Shown: positions 1-64,000 of the stretch, in pieces
How positions within the stretch are numbered: position 1 is the first letter of the stretch
Layout: every line of letters begins with the position of its first letter
Assembly (NCBI RefSeq): GCF_008704495.1
Contig: NZ_CP023699.1
Span: 2,728,001 to 2,792,000 of the forward strand
Length of the DNA: 64,000 nt
From: Streptomyces kanamyceticus
GTDB taxonomy: Bacteria; Actinomycetota; Actinomycetes; Streptomycetales; Streptomycetaceae
Direction of reading: 5' to 3'
Translations under genes and position numbers: made by a program
The notes under the pieces: generated by a model
Databases searched by the model: none
What the model saw: only the letters and a program-made list of their open reading frames with translations
Told to the model about the DNA's origin: nothing

Positions 1-455
1 ACCACCTCGTCGGGCACCGTCTCGCGCTGTCGTACGCCGGTGATGGACTCCACGACGTCGCCGAGGGACTCCAGGTGCTGGATGTTCACGGTGGAGACGA
101 CGTCGATGCCCGCCTGGAGGAGCTCCTCCACGTCCTGCCAGCGCTTGGCGTTGCGCGATCCGGGGACGTTGGTGTGGGCGAGCTCGTCGACCAGGGCGAC
201 GGCGGGGGCGCGCTCCAGGACCGCGTCCACGTCCATCTCGGTGAACGCCGTGCCCCGGTACTCCAGGTCCTTGCGGGTCACCTGCTCCAGGCCGTGCAGC
301 ATCACCTCGGTGCGCGGCCTGTCGTGGTGCTCCACGAACGCGACCACGCAGTCGGTGCCGCGCTCGACACGGCGATGTGCCTCGGAGAGCATCGCGTACG
401 TCTTGCCGACGCCCGGTGCCGCACCGAGGTATATCCGAAGCTTGCCGCGTGCCAT
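1..455 (-). CDS. kdpD: Sensor histidine kinase KdpD, N-terminal part (cut by window edge)
   Basis: Only the first about 151 residues are present; the gene continues below position 1. The protein starts MARGKLRIYLGAAPGTGKT, which carries the KdpD-specific Walker A (GAAPGTGKT), followed by VALVDELAHTNVPGSRN, the Walker B-like stretch of the same domain. In the family this cytoplasmic KdpD domain precedes a Usp domain, four membrane helices and the kinase core, and the protein controls the high-affinity potassium pump KdpFABC with KdpE. The start ATG at 453-455 gives the canonical N-terminus. Truncation is due to the window edge, not a lesion. No kdp structural gene lies within the window. Confidence 0.93.
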   Translation of the reverse strand, partial: MARGKLRIYLGAAPGVGKTYAMLSEAHRRVERGTDCVVAFVEHHDRPRTEVMLHGLEQVTRKDLEYRGTAFTEMDVDAVLERAPAVALVDELAHTNVPGSRNAKRWQDVEELLQAGIDVVSTVNIQHLESLGDVVESITGVRQRETVPDEV

Positions 456-603
456 GGCCCCATTGTCTTCCCGAAACTGCTGTGTACGCAGCGTCGACCT
501 TACGGCCACCAATTCCGGCATTACGGACGAGGGGGTACGGGGGCGCGCTCCTTGACATAACCCTGATGCGGGCGGGATGTGGACCTTGTGCGCGCTGTGC
601 CTG

Positions 604-1317
604 CTACGCGTGCAGGGCGGGGGCGGCTCCGTGCTCGACGATCTCGCCGTCGCCCAGTTCGAGCACCCGGTCGGCGAGGCCGAGCAGCGTCGCGTCGTGG
701 GTGGCGACCAGTGCGGTGACGCCCTCGCTGCGCACGACCGCGCGGAGCAGCTCCATCACCGCGAGCCCCGTCTCCGCGTCGAGCTGCCCGGTGGGCTCGT
801 CCGCGATCAGCAGCGCGGGCTTGTTCGCGAGGGCGCGGGCGATGGCAACCCGCTGCTGCTGCCCTCCGGAGAGCTCGCCCGGGCGCTGCTCGGCGTGGTC
901 CGCGAGACCGACGAGGGCGAGGAGCAGGGCGACCCGCTCCTCCCGCTCGCGCGGGTCCGTCCTGCACAGCCGCAGGGGTACGCCGACGTTCTCGGCGGCA
1001 CTGAGGATGGGGATGAGGCCGAAGGACTGGAAGATGAAGCCGACCCGGTCCCTGCGCAGCTCCAGGAGGCCGCTCTCGCCGAGGCTCCCGAGCTCCAGGC
1101 CGTCGACGGTGATCCGGCCCGCGTCGGGGGCGTCGAGCCCGCCGACGAGGTTGAGCAGTGTGGTCTTGCCGGATCCCGAGCGCCCCTTGAGGGCGACGAG
1201 CTCACCGCGCGGCACGCTGAAGGAGACCCCGCGCAACGCGTGCACGGCGGAGGCCCCGCTGCCGTACGTCCGGTGGAGATCCTCCACGACGACCATGTCC
1301 CCGGCGCCCACGACCAC
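604..1317 (-). CDS. ABC transporter ATP-binding protein (MacB/LolD type)
   Basis: This is a cytoplasmic ATPase subunit of about 237 residues. The Walker A GRSGSGKTT, Q-loop region VGFIFQSFGLIPILSA, signature LSGGQQQR, Walker B ALLIADEPT and H-loop ATHD are all intact. The DEPTGQLD form and the IFQSFGLIP stretch are typical of the LolD/MacB branch that works with FtsX-type permeases. I chose the GTG at 1317 because GGGGAG sits six bases upstream; an ATG at 1296 and an upstream GTG at 1374 are alternatives. It has no permease of its own here. The nearest FtsX permeases (3669-9871) already have a dedicated ATPase, so this one may be a second ATPase for the same system or an orphan. Confidence 0.9.
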   Translation of the reverse strand: MVVGAGDMVVVEDLHRTYGSGASAVHALRGVSFSVPRGELVALKGRSGSGKTTLLNLVGGLDAPDAGRITVDGLELGSLGESGLLELRRDRVGFIFQSFGLIPILSAAENVGVPLRLCRTDPREREERVALLLALVGLADHAEQRPGELSGGQQQRVAIARALANKPALLIADEPTGQLDAETGLAVMELLRAVVRSEGVTALVATHDATLLGLADRVLELGDGEIVEHGAAPALHA

Positions 1318-1401
1318 TGCACACTCCCCTGGTACGCCCCTGGGTCCGCAGGGGCCGGGCGCCAGTATTGTCACCCGATGCCCGGCCCGACAAGGGCTGG
1401 A

Positions 1402-2625
1402 TCAGCGCGGATTGTCCGCGTGGGTCAGGGTTTCCCAGGCCACGAAGAGGTTGTTGGAGCCCGCCGGGCGGTTGCGTTCGGTGAGCTTCTGGGTATTGCC
1501 CATGGGGTGGCCGAGGCGTCCGGCGAGTGCGTTGTAGCCGATCTCGGTGACCGGTCCGAGGCCCCGCTTGATCGTGCCCTCGCAGAGCGAGGCGGGCGGC
1601 GCCTCGCCCAGTTCGTACTTGGCTTGGAAGCCGAGGCCCTGGCGCAGCCGTTCGCCGACGTCCGTGCCGTAGAGGTCCTGGCCCTGGATGCGGCTGGTCT
1701 CGGCGATGTGCGAGATCGCGGAGAGGCCGTATCCGGTGTGGGTGAAGTCGCGGCAGGTCTCCTGGGTGAGCCCGGTGGTGAACGTCCCCTGGCCCTGCCA
1801 GTACTTGACGATCTTCTCGCGGGTGTCGAGGTTCTGCTTGGGCACGGTCTTCGGCAGCGGCCCGTCGGAGGCGAGATAGACGTAGGCGGCCGTGCGCGTG
1901 CGGAAGGTGGCCATCGCCTTGTCGTAGGACGCCTTGTCCTCCAGGAAGACGGAGATGCCGACGGCGGCCTCCATCATCGACAGCTCCCAGTTGCCGTTGG
2001 ACTTCGAGCCGTTGATGACCTCGGGCAGATAGACCGTGCGCAACATGGTCGCGAAGCGGCCCGAGTTCGCCCAGGATCCGGTGTACGTGTGCTTGATGAT
2101 CTCGGCGGCGCGCGGCCAGCTGGAGCCCGCCCAGCCGGTCTGCAGCGGGGCGTTGCTGTTGGTGTGGTCCTTGATCGTGCCCGACCAGGCGTCCATCAGC
2201 TCGATGGACTTCTTCGCGTAGCGCTCGTCACGCGTGAGGTACCAGGCGAGGGCGGTGGTGTACGCCGCGATGGCGTCCTCGCGCTCGTCGGTGCAGCCGT
2301 GGTTGGGGTCGGAGTAGGAGCCGCACTCGACGACCGCGCGGGGCTTGGGGGCGCGGGAGAGGGAGGCGTACTTGCTGCCCATCATCTGGTCGTAGGCGGA
2401 CTTCCAGGGCTGGGCGCCCGCGGTGACCTTCTCACGGGCGAGGTCGAGCTGGCCGCGGGAGACGGTGACTCCGGGGTGGGCGAAGTCTGTCGGGGCCGCG
2501 TCGGCCTTCCCGGCTCCCGGCCAGGCGAGGAGTCCGGCGACGAGGGCCGCCGCCGTGGAGGCGACGGCCGCACCTGTGGAGAGGCGTGTGCCGCGGCGAC
2601 GATGGCGTGCGGGGGCATCCGGCAT
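1402..2625 (-). CDS. Secreted alginate-lyase-fold polysaccharide lyase
   Basis: The 407-residue protein begins with an Arg-rich n-region, a hydrophobic stretch (AAVASTAAALVAGLLAW) and an Ala-rich cleavage zone (KADAAPTDF), so it is probably exported. The mature part resembles the alginate lyase family (Pfam Alginate_lyase, (alpha/alpha) toroid): FAHPGVTVSRGQLDLAREKV at the start, WPRAAEIIKHTY, a central SNGNWELSMMEAAVGISVF helix where the family keeps catalytic Asn/His residues, and HTGYGLSAISHIAETSRIQG. The exact substrate cannot be read from sequence; alginate, glucuronan and other polyuronates are used by related lyases. It is flanked by ABC transporter genes on the same strand. The transcription link is uncertain because about 100 bases separate it from each neighbour. 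Confidence 0.75.
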   Translation of the reverse strand: MPDAPARHRRRGTRLSTGAAVASTAAALVAGLLAWPGAGKADAAPTDFAHPGVTVSRGQLDLAREKVTAGAQPWKSAYDQMMGSKYASLSRAPKPRAVVECGSYSDPNHGCTDEREDAIAAYTTALAWYLTRDERYAKKSIELMDAWSGTIKDHTNSNAPLQTGWAGSSWPRAAEIIKHTYTGSWANSGRFATMLRTVYLPEVINGSKSNGNWELSMMEAAVGISVFLEDKASYDKAMATFRTRTAAYVYLASDGPLPKTVPKQNLDTREKIVKYWQGQGTFTTGLTQETCRDFTHTGYGLSAISHIAETSRIQGQDLYGTDVGERLRQGLGFQAKYELGEAPPASLCEGTIKRGLGPVTEIGYNALAGRLGHPMGNTQKLTERNRPAGSNNLFVAWETLTHADNPR

Positions 2626-2728
2626 GGGGGGACCATCCGTTCTCGTATGTGAACTTCAAGTGCCTTTCTGAACGCGCGCGTTGGCCCGTGACCATAGGTA
2701 CGGACCAGGCTTCCGTCAAGGCGTGAAG

Positions 2729-3676
2729 TTAAAGCCCTTGCTCAGCGTCTCCGGGCGTATCGGGCCATACGCCCACGTGGTCCGGCTCCGCCGTGAGCCG
2801 CACGCGCCCCCTCAGCCCGTACCGCTCCACGTACTCCGTCGGCAGCTGAAGCCGCCCCACCCGGTCCAGAACCGTGAACTCCGCGCCCTCGCCGCCCTGT
2901 TCGCGGAGGGTCTCCGCGGACGTACGGCCGTCACGGATGCGTACGGTGCGGCGCACCTGGTCCGAGACGAGCGGGTCGTGGGTGACGACGAGGACGGTCG
3001 CGCCGAGCTCCTCGTTGGCGCGGCGAAGGGCCGCGAAGACGTCGGCGCCGCTCGCCGTGTCCAGCTCGCCGGTGGGCTCGTCGGCGAGCAGCACGCGCGG
3101 CGAGTTGGCGGTGGCCACCGCGACGGCGACGCGCTGCTGTTCGCCGCCGGAGAGCTCGGCGGGGCGCCGGTCGCGGCAGTACGCGACACCGAGTACGCCG
3201 AGGAGTTCGGCGGCCCGCTCCAGGCGCGAACGGCGCGGCACGCGCGCGTACTTCATCGGCAGCGCCACGTTCTCCAGGGCGGTCAGATAGGGCAGCAGGT
3301 TGCGTCCGGTCTGCTGCCAGACGAAGCCGACGGTGCGCCTGCGGTAGCCGAGGCGCTCCCTGCGGCCCATCGCGAGCAGGTCGTGGCCCGCCACCTTCGC
3401 GCGGCCCGCCGTGGGCAGGTCGAGGCCCGAGAGGATCGAGAGGAGCGTGGACTTGCCGGACCCCGACGCCCCCACCAGGGCCACGCACTCGCCGTCACCG
3501 ACGACGAGGTCGAGGCCCTGGAGCGCCTGCACCTCGACCTCGTCGGTGCGGTAGACGCGGACGAGGTTGTCGCAGACGACGAGGCCCTCGTCGGCCACGG
3601 GCCGGGCGGCGGCGCGGGCCCGCACCTCAAGACCAGCCAGTTCGGACATCTCCGTCATGTCCTCCATATCAGTCAT
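2729..3676 (-). CDS. ABC transporter ATP-binding protein paired with FtsX-type permeases
   Basis: This 315-residue ATPase has Walker A GASGSGKST, Q-loop region VGFVWQQTGRNLLPYLTA, signature LSGGEQQR, Walker B VLLADEPTGELD and H-loop VTHD. After the nucleotide-binding domain a roughly 65-residue tail (from about RDGRTSAETLREQG) continues to the end, longer than in LolD. The start ATG at 3676 lies inside the 3' end of the upstream permease gene (overlap ATGACTGA), which implies translational coupling and a shared operon with the two permeases at 3669-9871. The family exports or extracts hydrophobic molecules or peptides; no substrate can be inferred. A longer upstream reading frame exists but would overlap the permease deeply. 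Confidence 0.93.
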   Translation of the reverse strand: MTDMEDMTEMSELAGLEVRARAAARPVADEGLVVCDNLVRVYRTDEVEVQALQGLDLVVGDGECVALVGASGSGKSTLLSILSGLDLPTAGRAKVAGHDLLAMGRRERLGYRRRTVGFVWQQTGRNLLPYLTALENVALPMKYARVPRRSRLERAAELLGVLGVAYCRDRRPAELSGGEQQRVAVAVATANSPRVLLADEPTGELDTASGADVFAALRRANEELGATVLVVTHDPLVSDQVRRTVRIRDGRTSAETLREQGGEGAEFTVLDRVGRLQLPTEYVERYGLRGRVRLTAEPDHVGVWPDTPGDAEQGL

Positions 3677-6515
3677 CCGACCTCCCGAGTCGCAGGACGG
3701 CGCCGAGCCCCCGGCGCCGTCCGAGCCAGGTCTCCACACCCACCGCGGCGGCGACCAGGACGCACAGTCCCGCGCCGAGGGCCGCGGTGAACAGCACATC
3801 GGTGTGCGAGGCGGGCGCGGCGGGGCCGCCGGTGAACTCCCGCAGGTCCAGGGCGGGGCCGAGCAGCGCGGGCAGCGTCAGGCCGAGCACGACGCCGCCC
3901 GCGACGGCCGCGAGCACCAGGGGCAGCAGTTGCAGCAGGTGCAGGGCGGAGGTGGCGCGGCCGCCGAGGCCCAGGGTGCGCAGCCGGGCCGTGGTGCGGC
4001 CGCGCGCGGGGGCGGAGAGCAGGAGTTCGAGGACGAGGGCGAGCAGCGCGAGCAGCACGGTGAGGGCGGCGCAGGCGGTGTGCGCGGTGGTCATGGCCGC
4101 GATCAGCCCGTCGTCCGCGGCCTCCGCCTGCTCCTCGGCGCGGATGCGGAGCTCGCCGGTGACGGCGCCGGGGGCGGCGCGCGGCACGAGGGAGCGCAGC
4201 TCGTCGGTGTCGAGCCCCGACCCGTACAGCAGGAGCGCGTACGCCTCGAAGTCGGCGGCGGCGAAGCGGGTCAGGTCCCGGTTGTCGGCGAGCAGCAGGT
4301 GCTCCCTGTCCTCGGCGGCACGCCGCACGGGCCCGAGCGCGGGATCCCGCACCACGTCATCGGGCAGCGCCCCCACGACCCGCATCCGCACGCCCTTCCC
4401 GTGCCAGGCGAAGCTCAAGACCTCCCCGACCCGCGCGGCATCGGCCAGCACGGGAATCTCCCCCGCAGCGGCGGGGGATCCGGCCCGCACACGGAATGCG
4501 GCCCGCAGGCGGATATCAGCCCGTCCGGCGATTGAGGACGAACTCGGCGAAGCCGGTGACGACACCAGCCCCGCCCCCGACTCACCGATCCCCGCCTCCC
4601 CCAACGCCCGCCCCGCCGCCGAACTCCCCCGCGCGGCGCGCAGCTTGGTGCCGTCCACGCCGATCAAGTTGGCGATTCCGTAGCGGCCGCCGTCCGTGGC
4701 GCTGATCGGGTCGACCCGGAGCTGTCGTACCGTCACCGTGTTCCGTACGCCACGCGCGCGTGCCAGGCGGTCGGCCGTTTCCGGGTCGCGTCCCGCGCCG
4801 ACGTACGACGCGTCGGCGCCCACCTCCCACGCCACCGCGTCCCTGCGGCCTTCCGCCAGCGTCCCCGAAACGAGCCCGCCGAAGACCGCACCGGCGAGCG
4901 TCACCACGAGGACGAGCAGGGCCAGGCCCCGCGCGGGCGCCTCCTTGGCGGCCCGGGACAGGGCGATGAGGGGCACGGCGCCGCGCCATCTGGCCGACCA
5001 TCGCGCCACAAGGCGCACCGGCAGCGGGTAGCAGCGCACCAGTACGGTGACGGTGGCGAGTCCGAGCAGCGCGGGCACGGCGGCGAGCAGCGGATCGGGC
5101 CCCGCGACCCCCTCCGTACCGCGCGCCCGCAGCGCGAACACGCCGCCCGCCGCCAGCACGAGCACCATGACCTCGACGACGATCCTGCGCCCCGCCCCCA
5201 CAGGACCCCGGTCCCTGAGCACGGCCCCGTCCCGCAGCGCGCCCCACGTCAGGACGGGCGCGGGCAGCCAGCACAGCACCGCGACAGCGAGCCCGGCGCC
5301 GTACGCGGGCGCGTCCCCCAGCACCGCCCCCGCGACCGCGCAGCCGCCCGCGAAGCCGAGCGGCACGACGGGCGAGATCCGCGCCGCGCACTCCAGGGCG
5401 AGCCCCGCGGCCGACGCGCCCCGCGCCCGCCGCAGCCGGTCGCTGTCCGCCCTGCGGCGTACGGAGAGGAGCGCGGTGACGACCACGGCGGCCGCCCCGA
5501 CCACGATCAGCGAGGCCGTCGCGAACGAGATCACCACGGCACCCTCCCGCCACTGCCGCCCGAACTCCTCGAAGGCGTCGGGCAGTTCGGTGGCGGTGTC
5601 CAGCTCGGTCGCCGGATGCGTGCCGATCACGCAGTACTTGCCGCCGAACCCTCCGGAGGCGCAGGAGGCCTGTCGTACGGCGGGCCCGTACTGAACCATC
5701 AGCCGCTGGAAGTCACGCTCCCCGCGCTCCCCCACGAAGCGCCCCGCCGCCCGCCCGCCGATGACGAGCCGCATGTTCCACGCCACCGTGAGCTCGGCGT
5801 CCGCCTGGCTCTGCAGCACCTCGACGCCGCGCGCCGCGACGAGCGCGGCGAACTCGCCCTCGCCCGGACGCACCAGCGACGGCACCTCGCTCCACAGCCG
5901 CGCCCCGCCCCCGGCCCGGAAGACCCCGACGACGACCCCCGCGGCGTCCACGTTCCGCAACGCCCCGGGCCCCAGCGGGATCCGCTGGCCGACCCGCAGC
6001 CCCAGCGCCTCGCGCGTCCGCGCCGACACCGCGAGCTCCACCACCGCGCCGCCACGCGCCCGTGGCGCCCGCCCCTCGACGTACGCCCCCCGCTTCGGCG
6101 CATCGGACGCGTACACCGCGGACATCCGGTTCCAACGGCCCAACGAGACGCCCAAGCCGGGCAGTTGGATCCGGGTCGAGTCGTGCACGATGCGGCCGCC
6201 GAGGCCGCTCGGCGACGCGTTCTCGACGGCGCTCGCATACGCCGCGAGATCGGCCCCGAAGTCGCTCTCCTCCCCGGCCCGCGCCTCCTCCGGGTCGAAC
6301 CGCGCGCTGTGCACCACCCCGGGCACGCCCCGCTGCGCCTGTTCGAGCCGCGAGGCCAGCGCCTCGCCCGCGAGCCGCTCCCACGCCCCGGGCCCGCCGA
6401 CGACCACGGCCACGAGCACGACGACCAGCGCGACGAGACAGCCGAGCAGCGGCCCCTCCCGCCGCCAGGCACCCTTCCGCCACCGCAGCCCCCCGAGCCG
6501 CACGACACCCCTCAC
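3669..6515 (-). CDS. Large FtsX-type ABC transporter permease
   Basis: This protein of about 948 residues begins with a GTG that overlaps the stop of the upstream permease as GTGA. It has an N-terminal membrane helix (CLVALVVVLVAVVVGG), a large extracytoplasmic region, then a block of helices near residues 310-480 and a C-terminal FtsX block (ALTVLLALLALVLELLL, LLQLLPLVLAAVAGGVVLGL). Two FtsX-like units in one chain is the usual layout for these oversized actinobacterial permeases. It likely pairs with the 1119-residue permease just upstream and the ATPase downstream. An oddity is an internal Ser-rich stretch (SPASPSSSSIAGRADIR) produced by an interspersed DNA repeat around 4505-4560, described separately. 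Confidence 0.88.
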   Translation of the reverse strand: MRGVVRLGGLRWRKGAWRREGPLLGCLVALVVVLVAVVVGGPGAWERLAGEALASRLEQAQRGVPGVVHSARFDPEEARAGEESDFGADLAAYASAVENASPSGLGGRIVHDSTRIQLPGLGVSLGRWNRMSAVYASDAPKRGAYVEGRAPRARGGAVVELAVSARTREALGLRVGQRIPLGPGALRNVDAAGVVVGVFRAGGGARLWSEVPSLVRPGEGEFAALVAARGVEVLQSQADAELTVAWNMRLVIGGRAAGRFVGERGERDFQRLMVQYGPAVRQASCASGGFGGKYCVIGTHPATELDTATELPDAFEEFGRQWREGAVVISFATASLIVVGAAAVVVTALLSVRRRADSDRLRRARGASAAGLALECAARISPVVPLGFAGGCAVAGAVLGDAPAYGAGLAVAVLCWLPAPVLTWGALRDGAVLRDRGPVGAGRRIVVEVMVLVLAAGGVFALRARGTEGVAGPDPLLAAVPALLGLATVTVLVRCYPLPVRLVARWSARWRGAVPLIALSRAAKEAPARGLALLVLVVTLAGAVFGGLVSGTLAEGRRDAVAWEVGADASYVGAGRDPETADRLARARGVRNTVTVRQLRVDPISATDGGRYGIANLIGVDGTKLRAARGSSAAGRALGEAGIGESGAGLVSSPASPSSSSIAGRADIRLRAAFRVRAGSPAAAGEIPVLADAARVGEVLSFAWHGKGVRMRVVGALPDDVVRDPALGPVRRAAEDREHLLLADNRDLTRFAAADFEAYALLLYGSGLDTDELRSLVPRAAPGAVTGELRIRAEEQAEAADDGLIAAMTTAHTACAALTVLLALLALVLELLLSAPARGRTTARLRTLGLGGRATSALHLLQLLPLVLAAVAGGVVLGLTLPALLGPALDLREFTGGPAAPASHTDVLFTAALGAGLCVLVAAAVGVETWLGRRRGLGAVLRLGRSDD
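4505..4560. repeat. Interspersed GC-rich repeat inside the permease coding sequence
   Basis: The plus strand reads ATCAGCCCGTCCGGCGATTG followed by AGGACGA, a sequence I recognise as a very common dispersed repeat in Streptomyces genomes, normally intergenic. Here it lies within the permease reading frame and is translated without breaking it, giving SSSSIAGRADIR. The exact borders are uncertain because the flanks are also GC-rich. The family identity is from memory; copy number in this genome is unknown. Confidence 0.6.
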
Positions 6516-9500
6516 ACGTCCTCCCCGGCCCGCAGGACCCGCGCCAGATCCACCCGCCCCAGGAACCGCGCCGCCACGCTCACCACCGCGCAGATCACCA
6601 GCGCGGTGGCGCCCGCCGTCAGCGTCACCCGCACCCACGGCACCGAGGTGAGGAGCCCGGGGAAGACGGGCGCCCCCGAGGCGTCCACCGTCACCACCGG
6701 CATGATCAGCACGGCGAGCCCGGCCCCGAGCAGCGTGCCGAGCACCGCGGCCGCTCCGGCGAGCCCCAGCTGTTCCGTCCACAGATACGCGGCGAGCTGC
6801 CCCTTCCGTACGCCCAGGGCCCGCAGCAGCGCGAACTCACGCGCCCTGGCCCGCGCGGAGAGCACCGTGTGCAGGGTGAACGCGATCACCGCGAAGGCGG
6901 GCGCGAGCAGCAGGCAGAGCGTGAGCGCCCCGCGCGCCCCGCGCCGCAGCGGATCCGCCGCCAACTCCGCCCGCGCATGCGCCACATCGACGGCCCTGCC
7001 GAGCCCGGGCCGCTCGCGCACCGCCGCCGTCGCGGGCCCGGTCTCCGTCCCCTTCACCCCCACCCACCAGGCGCTCTCCGCCCCCGTCAGCGACCCGCTC
7101 AGCGCCCACTGGGCCGCCATGGCACGGGAGTCGGCGAACAGCCGGGCCCGGTCCCTCGGCTCCCCGGGCACGGCCGCGATCCGCCCGACGATCCTGACCC
7201 GGGCGCTGCCGCCCACGCCGCGCCGCACGGTGACCGTGTCCCCGACGCGCACCGCACCGGAGTCCAGCAGCGCGTCGGCGGCGAGCGCGGGCGCGGGCGC
7301 GGCCTTGGCGGGCCGCGTCCCGGTCCCGTCGGTGCCGAGCCGCACCGCCCAGGTCGGGTACCGGAGATCCCCGTCGGGCCCGCGCAGCACGGCGTCGAGC
7401 AGTTTCCCGGCGCCCGGCCGGTCCCGGCACAGCACGGGCCCCGGCGCCTCCCCCGAGCCCCGCCGCTCCCGCTCGGCCCCCGGGCATCCGGCGACGTACC
7501 GGTCGGGCGCGTCCTGCCGCAGGTCACGCCACCCGGCCGGCCGCGCGAGCCCCGGCACCTGATCGACGGTGAGCCGGTAGGTCCGCCGGTGCCGCTCGCC
7601 CACCATGCTCAGCTCCAGCTGCACGATGCGTACGTCGCCGCGCACCGGCACCTTCAGCGGTACGGTCCGCGCGCCGCCCTCCTCGATCAGCACGGCGGAC
7701 GAACGCGTCAGCCCGTCCCCGTCCTCGAAGAAGACGGTGAGCCGCACCGGCCGGGGCTGCCCGCTCCCGCCCGCGGACATCCGCACGCGCAGCGGCAGTT
7801 CGCGCTCGGCCCCTCCACCGGCCCCCGCCACCGCGATCCCGTGCGCGGGCACCCCCGCGCCGAGCGGTGCCACGAGGTCGCGCACCGGCCGGTCCGCGAG
7901 GTCGCCGCGCAGCGAAGGCAGCGGCCCGCGCGCGGTGTTGACGGCCGTGACGGTCACGGCTTCCTGGCCGATGTACGCGTCCGACGTGACCACGGGCGTC
8001 ACGGCCTCGGCCCCCGGCAGCGCCTCGTACGCGGCGCGCCGCTGCTGCGGCGGCGTCCCGTCCCCCGGCTCGATCCGCACATCGGCGCCCACCTGGAACG
8101 CCGCCTGGTCCCGGTCGCCCCGGTCCAGGATCGCCAGGGCCGTACTGCTGAGCGCGGCGACGGCGAGGGCCAGCGTCACGACCAGGGCGGGCCCGGCGTG
8201 CCGCGCCGCCCTGCGGCCCAACTGCCAGCCGCCGAGCGGCAGGACGAACCCCCTGCCGCGCCGCGCGAGCGGGTCCACGAGCCGGGCGGCCAGCGGCAGG
8301 CAGCGCAGCGCGAGCAGCGCGGCGGCCACCGTCATCGCCACGGGTGCCAGGACGAGGACGGGATCGACGCCGTCGCCACCGGTCACCGGCGACCGGTACT
8401 GCCGCAGCTGCAGCCAGCCGAGGACGGCGACCGCGCCGAGCGCCAGATCCGCGCCGAACCGCTGCGCACCCGCGAACCGCGCGACCCGCAGCCGCAGCTT
8501 CGCCACCGCCCGCCGCTCCCGCACGGCCAGCACCGTGGGAACCAGCACGGCCACGCCGTGCACCACGACGGCGATCAGCGCGGCCGTCCACCCCACGCCG
8601 GTCGCCGCGGACGCGGGCACGTCGCCGCTCAGCAGCCCCGCCCCGTGCAGCCCCCGCAGCAGCGGCCCGGCGAGGAACGGCGCGGCACACCCCGCGGGCA
8701 CCGCGACGCAGGCCCACTGCGCGGCCGTCGCGAGCGCGAGCCTTCGCGTACCGGCCCCCCGCGCGGCCAGCAGGGCGAGCTCGGGCCTCCGGTGCTCGGC
8801 GAGCTGCCGCGCGGTCAGCACCAGAGCGGCGCAGGCGAGCGCGCCGAGCAACGCGCCGGGCACGTACAGCCCCGCGCGCGCCACGGCGATGGGCGCCCCC
8901 AGCCGCCCGAGCGCCCGCCGCAGCCCTCCGGACACGGTCACTTCAGGCGGCCCCCCGGCCGCGACCCGCTCCCGACAGCAGTCACCCCCGGTGGAGACCG
9001 AGGCAGAGACGAGCCCACTGACCCCCACCCCGGGACGGCGAGTACGCGCATCCGCCCGCGCCCCCGACCCACGAACGCCCTCGGCGCCCACGTGAACCCC
9101 CACCGCACCACGCCCGAACCGCTGAGCCCGCTCCCGCAGCGCCCCGATGTCCCCGAGCCGCACCCCCCGCGCGTCCGGCACCCCGAGCCACAGAGCCACC
9201 GAGTCCGCGCCGAGCCCCGCCTCCCGGGCGAAGGCCTCCCGCGACACGAGGACGACCGTGTCAGGCAGCCCCGACGTACTGCTCAGCGACGCCCACACGG
9301 CAGGCGCGCGCCCCCGCGTCGCGTACAGCCCGACCACATCGAGCCGCACGAGCCGGTCGCCCGCACCGCGTACGGAGAACCGCCCCCCGGGCCGCACACC
9401 GAGCTCGGCGGCAAGCGCCTCGGGCAGCACGGCCTCGCCGCGCCCGGCCCCCGCCCTCGGCCACCGCCCCGCCGTCAGTACGGCATGCCGCCCCGCGCCC

Positions 9501-9871
9501 TGCACGGCGACCACGGAGACGGTCATGTCCTCGCGCGGGCGACCGTCCTGCCCGGTGACGAAGAGCTCGCTGTTGCGCGCCGCGGGCGCCCGCAGCGCGG
9601 CCCAGGTGTGATGGGGCACGCGGCCGTAGGTGCGATCGAAGACGGCGCGTACGGACCGGTCCACGCCAGCGCCGAGACCCGCCTCACGGGGCACCGCGAC
9701 CTCGACGACGGCGTCCCTGTCCGCGGCGAGCCGCCGCTGGATCCCGCCCTCGACGGCCCGCTCGGAGAGCGTCGCCAGGGCCGCGAGCACGGTCGCGGCG
9801 AGCAGCACGGCGAGCCCCGCCGCTCCCAGCACAAGCCCGTGGTGCCGACCCTCCCGCACCGCGGCGGGCAT
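6512..9871 (-). CDS. Large FtsX-type ABC transporter permease (first gene of operon)
   Basis: This protein of about 1119 residues has an N-terminal helix (LVLGAAGLAVLLAATVLAAL), a long extracytoplasmic part, a central helix block (ALLGALACAALVLTARQLAE onwards, and LVVTLALAVAALSSTALAIL), a second large extracytoplasmic part with a Cys pair region (DRYVAGCPGAERE and PGPVLCRDRPG), and C-terminal helices (GALTLCLLLAPAFAVIAFTL) with the FtsX-like REFALLRALGVRKGQL loop. I chose the ATG at 9871, preceded by GAGGGG seven bases upstream; a GTG at 9886 is in frame. Its stop overlaps the next permease start as GTGA. With the genes below it, it forms a two-permease, one-ATPase exporter or extractor of unknown substrate. 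Confidence 0.88.
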   Translation of the reverse strand: MPAAVREGRHHGLVLGAAGLAVLLAATVLAALATLSERAVEGGIQRRLAADRDAVVEVAVPREAGLGAGVDRSVRAVFDRTYGRVPHHTWAALRAPAARNSELFVTGQDGRPREDMTVSVVAVQGAGRHAVLTAGRWPRAGAGRGEAVLPEALAAELGVRPGGRFSVRGAGDRLVRLDVVGLYATRGRAPAVWASLSSTSGLPDTVVLVSREAFAREAGLGADSVALWLGVPDARGVRLGDIGALRERAQRFGRGAVGVHVGAEGVRGSGARADARTRRPGVGVSGLVSASVSTGGDCCRERVAAGGPPEVTVSGGLRRALGRLGAPIAVARAGLYVPGALLGALACAALVLTARQLAEHRRPELALLAARGAGTRRLALATAAQWACVAVPAGCAAPFLAGPLLRGLHGAGLLSGDVPASAATGVGWTAALIAVVVHGVAVLVPTVLAVRERRAVAKLRLRVARFAGAQRFGADLALGAVAVLGWLQLRQYRSPVTGGDGVDPVLVLAPVAMTVAAALLALRCLPLAARLVDPLARRGRGFVLPLGGWQLGRRAARHAGPALVVTLALAVAALSSTALAILDRGDRDQAAFQVGADVRIEPGDGTPPQQRRAAYEALPGAEAVTPVVTSDAYIGQEAVTVTAVNTARGPLPSLRGDLADRPVRDLVAPLGAGVPAHGIAVAGAGGGAERELPLRVRMSAGGSGQPRPVRLTVFFEDGDGLTRSSAVLIEEGGARTVPLKVPVRGDVRIVQLELSMVGERHRRTYRLTVDQVPGLARPAGWRDLRQDAPDRYVAGCPGAERERRGSGEAPGPVLCRDRPGAGKLLDAVLRGPDGDLRYPTWAVRLGTDGTGTRPAKAAPAPALAADALLDSGAVRVGDTVTVRRGVGGSARVRIVGRIAAVPGEPRDRARLFADSRAMAAQWALSGSLTGAESAWWVGVKGTETGPATAAVRERPGLGRAVDVAHARAELAADPLRRGARGALTLCLLLAPAFAVIAFTLHTVLSARARAREFALLRALGVRKGQLAAYLWTEQLGLAGAAAVLGTLLGAGLAVLIMPVVTVDASGAPVFPGLLTSVPWVRVTLTAGATALVICAVVSVAARFLGRVDLARVLRAGEDV

Positions 9872-9984
9872 CCGTCGTCCCCTCACCGCACCGGTCTCCC
9901 CCCGAACGACCGGGCACAGTATGGGCGCACGCGAAGATCACCCGCAATGCCCGCGACGAGCCGACCGCTCCCTCACGGGAGAAC

Positions 9985-10026
9985 GCCGATGGGCCGCGTC
10001 CCCCATGGGGGACGCGGCCCATCGGC
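9985..10026. terminator. Strong palindromic terminator
   Basis: A perfect inverted repeat with 20-base arms (GCCGATGGGCCGCGTCCCCC and its complement) around a central AT. It lies just past the stop of the DUF3710 gene on the minus strand and before the permease operon. There is no T-run, as is usual in Streptomyces. Confidence 0.85.
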
Positions 10027-10050
10027 CGTGCTGGATTCGGCTCCGGCGGG

Positions 10051-10824
10051 TCAGCGCACCTCGGTGATCTCGGGACCGCGCTGCAGCTGCCCCATGCCAC
10101 CGGAGAAGCGCGAGCCCTCCTGCTGCTCCTGCTGGACGCCGCCCTCGGCGACCATCTGCGCGTCGTCGGGAAGCTTCAGGACGATCGGGTCGCGCGGCGC
10201 CATCGGGCCCTCGCCGCGCACCACGACGGTGTCCCGGAAGATCTGTTCGAGCAGCCCGGCGGCCCCCGGCTGCACCGCGCCCTGGCCGGAGATCACACCG
10301 CGCAGGAACCAGCGGGGACCGTCGACGCCGATGAAGCGCACGACCTGCACGCCACCCGTGCCGTCCGGCAGCTGCACCGGCACCTGGGCCCGCAGCTCCC
10401 AGCCGAGGGTGCCCTCGACCTCGTCGATGACACCGCCCTGCTGGGTGATGCCGGAGGCGATCTCCTCGCGGACCTCGCCCCAGATGCCCTCCTTCTTGGG
10501 GGCGGCGAAGCCCTGCAGCTGGATGGCGCTGTCCTGGAGCACGACCGTGGCCGCGACGATCGCGTCGCCCGCGACCTCGACGCGCAGCTCCATGCCCTCG
10601 ACACCGGGCACGAAGAGCCCGCCGAGGTCCACCCGGCCCTCGCCGGGCTCACGGACCTCGGAGATGTCCCAGGGTCCGTCGGGACGGGGCTCCGGCTCGA
10701 GCCTCACACGCGACCGCGCGGCGCCGGCGTCAGCGGAGTCATCGCTGTCCACGCCGTCGACGACCTGCTCGTCCGCGCCCGCCGCGTCCTCGGCGGCACT
10801 GTCCTTCTTGCGACGTCCGAACAC
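10051..10824 (-). CDS. DUF3710 domain protein
   Basis: The 257-residue protein starts MFGRRKKDSAAEDA from a GTG at 10824 with GAAGGA upstream. An acidic, low-complexity N-terminus of about 60 residues precedes the conserved body (GPWDISEV, VDLGGLFVPG, ELRVEV, ELRAQVPV, VRFIGVDGPRWFLRGVISG), which matches the actinobacterial DUF3710 family of unknown function. It has no signal peptide or membrane helix. The gene starts one base after the dut stop codon, so the thioesterase, dut and this gene are probably one transcript that ends at the palindrome at 9985-10026. DUF3710 genes commonly sit beside dut in actinobacteria. Confidence 0.88.
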   Translation of the reverse strand: MFGRRKKDSAAEDAAGADEQVVDGVDSDDSADAGAARSRVRLEPEPRPDGPWDISEVREPGEGRVDLGGLFVPGVEGMELRVEVAGDAIVAATVVLQDSAIQLQGFAAPKKEGIWGEVREEIASGITQQGGVIDEVEGTLGWELRAQVPVQLPDGTGGVQVVRFIGVDGPRWFLRGVISGQGAVQPGAAGLLEQIFRDTVVVRGEGPMAPRDPIVLKLPDDAQMVAEGGVQQEQQEGSRFSGGMGQLQRGPEITEVR

Positions 10825-10825
10825 G

Positions 10826-11386
10826 TCACTGTCCTTCCCGGTCGGATACGACCGATGCGTATCGATTCCCACCCGTTCGTCGGCCCGGACCACTGTCCGG
10901 ACCTGCGCTCTCCACCAAGCCCGCGCCCACGGCGGCATGGCCACCTGTGGACCCGAAGCCCCCCTCGGCCCGCGCCGATGCGGGAAGCTCCGCGACCTCC
11001 TGGAAGCGCACCTTCTCGACCTGCTGGACGACCAGTTGGGCAATCCGGTCGAAACGCTCGAACCGCACGGCCTCGCGCGGGTCGAGATTCACCACGATCA
11101 CCTTGATCTCCCCACGGTACCCGGCATCCACCGTCCCCGGGGCATTCACCAGGGCGACACCGCAGCGTGCGGCGAGCCCCGAACGGGGGTGCACGAAGGC
11201 CGCGTACCCCTCGGGGAGCGCGATGGACACTCCGGTGGGCAGCACGACCCGTTCGCCGGGCGCCAGTTCACAGGATTCGGTGGTCCGCAGATCGGCACCG
11301 GCGTCACCGGGCCGCGCGTACTGCGGCAGCGGCACTTCCGGGTCGACGCGCCTGATCAGTACGTCCAACGGGGCACGGGTTGTCAC
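10826..11386 (-). CDS. dut: Deoxyuridine 5'-triphosphate nucleotidohydrolase (dUTPase)
   Basis: This enzyme hydrolyses dUTP to dUMP and pyrophosphate, limiting uracil in DNA and supplying dTMP synthesis. The five trimeric-dUTPase motifs are in order: PGDAGADLRT, PRSGLAARCGVAL, GTVDAGYRGEIKV with the catalytic Asp, RFDRIAQLVV, and the C-terminal GGFGSTGGH arm. At 186 residues it has a tail of about 40 residues beyond motif 5, longer than the usual about 150-160. The GTG start overlaps the stop of the upstream thioesterase gene as GTGA, indicating coupling. The nearby tdk copy is frameshifted, so dTMP supply through dUTPase may matter more here. Confidence 0.96.
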   Translation of the reverse strand: MTTRAPLDVLIRRVDPEVPLPQYARPGDAGADLRTTESCELAPGERVVLPTGVSIALPEGYAAFVHPRSGLAARCGVALVNAPGTVDAGYRGEIKVIVVNLDPREAVRFERFDRIAQLVVQQVEKVRFQEVAELPASARAEGGFGSTGGHAAVGAGLVESAGPDSGPGRRTGGNRYASVVSDREGQ

Positions 11387-11967
11387 GGGTTCACCTCGAA
11401 GGCGCGGGCGCGCCGGGTCTGGTCCGGGTCGTTCATGGCGGCCTTGATCTCCTCGGGCCTGCCGTTGTCGATGAAGTGGTCGACCTTCACCTCGATGAAG
11501 AGGGCGTCGGCGCGGACCGCGACGGGCCCGTCGGGGCCGCCGATCCGCCCGGTCGCGGCCGAGTAGATCTTCCGCCCGGCGACCGCCTTGACCTCGGCCT
11601 CCAGGAACAGCACGGTGCCCAGCGGCACGGGCCGCACGAAGTCGGTCTCCAGGCGGCCGGTCACGGCGATCACCCGCAGCAGCCAGTTCAGCGAGCCGAG
11701 CGTCTCGTCGAGCGCGGTCGCGAGCACGCCGCCGTGGGCGAGCCCCGGAGCGCCCTGGTGCGCCTCGCGCACGGTGAACTCCGCGGTGATGCAGACGCCT
11801 TCACCGGCCCGCGCCGCGAGATGCAGTCCGTGGGCCTGCCCCGCACCACAGCCGAAACAGTGTTCGTAGTGGGCACCGATGAGCTCACCGGGAGCGGGTG
11901 CGTCGGGGTGCCGGACGGGCGCTATCGCGTCGGCCGGGGGCTTCAGGGCTGAAGATGTACCACTCAC
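11383..11967 (-). CDS. PaaI-type hot-dog thioesterase
   Basis: This predicted acyl-CoA thioesterase has the family pattern HCFGCGAGQAHGLHL near the N-terminus and the hot-dog helix HGGVLATALDETLGSLNWLL with an Asp/Glu pair positioned as in PaaI/YbgC-like enzymes. The substrate is unknown. I chose the GTG at 11967 (194 residues) because GGAGGTAAGG lies nine bases upstream; a GTG at 12000 is in frame but has no clear binding site. Its stop overlaps the dut start. It is divergent from the DUF3093 gene, with promoters for both in the short gap. Confidence 0.87.
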   Translation of the reverse strand: MSGTSSALKPPADAIAPVRHPDAPAPGELIGAHYEHCFGCGAGQAHGLHLAARAGEGVCITAEFTVREAHQGAPGLAHGGVLATALDETLGSLNWLLRVIAVTGRLETDFVRPVPLGTVLFLEAEVKAVAGRKIYSAATGRIGGPDGPVAVRADALFIEVKVDHFIDNGRPEEIKAAMNDPDQTRRARAFEVNP

Positions 11968-12025
11968 AGGCGCAGACCTTACCTCCGCGTCAGCGCTCAC
12001 AGCTCACCGTGCCAAGCTTGGCTCC

Positions 12026-12478
12026 ATGCAGCCTTACGAAGAACGCCTGACCGCGCCCCGCACGTGGTGGCTCGTCTCGGTCCTGGTGGGCGTCGCGATG
12101 GCCCTGATCCTGCTGCCGTTCGGCACGCTGCCGCTGCTCGGCGGCCTGGTCGGCGGCACGGCCGTGGCCGCGGTCGTCACCAGCTCCTACGGCTCCCCGC
12201 GGATCCGCGTGGTGGCGGGCTCGCTGGTCATGGGAGACGCGAAGATCCCGGTCTCGGCCCTGGGCGAGGCCGAGGTCCTGAACGCCGAAGAGGCGCGCGC
12301 CTGGCGCACGCACAAGGCCGACCCGCGCGCCCACATGCTGCTGCGCGCCTACATCCCCACGGCCCTGCGCATCGAGATCACCGACCCCGAGGACCCCACC
12401 CCGTACGTGTACGTCTCGACGAGGAACCCCGAGGCCCTGTCGGCGGCACTGGACGCCGTACGCGAGAGCGCCGCGTAA
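12026..12478 (+). CDS. DUF3093 membrane protein
   Basis: The 150-residue protein starts MQPYEERLTAPRTWW and has two closely spaced N-terminal hydrophobic segments (LVSVLVGVAMALILLPFG and LGGLVGGTAVAAVV), followed by a soluble domain that ends SAALDAVRESAA. The MPYxERLxxPxxWW start and two-helix hairpin are diagnostic of DUF3093, an actinobacterial family of unknown function often encoded opposite dut. The membrane topology suggests both ends are cytoplasmic. Confidence 0.88.
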   Translation: MQPYEERLTAPRTWWLVSVLVGVAMALILLPFGTLPLLGGLVGGTAVAAVVTSSYGSPRIRVVAGSLVMGDAKIPVSALGEAEVLNAEEARAWRTHKADPRAHMLLRAYIPTALRIEITDPEDPTPYVYVSTRNPEALSAALDAVRESAA

Positions 12479-12479
12479 G

Positions 12480-12598
12480 GGAGGCGCGAGGAACGACGCG
12501 AGGGCCCCGTAAGGGGCGCGGGGAACTGCGCAAGGGCCGCGGAGCGGCCCGTAAGGGGCGCGAGCCACAGCCCACCCGCACCATCCGAAGCGAAGCGC
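12480..12598. repeat. Intergenic Streptomyces-type repeat with hairpins between convergent genes
   Basis: The whole gap between two convergent genes is built from related G-rich blocks: CCCCGTAAGGGGCGCGGGGA followed by ACTGCGC, then GGCCGCGGAGCGGCC and a second CCCGTAAGGGGCGCG. I recognise CCCGTAAGGGGCGCGGGGAA as a widespread intergenic repeat in Streptomyces. The CCCC-GTAA-GGGG and GGCCGCggaGCGGCC units can fold as short hairpins and may act as a bidirectional terminator. The family assignment is from memory. Confidence 0.6.
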
Positions 12599-13537
12599 CT
12601 AACGCCCCAGCACCTTGGGAATCTCCCCCACCCGCAATGGATCGGCGGGTTTCTCCAACGGCGGCAGCTCCGGCAACGCATCCCACGGCACCTGGACCTT
12701 GCGCAGATCCTCCCGAATCCGCGCGGCCAGCTTCTTCGTGTCCCGGCGGTTCATGACCGCCCCGACCGCCGCACCGACCATGAACGGCATGAGGTTCGGC
12801 AGGTTCCGGACCGTCCGCTTCATGATCTGCTGGCGCAGCTCCCGCTTCATCTGGCCGCCCAGCGCCGCGTTTATGGTCGCGGGCTTCGCGACGTCGATGC
12901 CGCGCTCTTCCGACCAGGAGTTCAGGTACGCCGTGCTGCGCTGCTTGAGGTTGCCTTCGGGCCGTCGCCCGTAGACCTCGTGCAGCTCGGCGATCAGTTT
13001 CAGTTCGATGGCGGCGACGCCGGTGATCTCGGCCGCGAGCTCGGCGGGCATCGCGGGCGGTACGGGCATCATCGCGGCGGCGCCCACGCCCGCGCCGACC
13101 GTGGAGGTGGCGTTGGCCGCACCGGCGATGAGCTTGTCCGCGAGCTGCTCGGGGCCGAGGCCCGGGAACTGCTTGCGGAGGGTCTGTAGATCGCGGACCG
13201 GGATCCGCGGGGCGTTCTCGATGAGCCGGTCGGCGAGATAGCCGATGCCGGCCTTGGCGCCGCGCCCGCCCTTGCGTACACCTTCCTTCACCCCGTCCGT
13301 GACGGCGGCAACGCGGCCACCCAGGAAACCGTTTTTGCGTACGGTCCTGAGCGCGTTGTCGGCCGCCGTCTCGTCCGGCGCCGTCTCTAGGGCGCGGGCG
13401 CCCGCCGGTTCGAGCGAGGCTGCTCCACTGGGGGAAGAGCCCCGCTCGTCGTCACGTGCGCCGTCGCCCTGGGCGCCGGCTTGGTCCGCTCCGCGCTTGC
13501 GGGAGCGGCGCTTCCTGAACGGGGTCGAGCCAGTCAC
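12599..13537 (-). CDS. Conserved protein of unknown function with hydrophobic core
   Basis: I do not recognise a characterised family. The 312-residue product has a basic, disordered N-terminus (FRKRRSRKRGADQAG) of about 60 residues, a Gly/Ala-rich hydrophobic stretch (AANATSTVGAGVGAAAMMPV and LAAEITGVAAIELKLIAELH) and a second weakly hydrophobic stretch (NLPNLMPFMVGAAVGAVMNR). It reads as a peripheral or short-hairpin membrane protein, loosely like EcsC-type proteins, but I would not assign that. It lies 13 bases downstream of the DUF4193 gene on the same strand, so the two may be cotranscribed. Confidence 0.8.
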   Translation of the reverse strand: MTGSTPFRKRRSRKRGADQAGAQGDGARDDERGSSPSGAASLEPAGARALETAPDETAADNALRTVRKNGFLGGRVAAVTDGVKEGVRKGGRGAKAGIGYLADRLIENAPRIPVRDLQTLRKQFPGLGPEQLADKLIAGAANATSTVGAGVGAAAMMPVPPAMPAELAAEITGVAAIELKLIAELHEVYGRRPEGNLKQRSTAYLNSWSEERGIDVAKPATINAALGGQMKRELRQQIMKRTVRNLPNLMPFMVGAAVGAVMNRRDTKKLAARIREDLRKVQVPWDALPELPPLEKPADPLRVGEIPKVLGR

Positions 13538-13550
13538 GGCCGACCCCGTC

Positions 13551-13847
13551 TCAGTCGCAGTCGCGGCAGATCGGCTGGCCGTTCTTCTCGCGGGCCAGCT
13601 GGCTGCGGTGGTGGACCAGGAAGCAGCTCATGCAGGTGAACTCGTCCTGCTGCTTCGGGAGCACGCGTACGGCGAGCTCCTCGTTGGAAAGGTCCGCGCC
13701 GGGCAGTTCGAGGCCTTCGGCGGCCTCGAACTCGTCGACGTCGACCGCCGAGGTCGACTTGTCGTTCCGTCGAGCCTTCAGCTCCTCGATGCTGTCCTCG
13801 TTGACGTCATCGTCGGTCTTGCGTGGGGTGTCGTAGTCCGTTGCCAT
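13551..13847 (-). CDS. DUF4193 zinc-ribbon protein
   Basis: This is a 98-residue acidic protein, MATDYDTPRKTDDDVNEDSI, with a C-terminal CMSC and CRDCD pair that probably binds one metal ion. It matches DUF4193, a small actinobacterial family that includes proteins reported as sigma-factor-associated or stress-related; the function here is not established. It follows cutS on the same strand but a 394-base gap with regulatory-looking sequence separates them, so it likely has its own promoter. Confidence 0.88.
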   Translation of the reverse strand: MATDYDTPRKTDDDVNEDSIEELKARRNDKSTSAVDVDEFEAAEGLELPGADLSNEELAVRVLPKQQDEFTCMSCFLVHHRSQLAREKNGQPICRDCD

Positions 13848-14241
13848 GTCGCTCTCCCCCTCTGGGTGTCTGCGGGTGTCTCAGCGCACGTAACGCGTGA
13901 GAGGCCGGACTTGTGCCCGACCTGAGGCGGAGATTTTGCCTCACATCAAGGTCTGTTACTCAATCGACACCCAACCGCACCCCTGAAGAGGTGATCGGTT
14001 TGGATGGCGATCGGGACCGTACACGGTCCGAATGTCGCACTTCACGGGCGCCACCCCGTGTACTTCCCGTGATCAAGACCCCCGAAAACCCGGATTTTCC
14101 CGGCTTTCCGACGACTTTGGTGATCACAGAGAGTAGATGGCCGAAAATTCACCTCTGTGATCGATCACACATGAAATCTCCGGGATCGGGTCCTGAAAAT
14201 TCCGCGCAAAGCGAACATCGAGGCGCGTCCCCGGCAGCATC
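13848..14241. other. Intergenic region upstream of the DUF4193 gene
   Basis: No gene is seen. The region is less GC-rich than its surroundings and holds several dyads: the perfect palindrome at 14156-14169, a GTGATCAC core at 14119-14127 and a related GTGATC at 14069-14074. It should contain the promoter of the DUF4193 gene and the end of the cutRS transcript. Confidence 0.6.
14156..14169. promoter_or_regulatory. Perfect 14-base palindrome TGTGATCGATCACA
   Basis: TGTGATCGATCACA is self-complementary and resembles a CRP/FNR-family half-site pair with a short spacer. A second partial copy of the GTGATCAC core lies about 35 bases upstream. It sits 309 bases before the DUF4193 start and 70 bases past the cutS stop, so its target gene is unclear. 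Confidence 0.45.
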
Positions 14242-15486
14242 TCAGAGGGGCAGGGTGACACGCATCACGAGTCCGCCCCCCTCTCGCGGCTCCGCGATGA
14301 TACGGCCTCCGTGGGCCCGGGCCACCGAGCGGGCGATCGACAGACCGAGACCGACGCCCTTGTCACTGCCGGTCCGCTCGGTCCGCAGCCGCCTGAAGGG
14401 CTCGAAGAGGGTGTCGATCTCGTACGCGGGCACCACGGGACCCGTGTTCGACACCACGAGGACCGCCTGGCCGTGCTGGGCCTCCGTGGTCACCTCGACC
14501 CAGCCGTCCTGCGGCACGTTGTACCGAACGGCGTTCTGGACGAGGTTCAGGGCGATCCGCTCCAGGAGGACGCCATTGCCCTGGACGACCGCCAGCGCAC
14601 GCTCCCCGCGGATCTCCACGCCCTTCACGTCCGCCTCGCTCCGCACCTGGTCGACGGCGCGGTTGGCGACCTCGGCGAGGTCGACCGGCTTGCGCTCCAC
14701 GATCTGGTTGTCGCTGCGGGCGAGCAGCAGCAGGCCCTCCACGAGCTGCTCGCTGCGCTCGTTGGTCGCCAGGAGCGTCTTGCCGAGCTGCTGGAGCTCG
14801 GGGGGCGCCGCCGGGTCGGAGAGGTGCACTTCGAGCAGCGTCCGGTTGATCGCGAGCGGTGTGCGCAGCTCGTGCGACGCGTTGCCGACGAACCGCTGCT
14901 GGGCGGTGAAGGCCCGTTCCAGACGGTCGAGCATCTCGTCGAACGTGTCCGAAAGTTCCTTCAACTCGTCGTCAGGGCCGTCCAGTTCGATGCGCCGGGA
15001 CAGGTCGGTTCCCGCCACGCGGCGCGCGGTGCGCGTGATGCGGCCGAGCGGGGACAGGACACGGCCCGCCATGGCGTACCCGAACGCGAAGGCGATCACG
15101 GCGAGCCCGAGGAGGGCGAGCAGCGAACGGCTGAGGAGGTTGTCCAGGGCGTTCTGGCGCAGGTCGTTGACGCAGTCGTTCAGCACCGAGTTGAGCTGGT
15201 CCGCCGGGATCCGGGCCTCCGCCGGCAGGTTGTGACAGGTCTGGCTGCTCACCTTGGAGCCGCCCTCGATCCTGAACGGCAGATCACTGCCCACGTTCAG
15301 GGCCTGCGCGGCGAGCAGGTAGATGATCGAGAGCAGCAGGATGCCCGCGATCAGGAACATGCCGCCGTAGAGCAGCGTGAGGCGTATGCGGATCGTGGGG
15401 CGCAGCCACGGGAACGGCGGGTCTGCCTTCCTCGGGTCCCACGTCGGCTTCGGGGGCGCTGCCGGTGGCGCCGGGGTCGCGGCCAC
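14242..15486 (-). CDS. cutS: Sensor histidine kinase CutS
   Basis: The 414-residue membrane kinase has a cytoplasmic N-tail, a first helix near residues 35-60, an extracytoplasmic loop of about 60 residues, a second helix near 121-142, HAMP, the phosphoacceptor motif ASHELRTPLA (His205), N-box NLVQNAVRYN and G-boxes (GSDKGVGLGLSI). The loop contains exactly two cysteines (Cys84 in SQTCHN and Cys105 in NDCVND); in the CutS family these are conserved and have been linked to sensing of extracytoplasmic thiol/disulfide state. It is encoded six bases after cutR on the same strand. In S. lividans and S. coelicolor, cutRS affects antibiotic production and secretion stress genes. Confidence 0.9.
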   Translation of the reverse strand: MAATPAPPAAPPKPTWDPRKADPPFPWLRPTIRIRLTLLYGGMFLIAGILLLSIIYLLAAQALNVGSDLPFRIEGGSKVSSQTCHNLPAEARIPADQLNSVLNDCVNDLRQNALDNLLSRSLLALLGLAVIAFAFGYAMAGRVLSPLGRITRTARRVAGTDLSRRIELDGPDDELKELSDTFDEMLDRLERAFTAQQRFVGNASHELRTPLAINRTLLEVHLSDPAAPPELQQLGKTLLATNERSEQLVEGLLLLARSDNQIVERKPVDLAEVANRAVDQVRSEADVKGVEIRGERALAVVQGNGVLLERIALNLVQNAVRYNVPQDGWVEVTTEAQHGQAVLVVSNTGPVVPAYEIDTLFEPFRRLRTERTGSDKGVGLGLSIARSVARAHGGRIIAEPREGGGLVMRVTLPL

Positions 15487-15492
15487 CGCGGA

Positions 15493-16146
15493 TCAGATCC
15501 GGTAGCCGGAGCCCGGCACCGTCACGATGACGGCGGGCTCACCGAGCTTGCGGCGCAGGGTCATGACGGTGACCCGGACGACGTTCGTGAACGGGTCCGT
15601 GTTCTCGTCCCAGGCCTTCTCCAGGAGCTGCTCGGCGGAGACGACGGCGCCCTCGCTGCGCAGCAGCACTTCGAGGACCGCGAACTCCTTGGGGGCGAGC
15701 TGGATCTCCTTGCCGTCCCGGAAGACCTCGCGGCGGTTGGGGTCGAGCTTGATCCCGGCGCGCTCCAGGACGGGCGGCAGCGGCACACTGGTGCGCCGCC
15801 CGAGGGCACGCACGCGTGCCGTGAGCTCGCTGAACGCGAAGGGCTTGGGGAGGTAGTCGTCTGCCCCGATCTCCAGGCCCTCGACACGATCACTGACGTC
15901 GCCCGACGCGGTGAGCATCAGGACACGGGTCGGCATGCCGAGTTCGACGATCTTGCGGCAGACGTCGTCGCCGTGCACGAGCGGGAGGTCCCGGTCGAGC
16001 ACCACGACGTCGTAGTCGTTGACCCCGATGCGCTCCAGGGCGGCCGCTCCGTCGTACACGACGTCGACGGCCATGGCCTCCCGGCGCAGTCCGGTGGCCA
16101 CCGCATCGGCGAGCAGCTGCTCGTCCTCGACGACGAGTACACGCAC
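15493..16146 (-). CDS. cutR: Response regulator CutR (OmpR/PhoB family)
   Basis: The 217-residue protein has a receiver domain with the acidic pair EDE (residues 7-9), phosphoacceptor Asp51 in VVVLDRDLP, and Lys in LPKPFAFSELTARV. A winged-helix DNA-binding domain follows, with RREVFRDGKEIQLAPKEFAV and the recognition helix region NVVRVTVMTLRRKLGEP. The GTG start has GAAGGA upstream. It is the first gene of the cutRS pair, so the promoter lies in the divergent region 16147-16457. Confidence 0.92.
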   Translation of the reverse strand: MRVLVVEDEQLLADAVATGLRREAMAVDVVYDGAAALERIGVNDYDVVVLDRDLPLVHGDDVCRKIVELGMPTRVLMLTASGDVSDRVEGLEIGADDYLPKPFAFSELTARVRALGRRTSVPLPPVLERAGIKLDPNRREVFRDGKEIQLAPKEFAVLEVLLRSEGAVVSAEQLLEKAWDENTDPFTNVVRVTVMTLRRKLGEPAVIVTVPGSGYRI

Positions 16147-16457
16147 GTCGCTGTCCTTCCTCTGTGCCCTGCGGGCAGGGCAGGTCTCTGTTTACGGGGG
16201 GTGAGGCCTCCATCCTGCCCCTTTCGGCCATAAACCGGCTGTAAGGCGGCTCCGGGCCCCCGGGAATGCGGGATTTTCTCCCGCTGTTGAGGTTTCTGCG
16301 GAACGGAGCAAGGGGAGGACGGCCTTACACCCGCGATCACGCTTTGTATGTGGCACGCCACGAACTGCTTTCCAGGGCAGCGAGAGACGTGATCGCCCCT
16401 TCTTTGAGGGCACACCCCCGTGCCATCGACCCACGACCCAGCCGAGGGGGCGCAACC
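16147..16457. other. Divergent promoter region between cutR and a 57-residue protein
   Basis: No further gene is seen. It contains a hairpin TGCCCTG/CAGGGCA just upstream of the cutR start and a stem GCGGGA-TTTT-CTCCCGC near 16268-16284. Promoters for both flanking genes should lie here; I cannot place -10/-35 boxes with confidence. Confidence 0.55.
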
Positions 16458-16631
16458 ATGGACGCATTCACCGCAGGTCTTCTGCAGCGCATAAAGGCCA
16501 CGGAGTCCGACCTCACGAAGGCCCGTGAGACGGGAGACGACTTCCTTGCCGAGGTCGAGCAGGCGGAGCTGGAAGATCTCCACCGCCTGGCCGCCGAGCA
16601 CGGAGTCGAGGTAGGCGCTCTGCAGGCCTGA
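16458..16631 (+). CDS. Small acidic helical protein (57 residues)
   Basis: The product begins MDAFTAGLLQRIKATESDLT and is predicted to be a single amphipathic helix-rich, acidic cytoplasmic protein (QAELEDLHRLAAEHGVEV). I do not recognise a named family, although very similar short proteins are common in Streptomyces. A strong GAGGGGG binding site precedes the ATG and a clear terminator follows at 16653-16691, so it is a stand-alone transcription unit divergent from cutRS. Confidence 0.82.
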   Translation: MDAFTAGLLQRIKATESDLTKARETGDDFLAEVEQAELEDLHRLAAEHGVEVGALQA

Positions 16632-16652
16632 CCGACGCCTCAGCACGACACG

Positions 16653-16691
16653 GAAGGGCCCCGGCATCCCAGGAGAGGTGCCGGGGCCTTC
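16653..16691. terminator. Hairpin terminator after the 57-residue protein gene
   Basis: An inverted repeat GAAGGGCCCCGGCA / TGCCGGGGCCTTC with a 12-base loop sits 22 bases past the stop codon. It can also serve the convergent phosphatase gene. Confidence 0.85.
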
Positions 16692-16744
16692 TGCGTGTCC
16701 GCGTGCGCCGCCTCCCGGGCGTGCCCGCGAGGCGGTGGTCCCGG

Positions 16745-17560
16745 TCAGTCGTGCCAGGCGCCGAGGTCGTCCAGGAGGCCCTGGAGCGTCTCGAAGAGGC
16801 CGGGCGGTGCCGCGACGGCCAGCTCCCCGGAGAGTGCCTCACCGGGGCGGCCACCGGTCAGCGCGCCCGCCTCGCGGGCGACGAGGTCTCCGGCCGCGAA
16901 GTCCCACGGGTTGAGCCCGCGCTCGTAGTACGCGTTGAGGCGGCCGACCGCGACGTCGCACAGGTCGATCGCGGCGGAGCCCCCGCGCCTGATGTCCCGC
17001 ACCTGGGGGATCAGATGTCTGGCCACCTCGGCCTGGCGCACGCGGCGCTCGGTGAGGTAGCCGAAGCCGGTCCCGACGAGGGCCTCGGCGAACGGCGGCG
17101 CGGGCCGCACGCGCGCGGGACGGTCGTTGACGAAGGCGCCCTCCCCGAGGACCGCGCGGTACGTCTCGCCGCGCATCGGGGCGTGCACGACGCCGACGAG
17201 GGTCTCGCCGTCCTTGCGGGCGGCGATGGACACCGACCAGTCGGGGCGCCCGTACAGATAGTTGACCGTGCCGTCGATCGGGTCGATCACCCACTGCACG
17301 CCGCTGCTGCCCTCGGAGCTCGCGCCCTCCTCACCGAGCACGCCGTCGGCCGGCCTGCGCTCGGCGAGGAAGCCGGTGATGAGCTTCTCGGACGCGATGT
17401 CCATCTCGGTGACGACGTCGACGGCGCTGGACTTGGTGGCGGCGACTCCCAGGTCGTCGGGGCGTCCGTCGCGCAGGAAGGTCCCCGCGCGCCGCGCGGC
17501 CTCCAGGGCGACGTCGAGGAGTTCTGCCTTGAGGGCCTCGTGGGCCTTGAGGTCGGTCAC
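16745..17560 (-). CDS. Inositol-monophosphatase-family phosphatase
   Basis: The 271-residue product carries the lithium-sensitive phosphatase motifs: GEEG with metal-binding Glu, WVIDPIDGTVNY, and the C-terminal NPWDFAAGDLVAREAGA. Substrates in this family include inositol-1-phosphate, histidinol phosphate, FBP and PAP, and sequence alone does not decide. The GTG at 17560 is preceded by AAGGACG; a GTG at 17593 is also in frame but would overlap the ferrochelatase stop. It begins ten bases after hemH, so the two are probably cotranscribed. Confidence 0.92.
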   Translation of the reverse strand: MTDLKAHEALKAELLDVALEAARRAGTFLRDGRPDDLGVAATKSSAVDVVTEMDIASEKLITGFLAERRPADGVLGEEGASSEGSSGVQWVIDPIDGTVNYLYGRPDWSVSIAARKDGETLVGVVHAPMRGETYRAVLGEGAFVNDRPARVRPAPPFAEALVGTGFGYLTERRVRQAEVARHLIPQVRDIRRGGSAAIDLCDVAVGRLNAYYERGLNPWDFAAGDLVAREAGALTGGRPGEALSGELAVAAPPGLFETLQGLLDDLGAWHD

Positions 17561-17570
17561 GTCAACGTCC

Positions 17571-18698
17571 TTACGCGTACGGGCTGTCGACACCCGCGGC
17601 CGCGGGCTTCGGCGCGCGGGCCGGGCAGCAGCCCACCGGACACAGGTCGTGGCTCGCCCCGAGCGCCCCGAGGGCGCAAGGCGTGACGGTTCTGCCGTTC
17701 TCCGTCGCGGCCCGTTCGAGAACCAGTTCCCTGATCGCCGCGGCGAACCGCGGGTCGGCCCCGACGGTCGCCGAGCGGCGCACCTCGAGCCCCAGCTCCG
17801 CCGCCTTGGCCTCGGCCTCGGTGTCGAGGTCGTACAGGACCTCCATGTGGTCGGAGACGAAGCCGATCGGGACCATCACGACCGCGGGCGCCCCGGCGGC
17901 GTGCCGCTCCTCCAGGTGGTCGCAGATGTCCGGCTCCAGCCACGGGATGTGCGGGGCGCCGCTGCGCGACTGGTAGACGAGCTGCCAGGGGTGCTCGACG
18001 CCGGTCTCCTCGCGCACCGCGTCGGCGATCAGCCGGGCCACGTCCAGGTGCTCCTTGACGTAGGCGCCGCCGTCGCCGTGGTCCTCGACGCGGCCCGACG
18101 TGTCCGCCGCGGAGTGGGGGATCGAGTGGGTCGTGAAGGCCAGGTGCGCGCCCTCGCGTACGTCGTCGGGGAGGTCGGCGAGGGACGTCAGGACGCCGTC
18201 GATCATGGGGCGTACGAAACCGGGGTGGTTGAAGTAGTGCCGCAGCTTGTCGACCCGGGGCGGCTCCAGGCCCTCGGCCCGCAGCGTGGCGAGCGAGTCC
18301 GCGAGGTTCTCCCGGTACTGCCTGCACCCCGAGTACGAGGCGTACGCGCTGGTGGCGAGGGTCAGGATGCGGCGGTGCCCGTCGGTGACCATCTCGCGCA
18401 GGGTGTCGGTCAGATACGGCGCCCAGTTGCGATTGCCCCAGTAGACCGGCAGGTCGAGGCCGTGCTCCGCGAAGTCCTTGCGCAGGACGTCGAGCAGGGC
18501 GCGGTTCTGGTCGTTGATCGGGCTGACCCCGCCGAACAGGAAGTAGTGCTGCCCCACCTCCTTGAGCCGCTCCTTGGGGATGCCGCGCCCGCGCGTCACG
18601 TTTTCCAGGAACGGGACGACGTCGTCGGGCCCCTCCGGGCCTCCGAACGAGAGCAGCAGCAGGGCGTCATAGGGAGTGGGATCGAGCGCATCGGACAT
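17571..18698 (-). CDS. hemH: Ferrochelatase (coproporphyrin type)
   Basis: The 375-residue enzyme inserts ferrous iron into the porphyrin. Motifs are [14 protein letters not shown] at the N-terminus, the catalytic His in TTHSIPHS, and [15 protein letters not shown]. In actinobacteria this branch acts on coproporphyrin III and feeds HemQ (the CpfC pathway). The C-terminal Cys cluster CALGALG...CPVGCCP fits the [2Fe-2S]-binding tail seen in actinobacterial ferrochelatases. I chose ATG at 18698 ([16 protein letters not shown]); an in-frame start at 18722 adds eight residues. Confidence 0.93.
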
Positions 18699-18842
18699 GT
18701 ATCCGATCCTGCCACCCGCCACTGACAGCGAAAAATCACGGTGCGGTCCGGCCTGTCGGAGCCGTAAGCTGTATGGGCCATCTTTACGCCTTACCGGAGC
18801 CCCTCCCCGCGGAGCCGCCCCGGCGCCTCAGCGGAGTCCCAC

Positions 18843-20099
18843 GTGCCAAGCCCCTACCGCGCCCTCTTCGCCGCCCCCGGCACCAAGGCCTTCTCCACCG
18901 CCGGGTTCCTCGGCCGGATGCCGCTGTCGATGATGGGCATCGGCATCGTGACGATGGTGTCCCAGCTCACCGGGCGGTACGGCCTGGCGGGCGCGCTGTC
19001 CGCCACCGTCGCGCTGTCCGCGGCCGCGATCGGACCGCAGATCTCCCGCCTCGTGGACCGGCACGGCCAGCGCCGGGTGCTTCGGCCCGCGACGCTGGTC
19101 TCCCTGGTCGCGGTCACCGGGCTGTTGCTCTGCGCGAAGTTCGAGGCACCGGACTGGACGCTGTTCCTCTTCGCCGCCTTGGTCGGCTGCGTGCCGAGCG
19201 TGGGCTCGATGATCAGGGCCCGCTGGGCCGTGCTCTACCGCGACACCCCGCAGCTGCACACCGCGTACTCCTTCGAGTCCGTGATCGACGAGGTCTGCTT
19301 CATCTTCGGCCCGATCATCTCGATCGGCCTGTCCACCGTCTGGTTCCCCGAGGCGGGACCGCTGCTCGCCGGGGTGTTCCTCGCCGCGGGCGTCTTCTGG
19401 CTGACGTCCCAGCGCGCCACCGAGCCGGTGCCGCACTCGCGCGAACACCACACCGGCGGCTCGGCGTTGCGCTCCGGCGGCCTTCAGGTGCTCGTCGCCA
19501 CGTTCGTCGCGACCGGTGCGATCTTCGGGTCGATCGACGTGGTGACGGTGGCGTACGCGGAGGACCAGGGCCACAAGTCGCTGGCGAGTCTCGTGCTCGC
19601 GGTCTATGCCCTCGGCTCGTGCCTCGCCGGAGCGGCGTTCGGCCTCATCCACTTCAAGGGAGCCCCGGCACCCCGGTGGCTGCTGGGTGTCTGCGCGATG
19701 GCCGTGAGTATGATCCCGCTTCAACTGGTCGGGAACCTTCCGTTGCTGGCCGTGGCGCTCTTTGTCGCGGGCCTCTCCATCGCGCCGACGATGATCACGA
19801 CGATGGCCCTCGTCGAACAGCACGTACCACGCGCGAAACTGACCGAGGGCATGACCTGGGTGAGCACCGGCCTCGCGGTCGGTGTCGCGCTCGGCTCCTC
19901 CGCGGCCGGCTGGGTCATCGACGCCGCGGGCCCGGACGCCGGGTACGGGGTTCCGGGGATCTCCGGAGCCGTCGCGGTCGCGGTCGGGTTCCTGGGGTAT
20001 CGCCGGCTGAAGCGGCCGGTTCCGCGACGGGGAGGGACCCATGAGCACGGGAACGGGCAGGGGCACGAGCGGCGGGAAGACCACAGCGACGTGGCGTAA
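18843..20099 (+). CDS. Major facilitator superfamily exporter
   Basis: The 418-residue protein has about twelve hydrophobic segments, starting MPSPYRALFAAPGTKAFSTA, with a loop-2-like basic motif DRHGQRRVLRP between helices 2 and 3 and a conserved SFESVIDEVCFIFGP segment. The fold fits an MFS drug or metabolite exporter; the substrate is unknown. The GTG start and the 59-base overlap of its 3' end with the downstream lactone oxidase gene suggest an operon with translational coupling. It ends with a His/Gly-rich hydrophilic tail (GGTHEHGNGQGHERREDH), which corresponds to the overlap. Confidence 0.88.
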   Translation: MPSPYRALFAAPGTKAFSTAGFLGRMPLSMMGIGIVTMVSQLTGRYGLAGALSATVALSAAAIGPQISRLVDRHGQRRVLRPATLVSLVAVTGLLLCAKFEAPDWTLFLFAALVGCVPSVGSMIRARWAVLYRDTPQLHTAYSFESVIDEVCFIFGPIISIGLSTVWFPEAGPLLAGVFLAAGVFWLTSQRATEPVPHSREHHTGGSALRSGGLQVLVATFVATGAIFGSIDVVTVAYAEDQGHKSLASLVLAVYALGSCLAGAAFGLIHFKGAPAPRWLLGVCAMAVSMIPLQLVGNLPLLAVALFVAGLSIAPTMITTMALVEQHVPRAKLTEGMTWVSTGLAVGVALGSSAAGWVIDAAGPDAGYGVPGISGAVAVAVGFLGYRRLKRPVPRRGGTHEHGNGQGHERREDHSDVA

Positions 20100-21378
20100 C
20101 TGGGCGGGCAACGTCGCCGCGCGGCCGGTCAGGGAGACCACGCCCGCGTCGGTGGAGGAACTCTCCGCGGCCCTGCGCGGGGCCAGGGAGGACGGCCTCA
20201 AGGCGAAGCCCGTCGGTTCGGGGCACTCCTTCACTGCGGCCGCCGCGACCGACGGCCTGCTGATACGCCCCGATCTGCTCACCGGCATCCGGAAGATCGA
20301 CCGCGAGGCGGGCACGGTCACCGTGGAGGCCGGTACTCCGCTCAAGCGCCTGAACACGGCGCTCGCCCGCGAGGGCCTGTCGCTGACGAACATGGGCGAC
20401 ATCATGGAGCAGACCGTCTCCGGAGCCGTCAGCACCGGGACGCACGGCACGGGCCGCGACTCGGCCTCGATCGCCGCCCAGATCAGGGCGCTCGAACTGG
20501 TCACCGCGGACGGCACGGTGCTGACCTGTTCCGCCGAGGAGAACCCCGACGTCTTCGCGGCCGCCCGCATCGGGCTCGGCGCGCTCGGCGTCATCACCGC
20601 GATCACCTTCGCCGTGGAGCCGGTCTTCTATCTGACGGCTCGCGAGGAGCCGATGACCTTCGACGAGGTCACCGGCGAATTCGACGCGCTCTTCACCGAG
20701 AACGAGCACTTCGAGTTCTACTGGTTCCCGCACACGGGCAACTGCAACACCAAGCGCAACAACCGGAGCCCCGGCCCCGCGGCCCCGCCCGGCAAGGTGA
20801 GCGCCTTCATCGAGGACGAGCTGCTCTCCAACGGCCTCTTCCAGGTGGTCAACTCGCTCGGCCGCGCCGTGCCCGCCACCATCCCCGGCATCGCCAAGAT
20901 CTCCAGCAAGGCGCTCTCCGCCCGCACCTACACGGACATCCCCTACAAGGTCTTCACCAGCCCGCGCCGGGTCCGCTTCATGGAGATGGAGTACGCCGTT
21001 CCGCGCGAGGCCCTGGTGGCGACGCTGCGCGAGCTGAAGGCGATGGTGGAGCGCTCCAGGCTGCGGATCAGCTTCCCCGTGGAGGTCCGTACGGCGCCCG
21101 CGGACGACATCGCGCTCTCCACGGCATCGGGCCGGGAGAGCGCGTACATCGCCGTCCACATGTACAAGGGCACGCCCTACCAGGCGTACTTCACCGCCGC
21201 CGAGCGGATCTTCACCGCGCACGAGGGGCGGCCGCACTGGGGCAAGGTGCACACGCGCGACGCGGAGTACTTCTCCAAGGCGTACCCCCGCTTCGGCGAG
21301 TTCACGGCCCTGCGCGACCGCCTCGACCCGGACCGCCTCTTCGGCAACGACTACCTCCGGCGCGTCCTCGGCGACTGA
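20041..21378 (+). CDS. D-arabinono-1,4-lactone oxidase-family FAD oxidoreductase
   Basis: The 445-residue protein has an N-terminal FAD-binding PCMH domain, with VGSGHSFTAAAATDGLLI (the His is the usual site of covalent FAD attachment in sugar-lactone and alditol oxidases), GDIMEQTVSGAVSTGTHGTG, and a C-terminal ALO domain ending in HWGKVHTRD and LDPDRLFGNDYLRRVLG. Related enzymes oxidise aldonolactones or alditols with oxygen. It has no signal peptide. Its ATG lies inside the end of the MFS gene, so the two are probably expressed together. Confidence 0.9.
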   Translation: MSTGTGRGTSGGKTTATWRNWAGNVAARPVRETTPASVEELSAALRGAREDGLKAKPVGSGHSFTAAAATDGLLIRPDLLTGIRKIDREAGTVTVEAGTPLKRLNTALAREGLSLTNMGDIMEQTVSGAVSTGTHGTGRDSASIAAQIRALELVTADGTVLTCSAEENPDVFAAARIGLGALGVITAITFAVEPVFYLTAREEPMTFDEVTGEFDALFTENEHFEFYWFPHTGNCNTKRNNRSPGPAAPPGKVSAFIEDELLSNGLFQVVNSLGRAVPATIPGIAKISSKALSARTYTDIPYKVFTSPRRVRFMEMEYAVPREALVATLRELKAMVERSRLRISFPVEVRTAPADDIALSTASGRESAYIAVHMYKGTPYQAYFTAAERIFTAHEGRPHWGKVHTRDAEYFSKAYPRFGEFTALRDRLDPDRLFGNDYLRRVLGD

Positions 21379-21384
21379 CCCCGC

Positions 21385-22506
21385 CTACTGCTCGGGGGTC
21401 TCCGCCTGCTGCGGGTCACCGCCCGTGCCGGTCCCCGTGCCGCTCGACGGAGTGGGCGTCGGGGTCGGCGTGGGTGTCGGGGTCGGCGTGGGCGTCGGGT
21501 CGGTCTTCGAACCGTCGTCTCCGGAGCCGGTGTCCTTGTCCTTGTCCTTGTCGGGATCCGTGCCGGTGCCCTTGTCGGGGTCCTGGCTGCCGGTGCCGTT
21601 CGGGTCCTGGGTGGCCCCGTTGCCCTCCTGGGATCCGTCGTCCGTGCCCGAAGTGCCGTCGTCCGACGGATGGCTGGAGGGGTCGCTCGACGGCGTGGAC
21701 GGTGACTCCGGAGGGGTGTTGTTCCCCTTGAAGAAGTTGTTGAGCGTCGTGCCCGTGCCCTTGCCGCTGAAGTTCTCGTCGGAGACGAGTTCGTACGTGG
21801 TGATCCCCGCCATCGAGACGCCGAACACCACGGCCGCCGCGATCAACGGCCGCTTCCAGCTGCGGATCCGCGTGCGGTGCGTGGTGCCCTCGGTGAACTC
21901 GTCCGACGGCGGCGGTTCGGTGGCGGGCGGCGGAACCGGCACAGGGCCCCCGGCGCGCAGCACGCGCGTGGCGTCGTCGCGCGGCACCGGCCGCGTGGCG
22001 TCCACCGAGCCGAGGAGCTGGGTCCGCTCGGCGTCCGGGTCCGCGGCGGGCAGCACGGCCGTGGGATCCGCGGCGTCCGCGGCGGGCAGCACCGTGGTCT
22101 CGTCGGCATCGGCGGCCTGCGGTCTGCCCCACGTGGTGGTGACGGGTCCGGTCGCGGACACGGCTCCCGTGTAGGCGGCGGTCCTGAACGTCTCGGGCAC
22201 CTGCGTCACGGCGGTCACCGGGACTTGGCGCGCCTTCGGCTTGGCCTGGACAGTGACGTCACGTATCTGCTCGCCCGTGCGCTTGAAGAAGTGCTGGAAG
22301 ATCGTTCCGCCACAGGTCGCGACCGCGCTGACGACACCGGCGCCGAGGATCGTTCCGTAGACACCGAGGTTGGAGGCGAGCTTCGCCGCCACCACCGCGG
22401 CGATGGCGCTTCCCGCCACCTGCGGCACGCTGAGATCGAGGCGCCGCTTCCCCTCCGGCGCCTGCTGGTCGTTCGACTCCTTGCCGGAATCCGGCTTTTC
22501 ACGCAT
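21385..22506 (-). CDS. Membrane protein with Thr-Pro repeat tail
   Basis: The 373-residue protein has a cytoplasmic N-tail, a weakly hydrophobic pair (AGSAIAAVVAAKLASN and GTILGAGVVSAVATCGG), a long Ala/Asp-rich linker, a clear membrane helix (RPLIAAAVVFGVSMAGITTY), and an extracytoplasmic tail. The tail is low complexity: Ser/Pro, then Asp/Lys/Gly (DPDKDKDKD), then a run of Thr-Pro dipeptides. Such Pro/Thr tails span the cell wall in other actinobacterial proteins. I do not recognise a functional domain. It is convergent with the lactone oxidase gene, separated by six bases. Confidence 0.8.
   Translation of the reverse strand: MREKPDSGKESNDQQAPEGKRRLDLSVPQVAGSAIAAVVAAKLASNLGVYGTILGAGVVSAVATCGGTIFQHFFKRTGEQIRDVTVQAKPKARQVPVTAVTQVPETFRTAAYTGAVSATGPVTTTWGRPQAADADETTVLPAADAADPTAVLPAADPDAERTQLLGSVDATRPVPRDDATRVLRAGGPVPVPPPATEPPPSDEFTEGTTHRTRIRSWKRPLIAAAVVFGVSMAGITTYELVSDENFSGKGTGTTLNNFFKGNNTPPESPSTPSSDPSSHPSDDGTSGTDDGSQEGNGATQDPNGTGSQDPDKGTGTDPDKDKDKDTGSGDDGSKTDPTPTPTPTPTPTPTPTPSSGTGTGTGGDPQQAETPEQ
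21452..21500. repeat. Tandem hexamer repeat encoding Thr-Pro dipeptides
   Basis: About eight copies of a GGSGTS-type hexamer run without interruption within the 3' end of the membrane protein gene. On the coding strand they specify alternating Thr and Pro. Such arrays often change copy number between strains. Confidence 0.85.
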
Positions 22507-22981
22507 CTCCGACCCTTGCCTACCTTTCTCGACTGACTACACGAGAAAGGGACGTATGACCGAAGTGATTAGTTCCGTTTCCGGTTTTTCCGTGAAGTGC
22601 GCCACGCGTGCGTACGGCCCGCCGGACACACACCGAACGGAGGGGCCCGCCAACTCCCTTCCTCCACGAGAAGTTCGGCGGCGCGGCGGTCCACCCGCGT
22701 GGCCCGAATGGAGTACTGTTGCGAGCCCTGGGTCCGGTCTCCCGCCAGGGTGCCCGGGACCTTGCCAGGACCGCCGGGTGGGGGGCTCGCTGCACAGGGT
22801 GACGAACGTCGTCACTTAGCGTTGCGAAAAGGTAACCGTGCCATAACGGCGGTCCAGGGCCCCTGCCCGACACGCCGGGCAACTCGGCAAGGTTGTGGCA
22901 GGCTGCACCCGGGCAGGCCACACTCGACTAGCGGAAGCAGCGACGCACGTGACGTCGGCAGGCACCACCCGGGAGGTCCCC
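22507..22981. other. Divergent promoter region upstream of sepH
   Basis: A 475-base gap with no supported gene; reading frames across it lack family signals. Part of it near 22540-22600 is relatively T-rich for this genome. A GTGAC-N7-GTCAC dyad lies at 22799-22815, about 165 bases upstream of sepH. Promoters for both divergent genes must be here. Confidence 0.6.
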
Positions 22982-24085
22982 ATGCCCGAACTGCGTGTCG
23001 TGGCCGTCAGCAACGACGGCACACGGCTGGTGCTGAAGGCTGCGGACAGCACGGAGTACACGCTTCCGATCGACGAGCGGCTGCGTGCGGCAGTCCGCGG
23101 CGACCGGCCCCGACTCGGCCAGATCGAGATCGAGGTGGAGAGCCACCTCCGCCCGCGCGACATCCAGGCGCGGATACGTGCCGGTGCCAGCGCGGAGGAA
23201 GTCGCCTCCCTCGCCGGAATCCCCGTCGATCGCGTCCGCCGCTTCGAAGGACCCGTGCTCGCCGAGCGCGCCTTCATGGCGGAGCGCGCCCGGAAGACTC
23301 CCGTCCGCCGTCCCGGCGAGAACACCGGACCCCAGCTCGGCGAGGCCGTCCAGGAGCGCCTGCTCCTTCGCGGCGCCGACAAGGACACCGTCCAGTGGGA
23401 CTCCTGGCGCCGTGACGACGGGACCTGGGAGGTCCTGCTCGTCTACCGCGTCGCGACCGAGCCGCACTCCGCGAGCTGGACGTACGACCCGCCCAGGCGG
23501 CTCGTCCAGGCCGTGGACGACGAGGCGCGCTCGCTGATCGGCGAGAGCGACGACATCGCCGCGCCCGAGCCCAGCTTCCCGTTCGTGCCGCGCATCGCCA
23601 GGCTGCCCAGGGACCGTCCCCTCGACCGGCCCTTGGACCGGCCGCTCGACCGCGCCCTCGACCGGCAGCTGGACCGCCCGAGCATTCCGGCCCCTCCGGC
23701 CGACCCGTCGGAGGAGAGCGCGGGTGCGGGTGCCGCGGTCGCCGAGCAGGAGCGCGACTCGCTGACCAGCCTCCTGGAGGCGGTGCCGAGCTTCCGGGGC
23801 GACATGGTCGTGCCGGAGCGCCCGTCCACGGCGCCCGCCGCGGAGCTTCCTCCGCAGGAGGAGCCCGAGCAGGAGCCCGACGCGGAGGAGCCGCCCGCCG
23901 CGGCAGGCGCCGGTGCGGCGTACGCGGACGTGCTCATGCCCCGCTCGGTGGCCAGCCACCGGGACCGCCTCGTCGGCTCCACCGACCGCCAGGCCGAGGC
24001 CGACGGCGTGCGCCCGGGGCGGCGCGCGGCGGTGCCCAGCTGGGACGAGATCGTCTTCGGCACGCGCCGCAAGAAGCAGGAGTAG
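22982..24085 (+). CDS. sepH: Septation protein SepH (DUF3071)
   Basis: The 367-residue protein begins MPELRVVAVSNDGTRLVLKA, the conserved DUF3071 domain, with a helix-turn-helix-like segment ADKDTVQWDSWRRDDGTWEV further on. SepH of Streptomyces binds FtsZ and stimulates filament assembly during cell division and sporulation. The middle and C-terminal half is Pro/Glu/Ala-rich and probably disordered, ending SWDEIVFGTRRKKQE. An oddity is a run of five or six PLDR-type tetrapeptides near residues 215-237, encoded by tandem 12-base units. A strong terminator follows. Confidence 0.9.
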   Translation: MPELRVVAVSNDGTRLVLKAADSTEYTLPIDERLRAAVRGDRPRLGQIEIEVESHLRPRDIQARIRAGASAEEVASLAGIPVDRVRRFEGPVLAERAFMAERARKTPVRRPGENTGPQLGEAVQERLLLRGADKDTVQWDSWRRDDGTWEVLLVYRVATEPHSASWTYDPPRRLVQAVDDEARSLIGESDDIAAPEPSFPFVPRIARLPRDRPLDRPLDRPLDRALDRQLDRPSIPAPPADPSEESAGAGAAVAEQERDSLTSLLEAVPSFRGDMVVPERPSTAPAAELPPQEEPEQEPDAEEPPAAAGAGAAYADVLMPRSVASHRDRLVGSTDRQAEADGVRPGRRAAVPSWDEIVFGTRRKKQE

Positions 24086-24141
24086 CCGTCCAGCAGCAGG
24101 AATCAGCCTTCGCCCGTCCGCGGGCGACCGCGCAGCGGCAG

Positions 24142-24178
24142 GAACGGGCCCCGCACCGGACAGGTGCGGGGCCCGTTC
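24142..24178. terminator. Terminator after sepH
   Basis: A perfect inverted repeat, GAACGGGCCCCGCACC and its complement, with a five-base loop lies 57 bases past the sepH stop. It is placed to serve both sepH and the convergent rhodanese gene. Confidence 0.88.
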
Positions 24179-24211
24179 GCGTACGGCCGCGGGCAGGAGG
24201 CCGCAGCCGGA

Positions 24212-25057
24212 CTACTGCGGGTCGGGGCCCGTCGCCACGGGGCGCTCGGGGTCGGCCGACCACTGGGACCACGAACCGACGTACAGCGCGGCCGGAATGC
24301 CCGCCACCGCGAGGGCGAGCACCTCATGGGCGCCGGAGACGCCGGATCCGCAGTAGACGCCGATCTCCGAAGTACCCGAAGCGCTCGAAGGGCCCGAAGC
24401 GCCCAGCGCCTTGAAGCGGTCCGCCAGTTCGGCGGCGGGCTTGAAGCGGCCGTCCGCGGTGACGTTCTCCGTGGTCGGCGCCGACACCGCGCCCGGGATG
24501 TGCCCGGCGACGCTGTCGATCGGCTCGACCTCGCCCCGGTAGCGCTCGCCCGCGCGGGCGTCCAGGAGCAGACCCGAGCGGGCCAGGGCCGCCGCGGAGT
24601 CGGCGTCCAGGAAGTCGGTGCTGTTCGGCGCGGGCACGAAGGAGCCCGCGGCCGGGGCGTCGCCCTCGCCCTGCTCCACATCACCCGTCCACAGGGCGAT
24701 GCCGCCGTCGAGGACGCGGACCGAGGGGTGCCCCGTCCAGCGCAGCATCCACCACAGACGTGCGGCCGCCCAGTTCTGGCCAGTGTCGTACACGACGACA
24801 GACCGCTCCGGAGAGACGCCCGCCGCCCGCATGACGGCACCGAAGTGGTCGAGATCCGGCAGCGGATGCCGACCCTCCGCGCCCGCCTCACCCGTGACGT
24901 CGGCCTCCAGGTCGACGAAAACCGCAGACGGGAGGTGTCCTTCCCGGTACGCGGAGCGCATGGAGCCCTCGTGCTGCCAGCGGACGTCGAGGACGACGGG
25001 CGGCTGCTCGCCCGCCAGGTCGCTCGCGAGTTCGGATACGGAGATGATGGCATTCAT
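24212..25057 (-). CDS. Thiosulfate/3-mercaptopyruvate sulfurtransferase (two-domain rhodanese)
   Basis: The 281-residue product has two rhodanese domains. The N-terminal one (VVLDVRWQHEGSM, HLPSAVFVD, VVVYDTGQNWAA) has no cysteine at the active loop and is the usual inactive copy. The C-terminal one (LLLDARAGERYRGE, GHIPGAVSAP) has the catalytic Cys in VYCGSGVSGAHEVL. The enzyme transfers sulfane sulfur from thiosulfate or mercaptopyruvate to acceptors such as cyanide. The ATG at 25057 is chosen because AAGGA sits upstream; an ATG at 25066 is in frame but too close to that site. Confidence 0.93.
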   Translation of the reverse strand: MNAIISVSELASDLAGEQPPVVLDVRWQHEGSMRSAYREGHLPSAVFVDLEADVTGEAGAEGRHPLPDLDHFGAVMRAAGVSPERSVVVYDTGQNWAAARLWWMLRWTGHPSVRVLDGGIALWTGDVEQGEGDAPAAGSFVPAPNSTDFLDADSAAALARSGLLLDARAGERYRGEVEPIDSVAGHIPGAVSAPTTENVTADGRFKPAAELADRFKALGASGPSSASGTSEIGVYCGSGVSGAHEVLALAVAGIPAALYVGSWSQWSADPERPVATGPDPQ

Positions 25058-25370
25058 GGGCCCCATCCTTGCGCACGGGGTGGCCGCGCCGCCAAGGTCC
25101 GGCTACCCTGCTCCGCCGGACGTCGCCCGAACACGGGGCGTACGGAAACCAGCACGCCCTGTACAGCAGATGGACACAGCTCGGCAAGCACGCGTTCGTG
25201 GGTGATCAACCACATGCCGGGCATCCTCCGCGGGAAAGCGGCGGCGCGGCGCGGCCGGGACGCGCGGCGCGACAGGTGGTGCGAGCATCTGCGAGGGCGC
25301 GCATTCGCGCGGCGAGGGTACGCGTGTTCGGAAGCGGAGCGGCCCCATGAGGGCCGAGGAGAGGTTGACG
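25058..25370. other. Divergent intergenic region, rhodanese / VOC protein
   Basis: A 313-base gap. I see no gene with family similarity in either strand. It should hold both divergent promoters. The stretch 25230-25320 is rich in short GCGCGGC blocks without clear symmetry. Confidence 0.5.
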
Positions 25371-26222
25371 ATGACCGAGGCACGGGCGGACGGAGCCTCC
25401 CCTGAAAGGAACTCGTCGGAGTCCTTGGGGCAGGCTTCGCGTGACGGCGCGAGGACCGGTCGGCACACACCCGGCACACCATGCTGGGTGAGCCTGATGG
25501 CACACGGCCTGAGGGCCACCCAGGAGTTCTACGGGGCGCTCTTCGGCTGGGAGTTCCGGCCGGGACCCGAGCAGCTCGGCCCCTACGTGCGGGCGCTGCT
25601 CGACGGCCACGAGGTGGCGGGCATCGGCCAGCTGCCGCCCGACCGGCACCTGCCCATCGCCTGGACGCCCTATCTGGCCAGCGACGACGTGGACGCGACG
25701 GCCGAGGCGGTACGGCACTGCGGCGGCACGGTCGGCGTGGGCCCGATCGACGCGGGCGAGGCCGGGCGGATGGCCATCGCCTCGGACCCGGCGGGCGCCG
25801 TCTTCGGCATCTGGCAGGCGGCGGGCCACGTGGGCCAGGCAGTCGCGGGCAGGCCGGGCACGCCCGTGTGGAACGAGCTGCTCACGCGGGAGACCGCGAG
25901 CGTCGTCAAGTTCTACCGGACCGTCTTCGGCTTCGCCGAGGAGGCGGTCGTCTCGGCCGACTTCGACTATCTGACGCTGCACGTGGCGGGCCGTCCCGTG
26001 GCGTCCATGCACGGCGCGGGCCAGGCGCTGCCGCGCGACCGGGGCCCGCACTGGATGACGTACTTCGAGGTCGCCGACGTGGACGAGTCGGTGGACCGGG
26101 TCGTCGAGCTCGGCGGCCACGTCGTCAAACCGGCCAAGGTCGGCACGCACGGCAGGATGGCCACGGTCGCCGACCCGGAGGGCGCGGTCTTCACCGTCGT
26201 GCGGTCGCACCCCGCCGACTGA
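25371..26222 (+). CDS. Two-domain VOC (glyoxalase/dioxygenase fold) protein
   Basis: The 283-residue protein has two vicinal-oxygen-chelate halves: GTPCWVSLMAHGLRATQEFY...ASDPAGAVFGIWQ and GTPVWNELLTRETASVVKFY...VADPEGAVFTVV. The repeated (G/W)xEL, FY and DPxGAxFxxx elements are characteristic of the CFP30B/27-kDa-antigen type hydroxylase-like proteins of actinobacteria. The chemistry is unknown. I chose ATG at 25371 because GAGGAGAGG precedes it by six bases. Its stop lies one base from the convergent tdk stop. Confidence 0.88.
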   Translation: MTEARADGASPERNSSESLGQASRDGARTGRHTPGTPCWVSLMAHGLRATQEFYGALFGWEFRPGPEQLGPYVRALLDGHEVAGIGQLPPDRHLPIAWTPYLASDDVDATAEAVRHCGGTVGVGPIDAGEAGRMAIASDPAGAVFGIWQAAGHVGQAVAGRPGTPVWNELLTRETASVVKFYRTVFGFAEEAVVSADFDYLTLHVAGRPVASMHGAGQALPRDRGPHWMTYFEVADVDESVDRVVELGGHVVKPAKVGTHGRMATVADPEGAVFTVVRSHPAD

Positions 26223-26223
26223 G

Positions 26224-26885
26224 TCAGGAGCGGGAGGCCACCGCGTCGACCGGCAGCACGTCGGGCGAGAGGGCTCCGGCGCGCGCGGTCGCCGCGGTCG
26301 TCCTGCGCCGGTGGTGACGGCGGCACAGCACCTCGTAACCCACCTCGCCCGGCTGCTGGTTGACGTCACCGACGACGACCTGGGCACCCTCGACGACCAT
26401 CTCGCCGCCTATGGTGCGGGCGTTGTGCGTGGCGCGGGCGCCGCACCAGCAGAGCGCCTCGACCTGGAGCACCTCGACCCGGTCGGCGAGCTCGACCAGG
26501 CGCTGCGAGCCGGGGAAGAGCTTGGAGCGGAAGTCCGTGGTGATGCCGAAGGCGAAGACGTCGAGGCCGAGGTCGTCGACGACGCGGGCGAGCTGGTCGA
26601 TCTGTCCCGGGGCGAGGACTGTGCCTCGTCCGCGATCACGTAGTCCGCGCGGCCGCCCTGGGAGAGGTGGTCGACGAGGTGGGCGTAGAAGTCGAAGTCG
26701 TCGGCCGCCTCGATCGCGTCGGTGACGAGCCCGAGCCGCGAGGACAGCTTGCCCTCGCCCGCCCGGTCGTCCCTCGTGAAGATCATCCCTTGGAGCCCTC
26801 TGGCCGAGCGGTTGTGCTCGATCTGCAGAGCCAGGGTGCTCTTTCCGCAGTCCATCGTTCCGGAGAAGAACACCAGCTCGGGCAT
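26224..26885 (-). pseudogene. tdk: Thymidine kinase with a single-base frameshift
   Basis: Thymidine kinase phosphorylates thymidine to dTMP. The first frame encodes MPELVFFSGTMDCGKSTLAL (P-loop), FTRDDRAGEGKLSSRLGL and VIADEAQ, then turns to nonsense. The second frame continues with the missing C-terminal part: VLQVEALCWCGARATHN, the lasso and zinc-binding Cys/His (CWC, LCRRHHRR). On the coding strand the join reads GCACAGTCCTCGCCC where GCACAGTTCCTCGCC would restore ADEAQFLAP. One T is missing near 26618-26620. With it restored the product is about 220 residues, the normal length. Either a real inactivating indel or a sequencing error; everything else is intact, so recent origin. Confidence 0.88.
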
Positions 26886-26945
26886 GGGAAGTTGAGGACC
26901 TTTCGGTACGGGCGTCATGGGGGGGGTGCCGTGCGGGGCGTACGG

Positions 26946-28136
26946 CTAGGAGCGTACTTCGAGGAGCGGCACGAGCTGCTCGACGGGGGTCATGGAGCCG
27001 TGCATGCCGACCAGGGCGGACTCCTTGGGCTCCCGCTCCGTGGCGATGATCGCCACGTCGTCGTGGGCCGCGGCGACGATGTCCCCGATGCGGCCGTACA
27101 CACGTTGATCAATGTGTGGACCGAACCAGCCCGCGGCGATCGCCTCGTCCCTGCTCGCCACCCAGAACTGCTCGCCGAGCACCTCGCGCCAGACGGTCAG
27201 GACGTCGTTCTCGGCGCCTGGCACCGCGTAGACGTGCCGGGCGCGGCCCTCTCCGCCGAGCAAGGCGACGCCCGCGCGCAGCTCCCAGTCCTCGTCGAAG
27301 TCGATGCGCGACGCGTCGTCGAAGGGGATGTCGAGCATGCCGTGGTCGGCGGTCACGTACAGGGCGCTGCGCGGCGGCAGCTGCTCCGCGAGGCGCTGGG
27401 CGAGCCGGTCGACGTACATGAGCTGGCCGCGCCAGGCGTCGGAGTCCACTCCGAAGCGGTGGCCCTTGCCGTCCACCTCCGCGTAGTACGTGTAGACCAA
27501 GGACCGGTCCCCCGCGGCCAGTTGCGCGGCGGCGAGGTCCATGCGGTCCTCTCCGGAGAGCCTGCCCCGGAAGGATCCGCCGCTCAGGGCGATCTTGGTG
27601 AGCGGGGTGTTCTCGAAGGTCGGCGACGACACCTGCGCGGTGTGCACGCCCGCCGCGTGCGCCTGCTGGAAGACCGTGGGGTAGGGCTGCCACGCGCGCG
27701 GCTCGGTCCAGGGGTTCCAGCGGAGCTGGTTCATCAGCTCCGCGGTGTCCGGATTTCGGACCGTGTAGCCGGGCAGGCCGTGCGCGCCGGGCGGCAGGCC
27801 CGTGCCGACCGAGGCGAGCGAGGTCGCGGTGGTGGCGGGGAAGCCCGCGGTGATGGGCTGCCCGGTGCCGCCGCGCGAACTCGCGATGAGCGAGGTCAGG
27901 AAGGGCGCCTCGGCCGGGTGGGCCTTGAGCTGCTCCCAGCCGAGACCGTCGATCAGGAAGACGCAGTTCCGGTCAGCGGGGGCGAGTTCGGGGATGACCG
28001 GCTGTTCGTAGCCGGGCACTCCCTGGTGGGCGATCAGGGTGGGCAGCAGATCGGCGAGCGATCCGGCGCCGTACGCGGGCACGGGGGCGGTGTCGAGGGC
28101 GAGCGGCTCTACGTCGTCCCAGGCGGGCAGGGACAT
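26946..28136 (-). CDS. Alkaline-phosphatase-superfamily phosphodiesterase/pyrophosphatase
   Basis: The 396-residue protein has the type I phosphodiesterase/nucleotide pyrophosphatase layout: metal site VFLIDGLGWE, the Thr nucleophile region FPATTATSLASVGTG, YAEVDGKGHRFG, VTADHGMLD and the final GMHGS. No signal peptide is visible (MSLPAWDDVEPLALDTAPV), so it is probably cytoplasmic. The substrate is unknown. Its ATG overlaps the stop of the DUF5998 gene by one base (TGATG), indicating coupling, and the frameshifted tdk follows 60 bases downstream on the same strand. Confidence 0.9.
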   Translation of the reverse strand: MSLPAWDDVEPLALDTAPVPAYGAGSLADLLPTLIAHQGVPGYEQPVIPELAPADRNCVFLIDGLGWEQLKAHPAEAPFLTSLIASSRGGTGQPITAGFPATTATSLASVGTGLPPGAHGLPGYTVRNPDTAELMNQLRWNPWTEPRAWQPYPTVFQQAHAAGVHTAQVSSPTFENTPLTKIALSGGSFRGRLSGEDRMDLAAAQLAAGDRSLVYTYYAEVDGKGHRFGVDSDAWRGQLMYVDRLAQRLAEQLPPRSALYVTADHGMLDIPFDDASRIDFDEDWELRAGVALLGGEGRARHVYAVPGAENDVLTVWREVLGEQFWVASRDEAIAAGWFGPHIDQRVYGRIGDIVAAAHDDVAIIATEREPKESALVGMHGSMTPVEQLVPLLEVRS

Positions 28137-28723
28137 CAGCGGGCGGTCTCCGCGGTCGCCTCGGACAGTGCCTGGGCGAAGGCCAGCGTCTGGCGCACGG
28201 CGTCGGGGCCGTCGCCCGCCTCGCTGACGCGCAGGCTGAGGTCGTCGGCGGTCGAGCTGCCGGTGTAGCCGTGGTCCGCCTCGCAGTTGGGGTCGCCGCA
28301 GGCCGCGGGCTCCAGGTCGATGCGGGAGACGGCGCCCCAGCCGATGGTCAGGACGACCTCGCGGGGCAGCGCGCCGGGAACGTACTTCTCCGGGTTGGCG
28401 ACGACGCGGCTGACGACGACCGACGAGATGCGGCCGATCTTGACCGACTCGGTGGAGGTGGTCGCGTACGGCGTCGGGGACGTGCTGTCCGCCGCCTGCT
28501 CGTCGGTGTGGCTGACGATGAAGCGCGTGCCGGTCAGGACGAGGACCGTGACGTGCCGACGCACTTCGTTCGCGTCGAACGTGGTCTCCTGGTGGACCAG
28601 ATACGACCCGATGGCCTCACCGCCGATCGCGGCCTCCACCGCCTCGGCCACGAGGGCCGGGTAGTAGCCGCTGCGCTCGATCGCCGCGCGCAGCCCCTGG
28701 GTCGTCGTACCGGTCTTTGCCAT
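28136..28723 (-). CDS. DUF5998 family protein
   Basis: The 195-residue protein starts MAKTGTTTQGLRAAIERSGY, with the core YLVHQETTFDANEVRRHVTV and TGTRFIVSHTDE, then the C-terminal Cys/His stretch ACGDPNCEADHGYTG that may bind metal. This matches DUF5998, an actinobacterial family of unknown function typically encoded just upstream of the phosphodiesterase as here. In-frame starts at 28732 and 28756 exist; I prefer 28723 because AGGATGGAGG lies upstream and the resulting N-terminus is the family's usual one. Confidence 0.85.
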   Translation of the reverse strand: MAKTGTTTQGLRAAIERSGYYPALVAEAVEAAIGGEAIGSYLVHQETTFDANEVRRHVTVLVLTGTRFIVSHTDEQAADSTSPTPYATTSTESVKIGRISSVVVSRVVANPEKYVPGALPREVVLTIGWGAVSRIDLEPAACGDPNCEADHGYTGSSTADDLSLRVSEAGDGPDAVRQTLAFAQALSEATAETAR

Positions 28724-28806
28724 GCCCTCCATCCTACGGCCCGGCGCGGGGCGCACGGTGCCCCGTGGCGGCCCCGGTGCCCGGCGGGCGCGCTCGGGCG
28801 TCCCGC

Positions 28807-31692
28807 TCAGTAGCCGGGCAGGGTGCGCGGCCCGAGATCGTCGCGGGCGGGCGGGGGCGCCAGCCGCACGGAGGCGCCGAGCACGGAGATGCCGTGCGGG
28901 GCGACGACTACGGGCTCCAGGGAGACGCCGACCACCTCGGGGTGGTCGTCGACGAGCCGCGAGACCCGCTGGAGGAGCTCTTCGAGTGCCGGGGTGTCCA
29001 CGGGGGCGGAGCCGCGCCAGCCGAACAGGAGCGGCGCGGTCCGGATGGATCTGACCAGGGACGCGGCCTCCCGGTCGGTGACCGGGACGAGGCGGTGGGC
29101 GGTGTCCCCGAGCAGCTCGGAGGCGGCGCCCGCGAGGCCGAAGGAGAGCACCGCTCCGGCCGCCGGGTCGATGACCGCGCGCACGACGGTGTCGACGCCG
29201 CGCGGGACCATCCCCTGGACGACCGGCCGCAGCTCGGCGGGCTTGCCGAAGGTGTCGGTCAACTCCTGGTAGGCCCTGCGCAGTTGCTCCTCGTCCGCGA
29301 GATCGAGCCGGACGCCGCCGAGGTCGGCGCGGTGGCGCAGGTGCGGGGCCGTGGTCTTCAGGGCGACGGGATAGCCGAGCGTGCGGGCGGCCGCGGCGGC
29401 CGCGTCCGGACCGGGCGCGGGCAGGGCGTGGCGTACGCGAATGCCGTAGCGCCCGAGCAGCTCGTGGGCGTCGTCCTGGCCGAGGGTGGCACCGCGCGGA
29501 TCGTCCTCCCCGGCAAGCAACTCCCCGATCCGCTCGGCGGCCCCGCCCTCGTCGATGTCCTCGTACTCATGAACCCGCCCGGGCTCGGCGGCATCGCGCC
29601 GCCACTGCGCGTACTTGACGGCTTCGGAGAGGGCACGGACGGCCCGCTCGGCGGCGGGGTAGGCGGGAATCCGGTACTCATCCGAGAGGGGTTCAGCCGC
29701 TGCTGTTGTGGGCAATCGTCCCGCTGGGCGAGTGGGGTCTCCCCTGCTCGAGCGAAGCCGAGAGCTTGGGGAAGGGTGGGCACAACCCCCGGCTCCGAGT
29801 ACCGGGACGGCGGCATCGGGCCGGGTACTAGTAGCAGCAGCCAACGCACCCGCGAGCCCCCCAAGCTCGACATGAACCACGGCAACCGGCTTGGCAGGGC
29901 ACCCCGCGGTCGCGGCCCGCAACTCCGTGGCCAGGGTCTCGGGGTCGGCAGCGACCCCGTCCTCCCGCACCCACGGAATCGCGTTGACGATCACCGCATC
30001 ACACGCGTCGTCCGCCAGCGCCTCGGCGAGCGCCGCCCGGAAGTCGGCAGGCGTGGCCCCGGTCGTCAGATCGCGCGGCGGCAGCGGCCGAAGCCCGTCG
30101 GCGACGCACGCGTCGTACGTGAGGAGTCCGAGGGACTCGGAATTGCCGAGGATGCCCACGCGCGGCCCCGCGGGCAGCGGCTGGCCCGCGAGGAGCAGCC
30201 CCGCGTCGACCATCTCCGTGACCGTGTCGACGCGGATGACGCCCGCCTGGCGCAGCAGCGCGGAGACGGTGGCATGCGGCAGCCGCGTGGCCTGCACCGC
30301 GTGCCCGGTCGGCGCGATGCCGCTGTGCCGGGCGCCCTGCACCACGACGAGCGGCTTGGCGGTCGCCGAACGGCGGGCGAGGCGGGTGAACTTGCGGGGG
30401 TTGCCGATGGTCTCCAGGTACATCAGCGTGACGTCGGTGTCCGGGTCCTCGTACCAGTACTGGAGGACGTCGTTGCCCGACACGTCCGCACGGTTGCCCG
30501 AGCCCACGAACGTGGACAGGCCCGCGCCCCGCCGGTGAAGGCCGGACAGCAGGGCGATGCCGATCGCGCCGGACTGCGTGAACAGGCCGATCCTGCCGCG
30601 CACGGGCGCCTCGGGCGCGAGGGAGGCGTTGAGCCGCACCTCCGGAGAGGTGTTGATGACTCCGAAGGCGTTCGGGCCGATGATGCGCATGCCGTACGAC
30701 CGCGCCTGGCGCACCAGTTCGCGCTGCCGCTCGCGCCCGTCGGCGCCGCTCTCCGCATAGCCCGCGGAGATCACCACCAGGCCCTGCACGCCGCGCTCAC
30801 CGCACTCGGCGACGACCTGCGGCACCCGGTCGGCGGGCACTGCCACGACCGCGAGGTCGACCGGTTCGCCGGGGTCGATGTCCCGCACGGAGCGGTGGGC
30901 GGGCACTCCGTCGAGCTCGCCGTCGTCGTCGAACTCGCCGTTCACCGCGTACAGCCGCCCGGCGTATCCGGCCTCCTGGAGGTTGCGCAGCACGCTGCGG
31001 CCCACCCCGCCGGGGGTGCGGCCCACGCCGACCACGGCGACCGAGCGGGGCGTCAGGAGCCGCTGCACGGACCGCGCCTCGGCCCGGTGCTCGCGGGCGC
31101 GCTGCACGACGAGCGAGCGGTCGGTCGGCTCCAGATCGAATTCCAGGCGTACGACGCCGTCCTCGAAGCTGCGCTTCTGCTGATAGCCCGCGTCCGTGAA
31201 CACCTTGATCATCTTGGTGTTGGCGGGCAGCACCTCGGCCACGAAGCGGCGGATGCCGCGCTCCCTGGCGACGGCCGCGATGTGTTCGAGGAGCGCGGAG
31301 GCCACTCCCCTGCCCTGGTGGGCGTCCTGCACGAGGAAGGCGACCTCGGCCTCGTCGGCGGGCGCGCTGGCGGCCATGCCGCGCCCGTCGATGCGGTCGT
31401 AGCGCACGGTGGCGATGAACTCGCCGCCGACGGTCGCCGCGAGCCCCACCCGGTCCACCTGGTCGTGATGGGTGAACCGGTGCACGTCCTTGGCGGAGAG
31501 GCGGGGGTAGGGCGCGAAGAACCGGTAGTACTTCGACTCGTCGGAGACCTGTTCGTAGAAGCTGACCAGACGGTCCGCGTCCGCGGCCCTGATGGGCCTG
31601 ATCCGGGCGGTGCCCCCGTCGCGCAGCACCACATCGGCTTCCCAGTGGGCGGGATAGTCGTGCCGATCCTGCTGATCCGACGGGCTCTGCAT
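28807..31692 (-). CDS. GNAT acetyltransferase fused to ADP-forming acyl-CoA synthetase-like domains
   Basis: The 961-residue protein has an N-terminal GNAT domain (about residues 20-185; VAFLVQDAHQGRGVASALLE is the acetyl-CoA loop), followed by CoA-binding and succinyl-CoA-ligase-like domains (SVAVVGVGRTPGGVGRSVLR, LFTQSGAIGIALL, GSGNRADVSGNDVLQYW) and a C-terminal ATP-grasp-like part (LLGRYGIRV, PVALKTTAPHLRHRADLGGV). This is the architecture of protein lysine acetyltransferases of the Pat type, which regulate enzymes such as acetyl-CoA synthetase. The start at 31692 gives MQSPSDQQDRHDYPAHW. An interspersed repeat is inserted in frame in the middle (29704-29789), producing the atypical stretch CAHPSPSSRLRSSRGDPTRP. 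Confidence 0.88.
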   Translation of the reverse strand: MQSPSDQQDRHDYPAHWEADVVLRDGGTARIRPIRAADADRLVSFYEQVSDESKYYRFFAPYPRLSAKDVHRFTHHDQVDRVGLAATVGGEFIATVRYDRIDGRGMAASAPADEAEVAFLVQDAHQGRGVASALLEHIAAVARERGIRRFVAEVLPANTKMIKVFTDAGYQQKRSFEDGVVRLEFDLEPTDRSLVVQRAREHRAEARSVQRLLTPRSVAVVGVGRTPGGVGRSVLRNLQEAGYAGRLYAVNGEFDDDGELDGVPAHRSVRDIDPGEPVDLAVVAVPADRVPQVVAECGERGVQGLVVISAGYAESGADGRERQRELVRQARSYGMRIIGPNAFGVINTSPEVRLNASLAPEAPVRGRIGLFTQSGAIGIALLSGLHRRGAGLSTFVGSGNRADVSGNDVLQYWYEDPDTDVTLMYLETIGNPRKFTRLARRSATAKPLVVVQGARHSGIAPTGHAVQATRLPHATVSALLRQAGVIRVDTVTEMVDAGLLLAGQPLPAGPRVGILGNSESLGLLTYDACVADGLRPLPPRDLTTGATPADFRAALAEALADDACDAVIVNAIPWVREDGVAADPETLATELRAATAGCPAKPVAVVHVELGGLAGALAAATSTRPDAAVPVLGAGGCAHPSPSSRLRSSRGDPTRPAGRLPTTAAAEPLSDEYRIPAYPAAERAVRALSEAVKYAQWRRDAAEPGRVHEYEDIDEGGAAERIGELLAGEDDPRGATLGQDDAHELLGRYGIRVRHALPAPGPDAAAAAARTLGYPVALKTTAPHLRHRADLGGVRLDLADEEQLRRAYQELTDTFGKPAELRPVVQGMVPRGVDTVVRAVIDPAAGAVLSFGLAGAASELLGDTAHRLVPVTDREAASLVRSIRTAPLLFGWRGSAPVDTPALEELLQRVSRLVDDHPEVVGVSLEPVVVAPHGISVLGASVRLAPPPARDDLGPRTLPGY
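29704..29789. repeat. Nested interspersed repeat inside the acetyltransferase gene
   Basis: The outer part, GTTGTGGGCAATCGTCCCGC with a later GGGTGGGCACAACCCC, and the inner part, CCCCTGCTCGAGCGAAGCCG then AGAGCTTGGGG, are two sequences I recognise as dispersed, usually intergenic, Streptomyces repeats, here nested. The inner part can fold (CTCGAG...CTCGG and CCCC...GGGG). The host frame stays open through it. Recognition is from memory; borders are approximate. Confidence 0.65.
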
Positions 31693-31804
31693 GGGGCCAG
31701 GGTACGGGTCGCGCGTCCGCTGGGGCCGGGGCAGGCTAGGACAGGTCGAAAGGCGGCCGGGAGCGGGACGTACGTCCGGCAGAGCACCCGTGACGGCATG
31801 AGAC

Positions 31805-31820
31805 ACTGGTCTAGACAAGT
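31805..31820. promoter_or_regulatory. DasR-type operator (dre) upstream of the HPr gene
   Basis: ACTGGTCTAGACAAGT matches the published dre consensus A(G/C)TGGTCTAGACCA(G/C)T at 14 of 16 positions, with the core TGGTCTAGAC intact. It lies 27 bases upstream of the HPr start. DasR is the GntR-family, glucosamine-6-phosphate-responsive repressor of PTS and chitin genes in Streptomyces. Confidence 0.85.
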
Positions 31821-31847
31821 GTGAAACACCTGGAAGGGCAGCAACAC

Positions 31848-32129
31848 ATGGCTGAGCGCCGCGTCAACGTCGGCTGGGCCGAGGGCCTTCACGCCCGACC
31901 CGCCTCCATCTTCGTCCGCGCGGCCACGGCCGCCGGCGTCCCCGTGACGATCGCCAAGGCCGACGGCAACCCGGTCAACGCCGCCTCGATGCTCGCGGTG
32001 CTCGGCCTGGGCGCCCAGGGCGGCGAGGAGATCGTGCTCGCCTCCGACGCCGAGGGCGCGGACGCCGCCCTCGACCGCCTGGCGAAGCTCGTCGCCGAGG
32101 GCCTCGAGGAGCTCCCGGAGACGGTCTAG
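31848..32129 (+). CDS. ptsH: HPr phosphocarrier of the phosphotransferase system
   Basis: The 93-residue HPr accepts phosphate from enzyme I and passes it to sugar-specific EIIA proteins. The catalytic His15 lies in GLHARPASIF, and Ser47 in NAASMLAVL occupies the regulatory serine position. I chose ATG at 31848 (MAERRVNVGW) with GGAAGGG upstream. The gene is monocistronic, bounded by the dre operator at 31805-31820 and a perfect palindromic terminator at 32147-32190, matching known control of ptsH by DasR. Confidence 0.95.
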   Translation: MAERRVNVGWAEGLHARPASIFVRAATAAGVPVTIAKADGNPVNAASMLAVLGLGAQGGEEIVLASDAEGADAALDRLAKLVAEGLEELPETV

Positions 32130-32146
32130 GACACGTTCCACGAAAC

Positions 32147-32190
32147 ACGTCGATGGGGTCACCCGGAATTCCGGGTGACCCCATCGACGT
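32147..32190. terminator. Perfect palindromic terminator after ptsH
   Basis: A 44-base perfect palindrome, ACGTCGATGGGGTCACCCGG-AATT-complement, starts 18 bases past the ptsH stop. It can act in both directions, serving the convergent GntR gene as well. Confidence 0.9.
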
Positions 32191-32205
32191 ATTCCCCATC
32201 AATGC

Positions 32206-32255
32206 ATGCGCGGGGAAACAAAAAGACAAAGAGGGAAAGGGGAAAGGGCCTCTTT
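32206..32255. other. A-rich polypurine tract downstream of the GntR gene
   Basis: The stretch reads almost entirely as purines on the plus strand (GGGGAAACAAAAAGACAAAG, then AGGGAAAGGGGAAAGGG), followed by CCTCTTTTTGGGCCTC. It is strikingly A-rich for this chromosome and lies between the ptsH terminator and the GntR stop. AGGCC-type arms around CTTTTT may form a second terminator with a U-run for the minus-strand GntR gene. Confidence 0.5.
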
Positions 32256-32296
32256 TTGGGCCTCTCTTTGCGTACGTCTTGTATACGGCGCCCGTG

Positions 32297-32983
32297 TTAA
32301 TTCGGGAGCGCCGCCGTGTTTACGGCAGGTTGCACTTCGCTCACACCGTCGCCCCGCACCGGTGGGCGCAATCGGTACGCGCCCTTCGCCCGCTCCACGT
32401 GCGCCGCGGTCAGCGCCCTGGCGCGCTCCGCGTCCCCGCGGGACACCGCGTCGACGATCGCCGCCCGCTCGGACCACGACTCCGGAGAGGCCGCCCGGGC
32501 CTCCACGACGTACATCCAGTCGACCTTGCGCCGCAGCTGGGTGAGCAGCACGCCGATGCCGGGGCCGCCGGACGCCTGGGCGAGCGTCTCGTGGAACCAG
32601 CCCACCAGCGAGCGCAGATCCTCCCCCTGCCCGCGCCGTGAGCGGTCCTGGCCGAGCCTGACCAGGCCGCGAAGGACCTTGAGGTGCGCCTCGGTGCGGT
32701 GCTGCGCCGCGCGCGCCGCCGCGAGCGGTTCCAGCAGCGCCCGGACCTCCAGGAGGTCGGCGGCCTCCCGCCCGGTGGGCTCGGCCACGCACGCGCCCGC
32801 GTGCCTGCGGGTCACCACGAAACCCTCCGCCTCCAGGGTGCGCAGCGCCTCGCGCACGGGAACGCGCGATACTCCGTAGCGTCGCGCGAGGAGTTCCTCG
32901 GTGAGCCGGCCGCCCCGTTCATGGACGCCGGAGACGATGTCGTCCCGGATGGCCGTGCAGACCGATTGCGCGGGAATGCGCAT
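32297..32983 (-). CDS. GntR-family transcriptional regulator (FadR/FCD type)
   Basis: The 228-residue regulator has an N-terminal winged helix (RLTEELLARRYGVSRVPVREALRTLEAEGFVV, of which the recognition helix is SRVPVREAL) and a C-terminal all-helical FCD effector domain (LLEVRALLEPLAAARAA, FHETLAQASGGPGI). The FCD family binds carboxylate effectors via a metal site. The target genes are unknown; it is convergent with ptsH. ATG at 32983 has GGAGG seven bases upstream. Confidence 0.92.
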   Translation of the reverse strand: MRIPAQSVCTAIRDDIVSGVHERGGRLTEELLARRYGVSRVPVREALRTLEAEGFVVTRRHAGACVAEPTGREAADLLEVRALLEPLAAARAAQHRTEAHLKVLRGLVRLGQDRSRRGQGEDLRSLVGWFHETLAQASGGPGIGVLLTQLRRKVDWMYVVEARAASPESWSERAAIVDAVSRGDAERARALTAAHVERAKGAYRLRPPVRGDGVSEVQPAVNTAALPN

Positions 32984-33105
32984 GACCCAACCTCCGCCTT
33001 AATCCCCGCGAAACGCGGTCGATTGACGCTCGCCCGTCGACTCTATTGCAGGGCGCGGTGATTTCCGACGGCGGGCCGAAATTCATGGATGCCTTTTGGC
33101 CAAGA

Positions 33106-33140
33106 CGAAAGCCCCGGCTCCAGTGGAGCCGGGGCTTTCG
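33106..33140. terminator. Terminator downstream of the M23 peptidase gene
   Basis: A perfect inverted repeat CGAAAGCCCCGGCTCCA and its complement, with a one-base centre, lies just past the peptidase stop codon (minus strand). Confidence 0.9.
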
Positions 33141-33161
33141 GTGCGTCGCGGAGGGGGCGGG

Positions 33162-33962
33162 TCAGACGTTGACGCCGTGCCCGCGCAGGTACGCGATGGG
33201 GTCCATGTCCGAGCCGTAGTCGGCGCCGGTGCGGGCCTCGAAGTGGAGGTGGGGGCCACTGGAGTTGCCGGTGGAGCCCGAGAGGCCGATCTGCTGGCCC
33301 GGGGTGACCGTCTGGCCGACGGTGACGCCGAGGGACGACATGTGGCCGTACTGGGTGTACGTGCCGTCGTTCATCTTGATGACCACGTTGTTGCCGTAGG
33401 CGCCGCCCCAGCCGGCCTCGACGACGGTGCCGGAGCCGACCGCGTGGACCGAGGTGCCGGACGCGGCGTGGAAGTCGATGCCGGTGTGGCTGCCGGAGGA
33501 CCACATGGCGCCACCGGTCTGGTAGCCCGTGGAGACGTACGAGCCGGAGATCGGGGCGACGAAGGTGTTCAGGCGCTTGCGCTCGGCCTCGCGGGCGGCG
33601 CGCTCCTTGGCCTCGCGCTCCTCCTTGGCCTTGGCCTTCGCCTTGGCCTCGGCCTTGCGCTTCTCCTCGGCGGCCTGCTTCTTGGCGGCCTCTTCGGCCT
33701 TCTTCGCGGCAGCGGCGTCGTCGGCGGCCTGCTTCTGCGCGGCGGCCTGGGCGTCGACGCTCTCGGCGAGCGAGTCGCCCACGGAGATGGCCTGGGTGAG
33801 GCCGGTGTGCTCGACGGCGGCGTCTTCGGCGGCGAGCGCCGGAGCGGCCAGGCCTCCGATGACACCGGTGGTGGTGAGCGCGGCGACGCCCGCTACGTTC
33901 GCGGTGGTACGCGTGAGGCGGCTCGGACGACGGTGCTTCCCGGTGGCACGGGTGAACGCCAT
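33162..33962 (-). CDS. Secreted M23-family (lysostaphin-type) peptidoglycan endopeptidase
   Basis: The 266-residue protein has an Arg-rich signal peptide with hydrophobic core (VAGVAALTTTGVIGGLAAPALAA), a long Ala/Lys/Glu coiled coil (about residues 70-130), and a C-terminal M23 domain. Zinc ligands are visible in SHTGIDFHA (HxxxD) and PHLHFEA (HxH). It cleaves cross-bridges in peptidoglycan. The long 5' leader carries a ydaO-type c-di-AMP riboswitch at 33990-34128, a standard arrangement for cell-wall hydrolases in Streptomyces. It is transcribed alone and ends in a strong terminator. Confidence 0.94.
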   Translation of the reverse strand: MAFTRATGKHRRPSRLTRTTANVAGVAALTTTGVIGGLAAPALAAEDAAVEHTGLTQAISVGDSLAESVDAQAAAQKQAADDAAAAKKAEEAAKKQAAEEKRKAEAKAKAKAKEEREAKERAAREAERKRLNTFVAPISGSYVSTGYQTGGAMWSSGSHTGIDFHAASGTSVHAVGSGTVVEAGWGGAYGNNVVIKMNDGTYTQYGHMSSLGVTVGQTVTPGQQIGLSGSTGNSSGPHLHFEARTGADYGSDMDPIAYLRGHGVNV

Positions 33963-33989
33963 GAAGCGGCTGATCCTTTCCTTCCTTCT

Positions 33990-34128
33990 CGCCTACCGGG
34001 TTAGCTGACGGGTTCGGAGCAGGAAGGTCTCCTACGAGTTCCTCGCCTCGCGGCAAGGTTCCCGATTCACCCCAGGGGACGTGTGGGTCCCCGGCTCCCC
34101 TGGCTCGCGCCGTACGGGGACTCGGCGA
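33990..34128 (-). promoter_or_regulatory. c-di-AMP riboswitch (ydaO/yuaA type)
   Basis: On the minus strand the leader reads CGCCGAGTCCCCG, GGGGAGCCGGGGACC, CCCTGGGGTGAATC, and near the 3' end ACCCGTCAGCTAACCCGGTA. These match the conserved blocks of the ydaO/yuaA riboswitch as found upstream of actinobacterial cell-wall hydrolase genes. In the known class, c-di-AMP binding turns expression off. It ends 27 bases before the peptidase ATG. Confidence 0.85.
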
Positions 34129-34270
34129 TGACTGTCCGGTGCCGCGGATGCGACGTACTGCGTGACGGACAGCCGGATTGAAGCTAAACGGACCGTCTTT
34201 CAATCGACAAACAGAACTAGCTTTTTGTAGCGCACGCCACAGGGCAGACAGGCAACCTCCATATGAATTC

Positions 34271-34323
34271 GGACATATGGGGACCCCAGCGGCCACTTCG
34301 GCCACCGGGGTCCCGATATGTCC
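34271..34323. terminator. Imperfect hairpin downstream of the M16 peptidase pair
   Basis: Two 24-base arms (GGACATATGGGGACCCC... and its near complement ...GGGGTCCCGATATGTCC) flank a short loop with a few mismatches. It lies just beyond the stop codon of the minus-strand M16 gene and is a likely terminator. Confidence 0.8.
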
Positions 34324-34333
34324 TGACTGCCCC

Positions 34334-35719
34334 TCAGCTCGTGACGACGGTCACTTCGCCGATCCCGAGCGCCCTGACGGGCTCCTCGATCTCCTCGGCG
34401 TCGCCGACGAGGATCGTCACCAGGCGGTCCTCCGGGAAGGCGTTCACGACGGCCGCGGTGGCCTCCACGGTGCCGGTGGCGGCGAGCTGCCGGTACAGCT
34501 GCGCCTGGAAGTCGTCCGGCAGGTGCTGCTCGACCTGGTCGGCGAGCGTGGCCGCCACGGAGGACGCCATCTCGTACTTGAGCGGGGCCACGCCCACCAG
34601 GTTCTGCACGGCCACGTCACGCTCGGCGTCCGTGAGGCCCTCGGCGGCCAGCGTGCGCAGCACCTTCCAGAGGTCGTCGAGCGCGGGTCCGGTGGACGCC
34701 GTGTCGACCGAGCCGCTGATGGCGAGCATCGCCGCACCCGAGCCGTCCGGCGCGGAACGCAGCACCTGGCCGAACGCCCGTACGCCGTAGGTGTATCCCT
34801 TCTCCTCGCGCAGGACGCGGTCCAGGCGCGAGGTGAGGGTGCCGCCCAGGCAGTACGTACCGAGCACCTGGGCGGGCCAGACGCGGTCGTGCCGGTCGGC
34901 GCCGATGCGGCCGATCAGGAGCTGCGTCTGCACCGCGCCGGGGCGGTGCACGATCACGACGCGGCCGGTGTCGTCGGCGGTCACCGGGGGCACCGGACGC
35001 GGCTGGGCCGTGTCGCCGGTCCAGGCGCCGACGGTGTCGGCGAGGACGGCGTCCAGATCCGTCCCCGTGAGGTCGCCGACGATGACGAAGGTGGCCGTCG
35101 CGGGCCGGACGTGCTTCTCGTAGAAGGCGCGCACGGCCGCCGAGTCGATGGCCGCGACCGTCTCCTCGGTGCCCTGGCGCGGCCGCGACATGCGCGAGGT
35201 CGCGGGGAAGAGCTGCCGGGAGAGCTCCTTGGCGGCGCGGCGGGCCGGGTTGGCCGCCTCGTGCGGGATCTCGTCCAGGCGGTTGGCCACCAGGCGCTCG
35301 ATCTCGCTGTCCGCGAAGGCCGGGGCGCGCAACGCGTCGGCGAGCAGGCCGAGCGCCTTCGGGAGCCGGGAGACCGGGACTTCGAGCGACACGCGTACGC
35401 CCGGGTGGTCGGCGTGCGCGTCGAGCGTGGCGCCACAGCGGTCGAGCTCGGCGGCGAACTCCTCGGCGGAGTGCTTGTCGGTGCCCTCGTTGAAGGCCCT
35501 CGCCATGATCGTGGCGACGCCGTCGAGGCCCGCGGGCTCGGCCTCGAGAGGCGCTTCGAGGTGGATCTCGACGGCGACCACCTGCTGGCCGGGGCGGTGG
35601 CAGCGCAGCACCGTGAGGCCGTTGGTGAGGGTGCCGCGCTCGGGCGCGGGGAAGGCCCAGGGCTTGGCGGTGCCCGCCTGGGGTTGCGCGTGGAACTGCA
35701 TCGTCGCGGCCTCGGTCAC
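34334..35719 (-). CDS. M16-family peptidase-like subunit lacking the zinc motif
   Basis: The 461-residue protein shares the M16 fold (TLTNGLTVLRCHRPGQQVVA, AFNEGTDKHSAEEFAAELDR, YGVRAFGQV) but where active members have HxxEH it reads GVATIMARAFNEGT, so it cannot bind catalytic zinc there. In two-component M16 proteases an inactive subunit pairs with an active one to form a clamshell. Its GTG start overlaps the stop of the active partner gene as GTGA, which fits a heterodimer made in equal amounts. Confidence 0.92.
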   Translation of the reverse strand: MTEAATMQFHAQPQAGTAKPWAFPAPERGTLTNGLTVLRCHRPGQQVVAVEIHLEAPLEAEPAGLDGVATIMARAFNEGTDKHSAEEFAAELDRCGATLDAHADHPGVRVSLEVPVSRLPKALGLLADALRAPAFADSEIERLVANRLDEIPHEAANPARRAAKELSRQLFPATSRMSRPRQGTEETVAAIDSAAVRAFYEKHVRPATATFVIVGDLTGTDLDAVLADTVGAWTGDTAQPRPVPPVTADDTGRVVIVHRPGAVQTQLLIGRIGADRHDRVWPAQVLGTYCLGGTLTSRLDRVLREEKGYTYGVRAFGQVLRSAPDGSGAAMLAISGSVDTASTGPALDDLWKVLRTLAAEGLTDAERDVAVQNLVGVAPLKYEMASSVAATLADQVEQHLPDDFQAQLYRQLAATGTVEATAAVVNAFPEDRLVTILVGDAEEIEEPVRALGIGEVTVVTS

Positions 35720-37068
35720 TTCGCCGCCTCCTCGTCGTCTGCGTCGGCGTCGGCGCCGTCTTCGGGGGTCACCGGCTCGTACACGAGCACCGCGCGGTTG
35801 TCGGGGCGCAGGCGGGCCTTGGCGATCTCCTGGACCTCCTCGGCGGTCACCTCGAGAACGCGCCCGACGGCGGTCAGGGCGAGCTGCGGGTCACCGAACA
35901 GGACGGCGTACCTGCACAGTTCGTCGGCGCGGCCCGCGACCGTGCCGAGCCGGTCGAGCCACTCGCGCTCCAACTGCGCCTGAGCGCGCTCCATCTCCTC
36001 CGGAGTGGGGCCCTCCGCGGCGAAGCGGGCGAGCTCGTCGTCGACGGCGGCCTCGATCACCGGCACCTCGACGTCTCCGGAGGTCTTCACGTCCAGCCAG
36101 CCGAGCGAGGGCGCCCCGGCGAGCCGCAGCAGGCCGAATCCCGCCGCGACCGCCGTACGGTCACGGCGCACCAGGCGGTTGTAGAGCCGCGACGACTCGC
36201 CGCTGCCGAGGACGGTGAGCGCCAGGTCCGCCGCGTCGCACGCGCGCGTGCCGTCCTCCGGCAGCCGGTAGGCGGCCATCAGGGCGCGGGCCGGGACCTC
36301 CTCTTCGACGACCTCGCGCAGCTGCTCGCCGATGCGCTCGGGCAGGGAGCCGTCGCGCGGCGGCTGCTTGCCGTCGTGCGAGGGGATCGACCCGAAGTAC
36401 TTCTCGACCCAGGCGAGCGTCTGCTCCGGGTCGATGTCGCCGACTACGGAGAGGACGGCGTTGTTGGGCGCGTAGTACGTACGGAAGAAGTCGCGGGCGT
36501 CTTCCAGGGTGGCCGCGTCCAGGTCGGCCATGGAGCCGATCGGCGTGTGGTGGTACGGATGGCCCTCCGGGTACGAGAGAGCGGTCAGCTTCTCGAACGC
36601 CGTGCCGTACGGAACGTTGTCGTAGCGCTGTCGGCGCTCGTTCTTGACGACGTCGCGCTGGTTTTCCATGGACTCTTCGTCGAGCGCGGAGAGCAGCGAG
36701 CCCATCCGGTCGGCCTCAAGCCACAGGGCCAGCTCCAGCTGGTGGGCCGGCATCGTCTCGAAGTAGTTGGTGCGCTCGAAGCTCGTGGTGCCGTTGAGCG
36801 AACCGCCCGCTCCCTGCACCAGCTCGAAGTGGCCATTGCCGTGCACCTGCTGGGAACCCTGGAACATGAGGTGCTCGAAGAGGTGCGCGAGGCCGGTTCG
36901 CCCCTTGACCTCGTGACGGGAACCGACGTCGTACCAGAGGCAGACCGCGGCGACCGGGGTCAGGTGGTCCTCGGAGAGCACCACGCGCAGGCCGTTGGCC
37001 AGCCGGTGCTCGGTCGCTGTCAGCCCGCCGGAGCCGGCCTCGGCTGTGGCCGTGTGACCCATGGGCAT
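35716..37068 (-). CDS. M16-family zinc metallopeptidase, active subunit
   Basis: The 450-residue protein has the inverted zinc motif HLFEH (His62, Glu65, His66) in TGLAHLFEHLMFQGSQQV and the distal Glu region VVKNERRQRYDNVPYG. There is no signal peptide, so it probably acts in the cytoplasm on peptides, as with mitochondrial-processing-peptidase-like bacterial proteins. I chose ATG at 37068 (MPMGHTATAEAG) because GAAGGGA lies five bases upstream. It is coupled to the inactive subunit gene downstream. The divergent neighbour is parC. Confidence 0.94.
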   Translation of the reverse strand: MPMGHTATAEAGSGGLTATEHRLANGLRVVLSEDHLTPVAAVCLWYDVGSRHEVKGRTGLAHLFEHLMFQGSQQVHGNGHFELVQGAGGSLNGTTSFERTNYFETMPAHQLELALWLEADRMGSLLSALDEESMENQRDVVKNERRQRYDNVPYGTAFEKLTALSYPEGHPYHHTPIGSMADLDAATLEDARDFFRTYYAPNNAVLSVVGDIDPEQTLAWVEKYFGSIPSHDGKQPPRDGSLPERIGEQLREVVEEEVPARALMAAYRLPEDGTRACDAADLALTVLGSGESSRLYNRLVRRDRTAVAAGFGLLRLAGAPSLGWLDVKTSGDVEVPVIEAAVDDELARFAAEGPTPEEMERAQAQLEREWLDRLGTVAGRADELCRYAVLFGDPQLALTAVGRVLEVTAEEVQEIAKARLRPDNRAVLVYEPVTPEDGADADADDEEAAK

Positions 37069-37282
37069 GTACGTCCCTTCGATCGCTGAAACATTGCTGG
37101 TTCTGCCAGTCCTGACACTGTATGCAAGCGTGCCGACACCTGAGGAAGTTCCCGGTCCGCCCACGGCGTAGTCGACGCGTGACGGCGCCGGAGTACGGGT
37201 CGTGGTCGGCGTTGTCAGTGGGACGGTCCACAATGGTCGGCGTCAGATCCCGCACTAGCTTGGTGAAGGAGCCGCAGCAGCG

Positions 37283-39736
37283 ATGGCCCGCCGCAGCACG
37301 AAGACCCCGCCGCCCGACGACTCGTACGAGGAGAAGATCCTCGACATCGACGTCGTCGACGAGATGCAGGGCTCCTTCCTCGAGTACGCGTATTCGGTCA
37401 TCTACTCGCGTGCCCTGCCGGACGCCCGCGACGGCATGAAGCCGGTGCACCGCCGCATCGTGTACCAGATGAACGAGATGGGCCTGCGCCCCGACCGCGG
37501 CTACGTGAAGTGTGCCCGTGTCGTCGGCGAGGTCATGGGTAAGTTGCACCCCCATGGCGACGCGTCGATCTACGACGCGCTGGTCCGCATGGCCCAGCCC
37601 TTCTCGATGCGCCTGCCCCTGGTGGACGGCCACGGCAACTTCGGCTCGCTCGGCAACGACGACCCGCCGGCCGCCATGCGGTACACCGAGTGCAAGATGG
37701 CCGACGCCACCTCCCTGATGACGGAGTCGATCGACGAGGACACGGTCGACTTCGAGCCGAACTACGACGGCCAGGAGATGGAACCGACCACCCTCCCGGC
37801 GGCGTACCCGAACCTCCTGGTCAACGGAGCGTCGGGCATCGCGGTCGGCATGGCGACGAACATGCCGCCGCACAACCTCGGCGAGGTCATCGCCGCCGCC
37901 CGGCACCTGATCAAGCACCCGGGCGCCGACCTCGAGACGCTGATGAAGTTCGTGCCGGGCCCCGACCTGCCCACGGGCGGCCGGATCGTCGGCCTCGGCG
38001 GCATCAAGGACGCGTACGAATCGGGCCGTGGCACCTTCAAGACCCGCGCGACGGTCTCCGTGGAGAACGTGACGGCGCGCCGCAAGGGCCTGGTCGTCAC
38101 CGAACTGCCGTTCACCGTCGGCCCGGAGAAGGTGATCTCCAAGATCAAGGACCTGGTCGGCTCGAAGAAGCTGCAGGGCATCGCCGACGTCAAGGACCTC
38201 ACCGACCGCGCGCACGGCCTGCGCCTCGTCATCGAGATCAAGAACGGCTTCGTACCCGAGGCCGTCCTCGAGCAGCTCTACAAGCTGACGCCGATGGAGG
38301 AGACCTTCGGCATCAACAACGTGGCGCTGGTGGACGGCCAGCCGCTCACGCTCGGCCTCAAGGAGCTCCTCGAGGTCTATCTCGACCACCGCTTCGACGT
38401 GGTGCGCCGCCGCAGCGAGTTCCGCCGCGGCAAGAAGCGCGACCGGCTGCACCTGGTCGAGGGCATCCTGGTCGCCCTCCTGGACATCGACGAGGTCATC
38501 CGCCTCATCCGCTCCAGCGACAACTCCGCGCAGGCCAAGGAGCGCCTGATGGAGCGCTTCTCGCTGAGCGACGTCCAGACGCAGTACATCCTGGACACGC
38601 CGCTGCGCCGACTCACCAAGTACGACCGCATCGAGCTGGAGTCCGAGCGCGACAGGCTCAACGGAGAGATCGACGAGCTGACCGGCATCCTGGAGTCGGA
38701 CACCGAGCTGCGCAAGCTGGTCTCCACCGAACTGGCCGCCGTCGCCAAGAAGTTCGCCACCGACCGGCGCACGGTGCTCCTGGAGTCGGCGGGCGCCCCC
38801 GTGGCCTCGGTCTCCCTCCAGGTCGCGGACGACCCGTGCCGGGTGCTCCTGTCGTCGACGGGCCTGCTCGCCCGAACGGCCAACGGCGAGCCCTTCGCGG
38901 AGGGCGACGCCAAGCGCGTCAAGCACGACGTGATCGTCTCCGCGGTCCCCGCGACGGCCCGCGGCGAGGTCGGCGCCGTCACCTCCGAGGGACGGCTGCT
39001 GCGCCTCTCCGTAGTGGACCTCCCGCAGCTTCCGGAGACGGCGGGCGCGCCCAACCTCTCCGGCGGAGCACCCGTCTCCGAGCTGCTCTCCCTGGAGGGC
39101 GACGAGAAGCTGATCTGCCTGATGACGCTCGACGAGTCCTCGCCGGGCCTCGCGCTCGGCACCGAGCAGGGCGTCGTCAAGCGCGTGGTCCCCGACTACC
39201 CGTCCAACAAGGACGAGTTGGAGGTCATCACCCTCAAGGACGGCGACCGGATCGTCGGCGCGGCCGAGCTGCGCACCGGCGAGGAGGACCTGGTCTTCAT
39301 CACGGACGACGCCCAGCTGCTGCGCTACCAGGCCTCCCAGGTCCGCCCGCAGGGCCGCCCCGCGGGCGGCATGACGGGCATCAAGCTCGCGGACGGCGTG
39401 AAGGTCATCGCCTTCACCGCGGTGGACCCCGCGGTCGACGCGGTCGTGTTCACGGTGGCGGGCTCGCGCGGCACGCTCGACGACTCGGTACAGACGACGG
39501 CGAAGCTCACGCCGTTCGACCAGTACCCGCGCAAGGGCCGCGCCACGGGTGGTGTCCGGGTGCAGCGGTTCCTGAAGGGCGAGGACTGCCTGAGCTTCGG
39601 CTGGGCGGGCCCGACGCCACCGCACGCGGCACAGCGCAACGGCTCACCCGCCGAGCTTCCGGAGATCGACCCGCGCCGTGACGGCTCGGGCGTCTCCCTG
39701 GCGAAGCCGGTGGCCTCGGTGGCGGGCCCGGTGTGA
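37283..39736 (+). CDS. parC: DNA topoisomerase IV subunit A
   Basis: The 817-residue subunit breaks and rejoins DNA to decatenate chromosomes. The catalytic Tyr134 lies in AAMRYTE and the quinolone region reads [18 protein letters not shown]; the position matching E. coli GyrA Ser83 is Ala. The N-terminal cleavage core is followed by a coiled coil and a beta-pinwheel tail with no clear GyrA box (QRRGGKG); a weak [12 protein letters not shown] is present instead. It pairs with ParE at 54268-56391, and the separated parC/parE arrangement is usual in Streptomyces. Convergent with the CobW gene, with a ten-base gap. Confidence 0.92.
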
Positions 39737-39746
39737 CCGGACGCCG

Positions 39747-40832
39747 CTAACGCTCCTGGTCCGGTTCCGCCTCTGCTTCCTGGACGTACCGCAGTACGCC
39801 CCACATGCCCTGCTCATCGGCCTGTGGGGCGTACTCGCGACAGGCCTCGAGATCCTTCTCCAGAGCCGGTACGTCGACGCCCGACCCGATGAGCACGAGC
39901 TGGGTCAGCCGCGCCTCCCCCGGGGCCCACGGCTGGGGGTAGAAGCGCAGGAACCGCCCCACGGCGTGCACCTCGTACCGGTTCCTCGGGTCGGCCGGAC
40001 CGAAATCGACGTACCCCTTGATGCGGTAGAGCCCTTCGGGCCTGCTGTCGAGAAACGCCATCAAGGGGCGCGGCCCCAGGGGCACTTCGGAGGTGAAGGA
40101 GAGGCTTTCGTAGGCGGAGTGCAGATGGTCGTGGTGACCTGGCTGACCGCAGCGGCCGTCGGCGCCATCGGCATCACCTGTCTCGTCGTCCCGCAGATCG
40201 TCGAAGGAAAGCTGTCCCACCCGCTCCCCCACGGGCGCGCGGTCGAAGAGCAGCTCGACGTCGACGCGCCCGTAGGAGGACGCGACGACGGACGCACGGC
40301 CCGCGAACCCGTGGACGACGTCCAGGACGCGCTCACGCTCCTCGTCGGAGACCCGGTCGGCCTTGTTGACCACGACGAGATCGGCGATGCCCAGATGCCG
40401 GTCGACCTCGGGGTGCCGCTCCCGGGTGGCGTCGAACTCGGCGGCGTCGACGACCTCGACGAGACCGCCGTACACGATGTGCGGATTCTCGCTGGCGAGG
40501 AGCATCTTCACGAGTTCTTGCGGCTCGGCGAGCCCGCTCGCCTCGATGACGATGACGTCGATCCCCGCGGAGGGCCTGGCGAGCCGCTCCAGATACTCGT
40601 CGAGCTCGCTCGCGTCCACCGCGCAGCACAGGCATCCGTTGCCGAGCGAGACGGTCGAGTCGCCGAGCTGCCCCGCGACCGACATGGCGTCGATCTCGAT
40701 CGAGCCGAAGTCATTGACGATCGCCCCGATCCGGGTGCCGCCGCTGCGGTGCAGCAGATGGTTCAGCAGGGTCGTCTTCCCCGAGCCGAGAAAGCCCGTG
40801 AGGACGACGACCGGGATCTGCTGCTTGTTCAC
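39747..40832 (-). CDS. CobW/COG0523-family GTPase (metallochaperone)
   Basis: The 361-residue protein carries Walker A GFLGSGKTT, the family metal motif GNGCLCCAV (CxCC), Walker B-like VIVIEASGLAEP and the base motif VNKAD. A His-rich insertion (GQPGHHDHLHSAYES) precedes the CobW C-terminal domain (YRIKGYVDF). COG0523 proteins deliver or insert zinc, cobalt or iron; zinc is likely by analogy with Zur-regulated actinobacterial members but not shown. I chose GTG at 40832 because GAGAGG sits upstream. The leader contains a 10-base tandem repeat at 40871-40940. Confidence 0.9.
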   Translation of the reverse strand: MNKQQIPVVVLTGFLGSGKTTLLNHLLHRSGGTRIGAIVNDFGSIEIDAMSVAGQLGDSTVSLGNGCLCCAVDASELDEYLERLARPSAGIDVIVIEASGLAEPQELVKMLLASENPHIVYGGLVEVVDAAEFDATRERHPEVDRHLGIADLVVVNKADRVSDEERERVLDVVHGFAGRASVVASSYGRVDVELLFDRAPVGERVGQLSFDDLRDDETGDADGADGRCGQPGHHDHLHSAYESLSFTSEVPLGPRPLMAFLDSRPEGLYRIKGYVDFGPADPRNRYEVHAVGRFLRFYPQPWAPGEARLTQLVLIGSGVDVPALEKDLEACREYAPQADEQGMWGVLRYVQEAEAEPDQER

Positions 40833-40870
40833 GTGGACCTCTCGTGTCGACGCCGGCACGACTCGCGCCG

Positions 40871-40940
40871 GACCCCGGCGGGCCTCGTCGGAACCCGTCG
40901 GACCTCGTCCGGCCTCATCGGACCTCATCGAATCCCGTAC
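40871..40940. repeat. Seven degenerate 10-base tandem repeats in the CobW gene leader
   Basis: The units are GACCCCGGCG, GGCCTCGTCG, GAACCCGTCG, GACCTCGTCC, GGCCTCATCG, GACCTCATCG and AATCCCGTAC, in strict 10-base phase. They lie between the CobW start codon (40832) and the presumed promoter, so would be in its transcript leader. The period is close to a DNA turn. Confidence 0.75.
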
Positions 40941-41209
40941 GACGATTGAAGACCGTCCCAGGATATGTGCGCGTAGGGGGCTCGCGAAGTGAACGATTGT
41001 TAGCGGCGCTCGCGGGGCACACATCTGGCACGGCGCCCGGATGTGCGACCACCGCTTCCTTCCGTGCGCCTCCTCTCCGCCTCCCCGCCGATCAGAGCCG
41101 CTCGGCACCCTGGGAGACGGCAAGCGCACCGCCCATCGCTCGCCGGTCCGCTCCCTGTCGACCCGCATCCCGACGACCGGCGGACGGTCGCCTATTCGGG
41201 GGGGTTGAC
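40941..41209. other. Divergent promoter region, CobW gene / DUF6082-like gene
   Basis: No gene with recognisable features is seen. The part near 40935-41010 is less GC-rich (CCAGGATATGTGCGC, GAACGATTGTTAGCG) and likely holds the CobW promoter. It lies at the boundary between core genes and the accessory island at 41.2-43.3 kb. Confidence 0.5.
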
Positions 41210-41785
41210 ATGGCCACACGGAAGTCTTGGACACGGGAGGTGGGTCCGGCCGCGACGGCAGGGCTCTCATTCGCGGCCGGAACGTTCCTGCTGCTCCGCG
41301 GCAAGGAGTGGCGCCGGTCGGCGCACATCGAGGAACGCGAACGCCGGGCAGCCGAACACGAACGCCTGGCCCTGGCCGCACAACGCAGGAACGCGGCCCT
41401 CACGGAACAGCACCGGCTCCACTTCGACCTGCTGTGCACGGCGATGGGGGATGCCTCGCTCGCGGCGGTCCTGAACACCTACGAAGAGGAGATCTCTCCC
41501 GAACAGCAACGCCAGTTCCTCTTCGCCAACGCCCTGTACATCAACGCACTGCACGCCCACCGGATCGGCGCCATGAGCCTGGGAGAGCTGCACGGACACC
41601 TTCGGGTGATGTGCCAGAACCCGATCTTCCGGCACTACTGGGATGCCACACGGCACCATCGCGCCAGCCTGGACCGCTCCTCCGACGAGGCCAAGGTGGG
41701 CCGCATGATGGATCGTCTGGACCGCGAACTCCAGGAAGCGGACACCGACGAGTGGTGGGTGGTGGGCGAACCTCCCGCCGAATAG
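41210..41785 (+). CDS. DUF6082-like single-helix membrane protein (copy A)
   Basis: The 191-residue protein has an N-terminal hydrophobic stretch (AATAGLSFAAGTFLLL), a charged coiled coil (IEERERRAAEHERLALAAQR), and a helical domain with LHFDLLCTAMGDASLAAVLN, QRQFLFANALYINALHAHR and NPIFRHYWDATRHHR. The last pattern recurs in copy B (42630-43328), and I assign both to the DUF6082-like family of Streptomyces. The function is unknown. A G-rich binding site (GGGGGGG) precedes the ATG. It opens a four-gene island not seen in the core order around it. Confidence 0.8.
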   Translation: MATRKSWTREVGPAATAGLSFAAGTFLLLRGKEWRRSAHIEERERRAAEHERLALAAQRRNAALTEQHRLHFDLLCTAMGDASLAAVLNTYEEEISPEQQRQFLFANALYINALHAHRIGAMSLGELHGHLRVMCQNPIFRHYWDATRHHRASLDRSSDEAKVGRMMDRLDRELQEADTDEWWVVGEPPAE

Positions 41786-41881
41786 GGCCGGTTGGATGAC
41801 ACTGGGACCGTCTCGCGGCATCTAGCGGCTAGCCTGTCGCCAGCCCAGCCCAGCACCTATCGCCCGAGGACAGGGATCCCT

Positions 41882-42118
41882 TTGAACATCGTGCGCCGCA
41901 TCGGCGTGCCTCCCCGCTTGCGGGGCAGCGCAACCGGCCAGACCTGCCCCGACATCTTTGAGCTCAGCGACGGGAACTTCGCCGTCATCGGGACGGACAA
42001 GACCGAAGCGCTCAAGGGCGAACTGCCCGCTGACGCCGGATGTGCTGACTACGAACGCATCGTCGTAGTCAGCCGAGAGACCCTCGTCCGAGCCAAGGTC
42101 GACATCCCCGAGGCCTGA
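41882..42118 (+). CDS. Small conserved protein, paralog 1
   Basis: The 78-residue product contains RRIGVPPRLRGSATGQTCPD and IFELSDGNFAVIGTDKTEAL, and a C-terminal RIVVVSRETLVRAKVDIPEA. It is about half identical to the protein at 42244-42504 throughout, which supports it as a real gene. There is no ATG at the right place; I use the TTG at 41882 with AGGACAGGG just upstream, and a GTG at 41891 is the alternative. The function is unknown. Confidence 0.75.
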   Translation: MNIVRRIGVPPRLRGSATGQTCPDIFELSDGNFAVIGTDKTEALKGELPADAGCADYERIVVVSRETLVRAKVDIPEA

Positions 42119-42243
42119 GCCGCTCGGCTCCCCCCGCTGTACCGGACCCGGTCATTCAGTACCACTCACCGCCACCCTCGGTGATTGATCAAGTACGTAC
42201 AGTTCACCTTCGTCGATCTCCACCCGCCCACAAGGAGGCCACC

Positions 42244-42504
42244 ATGGCCGTCCGTCTCGGCCGAAAGCCGTACATAGCACGCAGACTGGGCGTTCCCCCG
42301 CGCCTGCGAGGCAGCATCAGCGGGGAGACCTGTCCCGACATCTTCGAGCTCTCCACCGGCGAATTCGCCTTCATAGGGACCGACGTGACCGAGAGCCTGC
42401 GGCACGCCCTGCCACCGGGCCTCGCCTGCGGCCAGGACCAGCGCATCGTCGTGATCACCCGCGAGACCCTCCTGCGGGCCAGATCCGACATCCCTGACGC
42501 ATAG
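42244..42504 (+). CDS. Small conserved protein, paralog 2
   Basis: The 86-residue product, MAVRLGRKPYIARRLGVPPR..., shares with its neighbour the blocks GVPPRLRGSxxGxTCPDIFE, GxFAxIGTDxTE and RIVVxxRETLxRAxxDIPxA. A very strong binding site (AAGGAGG, five-base spacing) precedes the ATG. It is likely a compact beta-rich single domain of about 70 residues; no signal peptide or membrane segment. The function is unknown. A hairpin terminator follows. Confidence 0.85.
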   Translation: MAVRLGRKPYIARRLGVPPRLRGSISGETCPDIFELSTGEFAFIGTDVTESLRHALPPGLACGQDQRIVVITRETLLRARSDIPDA

Positions 42505-42507
42505 CAG

Positions 42508-42536
42508 GTCCGGCCCGGGGCACCCCTGGGCCGGAC
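42508..42536. terminator. Hairpin after small protein paralog 2
   Basis: GTCCGGCCCGGGG and CCCTGGGCCGGAC form a near-perfect stem just past the stop codon. A second hairpin (CCGGCCCC/GGGGCCGG) follows at about 42557-42577. Confidence 0.8.
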
Positions 42537-42629
42537 GCCTCCGCGATCGCACACCCGGCCCCCACAGGGGCCGGGCACGTTTCCGCCCCCTGCCCACGGG
42601 AAGAATTCGGCGAACCCAGGGAGGGACTG

Positions 42630-43328
42630 ATGGCGCGTCAGCAGGCTTGGCGTACCGCGCTCTCCGTCGGCGCGTGGACCGCGGCCATCACTGCGGGGAT
42701 CGCACTCGTGGGCGTGGCCTCCTTAGCCGTCAGCGGCTGGCTGATACGTGGCGTGGAAGCGACCAACGGCGACCGGCGCACGGCGGAGGAACGCAGCTCG
42801 CTCGGGGACTACTTCGGCGGCGTGAGCGCGGTGTTCTCCGGCCTCGCCCTCCTGCTGCTCGTCGCCACCCTCCTCTTCCAGCAGCGGGAACTGCGGATGC
42901 AGCGGCTCGAACTCTCCCTCCAGCGCGCGGAGCTGATCGCCTCACGCGACGAACTGCACCGCAGCGCGGAGGCCGACCTGCGCACGCTGCACGTCCAGCT
43001 GACACAGATGGTCATGGACGACCCCTCGCTGGCCGCGGTGTGGAACGACTTCCGCAGGGAGCCGGATTCCGCACTCCGCCAGAACCTCTTCGCCAACCTC
43101 ACCTTCAACCACTACGTACTGGCCTACAGCTGGGGCAGCTTCTCCGAGGACGACCTGATCGCCCACGCCGAGAACCTGCTCGACAGCAGCACGTTCCGGC
43201 GCTACTGGAACGCCACCCGGGCGCACAAGGCGCAGCTCTCGCCCGACAGCCCGGAGGGGCAGGTGTTCCAGCTCTTCGATCGGGCCTTCGCCGACCGGCC
43301 GCAGGGCACGCCTCCGGCCTCTCCCTAG
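42630..43328 (+). CDS. DUF6082-like two-helix membrane protein (copy B)
   Basis: The 232-residue protein has two hydrophobic segments (AAITAGIALVGVASLAVSGW and VFSGLALLLLVATLLFQ), a coiled coil (RELRMQRLELSLQRAELIAS), and a helical domain matching copy A: DPSLAAVWNDFR, QNLFANLTFNHYVLAY and STFRRYWNATRAHKAQ. Copy A has only one helix. The shared C-terminal half marks them as paralogs. Its TAG stop overlaps the convergent citrate synthase stop within the palindrome CTAG at 43325-43328. Confidence 0.82.
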   Translation: MARQQAWRTALSVGAWTAAITAGIALVGVASLAVSGWLIRGVEATNGDRRTAEERSSLGDYFGGVSAVFSGLALLLLVATLLFQQRELRMQRLELSLQRAELIASRDELHRSAEADLRTLHVQLTQMVMDDPSLAAVWNDFRREPDSALRQNLFANLTFNHYVLAYSWGSFSEDDLIAHAENLLDSSTFRRYWNATRAHKAQLSPDSPEGQVFQLFDRAFADRPQGTPPASP

Positions 43329-44512
43329 GCCACCCGAACGGGAGCCGGGGGTACCGGAACCGGCGGAGTCTCCCCCACGTACCGCGCCGCAGGCCGAATG
43401 ATCTTCGAATCCCGCGCCTGCTCCAGGATGTTGGCGCTCCAGCCCACCACCCGCGCCGCGGCGAACGTCGGCGTGAACATCTCACGCGGCAGACCGCAGA
43501 GATCCATGACGACTCCGGCGTAGAACTCCACGTTCGTGTGCAGTTCGCGCCCCGGCTTCAGCTCCGCCAGGATCGCCTCCACCCGCCGCTCCACCTCGAT
43601 CGCGAACTCGACCATGTCGCCGCCGAACCGCCCCGCGATGCCCCGCAGCATGCGCGAGCGCGGGTCCTCGGTGCGGTAGACGGGATGACCGAAGCCCATG
43701 ATGCGATCGCCCGCGAGGACCCGCTCGCGGATCCAGCCGTCGATGCGTTCGGGCGTGCCGATCGCGTCGAGCGTGTCGAGGGCCCGGCTCGGCGCCCCGC
43801 CGTGCAGCGGCCCGGAGAGCGCCCCGACCGCACCCACCAGACAGGCCACCACATCCGCACCGGTCGACATGATGACCCGCGCCGTGAACGTTGACGCGTT
43901 GAAGCCGTGATCAATGGTCGAGATCAAGTACTGCTCGATCGCCCGGCCCCGGGCGGGATCCGGCTCCGAACCGGTCATCATGTACAGGTAGTTGGCGGCG
44001 TACGACAGGTCGTCGCGCGGCTCGACGGGCGCGAGGCCCTGCCCGAGCCGGTAGAGCGCCGTGAGCAGGGTCGGCACCACCGCGGCCGCGGCCAGGGCGT
44101 CCTCACGCCGCCGGTCGTCGTCGATGTCGTACACCGGACGGAAGCCCTTCGACGCCCCGAAGAGCGAGAGAGCGGTGCGCAGCCCGGAGAGCGGCCCCGA
44201 CAGCGCGCTGGCCCTGGAGATGGCGGGCAGCGCGTCCCGCACCTCCTCGGGCAGGTGCCGCAGCCGCGCGGTCCGCGCGGCGAAGGCGGCGCTCCGCTCC
44301 GCGTCCGGCAGCTCGCCGTGGAACATCAGATGCCATACGTCCTCGAAGCTGCGGCTCTGCGCGAGCTCGACGGCCGAGTACTGGCGGTAGTGGTAGAAGC
44401 CCTCGTATCCCCTGACGTCTCCGAGTTCCGTCTCGGTGACGACGACACCGGCGAGTCCTCGTGGGACCTCGACCGGCTCGGCGGGGGTGGCGGCGGAGCC
44501 ATTGATCGGCAT
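43325..44512 (-). CDS. Citrate synthase (CitA type)
   Basis: The 395-residue enzyme condenses acetyl-CoA with oxaloacetate. Catalytic His residues are in SGPLHGGAP and GFGHPVYRTEDPRS. At the position of the catalytic Asp (NVDFYSG in E. coli GltA) it reads NVEFYAGV, so Glu replaces Asp, which may be a lineage trait or reflect 2-methylcitrate or divergent activity. It is divergent from the HTH-citrate synthase at 44633 with only 120 bases between starts, so the two are likely controlled together. Convergent with the DUF6082 copy B gene, sharing the stop tetramer CTAG. Confidence 0.88.
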   Translation of the reverse strand: MPINGSAATPAEPVEVPRGLAGVVVTETELGDVRGYEGFYHYRQYSAVELAQSRSFEDVWHLMFHGELPDAERSAAFAARTARLRHLPEEVRDALPAISRASALSGPLSGLRTALSLFGASKGFRPVYDIDDDRRREDALAAAAVVPTLLTALYRLGQGLAPVEPRDDLSYAANYLYMMTGSEPDPARGRAIEQYLISTIDHGFNASTFTARVIMSTGADVVACLVGAVGALSGPLHGGAPSRALDTLDAIGTPERIDGWIRERVLAGDRIMGFGHPVYRTEDPRSRMLRGIAGRFGGDMVEFAIEVERRVEAILAELKPGRELHTNVEFYAGVVMDLCGLPREMFTPTFAAARVVGWSANILEQARDSKIIRPAARYVGETPPVPVPPAPVRVA

Positions 44513-44556
44513 GTTCTTCCTCGACTTCCTCCCTGGACTTGATTTGACTGTCCATG

Positions 44557-44592
44557 ATTGACTGAAGCTCTGTCAATATTGATTGAATCAAT
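44557..44592. promoter_or_regulatory. Inverted repeats between divergent citrate synthase genes
   Basis: Two dyads: ATTGAC-N9-GTCAAT (44557-44577) and ATTGATT-G-AATCAAT (44578-44592), directly adjacent. A related ATTTGACTGTCC lies just before. This AT-rich block stands out in the region and sits where both promoters must be. The neighbouring protein carries an HTH domain, so it is a natural candidate to bind here. Confidence 0.7.
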
Positions 44593-44632
44593 GTGCAAGT
44601 ACAGTCGTCAGGATGCGGATACGGTGACGCCC

Positions 44633-45886
44633 ATGACGGATCAAGGAACCCCGCGCGAGGGTCGGCGGCTCAGCACCAAGGAGGCCGCCGAACTGCTCGG
44701 AGTGAAGCCCGAGACCGTGTACGCGTACGTGAGCCGCGGCCAGCTCAGCAGCAGTCGCGGCGCCGGCTCACGGGGCAGCACCTTCGACGCCAAGGAGGTC
44801 GAGGCACTGGCCCGCAGGAACAGACGGGAACCCGCCGCTCCGACCTCCGCCAACGAACTCTCCGTACGCACCCGCATCACCTTGATCGACAAGGACCGCT
44901 ACTACTACCGCGGCGTCGACGCGGCACAACTCGCCCTGACCCACTCCTACGAAGAGGTGGCCGAGTGGCTGTGGACCGGTGCCCTGCGCCCCGGCATCGG
45001 CTTCATCGCCCCCAGGGAGACCGTCAGCACGGCCCGTCGCGCCGTGAACGCGCTGCCCGAGCACAGCGGCCCGACGGACCGGCTGCGCGTCGCCGCGATC
45101 TCCGCCGCGACCGCCGACCCGCTCCGCTTCGACCTCTCCGAAGAAGCGGTCATCGGCACCGCGCGCTCCCTGATCCCCACGCTGGTCGCCGCGCTCCCGC
45201 CGGTCCTTCCCGGCCACCGGGACGAGGGCCCGCTGGCGCGACGCCTGTGGGCGCGGCTGACCGGCCGCAAGCCCGGCGAGGCCGCGCTGCACGCCCTGGA
45301 CACCGCCCTCGCGCTGCTCGTCGACCACGATCTGGCCGCCTCGACGCTCGCCGTCCGCGTCGCCGCCTCCGCGCGCGCCCACCCCTACGCGGCGGTCTCG
45401 GCCGGACTCGGCGTCCTGGAGGGCCCGCTGCACGGGGCGGCCAGCGGTCTGGCCCACCGCATGCTCCTCGACGTACTCGACCGGGGCAGCGCGACCCCCG
45501 TCGTGGCCGACGAACTGCGCGCGGGACGCCGGGTCCCCGGGCTCGGCCACCGTCTCTACCCGGGCGAAGACCCGCGTGCGCAGGCGCTGTTCGGTCTCCT
45601 GGAGGAGATGCCGTCGGCGGGCTCCGCCCTCGCCGCGGCCCGCGACGTGGTGGCCACCACGGCCCGCCACACGAACCTGCACGCCAACGTCGACCTCGCC
45701 CTGGCCGTCCTCAGCGCCTCCTCGGGGATGCCCGCGGAAGCAGGCGAGACGATCTTCGCGGTGGCCCGCACGGCGGGCTGGATCGCACACGCCCTGGAGG
45801 AGTACGACGAACGGCCGCTGCGGATGCGCCCCAGCGGCCAGTACGTAGGTATGCGTCCGCCACAGCCCATGCCGTCCTCTTCGTAG
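44633..45886 (+). CDS. Helix-turn-helix/citrate synthase fusion protein
   Basis: The 417-residue protein begins with a MerR/excisionase-like helix-turn-helix (residues 12-62: RRLSTKEAAELLGVKPETVY, then VSRGQLSS) and continues as a citrate synthase (RYYYRGVDAAQLA, GPLHGAASG, GLGHRLYPGEDPRAQ, NLHANVDLALAVLS). The catalytic His and Asp positions look preserved. An enzyme with its own DNA-binding domain suggests a regulator that senses citrate-cycle metabolites. I chose ATG at 44633; an earlier in-frame start would place extra residues over the operator-like repeats. The 3' end carries a direct repeat at 45871-45939. Confidence 0.88.
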   Translation: MTDQGTPREGRRLSTKEAAELLGVKPETVYAYVSRGQLSSSRGAGSRGSTFDAKEVEALARRNRREPAAPTSANELSVRTRITLIDKDRYYYRGVDAAQLALTHSYEEVAEWLWTGALRPGIGFIAPRETVSTARRAVNALPEHSGPTDRLRVAAISAATADPLRFDLSEEAVIGTARSLIPTLVAALPPVLPGHRDEGPLARRLWARLTGRKPGEAALHALDTALALLVDHDLAASTLAVRVAASARAHPYAAVSAGLGVLEGPLHGAASGLAHRMLLDVLDRGSATPVVADELRAGRRVPGLGHRLYPGEDPRAQALFGLLEEMPSAGSALAAARDVVATTARHTNLHANVDLALAVLSASSGMPAEAGETIFAVARTAGWIAHALEEYDERPLRMRPSGQYVGMRPPQPMPSSS

Positions 45887-45939
45887 TCCCCGCTTCGTAG
45901 TCCCCGCGTTCGTCGTCCTCGCCGTCCTCTTCGTAGTCC
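45871..45939. repeat. Direct repeats at and after the HTH-citrate synthase stop
   Basis: GCCGTCCTCTTCGTAGTCC occurs at 45871-45889 and again at 45921-45939, with a further CTTCGTAGTCCCCG copy between. The first copy contains the stop codon of the fusion protein. It looks like local duplication of the gene end. Confidence 0.85.
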
Positions 45940-45990
45940 TTCGACGAGGCGTGAACGGCCCGGGGCGGAGCGCGGGTTAGGCTCGCCTGC

Positions 45991-46920
45991 GTGAGTACGT
46001 GCGCGACCGCTTCGCGGGACCTGAACGAGCCTCTCGCGGGGACTGCCGCCACCGCCAGGACATGGCTCCTCATCGAACAACCCGGCCCCTGGGGCGCCAA
46101 GGCGCTGACCTCAAGCCATCTCGACCCGGAGATCGGCCGCGCCCTGGAGAGGGCCGCGGAGGGCACCGGCGTACGCGTCGCGCTCATCCGCCGCCCGGGG
46201 CGGCACGCCGACTGCCACGCGCCCACCCGGCACCAGGTGTACCTCGCCCACACCGCACCGGGCCGTACCTGGCTGCGCGGCCAAGTGATCGACGATCCCC
46301 GGCAGTTGCTGGACCTGGACTTCACGGCCCTCGGCACCGGCGACCACGGCGGATTCGGCGCCCCGCACACGGGAGCCCCGCTCGCCCTCGTCTGCACCAA
46401 CGGCAAGCGCGACCGTTGCTGCGCCCTGCTCGGCAGGCCGCTGGCCGCCGAGCTCGCCGCGCTCGGCGAAGAAGGCGCCTGGGAGGTCACTCACCTGGGC
46501 GGCCACCGCTTCTCGCCCACGCTGCTCGTGCTGCCGTACGGATACGCGTACGGCAGGGCCGGGGCGGACGCCGTCAAGGAGGTCCTCGCCGCGGTCCGCA
46601 CCGGCCGCGTCGTCACCGAAGGGTGTCGGGGCAGTTCCGCCTGGGAGCGCCCGGGACAGGCCGCCGAGCTGGCGGTGCGCGCCTCGACGGGCGAGGACGC
46701 CGCGGAGGCCCTGAGCGTCGTCCACACGGACGGCACGGCCCCGCGCTGGCAGGTGACCGTCGCCCACGCCGACGGCCGCCGCTGGCGGGTTCTCGTCGCC
46801 CAGGAAGCCTCGCTGCCGCCCCGCCCCGAGAGCTGCGGTGGGGCCCTCGGGTCTCCGGCGCGGATGGACGTGGTGGCGGTACGGGAGATCGAGATCCCCG
46901 CCACAGTGACTACGGAGTAG
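45991..46920 (+). CDS. Sucrase/ferredoxin-like (Apd1-type) protein
   Basis: The 309-residue protein has the thioredoxin-like ferredoxin fold typical of the Suc_Fer-like family: CTNGKRDRCCALLGRPLAAE with paired cysteines and HLGGHRFSPTLLVLPYG with the two His of the HxGGHxF motif. In yeast Apd1 these residues bind a [2Fe-2S] cluster by two Cys and two His. The name sucrase is historical and no sugar hydrolysis is implied. It has no signal peptide. The GTG start is the likely one; the gene is not tightly linked to neighbours. Confidence 0.88.
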   Translation: MSTCATASRDLNEPLAGTAATARTWLLIEQPGPWGAKALTSSHLDPEIGRALERAAEGTGVRVALIRRPGRHADCHAPTRHQVYLAHTAPGRTWLRGQVIDDPRQLLDLDFTALGTGDHGGFGAPHTGAPLALVCTNGKRDRCCALLGRPLAAELAALGEEGAWEVTHLGGHRFSPTLLVLPYGYAYGRAGADAVKEVLAAVRTGRVVTEGCRGSSAWERPGQAAELAVRASTGEDAAEALSVVHTDGTAPRWQVTVAHADGRRWRVLVAQEASLPPRPESCGGALGSPARMDVVAVREIEIPATVTTE

Positions 46921-46948
46921 CCCGCCCACGGCCGTACCGTTCGTAACC

Positions 46949-48589
46949 ATGAGCCCGACCTCCCCCGCGCGACGCCTCCGCCTCGGCCTGCCCCGGCGCG
47001 TGTTCTCGCAGGTCCTGCTGATGCAGCTGGCGATCGCCGCCGGGGTCGCGGTGCTCGCCACGGGGCTCTTCCTCGCGCCGCTCAGCGACCAGCTCGACGA
47101 CCAGGCGATGCGCCGCGCGCTCGCCATCGCGCAGACCACGGCGGCCCAGCCGGGGATCGCCGAGGACCTGACCTCCACGGCCCCCCGGCCGGACGGGGCC
47201 GTGCAGACCGCGGCCGACCGGATCCGGCGGGCCAGCGGCGCCGAGTACGTCGTGATCATGAACAAGGAGGGGGTGCGCTGGTCCCACACCGACCGGGACC
47301 AGATCGGCAAGGTCGTCTCCACCGACCCCAGCGACGCGCTCGCGGGCCAAGACGTCATGGAGATCGACAACGGCACCCTGGGCCGCTCTGCCCGCGGCAA
47401 GGTGCCGCTGCGGGACGGGGAGGGGCACATCGTGGGCGCCGTCTCCGTAGGCATCGAATACGACAGCGTGCGCGCCCGCCTGATCCACTCCATTCCCGGG
47501 CTGCTCGCCTACGCCGGAGGGGCGCTCGCGGTCGGCGCGCTCGCCGCGTACCTGATCTCCCGACGGGTGCAGAAGCAGACCCGCGACCTCGCCTTCTCGG
47601 ACATCTCCGCGCTGCTCGCGGAGCGCGAGGCGATGCTCCACGGCATCCGCGAGGGCGTCGTCGCCCTGGACCGAGGGGGCAGGATCCGCCTGCTCAACGA
47701 CGAGGCACAGCGCCTCCTGGGCCTCGACGGCCAAGCCATCGGACGGCCGCTGGACGAGGCCCTCGGCGAGGGCCGCACGACCGATGTCCTCGCGGGACGG
47801 GTCACCGGCACCGACCTCCTGACCGTGCGCGGTCAGCGCGTCCTGATCGCCAACCGCATGCCCACCGACGACGGCGGCGCCGTGGCCACCCTGCGCGACC
47901 GTACGGAGCTGGAGCAGCTCGGCCGCGAACTCGACTCCACCCGCGGTCTCATCGACGCCCTGCGCGCCCAGGACCACGAACACGCCAACCGCATGCACAC
48001 CCTCCTCGGCCTGCTCGAACTGGAGATGTACGAGGAGGCCGCGGAGTTCGTCGGCGAGGTGGCGGGCGCGCACCGGGTGACCGCCGAGCAGATCACCGAG
48101 AAGATCCGCGACCCCTTGCTCGCGGCCCTCCTGGTCGGCAAGGCCACGGTCGCGGCGGAGCGCGGCGTCGCCCTCGACGTGCCGCGCGACACCGCGCTCC
48201 CTGACCTGCTCGTCGACCCGGGCGGCCTGGTCACGATCGTCGGCAACCTCGTCGACAACGCCCTCGACGCGGCCGCGGGCACCCGCCACGCACGCGTGGA
48301 GGTCTCCGTGCGCACCGAGGGACGCGCCGTCGTCCTGCGGGTGCGCGACACCGGCTCCGGAGTCCCCGCCGAGCAGCGCGAGACGATCTTCACCGAGGGC
48401 TGGAGCACCAAGGAGCCCCCGGCGCACGGCAAGCGGGGCATCGGCCTCGCCCTGGTGCGCAGACTCGCCGAGCGGCAGGGCGGCAGCGCCCGGGCCGGCG
48501 AGGCTCCCGAGGGCGGCGCCGAGTTCACCGTCGTCCTGCCCGAAGCGCTCACCGAGCCCGAGCTCGCCACTACGGAGGAAGCACGATGA
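46949..48589 (+). CDS. Sensor histidine kinase, DcuS/CitA type
   Basis: The 546-residue kinase has a first helix (LLMQLAIAAGVAVLATGLFL), an extracytoplasmic sensor domain of the CitA/DcuS (Cache) kind (GAEYVVIMNKEGVRWSH, GHIVGAVSVGI), a second helix (LLAYAGGALAVGALAAYLI), a cytoplasmic PAS domain (GIREGVVALDRGGRIRLLND), the phosphoacceptor region AQDHEHANRMHTLLGLLELE and an ATPase domain (NLVDNALDA, DTGSGVP, GKRGIGLALV). It likely senses a C4-dicarboxylate or citrate. Its stop overlaps the response-regulator start (ATGA). Confidence 0.92.
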   Translation: MSPTSPARRLRLGLPRRVFSQVLLMQLAIAAGVAVLATGLFLAPLSDQLDDQAMRRALAIAQTTAAQPGIAEDLTSTAPRPDGAVQTAADRIRRASGAEYVVIMNKEGVRWSHTDRDQIGKVVSTDPSDALAGQDVMEIDNGTLGRSARGKVPLRDGEGHIVGAVSVGIEYDSVRARLIHSIPGLLAYAGGALAVGALAAYLISRRVQKQTRDLAFSDISALLAEREAMLHGIREGVVALDRGGRIRLLNDEAQRLLGLDGQAIGRPLDEALGEGRTTDVLAGRVTGTDLLTVRGQRVLIANRMPTDDGGAVATLRDRTELEQLGRELDSTRGLIDALRAQDHEHANRMHTLLGLLELEMYEEAAEFVGEVAGAHRVTAEQITEKIRDPLLAALLVGKATVAAERGVALDVPRDTALPDLLVDPGGLVTIVGNLVDNALDAAAGTRHARVEVSVRTEGRAVVLRVRDTGSGVPAEQRETIFTEGWSTKEPPAHGKRGIGLALVRRLAERQGGSARAGEAPEGGAEFTVVLPEALTEPELATTEEAR

Positions 48590-49263
48590 TCGAGGTCCTG
48601 GTCGTGGACGACGACGTCCGGGTCGCGGACGTCAACGCCGCCTATGTGGCGAAGATCCCCGGCTTCCGGGTCGCGGCGAAGGCGCACAACGCGGCCGAGG
48701 CGCTCCGGCTCGTCGAGGACGTCCCCGTGGACCTGGTCCTGCTGGACCATTACCTGCCGGACGAGACGGGCCTTTCGGTCGTACGTACGTTGCGTGAGCG
48801 CGGCCACCAGACCGACGTGATCATGGTGACCGCGGCGCGCGACGTGGCCACGGTGCAGGCGGCGATGCGACACGGCGCGCTCCAGTACCTGGTCAAGCCG
48901 TTCTCCTACGGGGGCCTGCGCGCCAAGCTCGACGCGTACGCGACCCTGCGTCGCACCCTGGACGGCGGCGGCGAGGCCGAACAGGCCGAGGTCGACCGGA
49001 TCTTCGGCGCCCTCTCGGCAACCACGGCGCCCGACCTGCCCAAGGGCCACTCCCCCACCACGGCGGAGCTGGTGCGAAGGGCCCTGATGGCCGCTGAGGG
49101 GCCGCTCTCCGCCCAGGAGCTGGCGGACCACACCCGACTGAGCCGTCAGACGGCACAGCGCTATCTGAAGCTCCTGGAACGCGCGGGCCGGGTCAGACTG
49201 AGCCTCAAGTACGGCGACACCGGCCGCCCGGAGCACCGCTACGAGTGGGCGGCGAGCGTCTAG
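48586..49263 (+). CDS. Response regulator, DcuR/CitB type
   Basis: The 225-residue protein has a receiver (VLVVDDDVRVADVN, Asp in LVLLDHYLPDETG, Lys in YLVKPFSYGGL) and a C-terminal helix-turn-helix (LSAQELADHTRLSRQTAQRY). This matches the CitB/DcuR family that activates dicarboxylate or citrate uptake genes. It is coupled to the kinase gene (4-base overlap). The convergent symporter gene at 49291 is the natural candidate target. Confidence 0.92.
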   Translation: MIEVLVVDDDVRVADVNAAYVAKIPGFRVAAKAHNAAEALRLVEDVPVDLVLLDHYLPDETGLSVVRTLRERGHQTDVIMVTAARDVATVQAAMRHGALQYLVKPFSYGGLRAKLDAYATLRRTLDGGGEAEQAEVDRIFGALSATTAPDLPKGHSPTTAELVRRALMAAEGPLSAQELADHTRLSRQTAQRYLKLLERAGRVRLSLKYGDTGRPEHRYEWAASV

Positions 49264-49290
49264 CCACACCCTCTGCGCTTCGCGGAATCG

Positions 49291-50883
49291 TTACACCGCC
49301 CCGGAGCCGGTCAGCGACCGTACCTCTGTCTCCGCGTGCTTGGCCTCGTCGGCGGGCTCGCGCGAGGTCAGCGTGCCGAGCCATCCGGCGAGGAAGCCCA
49401 GCGGGATGGAGACGAGACCGGGGTTCTCCAGGGGGAAGTACTGGAAATCGACGCCAGGAAAGAGCGAATCGGGCCCTCCGGAGACCACGGGCGACAGCAC
49501 GACCAGCGTGAGCGCGGGCAACAGTCCCCCGTACACCGACCACACCGCGCCCCGCGTGGTGAAGTTCCGCCAGAACAGCGAGTAGAGCAGCACCGGCAGA
49601 TTGGCGGACGCGGCGACCGCGAAGGCGAGGCCCACCAGGAACGCCACATTGAGGTCGCGGGCCAGCAGCCCGAGCCCGATCGCCAGCACGCCGATCCCGG
49701 CCGCGGCAAGACGCGCCACCGCCACCTCACTGCGCGGCTTCGCGTTCCGCCGCCGCAAGGAGGCATACAGGTCGTGGGCCACGGACGCCGACGAGGCGAG
49801 CGTGATCCCGGCGACCACGGCGAGGATCGTGGCGAAGGCGATGGCGGCGACGATCGCGAACAGAACCGTTCCCCCTGTGGAGTCCGCACCACCGCCCAGA
49901 TCGAGCGCGAGCAGCGGAACTGCCGTGTTCCCCGCGGCGTTCGACCCGCGCACCGCGTCAGACCCCACGATGGCCGCCGCCCCGAAACCCAGCACGATCG
50001 TCATCAGGTAGAAGCTCCCGATGAGCCCGATCGACCAGACCACCGAGCGCCGGGCGGCCCGCGCGGTCGGCACGGTGTAGAAGCGCGAGAGGATGTGCGG
50101 CAGCCCGGCGGTGCCGAGCACGAGCGCGAGCCCGAGGCTGATGAAGTCCAGCCGCGAGGTCCAGTCCCCGCCGTACCTCAACCCGGGCGCGAGGAACCGC
50201 TCTCCCTGTCCACTGTGATCGGCGGCGGTCCGCAGCAACAGGTCGAAGTTTCCGTGGAAACGCATCAGGACGAGCACGGTCAGCGCGATCGTGCCGCACA
50301 TCAACAGGACCGCCTTGACGATCTGGATCCAGGTGGTGGCCCGCATCCCTCCCATCGACACGTAGATCACCATGAGCGCGCCGACACCGATCACCGTCCA
50401 GGTCTGCGCCGCCCCGCTCGTCCCCCCGAGCAGCAGCGCCACCAGCGAGCCCGCCCCCACCATCTGCGCCACCAGATAGAGAACGGACACGGTCACCGAG
50501 GACGTTCCCGCCGCGATCCGCACCGGACGCTCCCGCATCCGCGCGGCGACGACGTCGGCGAGCGTGAACCGTCCGCAGTTGCGCACCAGTTCGGCCACCA
50601 GGAACAGCACCACGAGCCAGGCCACGAGAAAGCCCACCGAGTAGAGCAGCCCGTCGTACCCGAAGAGCGCGATCAGCCCGGAGATGCCGAGGAACGAGGC
50701 GGCCGACATGTAGTCACCCGCGATGGCAAAACCATTCTCCATGGGCGAGAAGAGCCGTCCGCCCGCGTAGAACTCCTCCGCCGAACCATGCCGATTGCGG
50801 CTCACCCACGTGGTGATGGCGAGCGTGACGGCCACGAACACGCCGAACAGCAGCAGCGCGAGGGTCTGATGATCACCGGTCAT
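49291..50883 (-). CDS. Solute:sodium symporter (ActP-like)
   Basis: The 530-residue integral membrane protein has about thirteen helices and the SSS-family features GGRLFSPMENGFAIAGDYMS, ASFLGISGLIALFGYDGL and the long GLPHILSRFYTVPTARAARR motif. It resembles cation/acetate symporters (ActP) that import short-chain carboxylates with sodium. Its ATG overlaps the stop of the upstream DUF485 gene, the typical ActP partner order. The convergent DcuS/DcuR-type system may control it. Confidence 0.93.
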   Translation of the reverse strand: MTGDHQTLALLLFGVFVAVTLAITTWVSRNRHGSAEEFYAGGRLFSPMENGFAIAGDYMSAASFLGISGLIALFGYDGLLYSVGFLVAWLVVLFLVAELVRNCGRFTLADVVAARMRERPVRIAAGTSSVTVSVLYLVAQMVGAGSLVALLLGGTSGAAQTWTVIGVGALMVIYVSMGGMRATTWIQIVKAVLLMCGTIALTVLVLMRFHGNFDLLLRTAADHSGQGERFLAPGLRYGGDWTSRLDFISLGLALVLGTAGLPHILSRFYTVPTARAARRSVVWSIGLIGSFYLMTIVLGFGAAAIVGSDAVRGSNAAGNTAVPLLALDLGGGADSTGGTVLFAIVAAIAFATILAVVAGITLASSASVAHDLYASLRRRNAKPRSEVAVARLAAAGIGVLAIGLGLLARDLNVAFLVGLAFAVAASANLPVLLYSLFWRNFTTRGAVWSVYGGLLPALTLVVLSPVVSGGPDSLFPGVDFQYFPLENPGLVSIPLGFLAGWLGTLTSREPADEAKHAETEVRSLTGSGAV

Positions 50884-51434
50884 CGCTCGGCCCCCTGCTC
50901 CCGCGCCACCTCACGCACCCGCCGCTGCTCCTGTTCCTGCTCCCGCTTCTGCTCGAAGACGGCCCAGCGCAGATCCAGCGCCGCGCGATCCCTGCGCAGC
51001 CGCGCATGCCGGGCATACGCCCAGGTCAGCAGGAAGGTCGTGAGGAACTGCCCGAGCCCCGCGAGCATCGCCACATTCACCGCGCCGGCAACGGGCCGGG
51101 CCATCAGCCCGGGCGCCGTCGTCGCGGTCACGACATACGCGACGTACCAGGTGAAGAAAACCGCAACGCCCGGAAACACGAACCGCCGGTACCGGCTGCG
51201 CACTTCCTGGAAGGCCTCGCTGCGCTGCGCCTCCAGATAGATGTCGGCAGGACTCGCACCCTGCCGCTCAGAGGCCGCCGGGGACGGCGTCACGGAAGCC
51301 GGCACGCCCGTGCCGTCCAACTCTCCCCAGCCGGAGGCGAGCGCGTCGTACCAGGGATCCCTCTGATCACCGATCCGGCCCTGCCCCCCACCGCCCCGGC
51401 CAGACCCCGCCTCGGGCCCGTCGCGCTTCTCCAC
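50880..51434 (-). CDS. DUF485 membrane protein, symporter partner
   Basis: The 184-residue product has a Ser/Pro-rich cytoplasmic N-tail and the DUF485 core (SEAFQEVRSRYRRFVFPG, FTWYVAYVVTATTAPGLM, NVAMLAGLGQFLTTFLLTW) with two membrane helices, plus a charged C-terminus (QKREQEQEQRRVREVARE). DUF485 proteins (YjcH type) are encoded next to actP and made with it. I chose GTG at 51434 because AAGGAGAG precedes it. The 4-base overlap with the symporter gene indicates one operon. Confidence 0.88.
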   Translation of the reverse strand: MEKRDGPEAGSGRGGGGQGRIGDQRDPWYDALASGWGELDGTGVPASVTPSPAASERQGASPADIYLEAQRSEAFQEVRSRYRRFVFPGVAVFFTWYVAYVVTATTAPGLMARPVAGAVNVAMLAGLGQFLTTFLLTWAYARHARLRRDRAALDLRWAVFEQKREQEQEQRRVREVAREQGAER

Positions 51435-51544
51435 CGAACTCTCCTTGTCCGCTGCCCTGTTCGGCCGCGTGCCCAAGGATGGACAGAAGGGGAAGATCCC
51501 TGACTCTTCTCTCCGCGCTCTTCACCCCATCAGGTGAAGGCCCC

Positions 51545-52324
51545 TCAGACGCGCACGCTCCCCGGAGGCTTGGCGAGTCCGTGCCGGTAGGCGTAGCGCA
51601 CGGCCTGCGCACGGTCCTTCAGGCCCGTCTTCGCGAAGAGATTGTTGATGTGCGTCTTCACCGTCGCGGTGGAGACGTGCAGGGCCCTGGCAATCTCGTG
51701 ATTCGACATCCCCTCCGCGATCAGTACGAGCACTTCGGTCTCCCGCGCGGTGAGGCCGTCCGGCGGCTCGGCGGCGGCAGCGGGCCCGGCATCCGGCTCC
51801 GACAGCCGCTCCAGGAGCCGCCGTTGGATGCTCGGCGAGAGCCCCGCGTCCCCCGAGAGCACATCCTCGACGGCTCGCACGATCTCGTCCCCGCCCGCGT
51901 CCTTGGTGAGATAGCCGCGCGCGCCCGCCCTCAGCGCGGGGAACAGCGAGTCGTCGTCGGCGTACGTGGTGAGCACGACGACCTGCGTCCCCGGATACTC
52001 CGCACGGATACGCCGCGTGGCCTCCGCCCCGTCGCAACGGGGCATGCGCAGATCCATCAGCACCACGTCCGGTGCGAGTTCGGCCACGAGCCGGACGGCC
52101 TCCTCGCCATCACCCCCGGAGCCCACCACCTCGATGCCGGGGAGCAGTCCGAGCAGCATCACGATGCCCTCGCGCACCACGGTCTGGTCGTCGACCACGA
52201 TCACCCGCGCGGGCGGCTTCGCCCCGGCCGCCCTCCCGTCACCCACTGACTTGCCCGCCCCGTCGTCCGCGGCCTTGCCCGCTCCGTCGTCCGCGGCCCC
52301 GGTGGCACCGTCGTTCTCTGTCAT
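51545..52324 (-). CDS. NarL/LuxR-family response regulator
   Basis: The 259-residue regulator has a receiver domain (VIVVDDQTVVREGIVMLLGL, phosphoacceptor Asp in VVLMDLRMP, Lys in YLTKDAGGDE) and a C-terminal LuxR helix-turn-helix (LTARETEVLVLIAEGMSNHE). An unusual N-terminal extension of about 38 residues contains two DDGAGK repeats encoded by a near-perfect DNA repeat around 52262-52300. Its ATG overlaps the stop of the upstream kinase gene, so they form a two-component pair. The target is unknown. Confidence 0.92.
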   Translation of the reverse strand: MTENDGATGAADDGAGKAADDGAGKSVGDGRAAGAKPPARVIVVDDQTVVREGIVMLLGLLPGIEVVGSGGDGEEAVRLVAELAPDVVLMDLRMPRCDGAEATRRIRAEYPGTQVVVLTTYADDDSLFPALRAGARGYLTKDAGGDEIVRAVEDVLSGDAGLSPSIQRRLLERLSEPDAGPAAAAEPPDGLTARETEVLVLIAEGMSNHEIARALHVSTATVKTHINNLFAKTGLKDRAQAVRYAYRHGLAKPPGSVRV

Positions 52325-53463
52325 CCCGGCACCCTCAGCGTCACCACGAAGCCCTCCTCGCCCGGCCCTGCCTGCAGGGATCCACCCAGCAGCTCGGCCC
52401 GCTCACGCATTCCCAGCAGACCGTACCCGGCCCCGGAGGCGGCGAGCTCCCCCGCAGGTCCACCCGAATCCCTTACCACCAGCCTCACTTCAGCCTCGCC
52501 ATACTCGAGACACACCTGCACCTTCGCGCCCGGAGCGTGCTTGCGCACGTTCGTCAGAGCCTCCTGCGCCACCCTGCGCACCGCCTGGGACGCCTCGGCC
52601 GGCAGCGGGCGCTGCTCTCCCGTCACGGTGACCGACGCGTGGTCCGTCGTGACCAGCTCGCGCAGGAAATCCTCGACCGGGGTCATCTCCCCGCGCAACG
52701 CGGAGAGCGCCTGTCTGGTCTCGGCAAGCCCCTCGCGGGCCATGGACCGCGCCGCCACCACACGGTCCAGGATCTGCTGCTTGGTCGCGTCCCTCTCGAT
52801 CAGCAGCCGGGCCGCCTCGAGGTGGACGAGCTGCGCGGAGAGACTGTGCGCGAGCACGTCGTGGATCTCGCGCGCGATCCGGGCCCGCTCGGCGAGCGCG
52901 GCCGACTCCGCCTCCGCGGCGCGCGCCGCCCGCTCCTGCGTCAGCAGGCGGTGGGCACTTCCCCGCGCCTCCGCGTCGAGCCTCAGGGTGTATCCGGCCA
53001 GCACGAGCCCTACGACGGTGAGTGCCGTGGTGAGCCAGCTGTCGTCGTTGTACGCGACGAACCCGGTCATCCCCACGAGCACACAGGGAGCACTGGCGAC
53101 CAGCGGCAGCCGTTCCAGTGCGGAGATGGCCGAGCCGCACCACAGCACCAGGGCGAGGAGCCTCCACTCACCGAGCTCCGCGGCGAGCGCGGACGCCAGG
53201 AGCAGCACCATCAACGCCAGCGACGGCCACAGCCGATGAGCGTACGAGATACGGAAGAACGCCCATCCGAAGAAGGTGACCGCCACGACCAGGGCCACCC
53301 CGGCCACCAAAGGCCAGCCCCGTTCCTTGTGGAACGCTTCCCACAGCAGGCTGCCGAGGATCGACACGCGCAGGACCCTGACGAACCACAGCCGGGCGAC
53401 ACTCATCCCCGCCCAGGTGAGTGCCTCCCTGGAAGGCCATCGCGTCCATCGGTCCCAGCTCAC
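52321..53463 (-). CDS. NarL-type sensor histidine kinase (HisKA_3)
   Basis: The 380-residue kinase has about five hydrophobic segments in its N-terminal half (SILGSLLWEAF, LVAGVALVVAVTFFGWAFF, LALMVLLLASALAAELGE, LLALVLWCGSAISAL, LTTALTVVGLVLAGYTL), then the HisKA_3 phosphoacceptor REIHDVLAHSLSAQLV and an ATPase domain (EALTNVRKHAPGAK, GAGYGLLGMRERAELLGG). The GTG start overlaps the stop of the DUF1453 gene (GTGA), and its own stop overlaps the regulator start. Three coupled genes thus make one operon. Confidence 0.9.
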   Translation of the reverse strand: MSWDRWTRWPSREALTWAGMSVARLWFVRVLRVSILGSLLWEAFHKERGWPLVAGVALVVAVTFFGWAFFRISYAHRLWPSLALMVLLLASALAAELGEWRLLALVLWCGSAISALERLPLVASAPCVLVGMTGFVAYNDDSWLTTALTVVGLVLAGYTLRLDAEARGSAHRLLTQERAARAAEAESAALAERARIAREIHDVLAHSLSAQLVHLEAARLLIERDATKQQILDRVVAARSMAREGLAETRQALSALRGEMTPVEDFLRELVTTDHASVTVTGEQRPLPAEASQAVRRVAQEALTNVRKHAPGAKVQVCLEYGEAEVRLVVRDSGGPAGELAASGAGYGLLGMRERAELLGGSLQAGPGEEGFVVTLRVPG

Positions 53464-53972
53464 ACAGGGTCCTTCCGCAGGGGTTCGTACGCCGCACCGG
53501 CAACACCGTACGTCCGGCGTCCGGCACCGGCCCGCTGCAGGAGCAACCCGCTGCGGACCAGCAGCGTGGCCGCCAGCGCCAGCATCAGAGTGGCGCTGCC
53601 CTGGCGCACATCCAGCACCGCGCCGAGCCCGAACAGACCGGCCCGCAGCCCGATCCCGACGGCCCAGACCAGCGCGGTGGCCTTGGTCCCCTTGCTCCAC
53701 GCGGTGCCGTCGGCCTCGGTCCAGACGTGCGAGGTGCGTGCCCAGCCGACGCCCATGGCCAGGCCGACGAGCAACTCCGCGACGAGCAGCGCCACGGACG
53801 CCGCCTGGTGATGGTGGTCGATCACGTCGGGCTCGCGGACTGCGAGGAAGACGAGGACCGCCGGTATGACCCACCAGCGCCGGTCCGTGCCGATCTGCTG
53901 CGCCTTGAACTGGCGCGCGATCACGAGCACCACAACGGCGCAGATCACCACAGCATTGGTGAGCCCGGACAT
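53460..53972 (-). CDS. DUF1453-like membrane protein
   Basis: The 170-residue protein, MSGLTNAVVICAVVVLVIAR..., has about four hydrophobic segments (VVICAVVVLVIA, WWVIPAVLVFLAV, VALLVAELLVGLAMGVGWAR, LVWAVGIGLRAGLFGLG and TLMLALAATLLVRSGLLLQ). The RQFKAQQIGTDRRWW and WTEADGTAW elements fit the DUF1453 family seen beside NarL-type kinases in Streptomyces. It is the first gene of the three-gene operon. The function is unknown. Confidence 0.82.
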   Translation of the reverse strand: MSGLTNAVVICAVVVLVIARQFKAQQIGTDRRWWVIPAVLVFLAVREPDVIDHHHQAASVALLVAELLVGLAMGVGWARTSHVWTEADGTAWSKGTKATALVWAVGIGLRAGLFGLGAVLDVRQGSATLMLALAATLLVRSGLLLQRAGAGRRTYGVAGAAYEPLRKDPV

Positions 53973-54267
53973 GTCAGCCTCCGCACGACGAGGAAGAGCG
54001 AGGCCGATCCGCGGAGGATCGACGCCTTCGACGCTACGGAAATTGCTTGGTCAGGAGATCGGCGCTGGGGTGGAACGTGGGTGGATCCGTGCGCTCCACC
54101 CGTGGGTGGAGCGCACGGTACGGGCTGCGCGGAGCCGCCGGATCGGAGCGGGCGGCGCCCACGTCGTACGCCGCACGGCGCCCACGTCGCGCACCGCCGA
54201 CGTCACCCACCAGCGACGCCACGCGCCGCCGATGTCGCGCTCCGACCCCCTCACGCGCCGCCCGCCC
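53973..54267. other. Repeat-rich gap between parE and the kinase operon
   Basis: It has no supported gene. It holds the 15-base-arm hairpin at 54087-54118, preceded by GTGGGTGGATCC and followed by two copies of GGCGCCCACGTCG about 22 bases apart, plus GCCGACGTCACCCACC. The promoter of the DUF1453 operon should lie in the low half. Confidence 0.6.
54087..54118. terminator. Terminator downstream of parE
   Basis: CCGTGCGCTCCACCC and its perfect complement are separated by two bases. The hairpin lies about 150 bases past the parE stop on the minus strand. Confidence 0.8.
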
Positions 54268-56391
54268 TCACGCGTCGATGCGCGACCGGTCCAGCGTCGC
54301 AGCGGACTTCGTGATGAATTCCTTGCGCGGGGCGACGTCGTTGCCCATCAGCAGATCGAAGACCTGCTCCGCGGAGTCCAGCTCGCCGATGTTGATCCGG
54401 CGCAGCGTGCGGTACCGCGGGTCCATCGTCGTCTCGGCCAGCTGGTCGGCGTCCATCTCACCCAGGCCCTTGTAACGCTGGATCGAGTCCTTGTACCGCA
54501 CGCCCTTGCGCTGGAACTCGAGCAGCGTCTCGCGCAGCTCGCGGTCGGAGTACGTGTAGATGTACTTGTCCTGGCCCTTCTTGGGCTGGACCAGCTCGAT
54601 GCGGTGCAGGGGCGGCACGGCCGCGAAGACCCGTCCCGCCTCCACCATCGGGCGCATGTACCGCTGGAAGAGGGTGAGCAGCAGGATGCGGATGTGCGCG
54701 CCGTCGACATCGGCGTCGACGAGCAAGATGATCTTGCCGTAGCGCGCCGCGTCGATGTCGAAGGTCCGGCCGGACCCCGCTCCTATGACCTGGATGATCG
54801 CGCCGCACTCGGCGTTCTTCAGCATGTCCGAAACGGATGCCTTCTGAACGTTGAGGATCTTGCCGCGGATCGGCAGCAGGGCCTGGAACTCGGAGTTCCG
54901 GGCCAGCTTGGCGGTGCCGAGCGCGGAGTCTCCCTCGACGATGAAGAGCTCGCTGCGCTCCACGTCGTCACTGCGGCAGTCGGCGAGCTTCGCGGGCAGC
55001 GAAGAGGACTCCAGAGCGGTCTTCCGGCGCTGGGCATCCTTGTGCTGGCGGGCCGCGATGCGTGTACGGGCCGCGGCGACGGCCTTCTCCATCACGGCGC
55101 GTGCCTGGGCCTTGGCGTCCCGCTTGGTGGAGGTCAGGAACGCCTTGAGCTCCTTGGCGATGACGTTGGCGACGATGCGGTTGGCCGCCGAGGTGCCGAG
55201 CACCTCCTTGGTCTGCCCCTCGAACTGCGGCTCGGCCAGCCGGACCGTGACCACGGCCGTGAGGCCCTCCAGGGCGTCGTCCTTGACGATGTCGTCCTCG
55301 GCCACGCGCAGCAGCTTCTGGCTGCGCAGCACCTCGTTCATCGTCTTGGTGAGCGAGCGCTCGAACCCGGTCACATGGGTGCCGCCCTTGGGCGTGGCGA
55401 TGATGTTGACGAAGGACCTGATCGTCGCGTCGTACCCGGTGCCCCAGCGCAGCGCCACGTCCACGGCGAGCTCACGGGTGACCTCGGTCGGCGTCATCTG
55501 GCCGTGCTCGTCGAGGACCGGCACCGTCTCCTTGAAGGTGCCCTGCCCGGACAAGCGGAGGACGTCGCACACGGCCTTGTCCTGGGCCAGGTACTCGCAG
55601 AACTCGCTGATGCCGCCATCGAAGCGGAAGGATTCCTCGCCCTTGGTGCCGCCCTCGCCGAGGCCGAACTCATCACGTACGACGATGGTCAGACCCGGCA
55701 CCAGGAAGGCGGTCTGCCGGGCCCGCTGGTGCAGATGCTCCAGCGACAGCTTCGCGTCCTTCAGGAAGATCTGGCGGTCGGCCCAGTACCGCACCCGCGT
55801 ACCGGAGCGGGTCTTGGGGATCTTCTTGACCTTGCTCAGCGTGGCCGACGAGTCGAAGGCGGCGTCGGGCCCCGGCTTGGCGAAGGCACCCGGGACACCA
55901 CGCCGGAAGCTGATCGCATGGGTGTGACCGGCACGGTCCACCTCGACGTCGAGGCGGGCGGAGAGCGCGTTCACCACGGAGGCGCCCACGCCGTGCAGAC
56001 CGCCGGAGGCCGCGTACGAGCCACCGCCGAACTTTCCGCCCGCGTGCAGCTTGGTCATGACGACCTCGACTCCGGAGAGGCCGGTCTTGGGCTCGACATC
56101 CACCGGGATGCCTCGACCGTTGTCCCGGACCTCTACGGAGGCGTCGTCGTGGAGGATGACCTCGATGTGGTCGCAGTACCCGCCCAGGGCCTCGTCGACG
56201 GAGTTGTCGATGATCTCCCAGAGGCAGTGCATGAGGCCGCGACTGTCCGTCGACCCGATGTACATGCCCGGACGCTTGCGGACGGCCTCGAGTCCCTCCA
56301 GGACGAGCAGGTGCCGCGCGGTGTAGTTGGAACCGTCCCGGTCTGCTCCGGTCAGCAACGCTGTGGACGGCACGGACGTCTCGGCGGTCAC
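54268..56391 (-). CDS. parE: DNA topoisomerase IV subunit B
   Basis: The 707-residue ATPase subunit pairs with ParC (37283-39736). It has the GHKL ATP site (IIDNSVDEALGG, DNGRGIPVDVEPKTG, GGLHGVGASVVNALS), a transducer domain (GTHVTGFERSLT), a TOPRIM domain (VEGDSALGTAKLARNSEFQ, LLVDADVDGAHIRILLLTL) and the C-terminal PMVEAGRVFAAVPPLHRIEL and YKGLGEMDADQL stretches. The length fits ParE rather than a longer GyrB. It lies about 440 bases from the divergent DUF7455 gene, with the promoter in that gap. Confidence 0.94.
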   Translation of the reverse strand: MTAETSVPSTALLTGADRDGSNYTARHLLVLEGLEAVRKRPGMYIGSTDSRGLMHCLWEIIDNSVDEALGGYCDHIEVILHDDASVEVRDNGRGIPVDVEPKTGLSGVEVVMTKLHAGGKFGGGSYAASGGLHGVGASVVNALSARLDVEVDRAGHTHAISFRRGVPGAFAKPGPDAAFDSSATLSKVKKIPKTRSGTRVRYWADRQIFLKDAKLSLEHLHQRARQTAFLVPGLTIVVRDEFGLGEGGTKGEESFRFDGGISEFCEYLAQDKAVCDVLRLSGQGTFKETVPVLDEHGQMTPTEVTRELAVDVALRWGTGYDATIRSFVNIIATPKGGTHVTGFERSLTKTMNEVLRSQKLLRVAEDDIVKDDALEGLTAVVTVRLAEPQFEGQTKEVLGTSAANRIVANVIAKELKAFLTSTKRDAKAQARAVMEKAVAAARTRIAARQHKDAQRRKTALESSSLPAKLADCRSDDVERSELFIVEGDSALGTAKLARNSEFQALLPIRGKILNVQKASVSDMLKNAECGAIIQVIGAGSGRTFDIDAARYGKIILLVDADVDGAHIRILLLTLFQRYMRPMVEAGRVFAAVPPLHRIELVQPKKGQDKYIYTYSDRELRETLLEFQRKGVRYKDSIQRYKGLGEMDADQLAETTMDPRYRTLRRINIGELDSAEQVFDLLMGNDVAPRKEFITKSAATLDRSRIDA

Positions 56392-56832
56392 GCGGTTCGC
56401 TCCTCGCTGAATTTCAAAGGGAGTCCTTTGGGGTAAGGACGCGGCTTCGGTTGCCCGTCAGAGGGTACCGATGCCTGGTAGAGCCGTTGCTACGCCACCC
56501 TCGTCTCAACTCAGACTAGTCCAGACTCGCATGCATGTTCGATCCCTCAATGGAGTGAAGCGCACGTCACGTTCCCTTCGAGGCATGAACCATTTAGGCT
56601 CCGGGCACGTCCTCATGAACAACCGGCAAGCCAGCCGGGGAGGACCCGACCTGTACACCAGCGCGAAACCGTAAGACACGTAAGAGACGCAATACGGCAC
56701 ATTCGCCGCCAACCGGCAACGGACAACCTCCTCGAAAAGAAACTTCGAGGAAAAGCCACGAGCGGGAACGTTTTCGGCCTGGTTGGATGTTGACCCTGGT
56801 ACGACAGCTCGTCGAGCTAGAGAAGAGGCGAC
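56392..56832. other. Divergent region between parE and the DUF7455 gene
   Basis: No gene is supported in these 441 bases. It is less GC-rich than average. A dyad TCCTCGAA-N7-TTCGAGGA lies at 56729-56751, about 80 bases upstream of the DUF7455 start. GTTGACC at 56788-56794 may be a -35 element for that gene. In S. coelicolor hrdB is adjacent to this gene set. Confidence 0.55.
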
Positions 56833-57063
56833 GTGACTACTGTTCTGACCCCCGCGAGCCCCCTGACGGCCGCTGATCGCTGCGACCGCTGCGGCGCCCA
56901 GGCATACCTGCGCGTCGTCCTGTTGAGCGGCGGTGAACTGCTCTTCTGCGCCCACCATGGCCGCAAGTTCGAGCCGGAACTCAAGAAGATCGCCGCTGAG
57001 ATACAGGATGAGACGGAGCGACTGACCGCCGTTCCCGAAAGCGCCACCGAAGAGGAACGCTGA
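56833..57063 (+). CDS. DUF7455 zinc-ribbon-like protein
   Basis: The 76-residue protein reads MTTVLTPASPLTAADRCDRC, followed by GAQAYLRVVLLSGGELLFCAHHGRKFEPELKKIA. The CDRC and CAHH pairs should bind one zinc ion. It is a small conserved actinobacterial family (DUF7455) usually found beside hrdB and parE; its role is not established. The GTG start is preceded by GAGGCGAC. A perfect hairpin terminator follows at 57110-57147. Confidence 0.88.
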   Translation: MTTVLTPASPLTAADRCDRCGAQAYLRVVLLSGGELLFCAHHGRKFEPELKKIAAEIQDETERLTAVPESATEEER

Positions 57064-57109
57064 CACCTCGCATCCACGACGAGCCAGCACCGGCACACAG
57101 GCCGGCGAA

Positions 57110-57147
57110 CGGGCGGCCGCCTCCCACCACACGGGGGCGGCCGCCCG
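57110..57147. terminator. Terminator after the DUF7455 gene
   Basis: CGGGCGGCCGCC and its complement GGCGGCCGCCCG flank a 14-base loop 47 bases past the stop codon. It may also serve the convergent trypsin-like protease gene. Confidence 0.85.
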
Positions 57148-57236
57148 CTCTCGTTACGCGGGCGCCCAGGCGCCTTCTCGGACCCCTGAGGCCCGACCTT
57201 CCGGCCGGGTCCGGGCACTTCCGGGCACAGGCACCC

Positions 57237-58067
57237 TCAGCCGCGCCCGCGCATCACTCCGGCGACACCCGAGAGCCGCGTGTAGACGCCCGGGCTCCCG
57301 GCCCGCCCGCAGCCACTCCCCCAGGACACCAGTCCGATCAGTCGCCCGTGCGCGACGAGCGGCCCTCCGCTGTCCCCCTGGCAGGCGTCGCGCCGACCGT
57401 CCAGCTCGCCCGCGCACACCATGGTCGCGGCCGTGTACGTTCCGTCAACGCTGCCCGGATACGCCTTCTCGCACACGGCGTCGGCGAGCACCTGAACGCG
57501 CGCCGAGTGGAGCGTACGGGCGTAAGTCCCCGACCCGGTGGTGTCTCCCCAGCCGTAGACGGCGGCAGCGGTACCCGCCTCGTACGCCGGATCCCCCTGC
57601 CCGGCCACGGGGATCGCAGACCCCTTGGGCAACGGCTCGGCCAGGGTCAGTACCGCTACGTCACCGGAGTTCGTGTAGCTGTCGTACTCCGGATTGATCC
57701 AGACTCGGCGCACCGGAATCTCCGCTCCGTCGGCCGCCCGCAGGTCACCGCGGCCCGCGATGACCTTCAGGTCCTCGACGTCGCTCAGCGGCACTCCGAG
57801 CACGTCCCGGCCCATACAGTGCGCGGCGGTCAGGACCGTTGTGCGCCCGATCACCACACCGCCGCAGAACTGCCCCGACCGGGTACCGCCGAACCGGTCA
57901 CGGCTGGAGAGCGCCACGGCCCACGGACTGTCGGAAGCCCGCACCGGGCCGCCCCCGATGACCACACTGTCGGCTGACGCGGGGATCGGGGAAACCAGCG
58001 GCAGCGCGGCGGCAGCGGCCATCAGGGCCAGTGCCCCCGTCCACACTCGGGCGAAGGGACGACGCAT
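57237..58067 (-). CDS. Secreted trypsin-like serine protease (S1A)
   Basis: The 276-residue protein has a signal peptide (WTGALALMAAAAALPLVS, cleavage near ASA-DS), a short activation segment ending SVVIGGG, and the chymotrypsin fold. The catalytic triad is visible: His in LTAAHCMG, Asp in NSGDVAVLTL, Ser in CQGDSGGPLV; the S1 pocket Asp (RRDACQGDSGG) indicates cleavage after Arg/Lys. The start ATG is preceded by GAGGAGA. An inverted repeat ACTCTGGGT-N11-ACCCAGAGT (58079-58107) lies just upstream of the start and may regulate it. Confidence 0.93.
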   Translation of the reverse strand: MRRPFARVWTGALALMAAAAALPLVSPIPASADSVVIGGGPVRASDSPWAVALSSRDRFGGTRSGQFCGGVVIGRTTVLTAAHCMGRDVLGVPLSDVEDLKVIAGRGDLRAADGAEIPVRRVWINPEYDSYTNSGDVAVLTLAEPLPKGSAIPVAGQGDPAYEAGTAAAVYGWGDTTGSGTYARTLHSARVQVLADAVCEKAYPGSVDGTYTAATMVCAGELDGRRDACQGDSGGPLVAHGRLIGLVSWGSGCGRAGSPGVYTRLSGVAGVMRGRG

Positions 58068-58078
58068 GCGATCTCCTC

Positions 58079-58107
58079 ACTCTGGGTTGCCATTGCGTAC
58101 CCAGAGT
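58079..58107. promoter_or_regulatory. Inverted repeat in the trypsin-like gene leader
   Basis: ACTCTGGGT and ACCCAGAGT are separated by 11 bases, 12 bases before the start codon (minus strand), overlapping the expected ribosome-binding region. It could be an operator or an RNA hairpin controlling translation. Confidence 0.6.
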
Positions 58108-58138
58108 CATCCAGTGCAGCACACCGCGCACCCTCGCG

Positions 58139-58181
58139 CGAAAGGCCCGAAGTCTCGTGTCTGGAGACTTCGGGCCTTTCG
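58139..58181. terminator. Strong terminator, interpreted as the hrdB terminator
   Basis: CGAAAGGCCCGAAGTCTC and its perfect complement flank a seven-base loop. It lies between the trypsin-like gene start and the short hrdB 3' end at 58208, oriented as the end of a minus-strand transcript. Confidence 0.88.
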
Positions 58182-58207
58182 TGGAGCGCACGGGCTACTC
58201 TCGCCGC

Positions 58208-58228
58208 CTAGTCGAGGTAGTCGCGCAG
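58208..58228 (-). other. 3' end of hrdB left at an element junction (putative attachment site)
   Basis: On the minus strand, CTGCGCGACTACCTCGACTA + G encodes LRDYLD-stop, the C-terminus of the Streptomyces principal sigma factor HrdB (...SRSQVLRDYLD). Immediately upstream (towards higher coordinates) the sequence no longer matches hrdB coding. The hrdB-like terminator follows in the right place. The simplest reading is that a mobile element recombined at the last codons of hrdB, leaving this copy of the att core; the intact gene should be at the other end of the element. Confidence 0.72.
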
Positions 58229-58339
58229 TATGAACGTCTAAGCGCTGTGCTTGACCTGCGTAAACGCTGGTCAGCCGTGAGCGTGAGGCGCGAAATATCC
58301 TCGACTGAGAGCCTGCTCATCAAGGCGTCGCGCACCCCC

Positions 58340-58368
58340 TTGACACCACGGCCATCGAGGCGGATACC
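58340..58368 (+). promoter_or_regulatory. Possible promoter of the 165-residue protein gene
   Basis: TTGACA at 58340-58345 is followed after 17 bases by GATACC, a modest match to a -10 box, about 80 bases upstream of the ATG at 58450. Confidence 0.4.
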
Positions 58369-58449
58369 GGAGGCACAAGACGGCGCCGCCGGGTGTCCTA
58401 CCACCCGACAGCGCCTTGGTCATCACCTGACGGAAGCAGGCGACAACCC

Positions 58450-58947
58450 ATGGCTGACTTTAGCGATGCCCCGGACCCTGGCAAGGGCCCGGATGACGCC
58501 GACCAGTGGGCCCGCGACATGGTGCGCGGCCTGCCCCCGATGCGCCGCGAGGACATCGAGTCCCTGGAGTGCCTCCGCACCCTCCTGCGGGGCACCAAGC
58601 CCGCTCCGGAGCCCTTCCCGGAGATCCCCGAGGAACTGCTGCTCCTCGCCGGATCGGAGGAGATCCCGGACGGCGCCAAGAGCACCGTCCTCGGAGTGCT
58701 CTTCGCCAGCGCGTTCGCGTACGCCGTCGCCACGGCGGACACCGACCAGGCGCGTGCGGAGCTGCTGGAACGCACCCTCGGGGTGCGGCTGACACACGCG
58801 CTGGCCTCCCTCGTGCTCGACTACGAAGCCCGCGTCCTCGGCCAGGATCCTGGCGCCGTCACCCTGGCCGACTGCGGCAGGACGGCCGTCACGGTCATGT
58901 ACGAGGTCGCCGTCCGCGACGGCTGGACCGAAAGGAAGACGTCATGA
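58450..58947 (+). CDS. Element protein of unknown function, 165 residues
   Basis: The acidic product, MADFSDAPDPGKGPDDADQW..., has no signal peptide. A mildly hydrophobic stretch (TVLGVLFASAFAYAVATADT) is probably a buried helix. I do not recognise a family. The codon use is normal for a Streptomyces gene. Its stop overlaps the start of the 30-residue ORF (ATGA), so the two are translated together. It is the first gene after the attachment site. Confidence 0.8.
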   Translation: MADFSDAPDPGKGPDDADQWARDMVRGLPPMRREDIESLECLRTLLRGTKPAPEPFPEIPEELLLLAGSEEIPDGAKSTVLGVLFASAFAYAVATADTDQARAELLERTLGVRLTHALASLVLDYEARVLGQDPGAVTLADCGRTAVTVMYEVAVRDGWTERKTS

Positions 58948-59036
58948 TCCTCATCGAGATCTTCCGCACGATGTGGGGGCACTGGTACGCGCTCGTGCCC
59001 GCCGTCCTCGCCCTCGGTGCGGGCGTCCAGGACTGA
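58944..59036 (+). CDS. 30-residue hydrophobic peptide
   Basis: The product MILIEIFRTMWGHWYALVPA (then VLALGAGVQD) is short and hydrophobic, possibly a small membrane peptide. The ATGA overlap with the upstream gene and the terminator directly downstream support translation, but with no known homolog the call is tentative. Confidence 0.5.
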   Translation: MILIEIFRTMWGHWYALVPAVLALGAGVQD

Positions 59037-59050
59037 CCCCGCATACCACC

Positions 59051-59084
59051 GCGCCCCCGCCTCGTACGACAGAGGCGGGGGCGC
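59051..59084. terminator. Terminator, copy 1 of a duplicated hairpin
   Basis: GCGCCCCCGCCTC and GAGGCGGGGGCGC form a perfect 13-base stem around TCGTACGACA. A nearly identical hairpin recurs at 59633-59666. Confidence 0.85.
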
Positions 59085-59093
59085 TTCTCGTCC

Positions 59094-59495
59094 TCAGACG
59101 ACGGGCAGCCCTCCGGTGCCCTTCTGGGGAAGTCGGCCATGCCGCCGCCCCTGGGAATCCTGACTGCGCGCCGCAGGGCGGTGACGGCGGCCCTGCGGCC
59201 CTGCGCGGTCCTCCTGGACAACACCCCCGAGGGGCGCGTCCAGCACCTGCGCGGTCCGGGCGAACTGCTCGAAGGGGACCTTGAGCGCCTGCGCGTAGAT
59301 CGCCAGCCACTCGTGCGGGATACGTGCGCCCCGCTCCCACAGTGCGATCTTGAAGCGGCACACCTGCCACCGTCTGCCCGACAGGGCGAACATGATCTGT
59401 GCCAGCTGCCGCTGGGTCAGGCCCGCGCGCACACGCCAGCCCGCCAAGTTCGCGCCGAACCGCTGCCGCCTCTGGGAGTTGCCCCGCCTGGTCAT
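59094..59495 (-). CDS. XRE-family DNA-binding protein
   Basis: The 133-residue product has an XRE helix-turn-helix (FGANLAGWRVRAGLTQRQLAQIMFALSGRRW...) with the recognition region CRFKIALWERGARIPHEWLA. The C-terminal 50 residues are Arg/Gly-rich and look disordered. No Shine-Dalgarno is visible before the ATG at 59495. The palindrome GCCCAG-TC-CTGGGC at 59507-59520 lies just upstream, so it may be autoregulated, like a phage repressor. Confidence 0.8.
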   Translation of the reverse strand: MTRRGNSQRRQRFGANLAGWRVRAGLTQRQLAQIMFALSGRRWQVCRFKIALWERGARIPHEWLAIYAQALKVPFEQFARTAQVLDAPLGGVVQEDRAGPQGRRHRPAARSQDSQGRRHGRLPQKGTGGLPVV

Positions 59496-59506
59496 GTCAT
59501 AAGTAT

Positions 59507-59520
59507 GCCCAGTCCTGGGC
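59507..59520. promoter_or_regulatory. Operator-like palindrome upstream of the XRE gene
   Basis: GCCCAG-TC-CTGGGC is a perfect palindrome 12 bases upstream of the XRE start codon. A second dyad CTTGA-N13-TCAAG lies at 59543-59565 in the same AT-richer stretch. Confidence 0.6.
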
Positions 59521-59632
59521 TATTTGATGAGGTATGGAGTACCTTGAAATGGCATATGTCTCAAGTGCAGAAGCGGTCCCGTCCGGGTCACACCGGGCGG
59601 GGCCTTCCTTGTTTCAGGCCCTGGACACCACC

Positions 59633-59666
59633 GCGCCCCCGCCTCTGTCGTACGAGGCGGGGGCGC
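59633..59666. terminator. Terminator, copy 2 of a duplicated hairpin
   Basis: The same 13-base stem as at 59051-59084, with the loop TGTCGTAC in place of GTACGACA. The flank CACCGCGCCCCCGCCTC is also shared. It indicates local duplication inside the element. Confidence 0.85.
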
Positions 59667-59712
59667 TTCCTGCCCGGTCCGGCCCGACATGGGGAGTGAC
59701 CGGACCGGGGGC

Positions 59713-59919
59713 CTAGTGCTCACTCCACGGGCGCCCCGGCATCGTCGGGATGACCGTCCGGCCGCCATGCCGACAGCCGTGGTCACAGCGGTACACGAAG
59801 ATCGGCGGCTCGCAGGGCGGCCGCTTGCCGGGCGCGTACACCGGGACGTTGTCGCCGGGGCAGAGGCTGCACAGCCCCATCTCGCACTCGGGACTCAGCT
59901 CCTGCACCTTGGTCGTCAT
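59713..59919 (-). CDS. Small Cys/His-rich protein (68 residues)
   Basis: The product MTTKVQELSPECEMGLCSLC continues with PPCEPPIFVYRCDHGCRHGG. Eight Cys/His residues in spaced pairs suggest a zinc-binding fold. It is coupled to the upstream 70-residue gene by ATGA overlap. I do not recognise the family; similar small proteins accompany XRE regulators in Streptomyces accessory regions. Confidence 0.75.
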   Translation of the reverse strand: MTTKVQELSPECEMGLCSLCPGDNVPVYAPGKRPPCEPPIFVYRCDHGCRHGGRTVIPTMPGRPWSEH

Positions 59920-60128
59920 CGCCGCGCCCGCTTCCGGACGCAGTCCGGGCAGGAGCACGGCGGGTAGCGGCACGCGGACGACGATGACACCGCGTCCGTG
60001 CAGTCGACGCGCCGCGTGCCGGTGTCCGAGGTGACCGTCCCGTACCGGTCGACGACGTAGATCCTCAGCGTCATGGCGCTTCCAGCACCCACTTCAGCAA
60101 CGCCGTCCTGGGTCGTACTGTCAGCCAT
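59916..60128 (-). CDS. Small protein with Cys/Arg-rich tail (70 residues)
   Basis: The product MADSTTQDGVAEVGAGSAMT, then LRIYVVDRYGTVTSDTGTRRVD, ends CRYPPCSCPDCVRKRARR. The CxCPDC tail could bind metal. The ATG at 60128 is preceded by CAGG; an internal ATG at 60074 is another possible start. It is divergent from the XRE-TPR regulator at 60277 and coupled to the 68-residue gene. Confidence 0.72.
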   Translation of the reverse strand: MADSTTQDGVAEVGAGSAMTLRIYVVDRYGTVTSDTGTRRVDCTDAVSSSSACRYPPCSCPDCVRKRARR

Positions 60129-60276
60129 GTCGCCTGCTTTCTCAGGTGGCCACGCCTCGGGACCGTTCGCGCGGTCGCCGAGGCTCCTTGCTTCATCGAA
60201 CTCCCGATATCGATCGTGGAAAGGAGCCAGCCGGGGGGCCAACGGGGGGCCAGACTGTGAGCGAGAGGGGGCCAGC

Positions 60277-61521
60277 ATGAGCAGCGAGCGGAAGCGGCAG
60301 TTCGGCATGTACCTCACGCGGCTGCGGCGACGAACCAGCCGATCACAGCGGCAGCTCGCCGCAGACCTCTGCGCCCTGTCCGGTGTCCAGTCGGTCACGC
60401 GTAATGAGATCTCCCGGTGGGAGCGCGGTGAGCGCCTGCCCGGGGTGTGGCTGCCCTTCCTCGCGAGCGCCCTCAAGACCCCTCTCGCAGACCTCGAACA
60501 AGCTGCCGCGTACGCGCGTGGCGACGCCCTGGCGCCCCTTCCGGGGCCCGCCGCGACGCTCGCCGAACTCCTGCCCCCGGACGACCCCTTGGCGCCGCTC
60601 ACGGCCCGCTCGGGACGTCGCATCGGGATGACGACCGTGGACAGCCTCGCCGGACGCGTCCACGGTCTACGGCTCGCCGATGACGTCCTGTCCGGGGGTG
60701 ACCTCGCAGGGCCCGCGGTGCGCGAACTGCGGGCCGCCGTGAAGATTCACCGCGAGTCGTCGTACGACGACGACACCGGGCGTGCGCTGCTCGTCCAGAT
60801 CGGCGAGTTGGCGCAAATCTGTGGGTGGATCTTGAGTGACGCCGGACGCCACGCCGATGCCGAGCACGCATACGGGATCGGCATCTCTGCCGCCCGGCAG
60901 GCAGGTGACACCACTCTGGTCGGCAATGTCGCCGGGTCGCTCGCCTATCAGCACGCCAACAACGGACGGGAGCGCGAAGGCGTCGACCTGGCCCGTGCAG
61001 CCCTCGAAGAGGCCGGACCCGACGCGCCACCCAAGACCCGAGCGCTCTTCCTCGATCGCGTCGCCTGGACACTCACCAAGGTCGACGAAGCGCAGCCCGC
61101 CATGCGCGCCCTCGAAGAAGCGCACGCGGCGCTGTCGGATGCCAACGACCGCGCGGCGCCGACATGGTCGTACTGGGTCTCTCGGGAAGAGCTTGAGATC
61201 ATGGACGCGCGCGTCTTCACCGAGCTGAAGCGCCCTTTGCGGGCCGTGCCCTTGCTGACGGATGTGTTGGGCCGCTACGAAGCCACGCACGCCCGCGAGT
61301 TGGCTCTGTACCGATCGTGGTTGAGCATCGCGTACGCGGACGCCAACGAGCCGGAGGCCGCAGCGGAAGAGGCGCGTGCGGTGATCGAGCTGTCCGGCGA
61401 CCTCGCGAGCGACCGCACGGCAGAGCGCACAAGGGTCATCCTCCGGCGGCTCCAGGCGTACGAGGACGTGCCGGAGGCTCGGGCGGTCCTGGACGATCAC
61501 GGGCACCTCTTGCTCGTGTAG
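60277..61521 (+). CDS. XRE-family regulator with tetratricopeptide-type domain
   Basis: The 414-residue product has an N-terminal XRE helix-turn-helix (residues 8-70: FGMYLTRLRRRTSRSQRQLA, TRNEISRWERGERLPGVWLP) and a long helical C-terminal half with TPR-like repeats (DAEHAYGIGISAARQAGD, EGVDLARAALEEAGPDA, PAMRALEEAHAALSDAND, RAVPLLTDVLGRYEATHA). Large XRE-TPR proteins in Streptomyces often respond to peptides or regulate element maintenance. ATG at 60277 has a G-rich site (AGAGGGGG). The repeat-rich gap follows directly. Confidence 0.85.
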   Translation: MSSERKRQFGMYLTRLRRRTSRSQRQLAADLCALSGVQSVTRNEISRWERGERLPGVWLPFLASALKTPLADLEQAAAYARGDALAPLPGPAATLAELLPPDDPLAPLTARSGRRIGMTTVDSLAGRVHGLRLADDVLSGGDLAGPAVRELRAAVKIHRESSYDDDTGRALLVQIGELAQICGWILSDAGRHADAEHAYGIGISAARQAGDTTLVGNVAGSLAYQHANNGREREGVDLARAALEEAGPDAPPKTRALFLDRVAWTLTKVDEAQPAMRALEEAHAALSDANDRAAPTWSYWVSREELEIMDARVFTELKRPLRAVPLLTDVLGRYEATHARELALYRSWLSIAYADANEPEAAAEEARAVIELSGDLASDRTAERTRVILRRLQAYEDVPEARAVLDDHGHLLLV

Positions 61522-61980
61522 CTGGCCGATCACCATGTCCAGCGTTTGCACATCGCAACTCGATCATTCGCGTGCCGCCCCACCTGGTCGATCACCGCTC
61601 GCGATGCGCGCGGCCAAGGGTCCGAAACAGCCCTCAGGGGCGCCGATCATGCCCCTGACCTGCGAGTTTGCAGTCGTTTGCACCAAGCCTCAGTAGAGGG
61701 TTTTTGCGGACACAAGGGCGGAGCAGGTCACCGGGCCAAACGGTCACGGTCGACCCCCGCCCCCCACGTTTGCGCTTGCGATGAGACATCGACGCAGGTC
61801 AACGCTTGATCGATCCGCCCCCGCCTCGAAGTCGTCCGCTCCCCCGCGACGATCACTCATCGAGTCGCGACACTTCACGCTCGGGCGGATCATTCACTCA
61901 CGCAAAGTGCCGCGCTCATGACCTCGCCACGGGATCATGAGCGCGGCGGTCCGGCGCCGGGAGAATGCGGCGCCGGGGTC
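61522..61980. repeat. Non-coding stretch with repeated CGATCA and GTTTGC motifs
   Basis: No gene is supported in about 460 bases. CGATCA(C/T) occurs at 61527, 61561, 61589, 61644 and 61850, with GGATCAT at 61887 and CGATCC at 61811. CGTTTGCAC occurs near 61543 and 61674, and ACGTTTGCGC near 61768. Several of these lie inside dyads. The pattern looks like iterons or operator clusters of an element control region. Confidence 0.6.
61910..61946. terminator. Hairpin downstream of the capsid operon
   Basis: CCGCGCTCATGA and TCATGAGCGCGG flank 13 bases, starting 35 bases past the stop of the 56-residue gene (minus strand), consistent with ending the capsid transcript. Confidence 0.75.
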
Positions 61981-62151
61981 CTAGTCGGCGTCGTCGACGC
62001 CGACGTCGTCGGCGTCCGGCAGGCAGCGCCACAGGCTCGTGTCGATGCCTTCGCGGCGTGCAGTGAGCGCGTCGGCGAGTCGGTCGTACTCGGCATCGCG
62101 CGCGGCGGCGTTGTGCGCGGCGACGTCGCGCAAGATCTCGAAGCCGCTCAC
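61981..62151 (-). CDS. Small acidic protein after the capsid gene (56 residues)
   Basis: The GTG at 62151 overlaps the capsid stop as GTGA. The product starts MSGFEILRDVAAHNAAARDA, continues EYDRLADALTARREGIDTSL and ends CLPDADDVGVDDAD. It is short, acidic and helical. The tight coupling to the capsid gene suggests it is made with the capsid; it could be a connector or accessory head protein, but no family is recognised. Confidence 0.72.
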   Translation of the reverse strand: MSGFEILRDVAAHNAAARDAEYDRLADALTARREGIDTSLWRCLPDADDVGVDDAD

Positions 62152-63425
62152 GAGCGAACTCCGACGTCGACCACGAATGCGGATGGCTGGAGTAGCTGGA
62201 CATCACCACGGAGCCAGGCAAGGAATGCAACCTGCCCATTATCCGCATACCTTTCCCGCAGGAATTCGATACGGAATTCGGTACGGATGCCAATAGCGAG
62301 CTGCGACCAATCACCCGTGTAGATTTCGCTGCAATCCGACGACGACCCGACGGTGAGGTTCACCGGGACCTGCCTAGTCGGCAGCATCGGGAGCATTCCG
62401 GCGGGCGGCTGAAGGTACGCATTCGTCGTCGCTTCCTTCAGCTTGGAAAGGCTCGTGTTCGTGCGGGGCGCCTGGATATGGGCGCCCGGCTCGAAGTTGG
62501 CATTCCGCACGGCGCCCACCGCGTCCAAATGGAAGTCATAATTCGAGATGGCCGACCCATTTGCCCCGTGCCCCGTGGTGGTGACCCCTGCTGTATTAGC
62601 CACCCCCCTAGGTTCGGGAGCAGTCCCCGTGCCGCGCAGGGCCACCCGGTCCATTTCGAGTGCGATCTGCTGGGCAAAGCTGTTCGCGATGACGTTGGAC
62701 GCCGACGGGTCGGAATCCTCGAAGAGTTCGACACTCATCGTCACAAGGCGATTCAGGGAACGGGCCTGAAAGGTCACGGAGTCGAATGTCATATCGGCCG
62801 CGGTGATCGCGGAATTCTCATTGCGCCACCCGGGAGAACCTTCGCCGGTAAGGCGTGCGATTTTCAGCGTCTGCGCCGTCATGGGCACAAAGGTCGCACC
62901 CGCCTGCGCGACCCGCATTTGATTTCGTGCGAGGTCGATGACATTTCCGGCGAGCGGGGTCGGCACCAGATATCCACCGGCTGAAAGGGTTCCCTCGGAG
63001 AGCGCCTTTCGCTCCGCGTCGGCGTCTCGCCATTTCCCGGTTGCCATTCCCCGGATAAGCCTATCGAAGCTCAGGCCTTCGTGGTCGCGGTTACCGTGGC
63101 CGTTGTCGCGGCCCCACTGTACGAATGACTGGTCCTTGCGGAGAGTCTCGGCACCCTTGAGGGAATGGCCCCCCGTATTGCCGCGCGACGCGGGACGCGC
63201 GCCGTCGCCGGATTCGTGCCCGTACCCGCCGATCTCGGCGGCCTCAGCGACGCGCTTGAGGTCGTCTATCTCCGAGTTCAGCTTCTTGATGTACTGGGCC
63301 TTTTCGGTCGCGGTGTGATGGTTCTTGACCGTGACGCGGGACAGGTCGAAATCGTCGCCTGCCTCATCGAAGATGCGCTTCAGTTCGGCCCGCTTCTCTT
63401 CGAGGGCCGGAAAGCTTATTGCCAT
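62148..63425 (-). CDS. Phage major capsid protein, HK97 fold
   Basis: The 425-residue product has a coiled-coil N-terminal part like a delta/scaffold domain (residues 5-60: LEEKRAELKRIFDEAGDDFD, YIKKLNSEIDDLKRVAEAAE), then the HK97 capsid core: SEGTLSAGGYLVPTPLAGNV, GSPGWRNENSAITAADMTFD, LVTMSVELFEDSDPSASNVI, FAQQIALEMDRVALRGTGT and IGIRTEFRIEFLRERYADNG near the end. It self-assembles into the head shell. No protease gene lies next to it in the window. ATG at 63425 is chosen; the longer frame upstream looks untranslated. It is followed by the 56-residue gene and no tail genes. Confidence 0.9.
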   Translation of the reverse strand: MAISFPALEEKRAELKRIFDEAGDDFDLSRVTVKNHHTATEKAQYIKKLNSEIDDLKRVAEAAEIGGYGHESGDGARPASRGNTGGHSLKGAETLRKDQSFVQWGRDNGHGNRDHEGLSFDRLIRGMATGKWRDADAERKALSEGTLSAGGYLVPTPLAGNVIDLARNQMRVAQAGATFVPMTAQTLKIARLTGEGSPGWRNENSAITAADMTFDSVTFQARSLNRLVTMSVELFEDSDPSASNVIANSFAQQIALEMDRVALRGTGTAPEPRGVANTAGVTTTGHGANGSAISNYDFHLDAVGAVRNANFEPGAHIQAPRTNTSLSKLKEATTNAYLQPPAGMLPMLPTRQVPVNLTVGSSSDCSEIYTGDWSQLAIGIRTEFRIEFLRERYADNGQVAFLAWLRGDVQLLQPSAFVVDVGVRS

Positions 63426-63632
63426 GAGGAATCCCGGGAATGCGGCACGCACAAAGGCGTGCGAGGTCAAAGGAATTCGGCTCACGCGCGTCTGCGCAAT
63501 CCCGGGCCGCACCGGTCGGCGTCTACGAACGCCCCGGACGGACGTGGTAGCCGTACCGCGCCGTCCGGGTTCTCGCCGGGCCCCTGGCCCGACTGCACGA
63601 CTGTTCTTCAGGATACCCGCCCCGGCTGACAA
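63426..63632. other. Gap upstream of the capsid gene
   Basis: It is 207 bases with no supported gene; a plausible leader or promoter for the capsid gene. The product frame stays open across it but lacks family similarity. Confidence 0.5.
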
Positions 63633-63929
63633 TCAGTCAGGTACGTCCGGCGCTTCGGCGCGTGCTGCGGCGGTGGCCGCCGCGTCCCATACGCGCCACG
63701 TCGGATCAGCGTTGCTGCGGCGCCGGTCGGCCTCGTGGGCGATCTGCTCGGAGATCTTGCGCCCGTAGATCGGCGCCACCTTGACGCCCCGTTCGGCGGC
63801 CATCTCGTGATGTTCGCGGACCATGCGGAAGTGATCGAAGTCGCGCAGGAAGCGGCGGCGGTCGGCGGGGTCGGCGAGTGATTCCAAGGCGCGGCGCATC
63901 CCGGTCGGGTCGGGCGTCCAGTCGGTCAT
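63633..63929 (-). CDS. Element protein of unknown function, 98 residues
   Basis: The product MTDWTPDPTGMRRALESLAD continues PADRRRFLRDFDHFRMVREH and ADRRRSNADPTWRVWDAAAT. It is charged, helical and cytoplasmic. It lies upstream of the capsid gene on the same strand. No family is recognised; a role in DNA binding or head assembly would be a guess. Confidence 0.7.
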   Translation of the reverse strand: MTDWTPDPTGMRRALESLADPADRRRFLRDFDHFRMVREHHEMAAERGVKVAPIYGRKISEQIAHEADRRRSNADPTWRVWDAAATAAARAEAPDVPD

Positions 63930-64000
63930 GGGCGGTACCTCCGAGTGATGTTGGACAGGCGGCCGTTGGCGGGCCGTTGGCGGTGTCGGGGGCGCCCGGT

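Follow-up and report, generated by a model that had tools for sequence, protein, structure and literature searches.

Integration into the ends of protein-coding genes with reconstitution of the gene is already known, and the novelty of the element described here therefore lies in its target, in the breadth of this target and in the exchange of the ending of a sigma factor gene. Among described systems, candidate PICIs of Mycobacterium are defined by the presence of an integrase and a major capsid protein, and phiRv1 and phiRv2 were assigned to this group (PMC10654092). Like the element of Streptomyces kanamyceticus, they are small integrated elements with attL and attR, sometimes with replication proteins, and their capsids are diverse; unlike it, the mapped examples with tyrosine integrase use tRNA genes rather than the 3' end of hrdB/sigA. 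In M. abscessus, 16 of 23 Int-Y sites are at tRNA or tmRNA genes and 7 of 23 elsewhere, and neither sigma nor sigA occurs in the main text of that paper, its site table apart. The Int-Y phages of M. smegmatis use tRNA genes exclusively, and 12 of 16 Int-Y sites in M. abscessus are at such genes as well (PMC9262239). The Streptomyces satellites MulchRoom and MiniFlayer as well as capsid-forming PICIs encode their own capsid and MulchRoom has a tyrosine integrase, but all carry a packaging gene set in addition to the capsid, of which only the capsid protein was found in the element described here; the main text of this work (PMC10690885) does not mention hrdB, attL or attP. The dusA-specific integrases (PMC4482086) are likewise devoted, as a family, to a single conserved protein-coding gene, but they use the 5' end of dusA and not, as here, the 3' end of a sigma gene. 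The temperate Streptomyces phage Kromp (MH744420) has an integrase that is 68% identical to the one described here, and its attP core encodes VRDYLD-stop, with a hairpin-like repeat behind it; it differs in being a phage of 58 kb, for which the annotation of the stretch examined lists holin, endolysin and minor tail protein.

A preliminary description of this DNA had doubted that any integrase using hrdB had been described and our literature searches agree: among the matches listed we found no paper that reports an attachment site in hrdB or sigA (islands of this kind may be recorded in the TIGER/Islander database), and the site did not come up in the text examined from PMC9262239, PMC10654092, PMC10690885, PMC8190616, PMC9934374 and PMC12884075, tables and supplements apart.

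The two junctions at hrdB

The window, by which we mean the whole stretch of 64,000 nucleotides that was analysed, is G000:C1:2728001-2792000 of the 10,133,897-bp (10.13-Mb) single-contig genome of S. kanamyceticus. Coordinates beyond the window are given on the fetched locus L003 (L003 position + 56000 = window position). The features at the junctions are:

58140..58180, minus strand: original hrdB 3' hairpin of the host (inverted repeat in the sequence), parted from hrdB by the insertion
58207..58228, minus strand: attL, 22-bp core common with the 3' end of intact hrdB (exact direct repeat); in hrdB sense, the element-derived left side is followed by the 7-bp overlap TGCGCGA and then by the last codons, stop and 3' end that the host had originally, as judged from the crossover interval of 24 elements
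58229..58243, minus strand: attP-left arm adjoining the core (similar sequence is present left of the distal core in other elements)
L003 12147-12184: element-side hairpin between hrdB and the integrase gene
L003 12198-12219: attR

The minus strand of window positions 58208-58228 reads CTG CGC GAC TAC CTC GAC TAG and thus encodes LRDYLD-stop, as the preliminary description had claimed; the sequence upstream of these last codons is indeed not hrdB. This 21-mer has exactly two copies in the whole genome, both on the minus strand and 9,991 bp apart. The longest exact direct repeat is 22 bp (window 58207-58228 and the distant copy), and the flanks outside the repeat do not align. Integration at the 3' end of an essential gene had been proposed, with the gene rebuilt at the far junction, and the assembly beyond position 64000 bears this out: the distant copy of the core is the 3' end of an intact minus-strand hrdB (L003 12199-13743, 514 aa, with the sigma-70 regions 1.2, 2, 3 and 4) and a tyrosine integrase gene, co-oriented with hrdB, adjoins it, starting 86 nt from the hrdB stop (L003 11219-12112). 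The predicted DUF7455 gene is present (56833-57063); a trypsin-like gene (57237-58067), which the preliminary description did not mention, sits between the DUF7455 gene and the junction. The hairpin downstream of the stop, a putative terminator, is at 58140-58180. No RNA families and no tRNAs were found at the junction.

Related genomes without the element have an empty site. We fetched 12 same-genus relatives (G001-G012), and in nine of the 11 with a readable hrdB 3' end, 132-267 nt separate the last sense codon of hrdB from the start of the match to the trypsin-like protein; with the element removed, the same distance in S. kanamyceticus would be 144 nt. The two other readable relatives, G007 and G009, are scar candidates (see below).

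The integrase clade, its target and the crossover interval

The integrase matches PF00589, the conserved catalytic domain of tyrosine recombinases, and R148, H241, R244, H245, W267 and Y276, which we take to be the catalytic residues, are invariant among six aligned sequences. Of 392 Streptomyces genomes, 31 have an integrase match at E 1e-20 or better. The S. kanamyceticus integrase and its four relatives at 64-78% identity all adjoin hrdB (5/5), and hrdB is absent at the 25 other integrase loci fetched, all with 41% identity or less (five weaker places were outside the fetch).

A scan with the six-sequence integrase alignment returned 80 loci (of 90 matches) in public genomes and 16 in viral contigs. 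In 47 of the 80 genome loci and in five of the 16 viral loci the start of the integrase gene closely follows the 3' end of the principal sigma factor gene; these 52 loci represent 13 named families and include some redundancy, as L078 and L132 are the same contig counted twice and L041, L042 and L053 repeat the genomes G261, G061 and G389. The distance between the last sense codon of sigma and the integrase start is 95-149 nt in 49 of the 52 loci and 276-371 nt in the other three, and the sigma protein ends in LRDYLD at 50 loci and in LREYLD at two. Nine further viral contigs, and phage Kromp, have [V/L]RDYLD-stop 5' of the integrase gene and no adjoining sigma gene, as would be expected for a free attP. 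Full-size phages probably rely on this system too, given that four of these nine contigs measure 58-79 kb and in view of the Kromp sequence.

The remaining 44 of the 96 clade loci, which include the nine attP-like viral ones, do not adjoin a sigma gene. L105 and L109 repeat a 35-bp tRNA-like 3' end in place of the sigma end, indicating that the clade has switched targets; at L080, L081, L089 and L095 the repeats are of other kinds, 18-23 bp long and without relation to the sigma end, and we identified no target for most of the rest. The clade is therefore not limited to sigma genes. On the integrase tree (built quickly from 104 rows, excluding five short ones, and rooted only for drawing) the sigma-site label needs 11 changes, against a shuffled mean of 34.9. 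The integrases of Bruin-type mycobacteriophages (42% identical) were considered as further users of hrdB and rejected, as no hrdB-like core is present in 6.9 kb around the Bruin integrase. In G261 the integrase is beside hrdB (L034 with L038, contig 466), and there is no second core in the 37.7-kb contig; no PF05065 match was found in this genome (reached through L041) and the cargo of its element looks different.

The sigma-adjacent elements number 54, of which 52 come from the scans and the other two are L003 and L036. A second core was found within the stretch examined for 24 of them (22 of the scan loci and both of the others); for the remaining 30, either the contig stops too early, the element extends past the 10-kb flank or no distal core exists. 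Core-to-core distances are 3,022-10,753 bp, with 20 of 24 between 8,930 and 10,753 bp, an upper limit set by the 10-kb flank. After integration, the near copy of the core is expected to consist of host sequence on the left and element sequence on the right, and the distal copy of the reverse. The identity intervals of the 24 elements intersect in exactly 7 bp, which read TGCGCGA in 23 elements and TGCGGGA in both copies of L063; some of the shared bases are built in, as the 24 elements were chosen by eye from repeats, by the similarity of both ends, and later mutation could blur single cases. The interval falls within the codons CTG-CGC-GAC and the 7-mer TGCGCGA is present in 48 of the 52 sigma-adjacent loci. 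Overlaps of 7 bp are in the usual range for tyrosine recombinases.

The proposed mechanism is as follows. The tyrosine integrase of the element would have recombined an attP carrying a copy of the last hrdB codons with the same codons of the host, with strand exchange within TGCGCGA. The part of hrdB upstream of the exchange point would stay in place; with the exchange in these 7 bp, the last codons, the stop and the 3' hairpin would therefore be element-derived after integration and the HrdB protein would be unchanged. The host's own hrdB ending with its hairpin would have been left at the far junction, the one visible in the window.

The shared stretch of only 22 bp could also be read as an assembly artefact, a chance repeat or a segmental duplication of the hrdB end. 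We rejected artefact and chance: the genome is a single contig, 24 two-ended elements follow the same junction logic, relatives have empty sites and phages have attP-like cores, which leaves a reading of this kind, duplication included, with negligible probability. Integration as such is, judged from these sequence comparisons, close to certain.

Gene content and the kind of element

The 9,991-bp element contains the following genes:

58450..58947, plus strand: 165-aa protein, no Pfam or PHROG match at 0.01
59094..59495, minus strand: 133-aa protein with a weak helix-turn-helix match (best E 3e-4, to PHROG repressor families; the match to HTH_31 of Pfam is below the cutoff)
59713..59973, minus strand: 86-aa protein, no Pfam or PHROG match at 0.01
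60277..61521, plus strand: 414-aa helix-turn-helix regulator of the NsdA family (PF13560; phrog_10886; NF053720 with 219.6 bits, cutoff 75)
61981..62151, minus strand: 56-aa protein, no Pfam match
62148..63425, minus strand: 425-aa HK97-type phage major capsid protein (PF05065, E 3.3e-35; phrog_10; TIGR01554, 163 bits)
63633..63929, minus strand: 98-aa protein, 39% identical (tblastn) to one in the G061 element
63930..64000: element, running on past the window
L003 8259-9545: AAA_25 ATPase, which matches profiles of phage primase/helicase families (best E 4e-11)
Also beyond the window: proteins of 95 aa, 242 aa (HTH-like), 101 aa and 90 aa
L003 11219-12112: integrase (PF00589, E 7.5e-26, and PF02899)

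The ATPase may act in replication, as its matches to phage primase/helicase families suggest. The namesake of the NsdA family represses development and antibiotic production in Streptomyces, and the element might influence its host through the regulator at 60277-61521.

This gene content likely fits a phage satellite, more precisely a candidate PICI: integrase (PF00589) and major capsid gene (PF05065) lie in one phage-like region, which is bounded by attL and attR, the 22-bp repeat with its copies 9,991 bp apart. Terminase, portal, protease, connector, tail and conjugation proteins were all absent among the element proteins scanned (a few ORFs of less than 56 aa were outside the scan), so that of the set that capsid-forming PICIs encode besides the capsid protein (terminase, portal, protease and connectors) none was found. 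The preliminary description, which had correctly recognised a mobile element, did not foresee that its integrase belongs to a large clade and that it resembles a phage satellite and not a complete prophage.

The other two-ended elements are similar in part. A sequence search with four capsid seeds, taken from members of the 24-element set, found a major capsid gene in 14 of the 24; L072 adds a capsid gene of another family and nine have no recognised capsid gene. A profile scan covered 129 of the 348 called ORFs, from 21 of the 24 elements (integrases and the elements L071, L077 and L099 were left out); among the best 25 of 35 families, there were 14 matches to PF05065, nine to AAA_25, five to prohead protease, three to Prim-Pol, one to portal and one, in L128, to TerL. 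Capsid matches are also present near clade integrases that do not adjoin sigma (L080, L081, L089, L103 and L129). A scan of the same 129 ORFs for defence genes gave, among the best 25 of 54 families, weak HTH matches in three ORFs and matches to methyltransferase models in one ORF each. A sigma-site element from mycobacteria (L047 15228-16946) encodes a single protein of 572 aa in which the prohead protease is fused to the major capsid protein.

A complete prophage would have packaging, tail and lysis sets; the element is 9,991 bp long and the capsid gene is the only structural gene found. It could be the remnant of a full temperate prophage, for example a Kromp-like one, which integrated at hrdB and has lost most of its genes: the 58-kb phage Kromp and the four viral contigs of 58-79 kb have the same integrase type and attP core, and deleted remnants do exist at the hrdB site. 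We consider this improbable, as 20 of the 24 elements are 8.9-10.8 kb long (the 10-kb flank biases this range) and have the integrase at one end, 14 of 24 have a capsid gene, and independent decay is not expected to produce such a recurring compact make-up.

The double-stranded DNA transfer protein of AICEs is of the FtsK/TraB type. Integrative conjugative elements of actinomycetes, too, can combine primase/ATPase with a tyrosine integrase, and nine of the 24 hrdB-linked elements have no recognised capsid gene, as would suit an integrative element of non-phage origin, either an AICE or a mobilisable island, in which the capsid gene is a stray. Against this, the scan of the element proteins revealed neither a double-stranded DNA transfer protein nor any other transfer ATPase, a capsid gene recurs in 14 of the 24 elements and five of the 129 ORFs match prohead protease: such an origin is highly improbable.

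We therefore regard it as very probable that a satellite-like integrative element of 9,991 bp resides in the 3' end of hrdB, that its integrase placed it there by exchange in TGCGCGA and that the ending of the gene was swapped. As a satellite, it would use its own ATPase for replication and depend on a helper phage for packaging and tails, and it might form capsids with its own capsid protein. Helper dependence is a candidate trait of the mycobacterial PICIs (as presented in the main text of PMC10654092) and of the S. kanamyceticus element alike.

The same genome has a second capsid gene elsewhere (L174 7524-10792; G000:C1:4617524-4620792), beside a large serine recombinase and with a DUF5753 HTH regulator nearby. 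As no other phage structural gene was found among the eight proteins scanned, this region may be another small satellite-like element.

The hairpin 3' of hrdB, scar candidates and implications

Between the hrdB stop and the integrase gene there is an inverted repeat with 13 consensus pairs, seven of them with two-sided changes, in an alignment of 15 sequences (13 loci from Streptomyces or related viruses, L057 of Saccharomonospora and phage Kromp); the RNAalifold covariation term of this alignment is near zero (0.04). Folding z-scores, calculated with shuffles that keep the single-base and not the dinucleotide composition, are below -2 for 34 of 54 element-side ends and 18 of 24 distal ends (70-nt pieces), and for 13 of the 17 hrdB ends that were treated as empty sites (pieces of 100 nt) versus seven of 108 control pieces. 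A strict terminator rule (hairpin plus T-tract) holds for 18 of 54 near ends and three of 24 distal ends versus 11 of 162 control pieces. The hairpin is not a universal feature: many loci of mycobacteria and of the Nocardioides group have a weak one. The hairpin most likely ends hrdB transcription and would keep read-through out of the co-oriented integrase gene, a plausible insulating role.

Five of the 392 Streptomyces genomes have the integrase at hrdB and a further five (G007, G009, G067, G047 and G199) have an element-type hairpin directly after hrdB and no clade integrase at E 1e-20. These five are candidate scars, which would have been left after decay of the element. Two have clear further remnants: G007 retains a decayed distal core 368 nt away and G067 an integrase remnant broken by stops (E 2e-5). 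G009 retains an arm-like motif in addition to the hairpin; in G047 and G199 the hairpin is the one trait that marks them as candidates. If all five are real, the number is a lower bound, because the search pattern misses other hairpin types. One sequence pattern matched seven of the 392 genomes, namely four with the integrase at hrdB, G009, G360 and G337; the last two were judged chance matches and rejected as scars. A second pattern matched six of 392, five of them without integrase. Neither pattern counts all cases, as the second one missed four of the five intact elements.

A wider reading, which we put forward tentatively and regard as rather doubtful, is that an ancient integrase clade, shared by satellites and full phages of Actinomycetota, uses the 3' end of the principal sigma gene as its anchor throughout the phylum. 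As each integration would swap in an element-borne ending with its hairpin, the elements may repeatedly rewrite the 3' end of hrdB/sigA, leave scars after their decay and place the integrase gene directly downstream and co-oriented; read-through past the hairpin could then tie integrase expression, and hence excision, to hrdB transcription.

The sigma-gene clade contrasts with the tyrosine-integrase sites of the mycobacteriophage literature, which are mostly tRNA genes in the main texts of PMC9262239 and PMC10654092. It also connects satellites and phages as competitors for one attachment site. Because the attachment-site DNA is conserved across the phylum, one integrase might serve many hosts, which suggests an integration-vector site for poorly tractable actinomycetes. 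For the host, the 3' end of an essential gene would be supplied by mobile elements and, apparently, kept after their decay.
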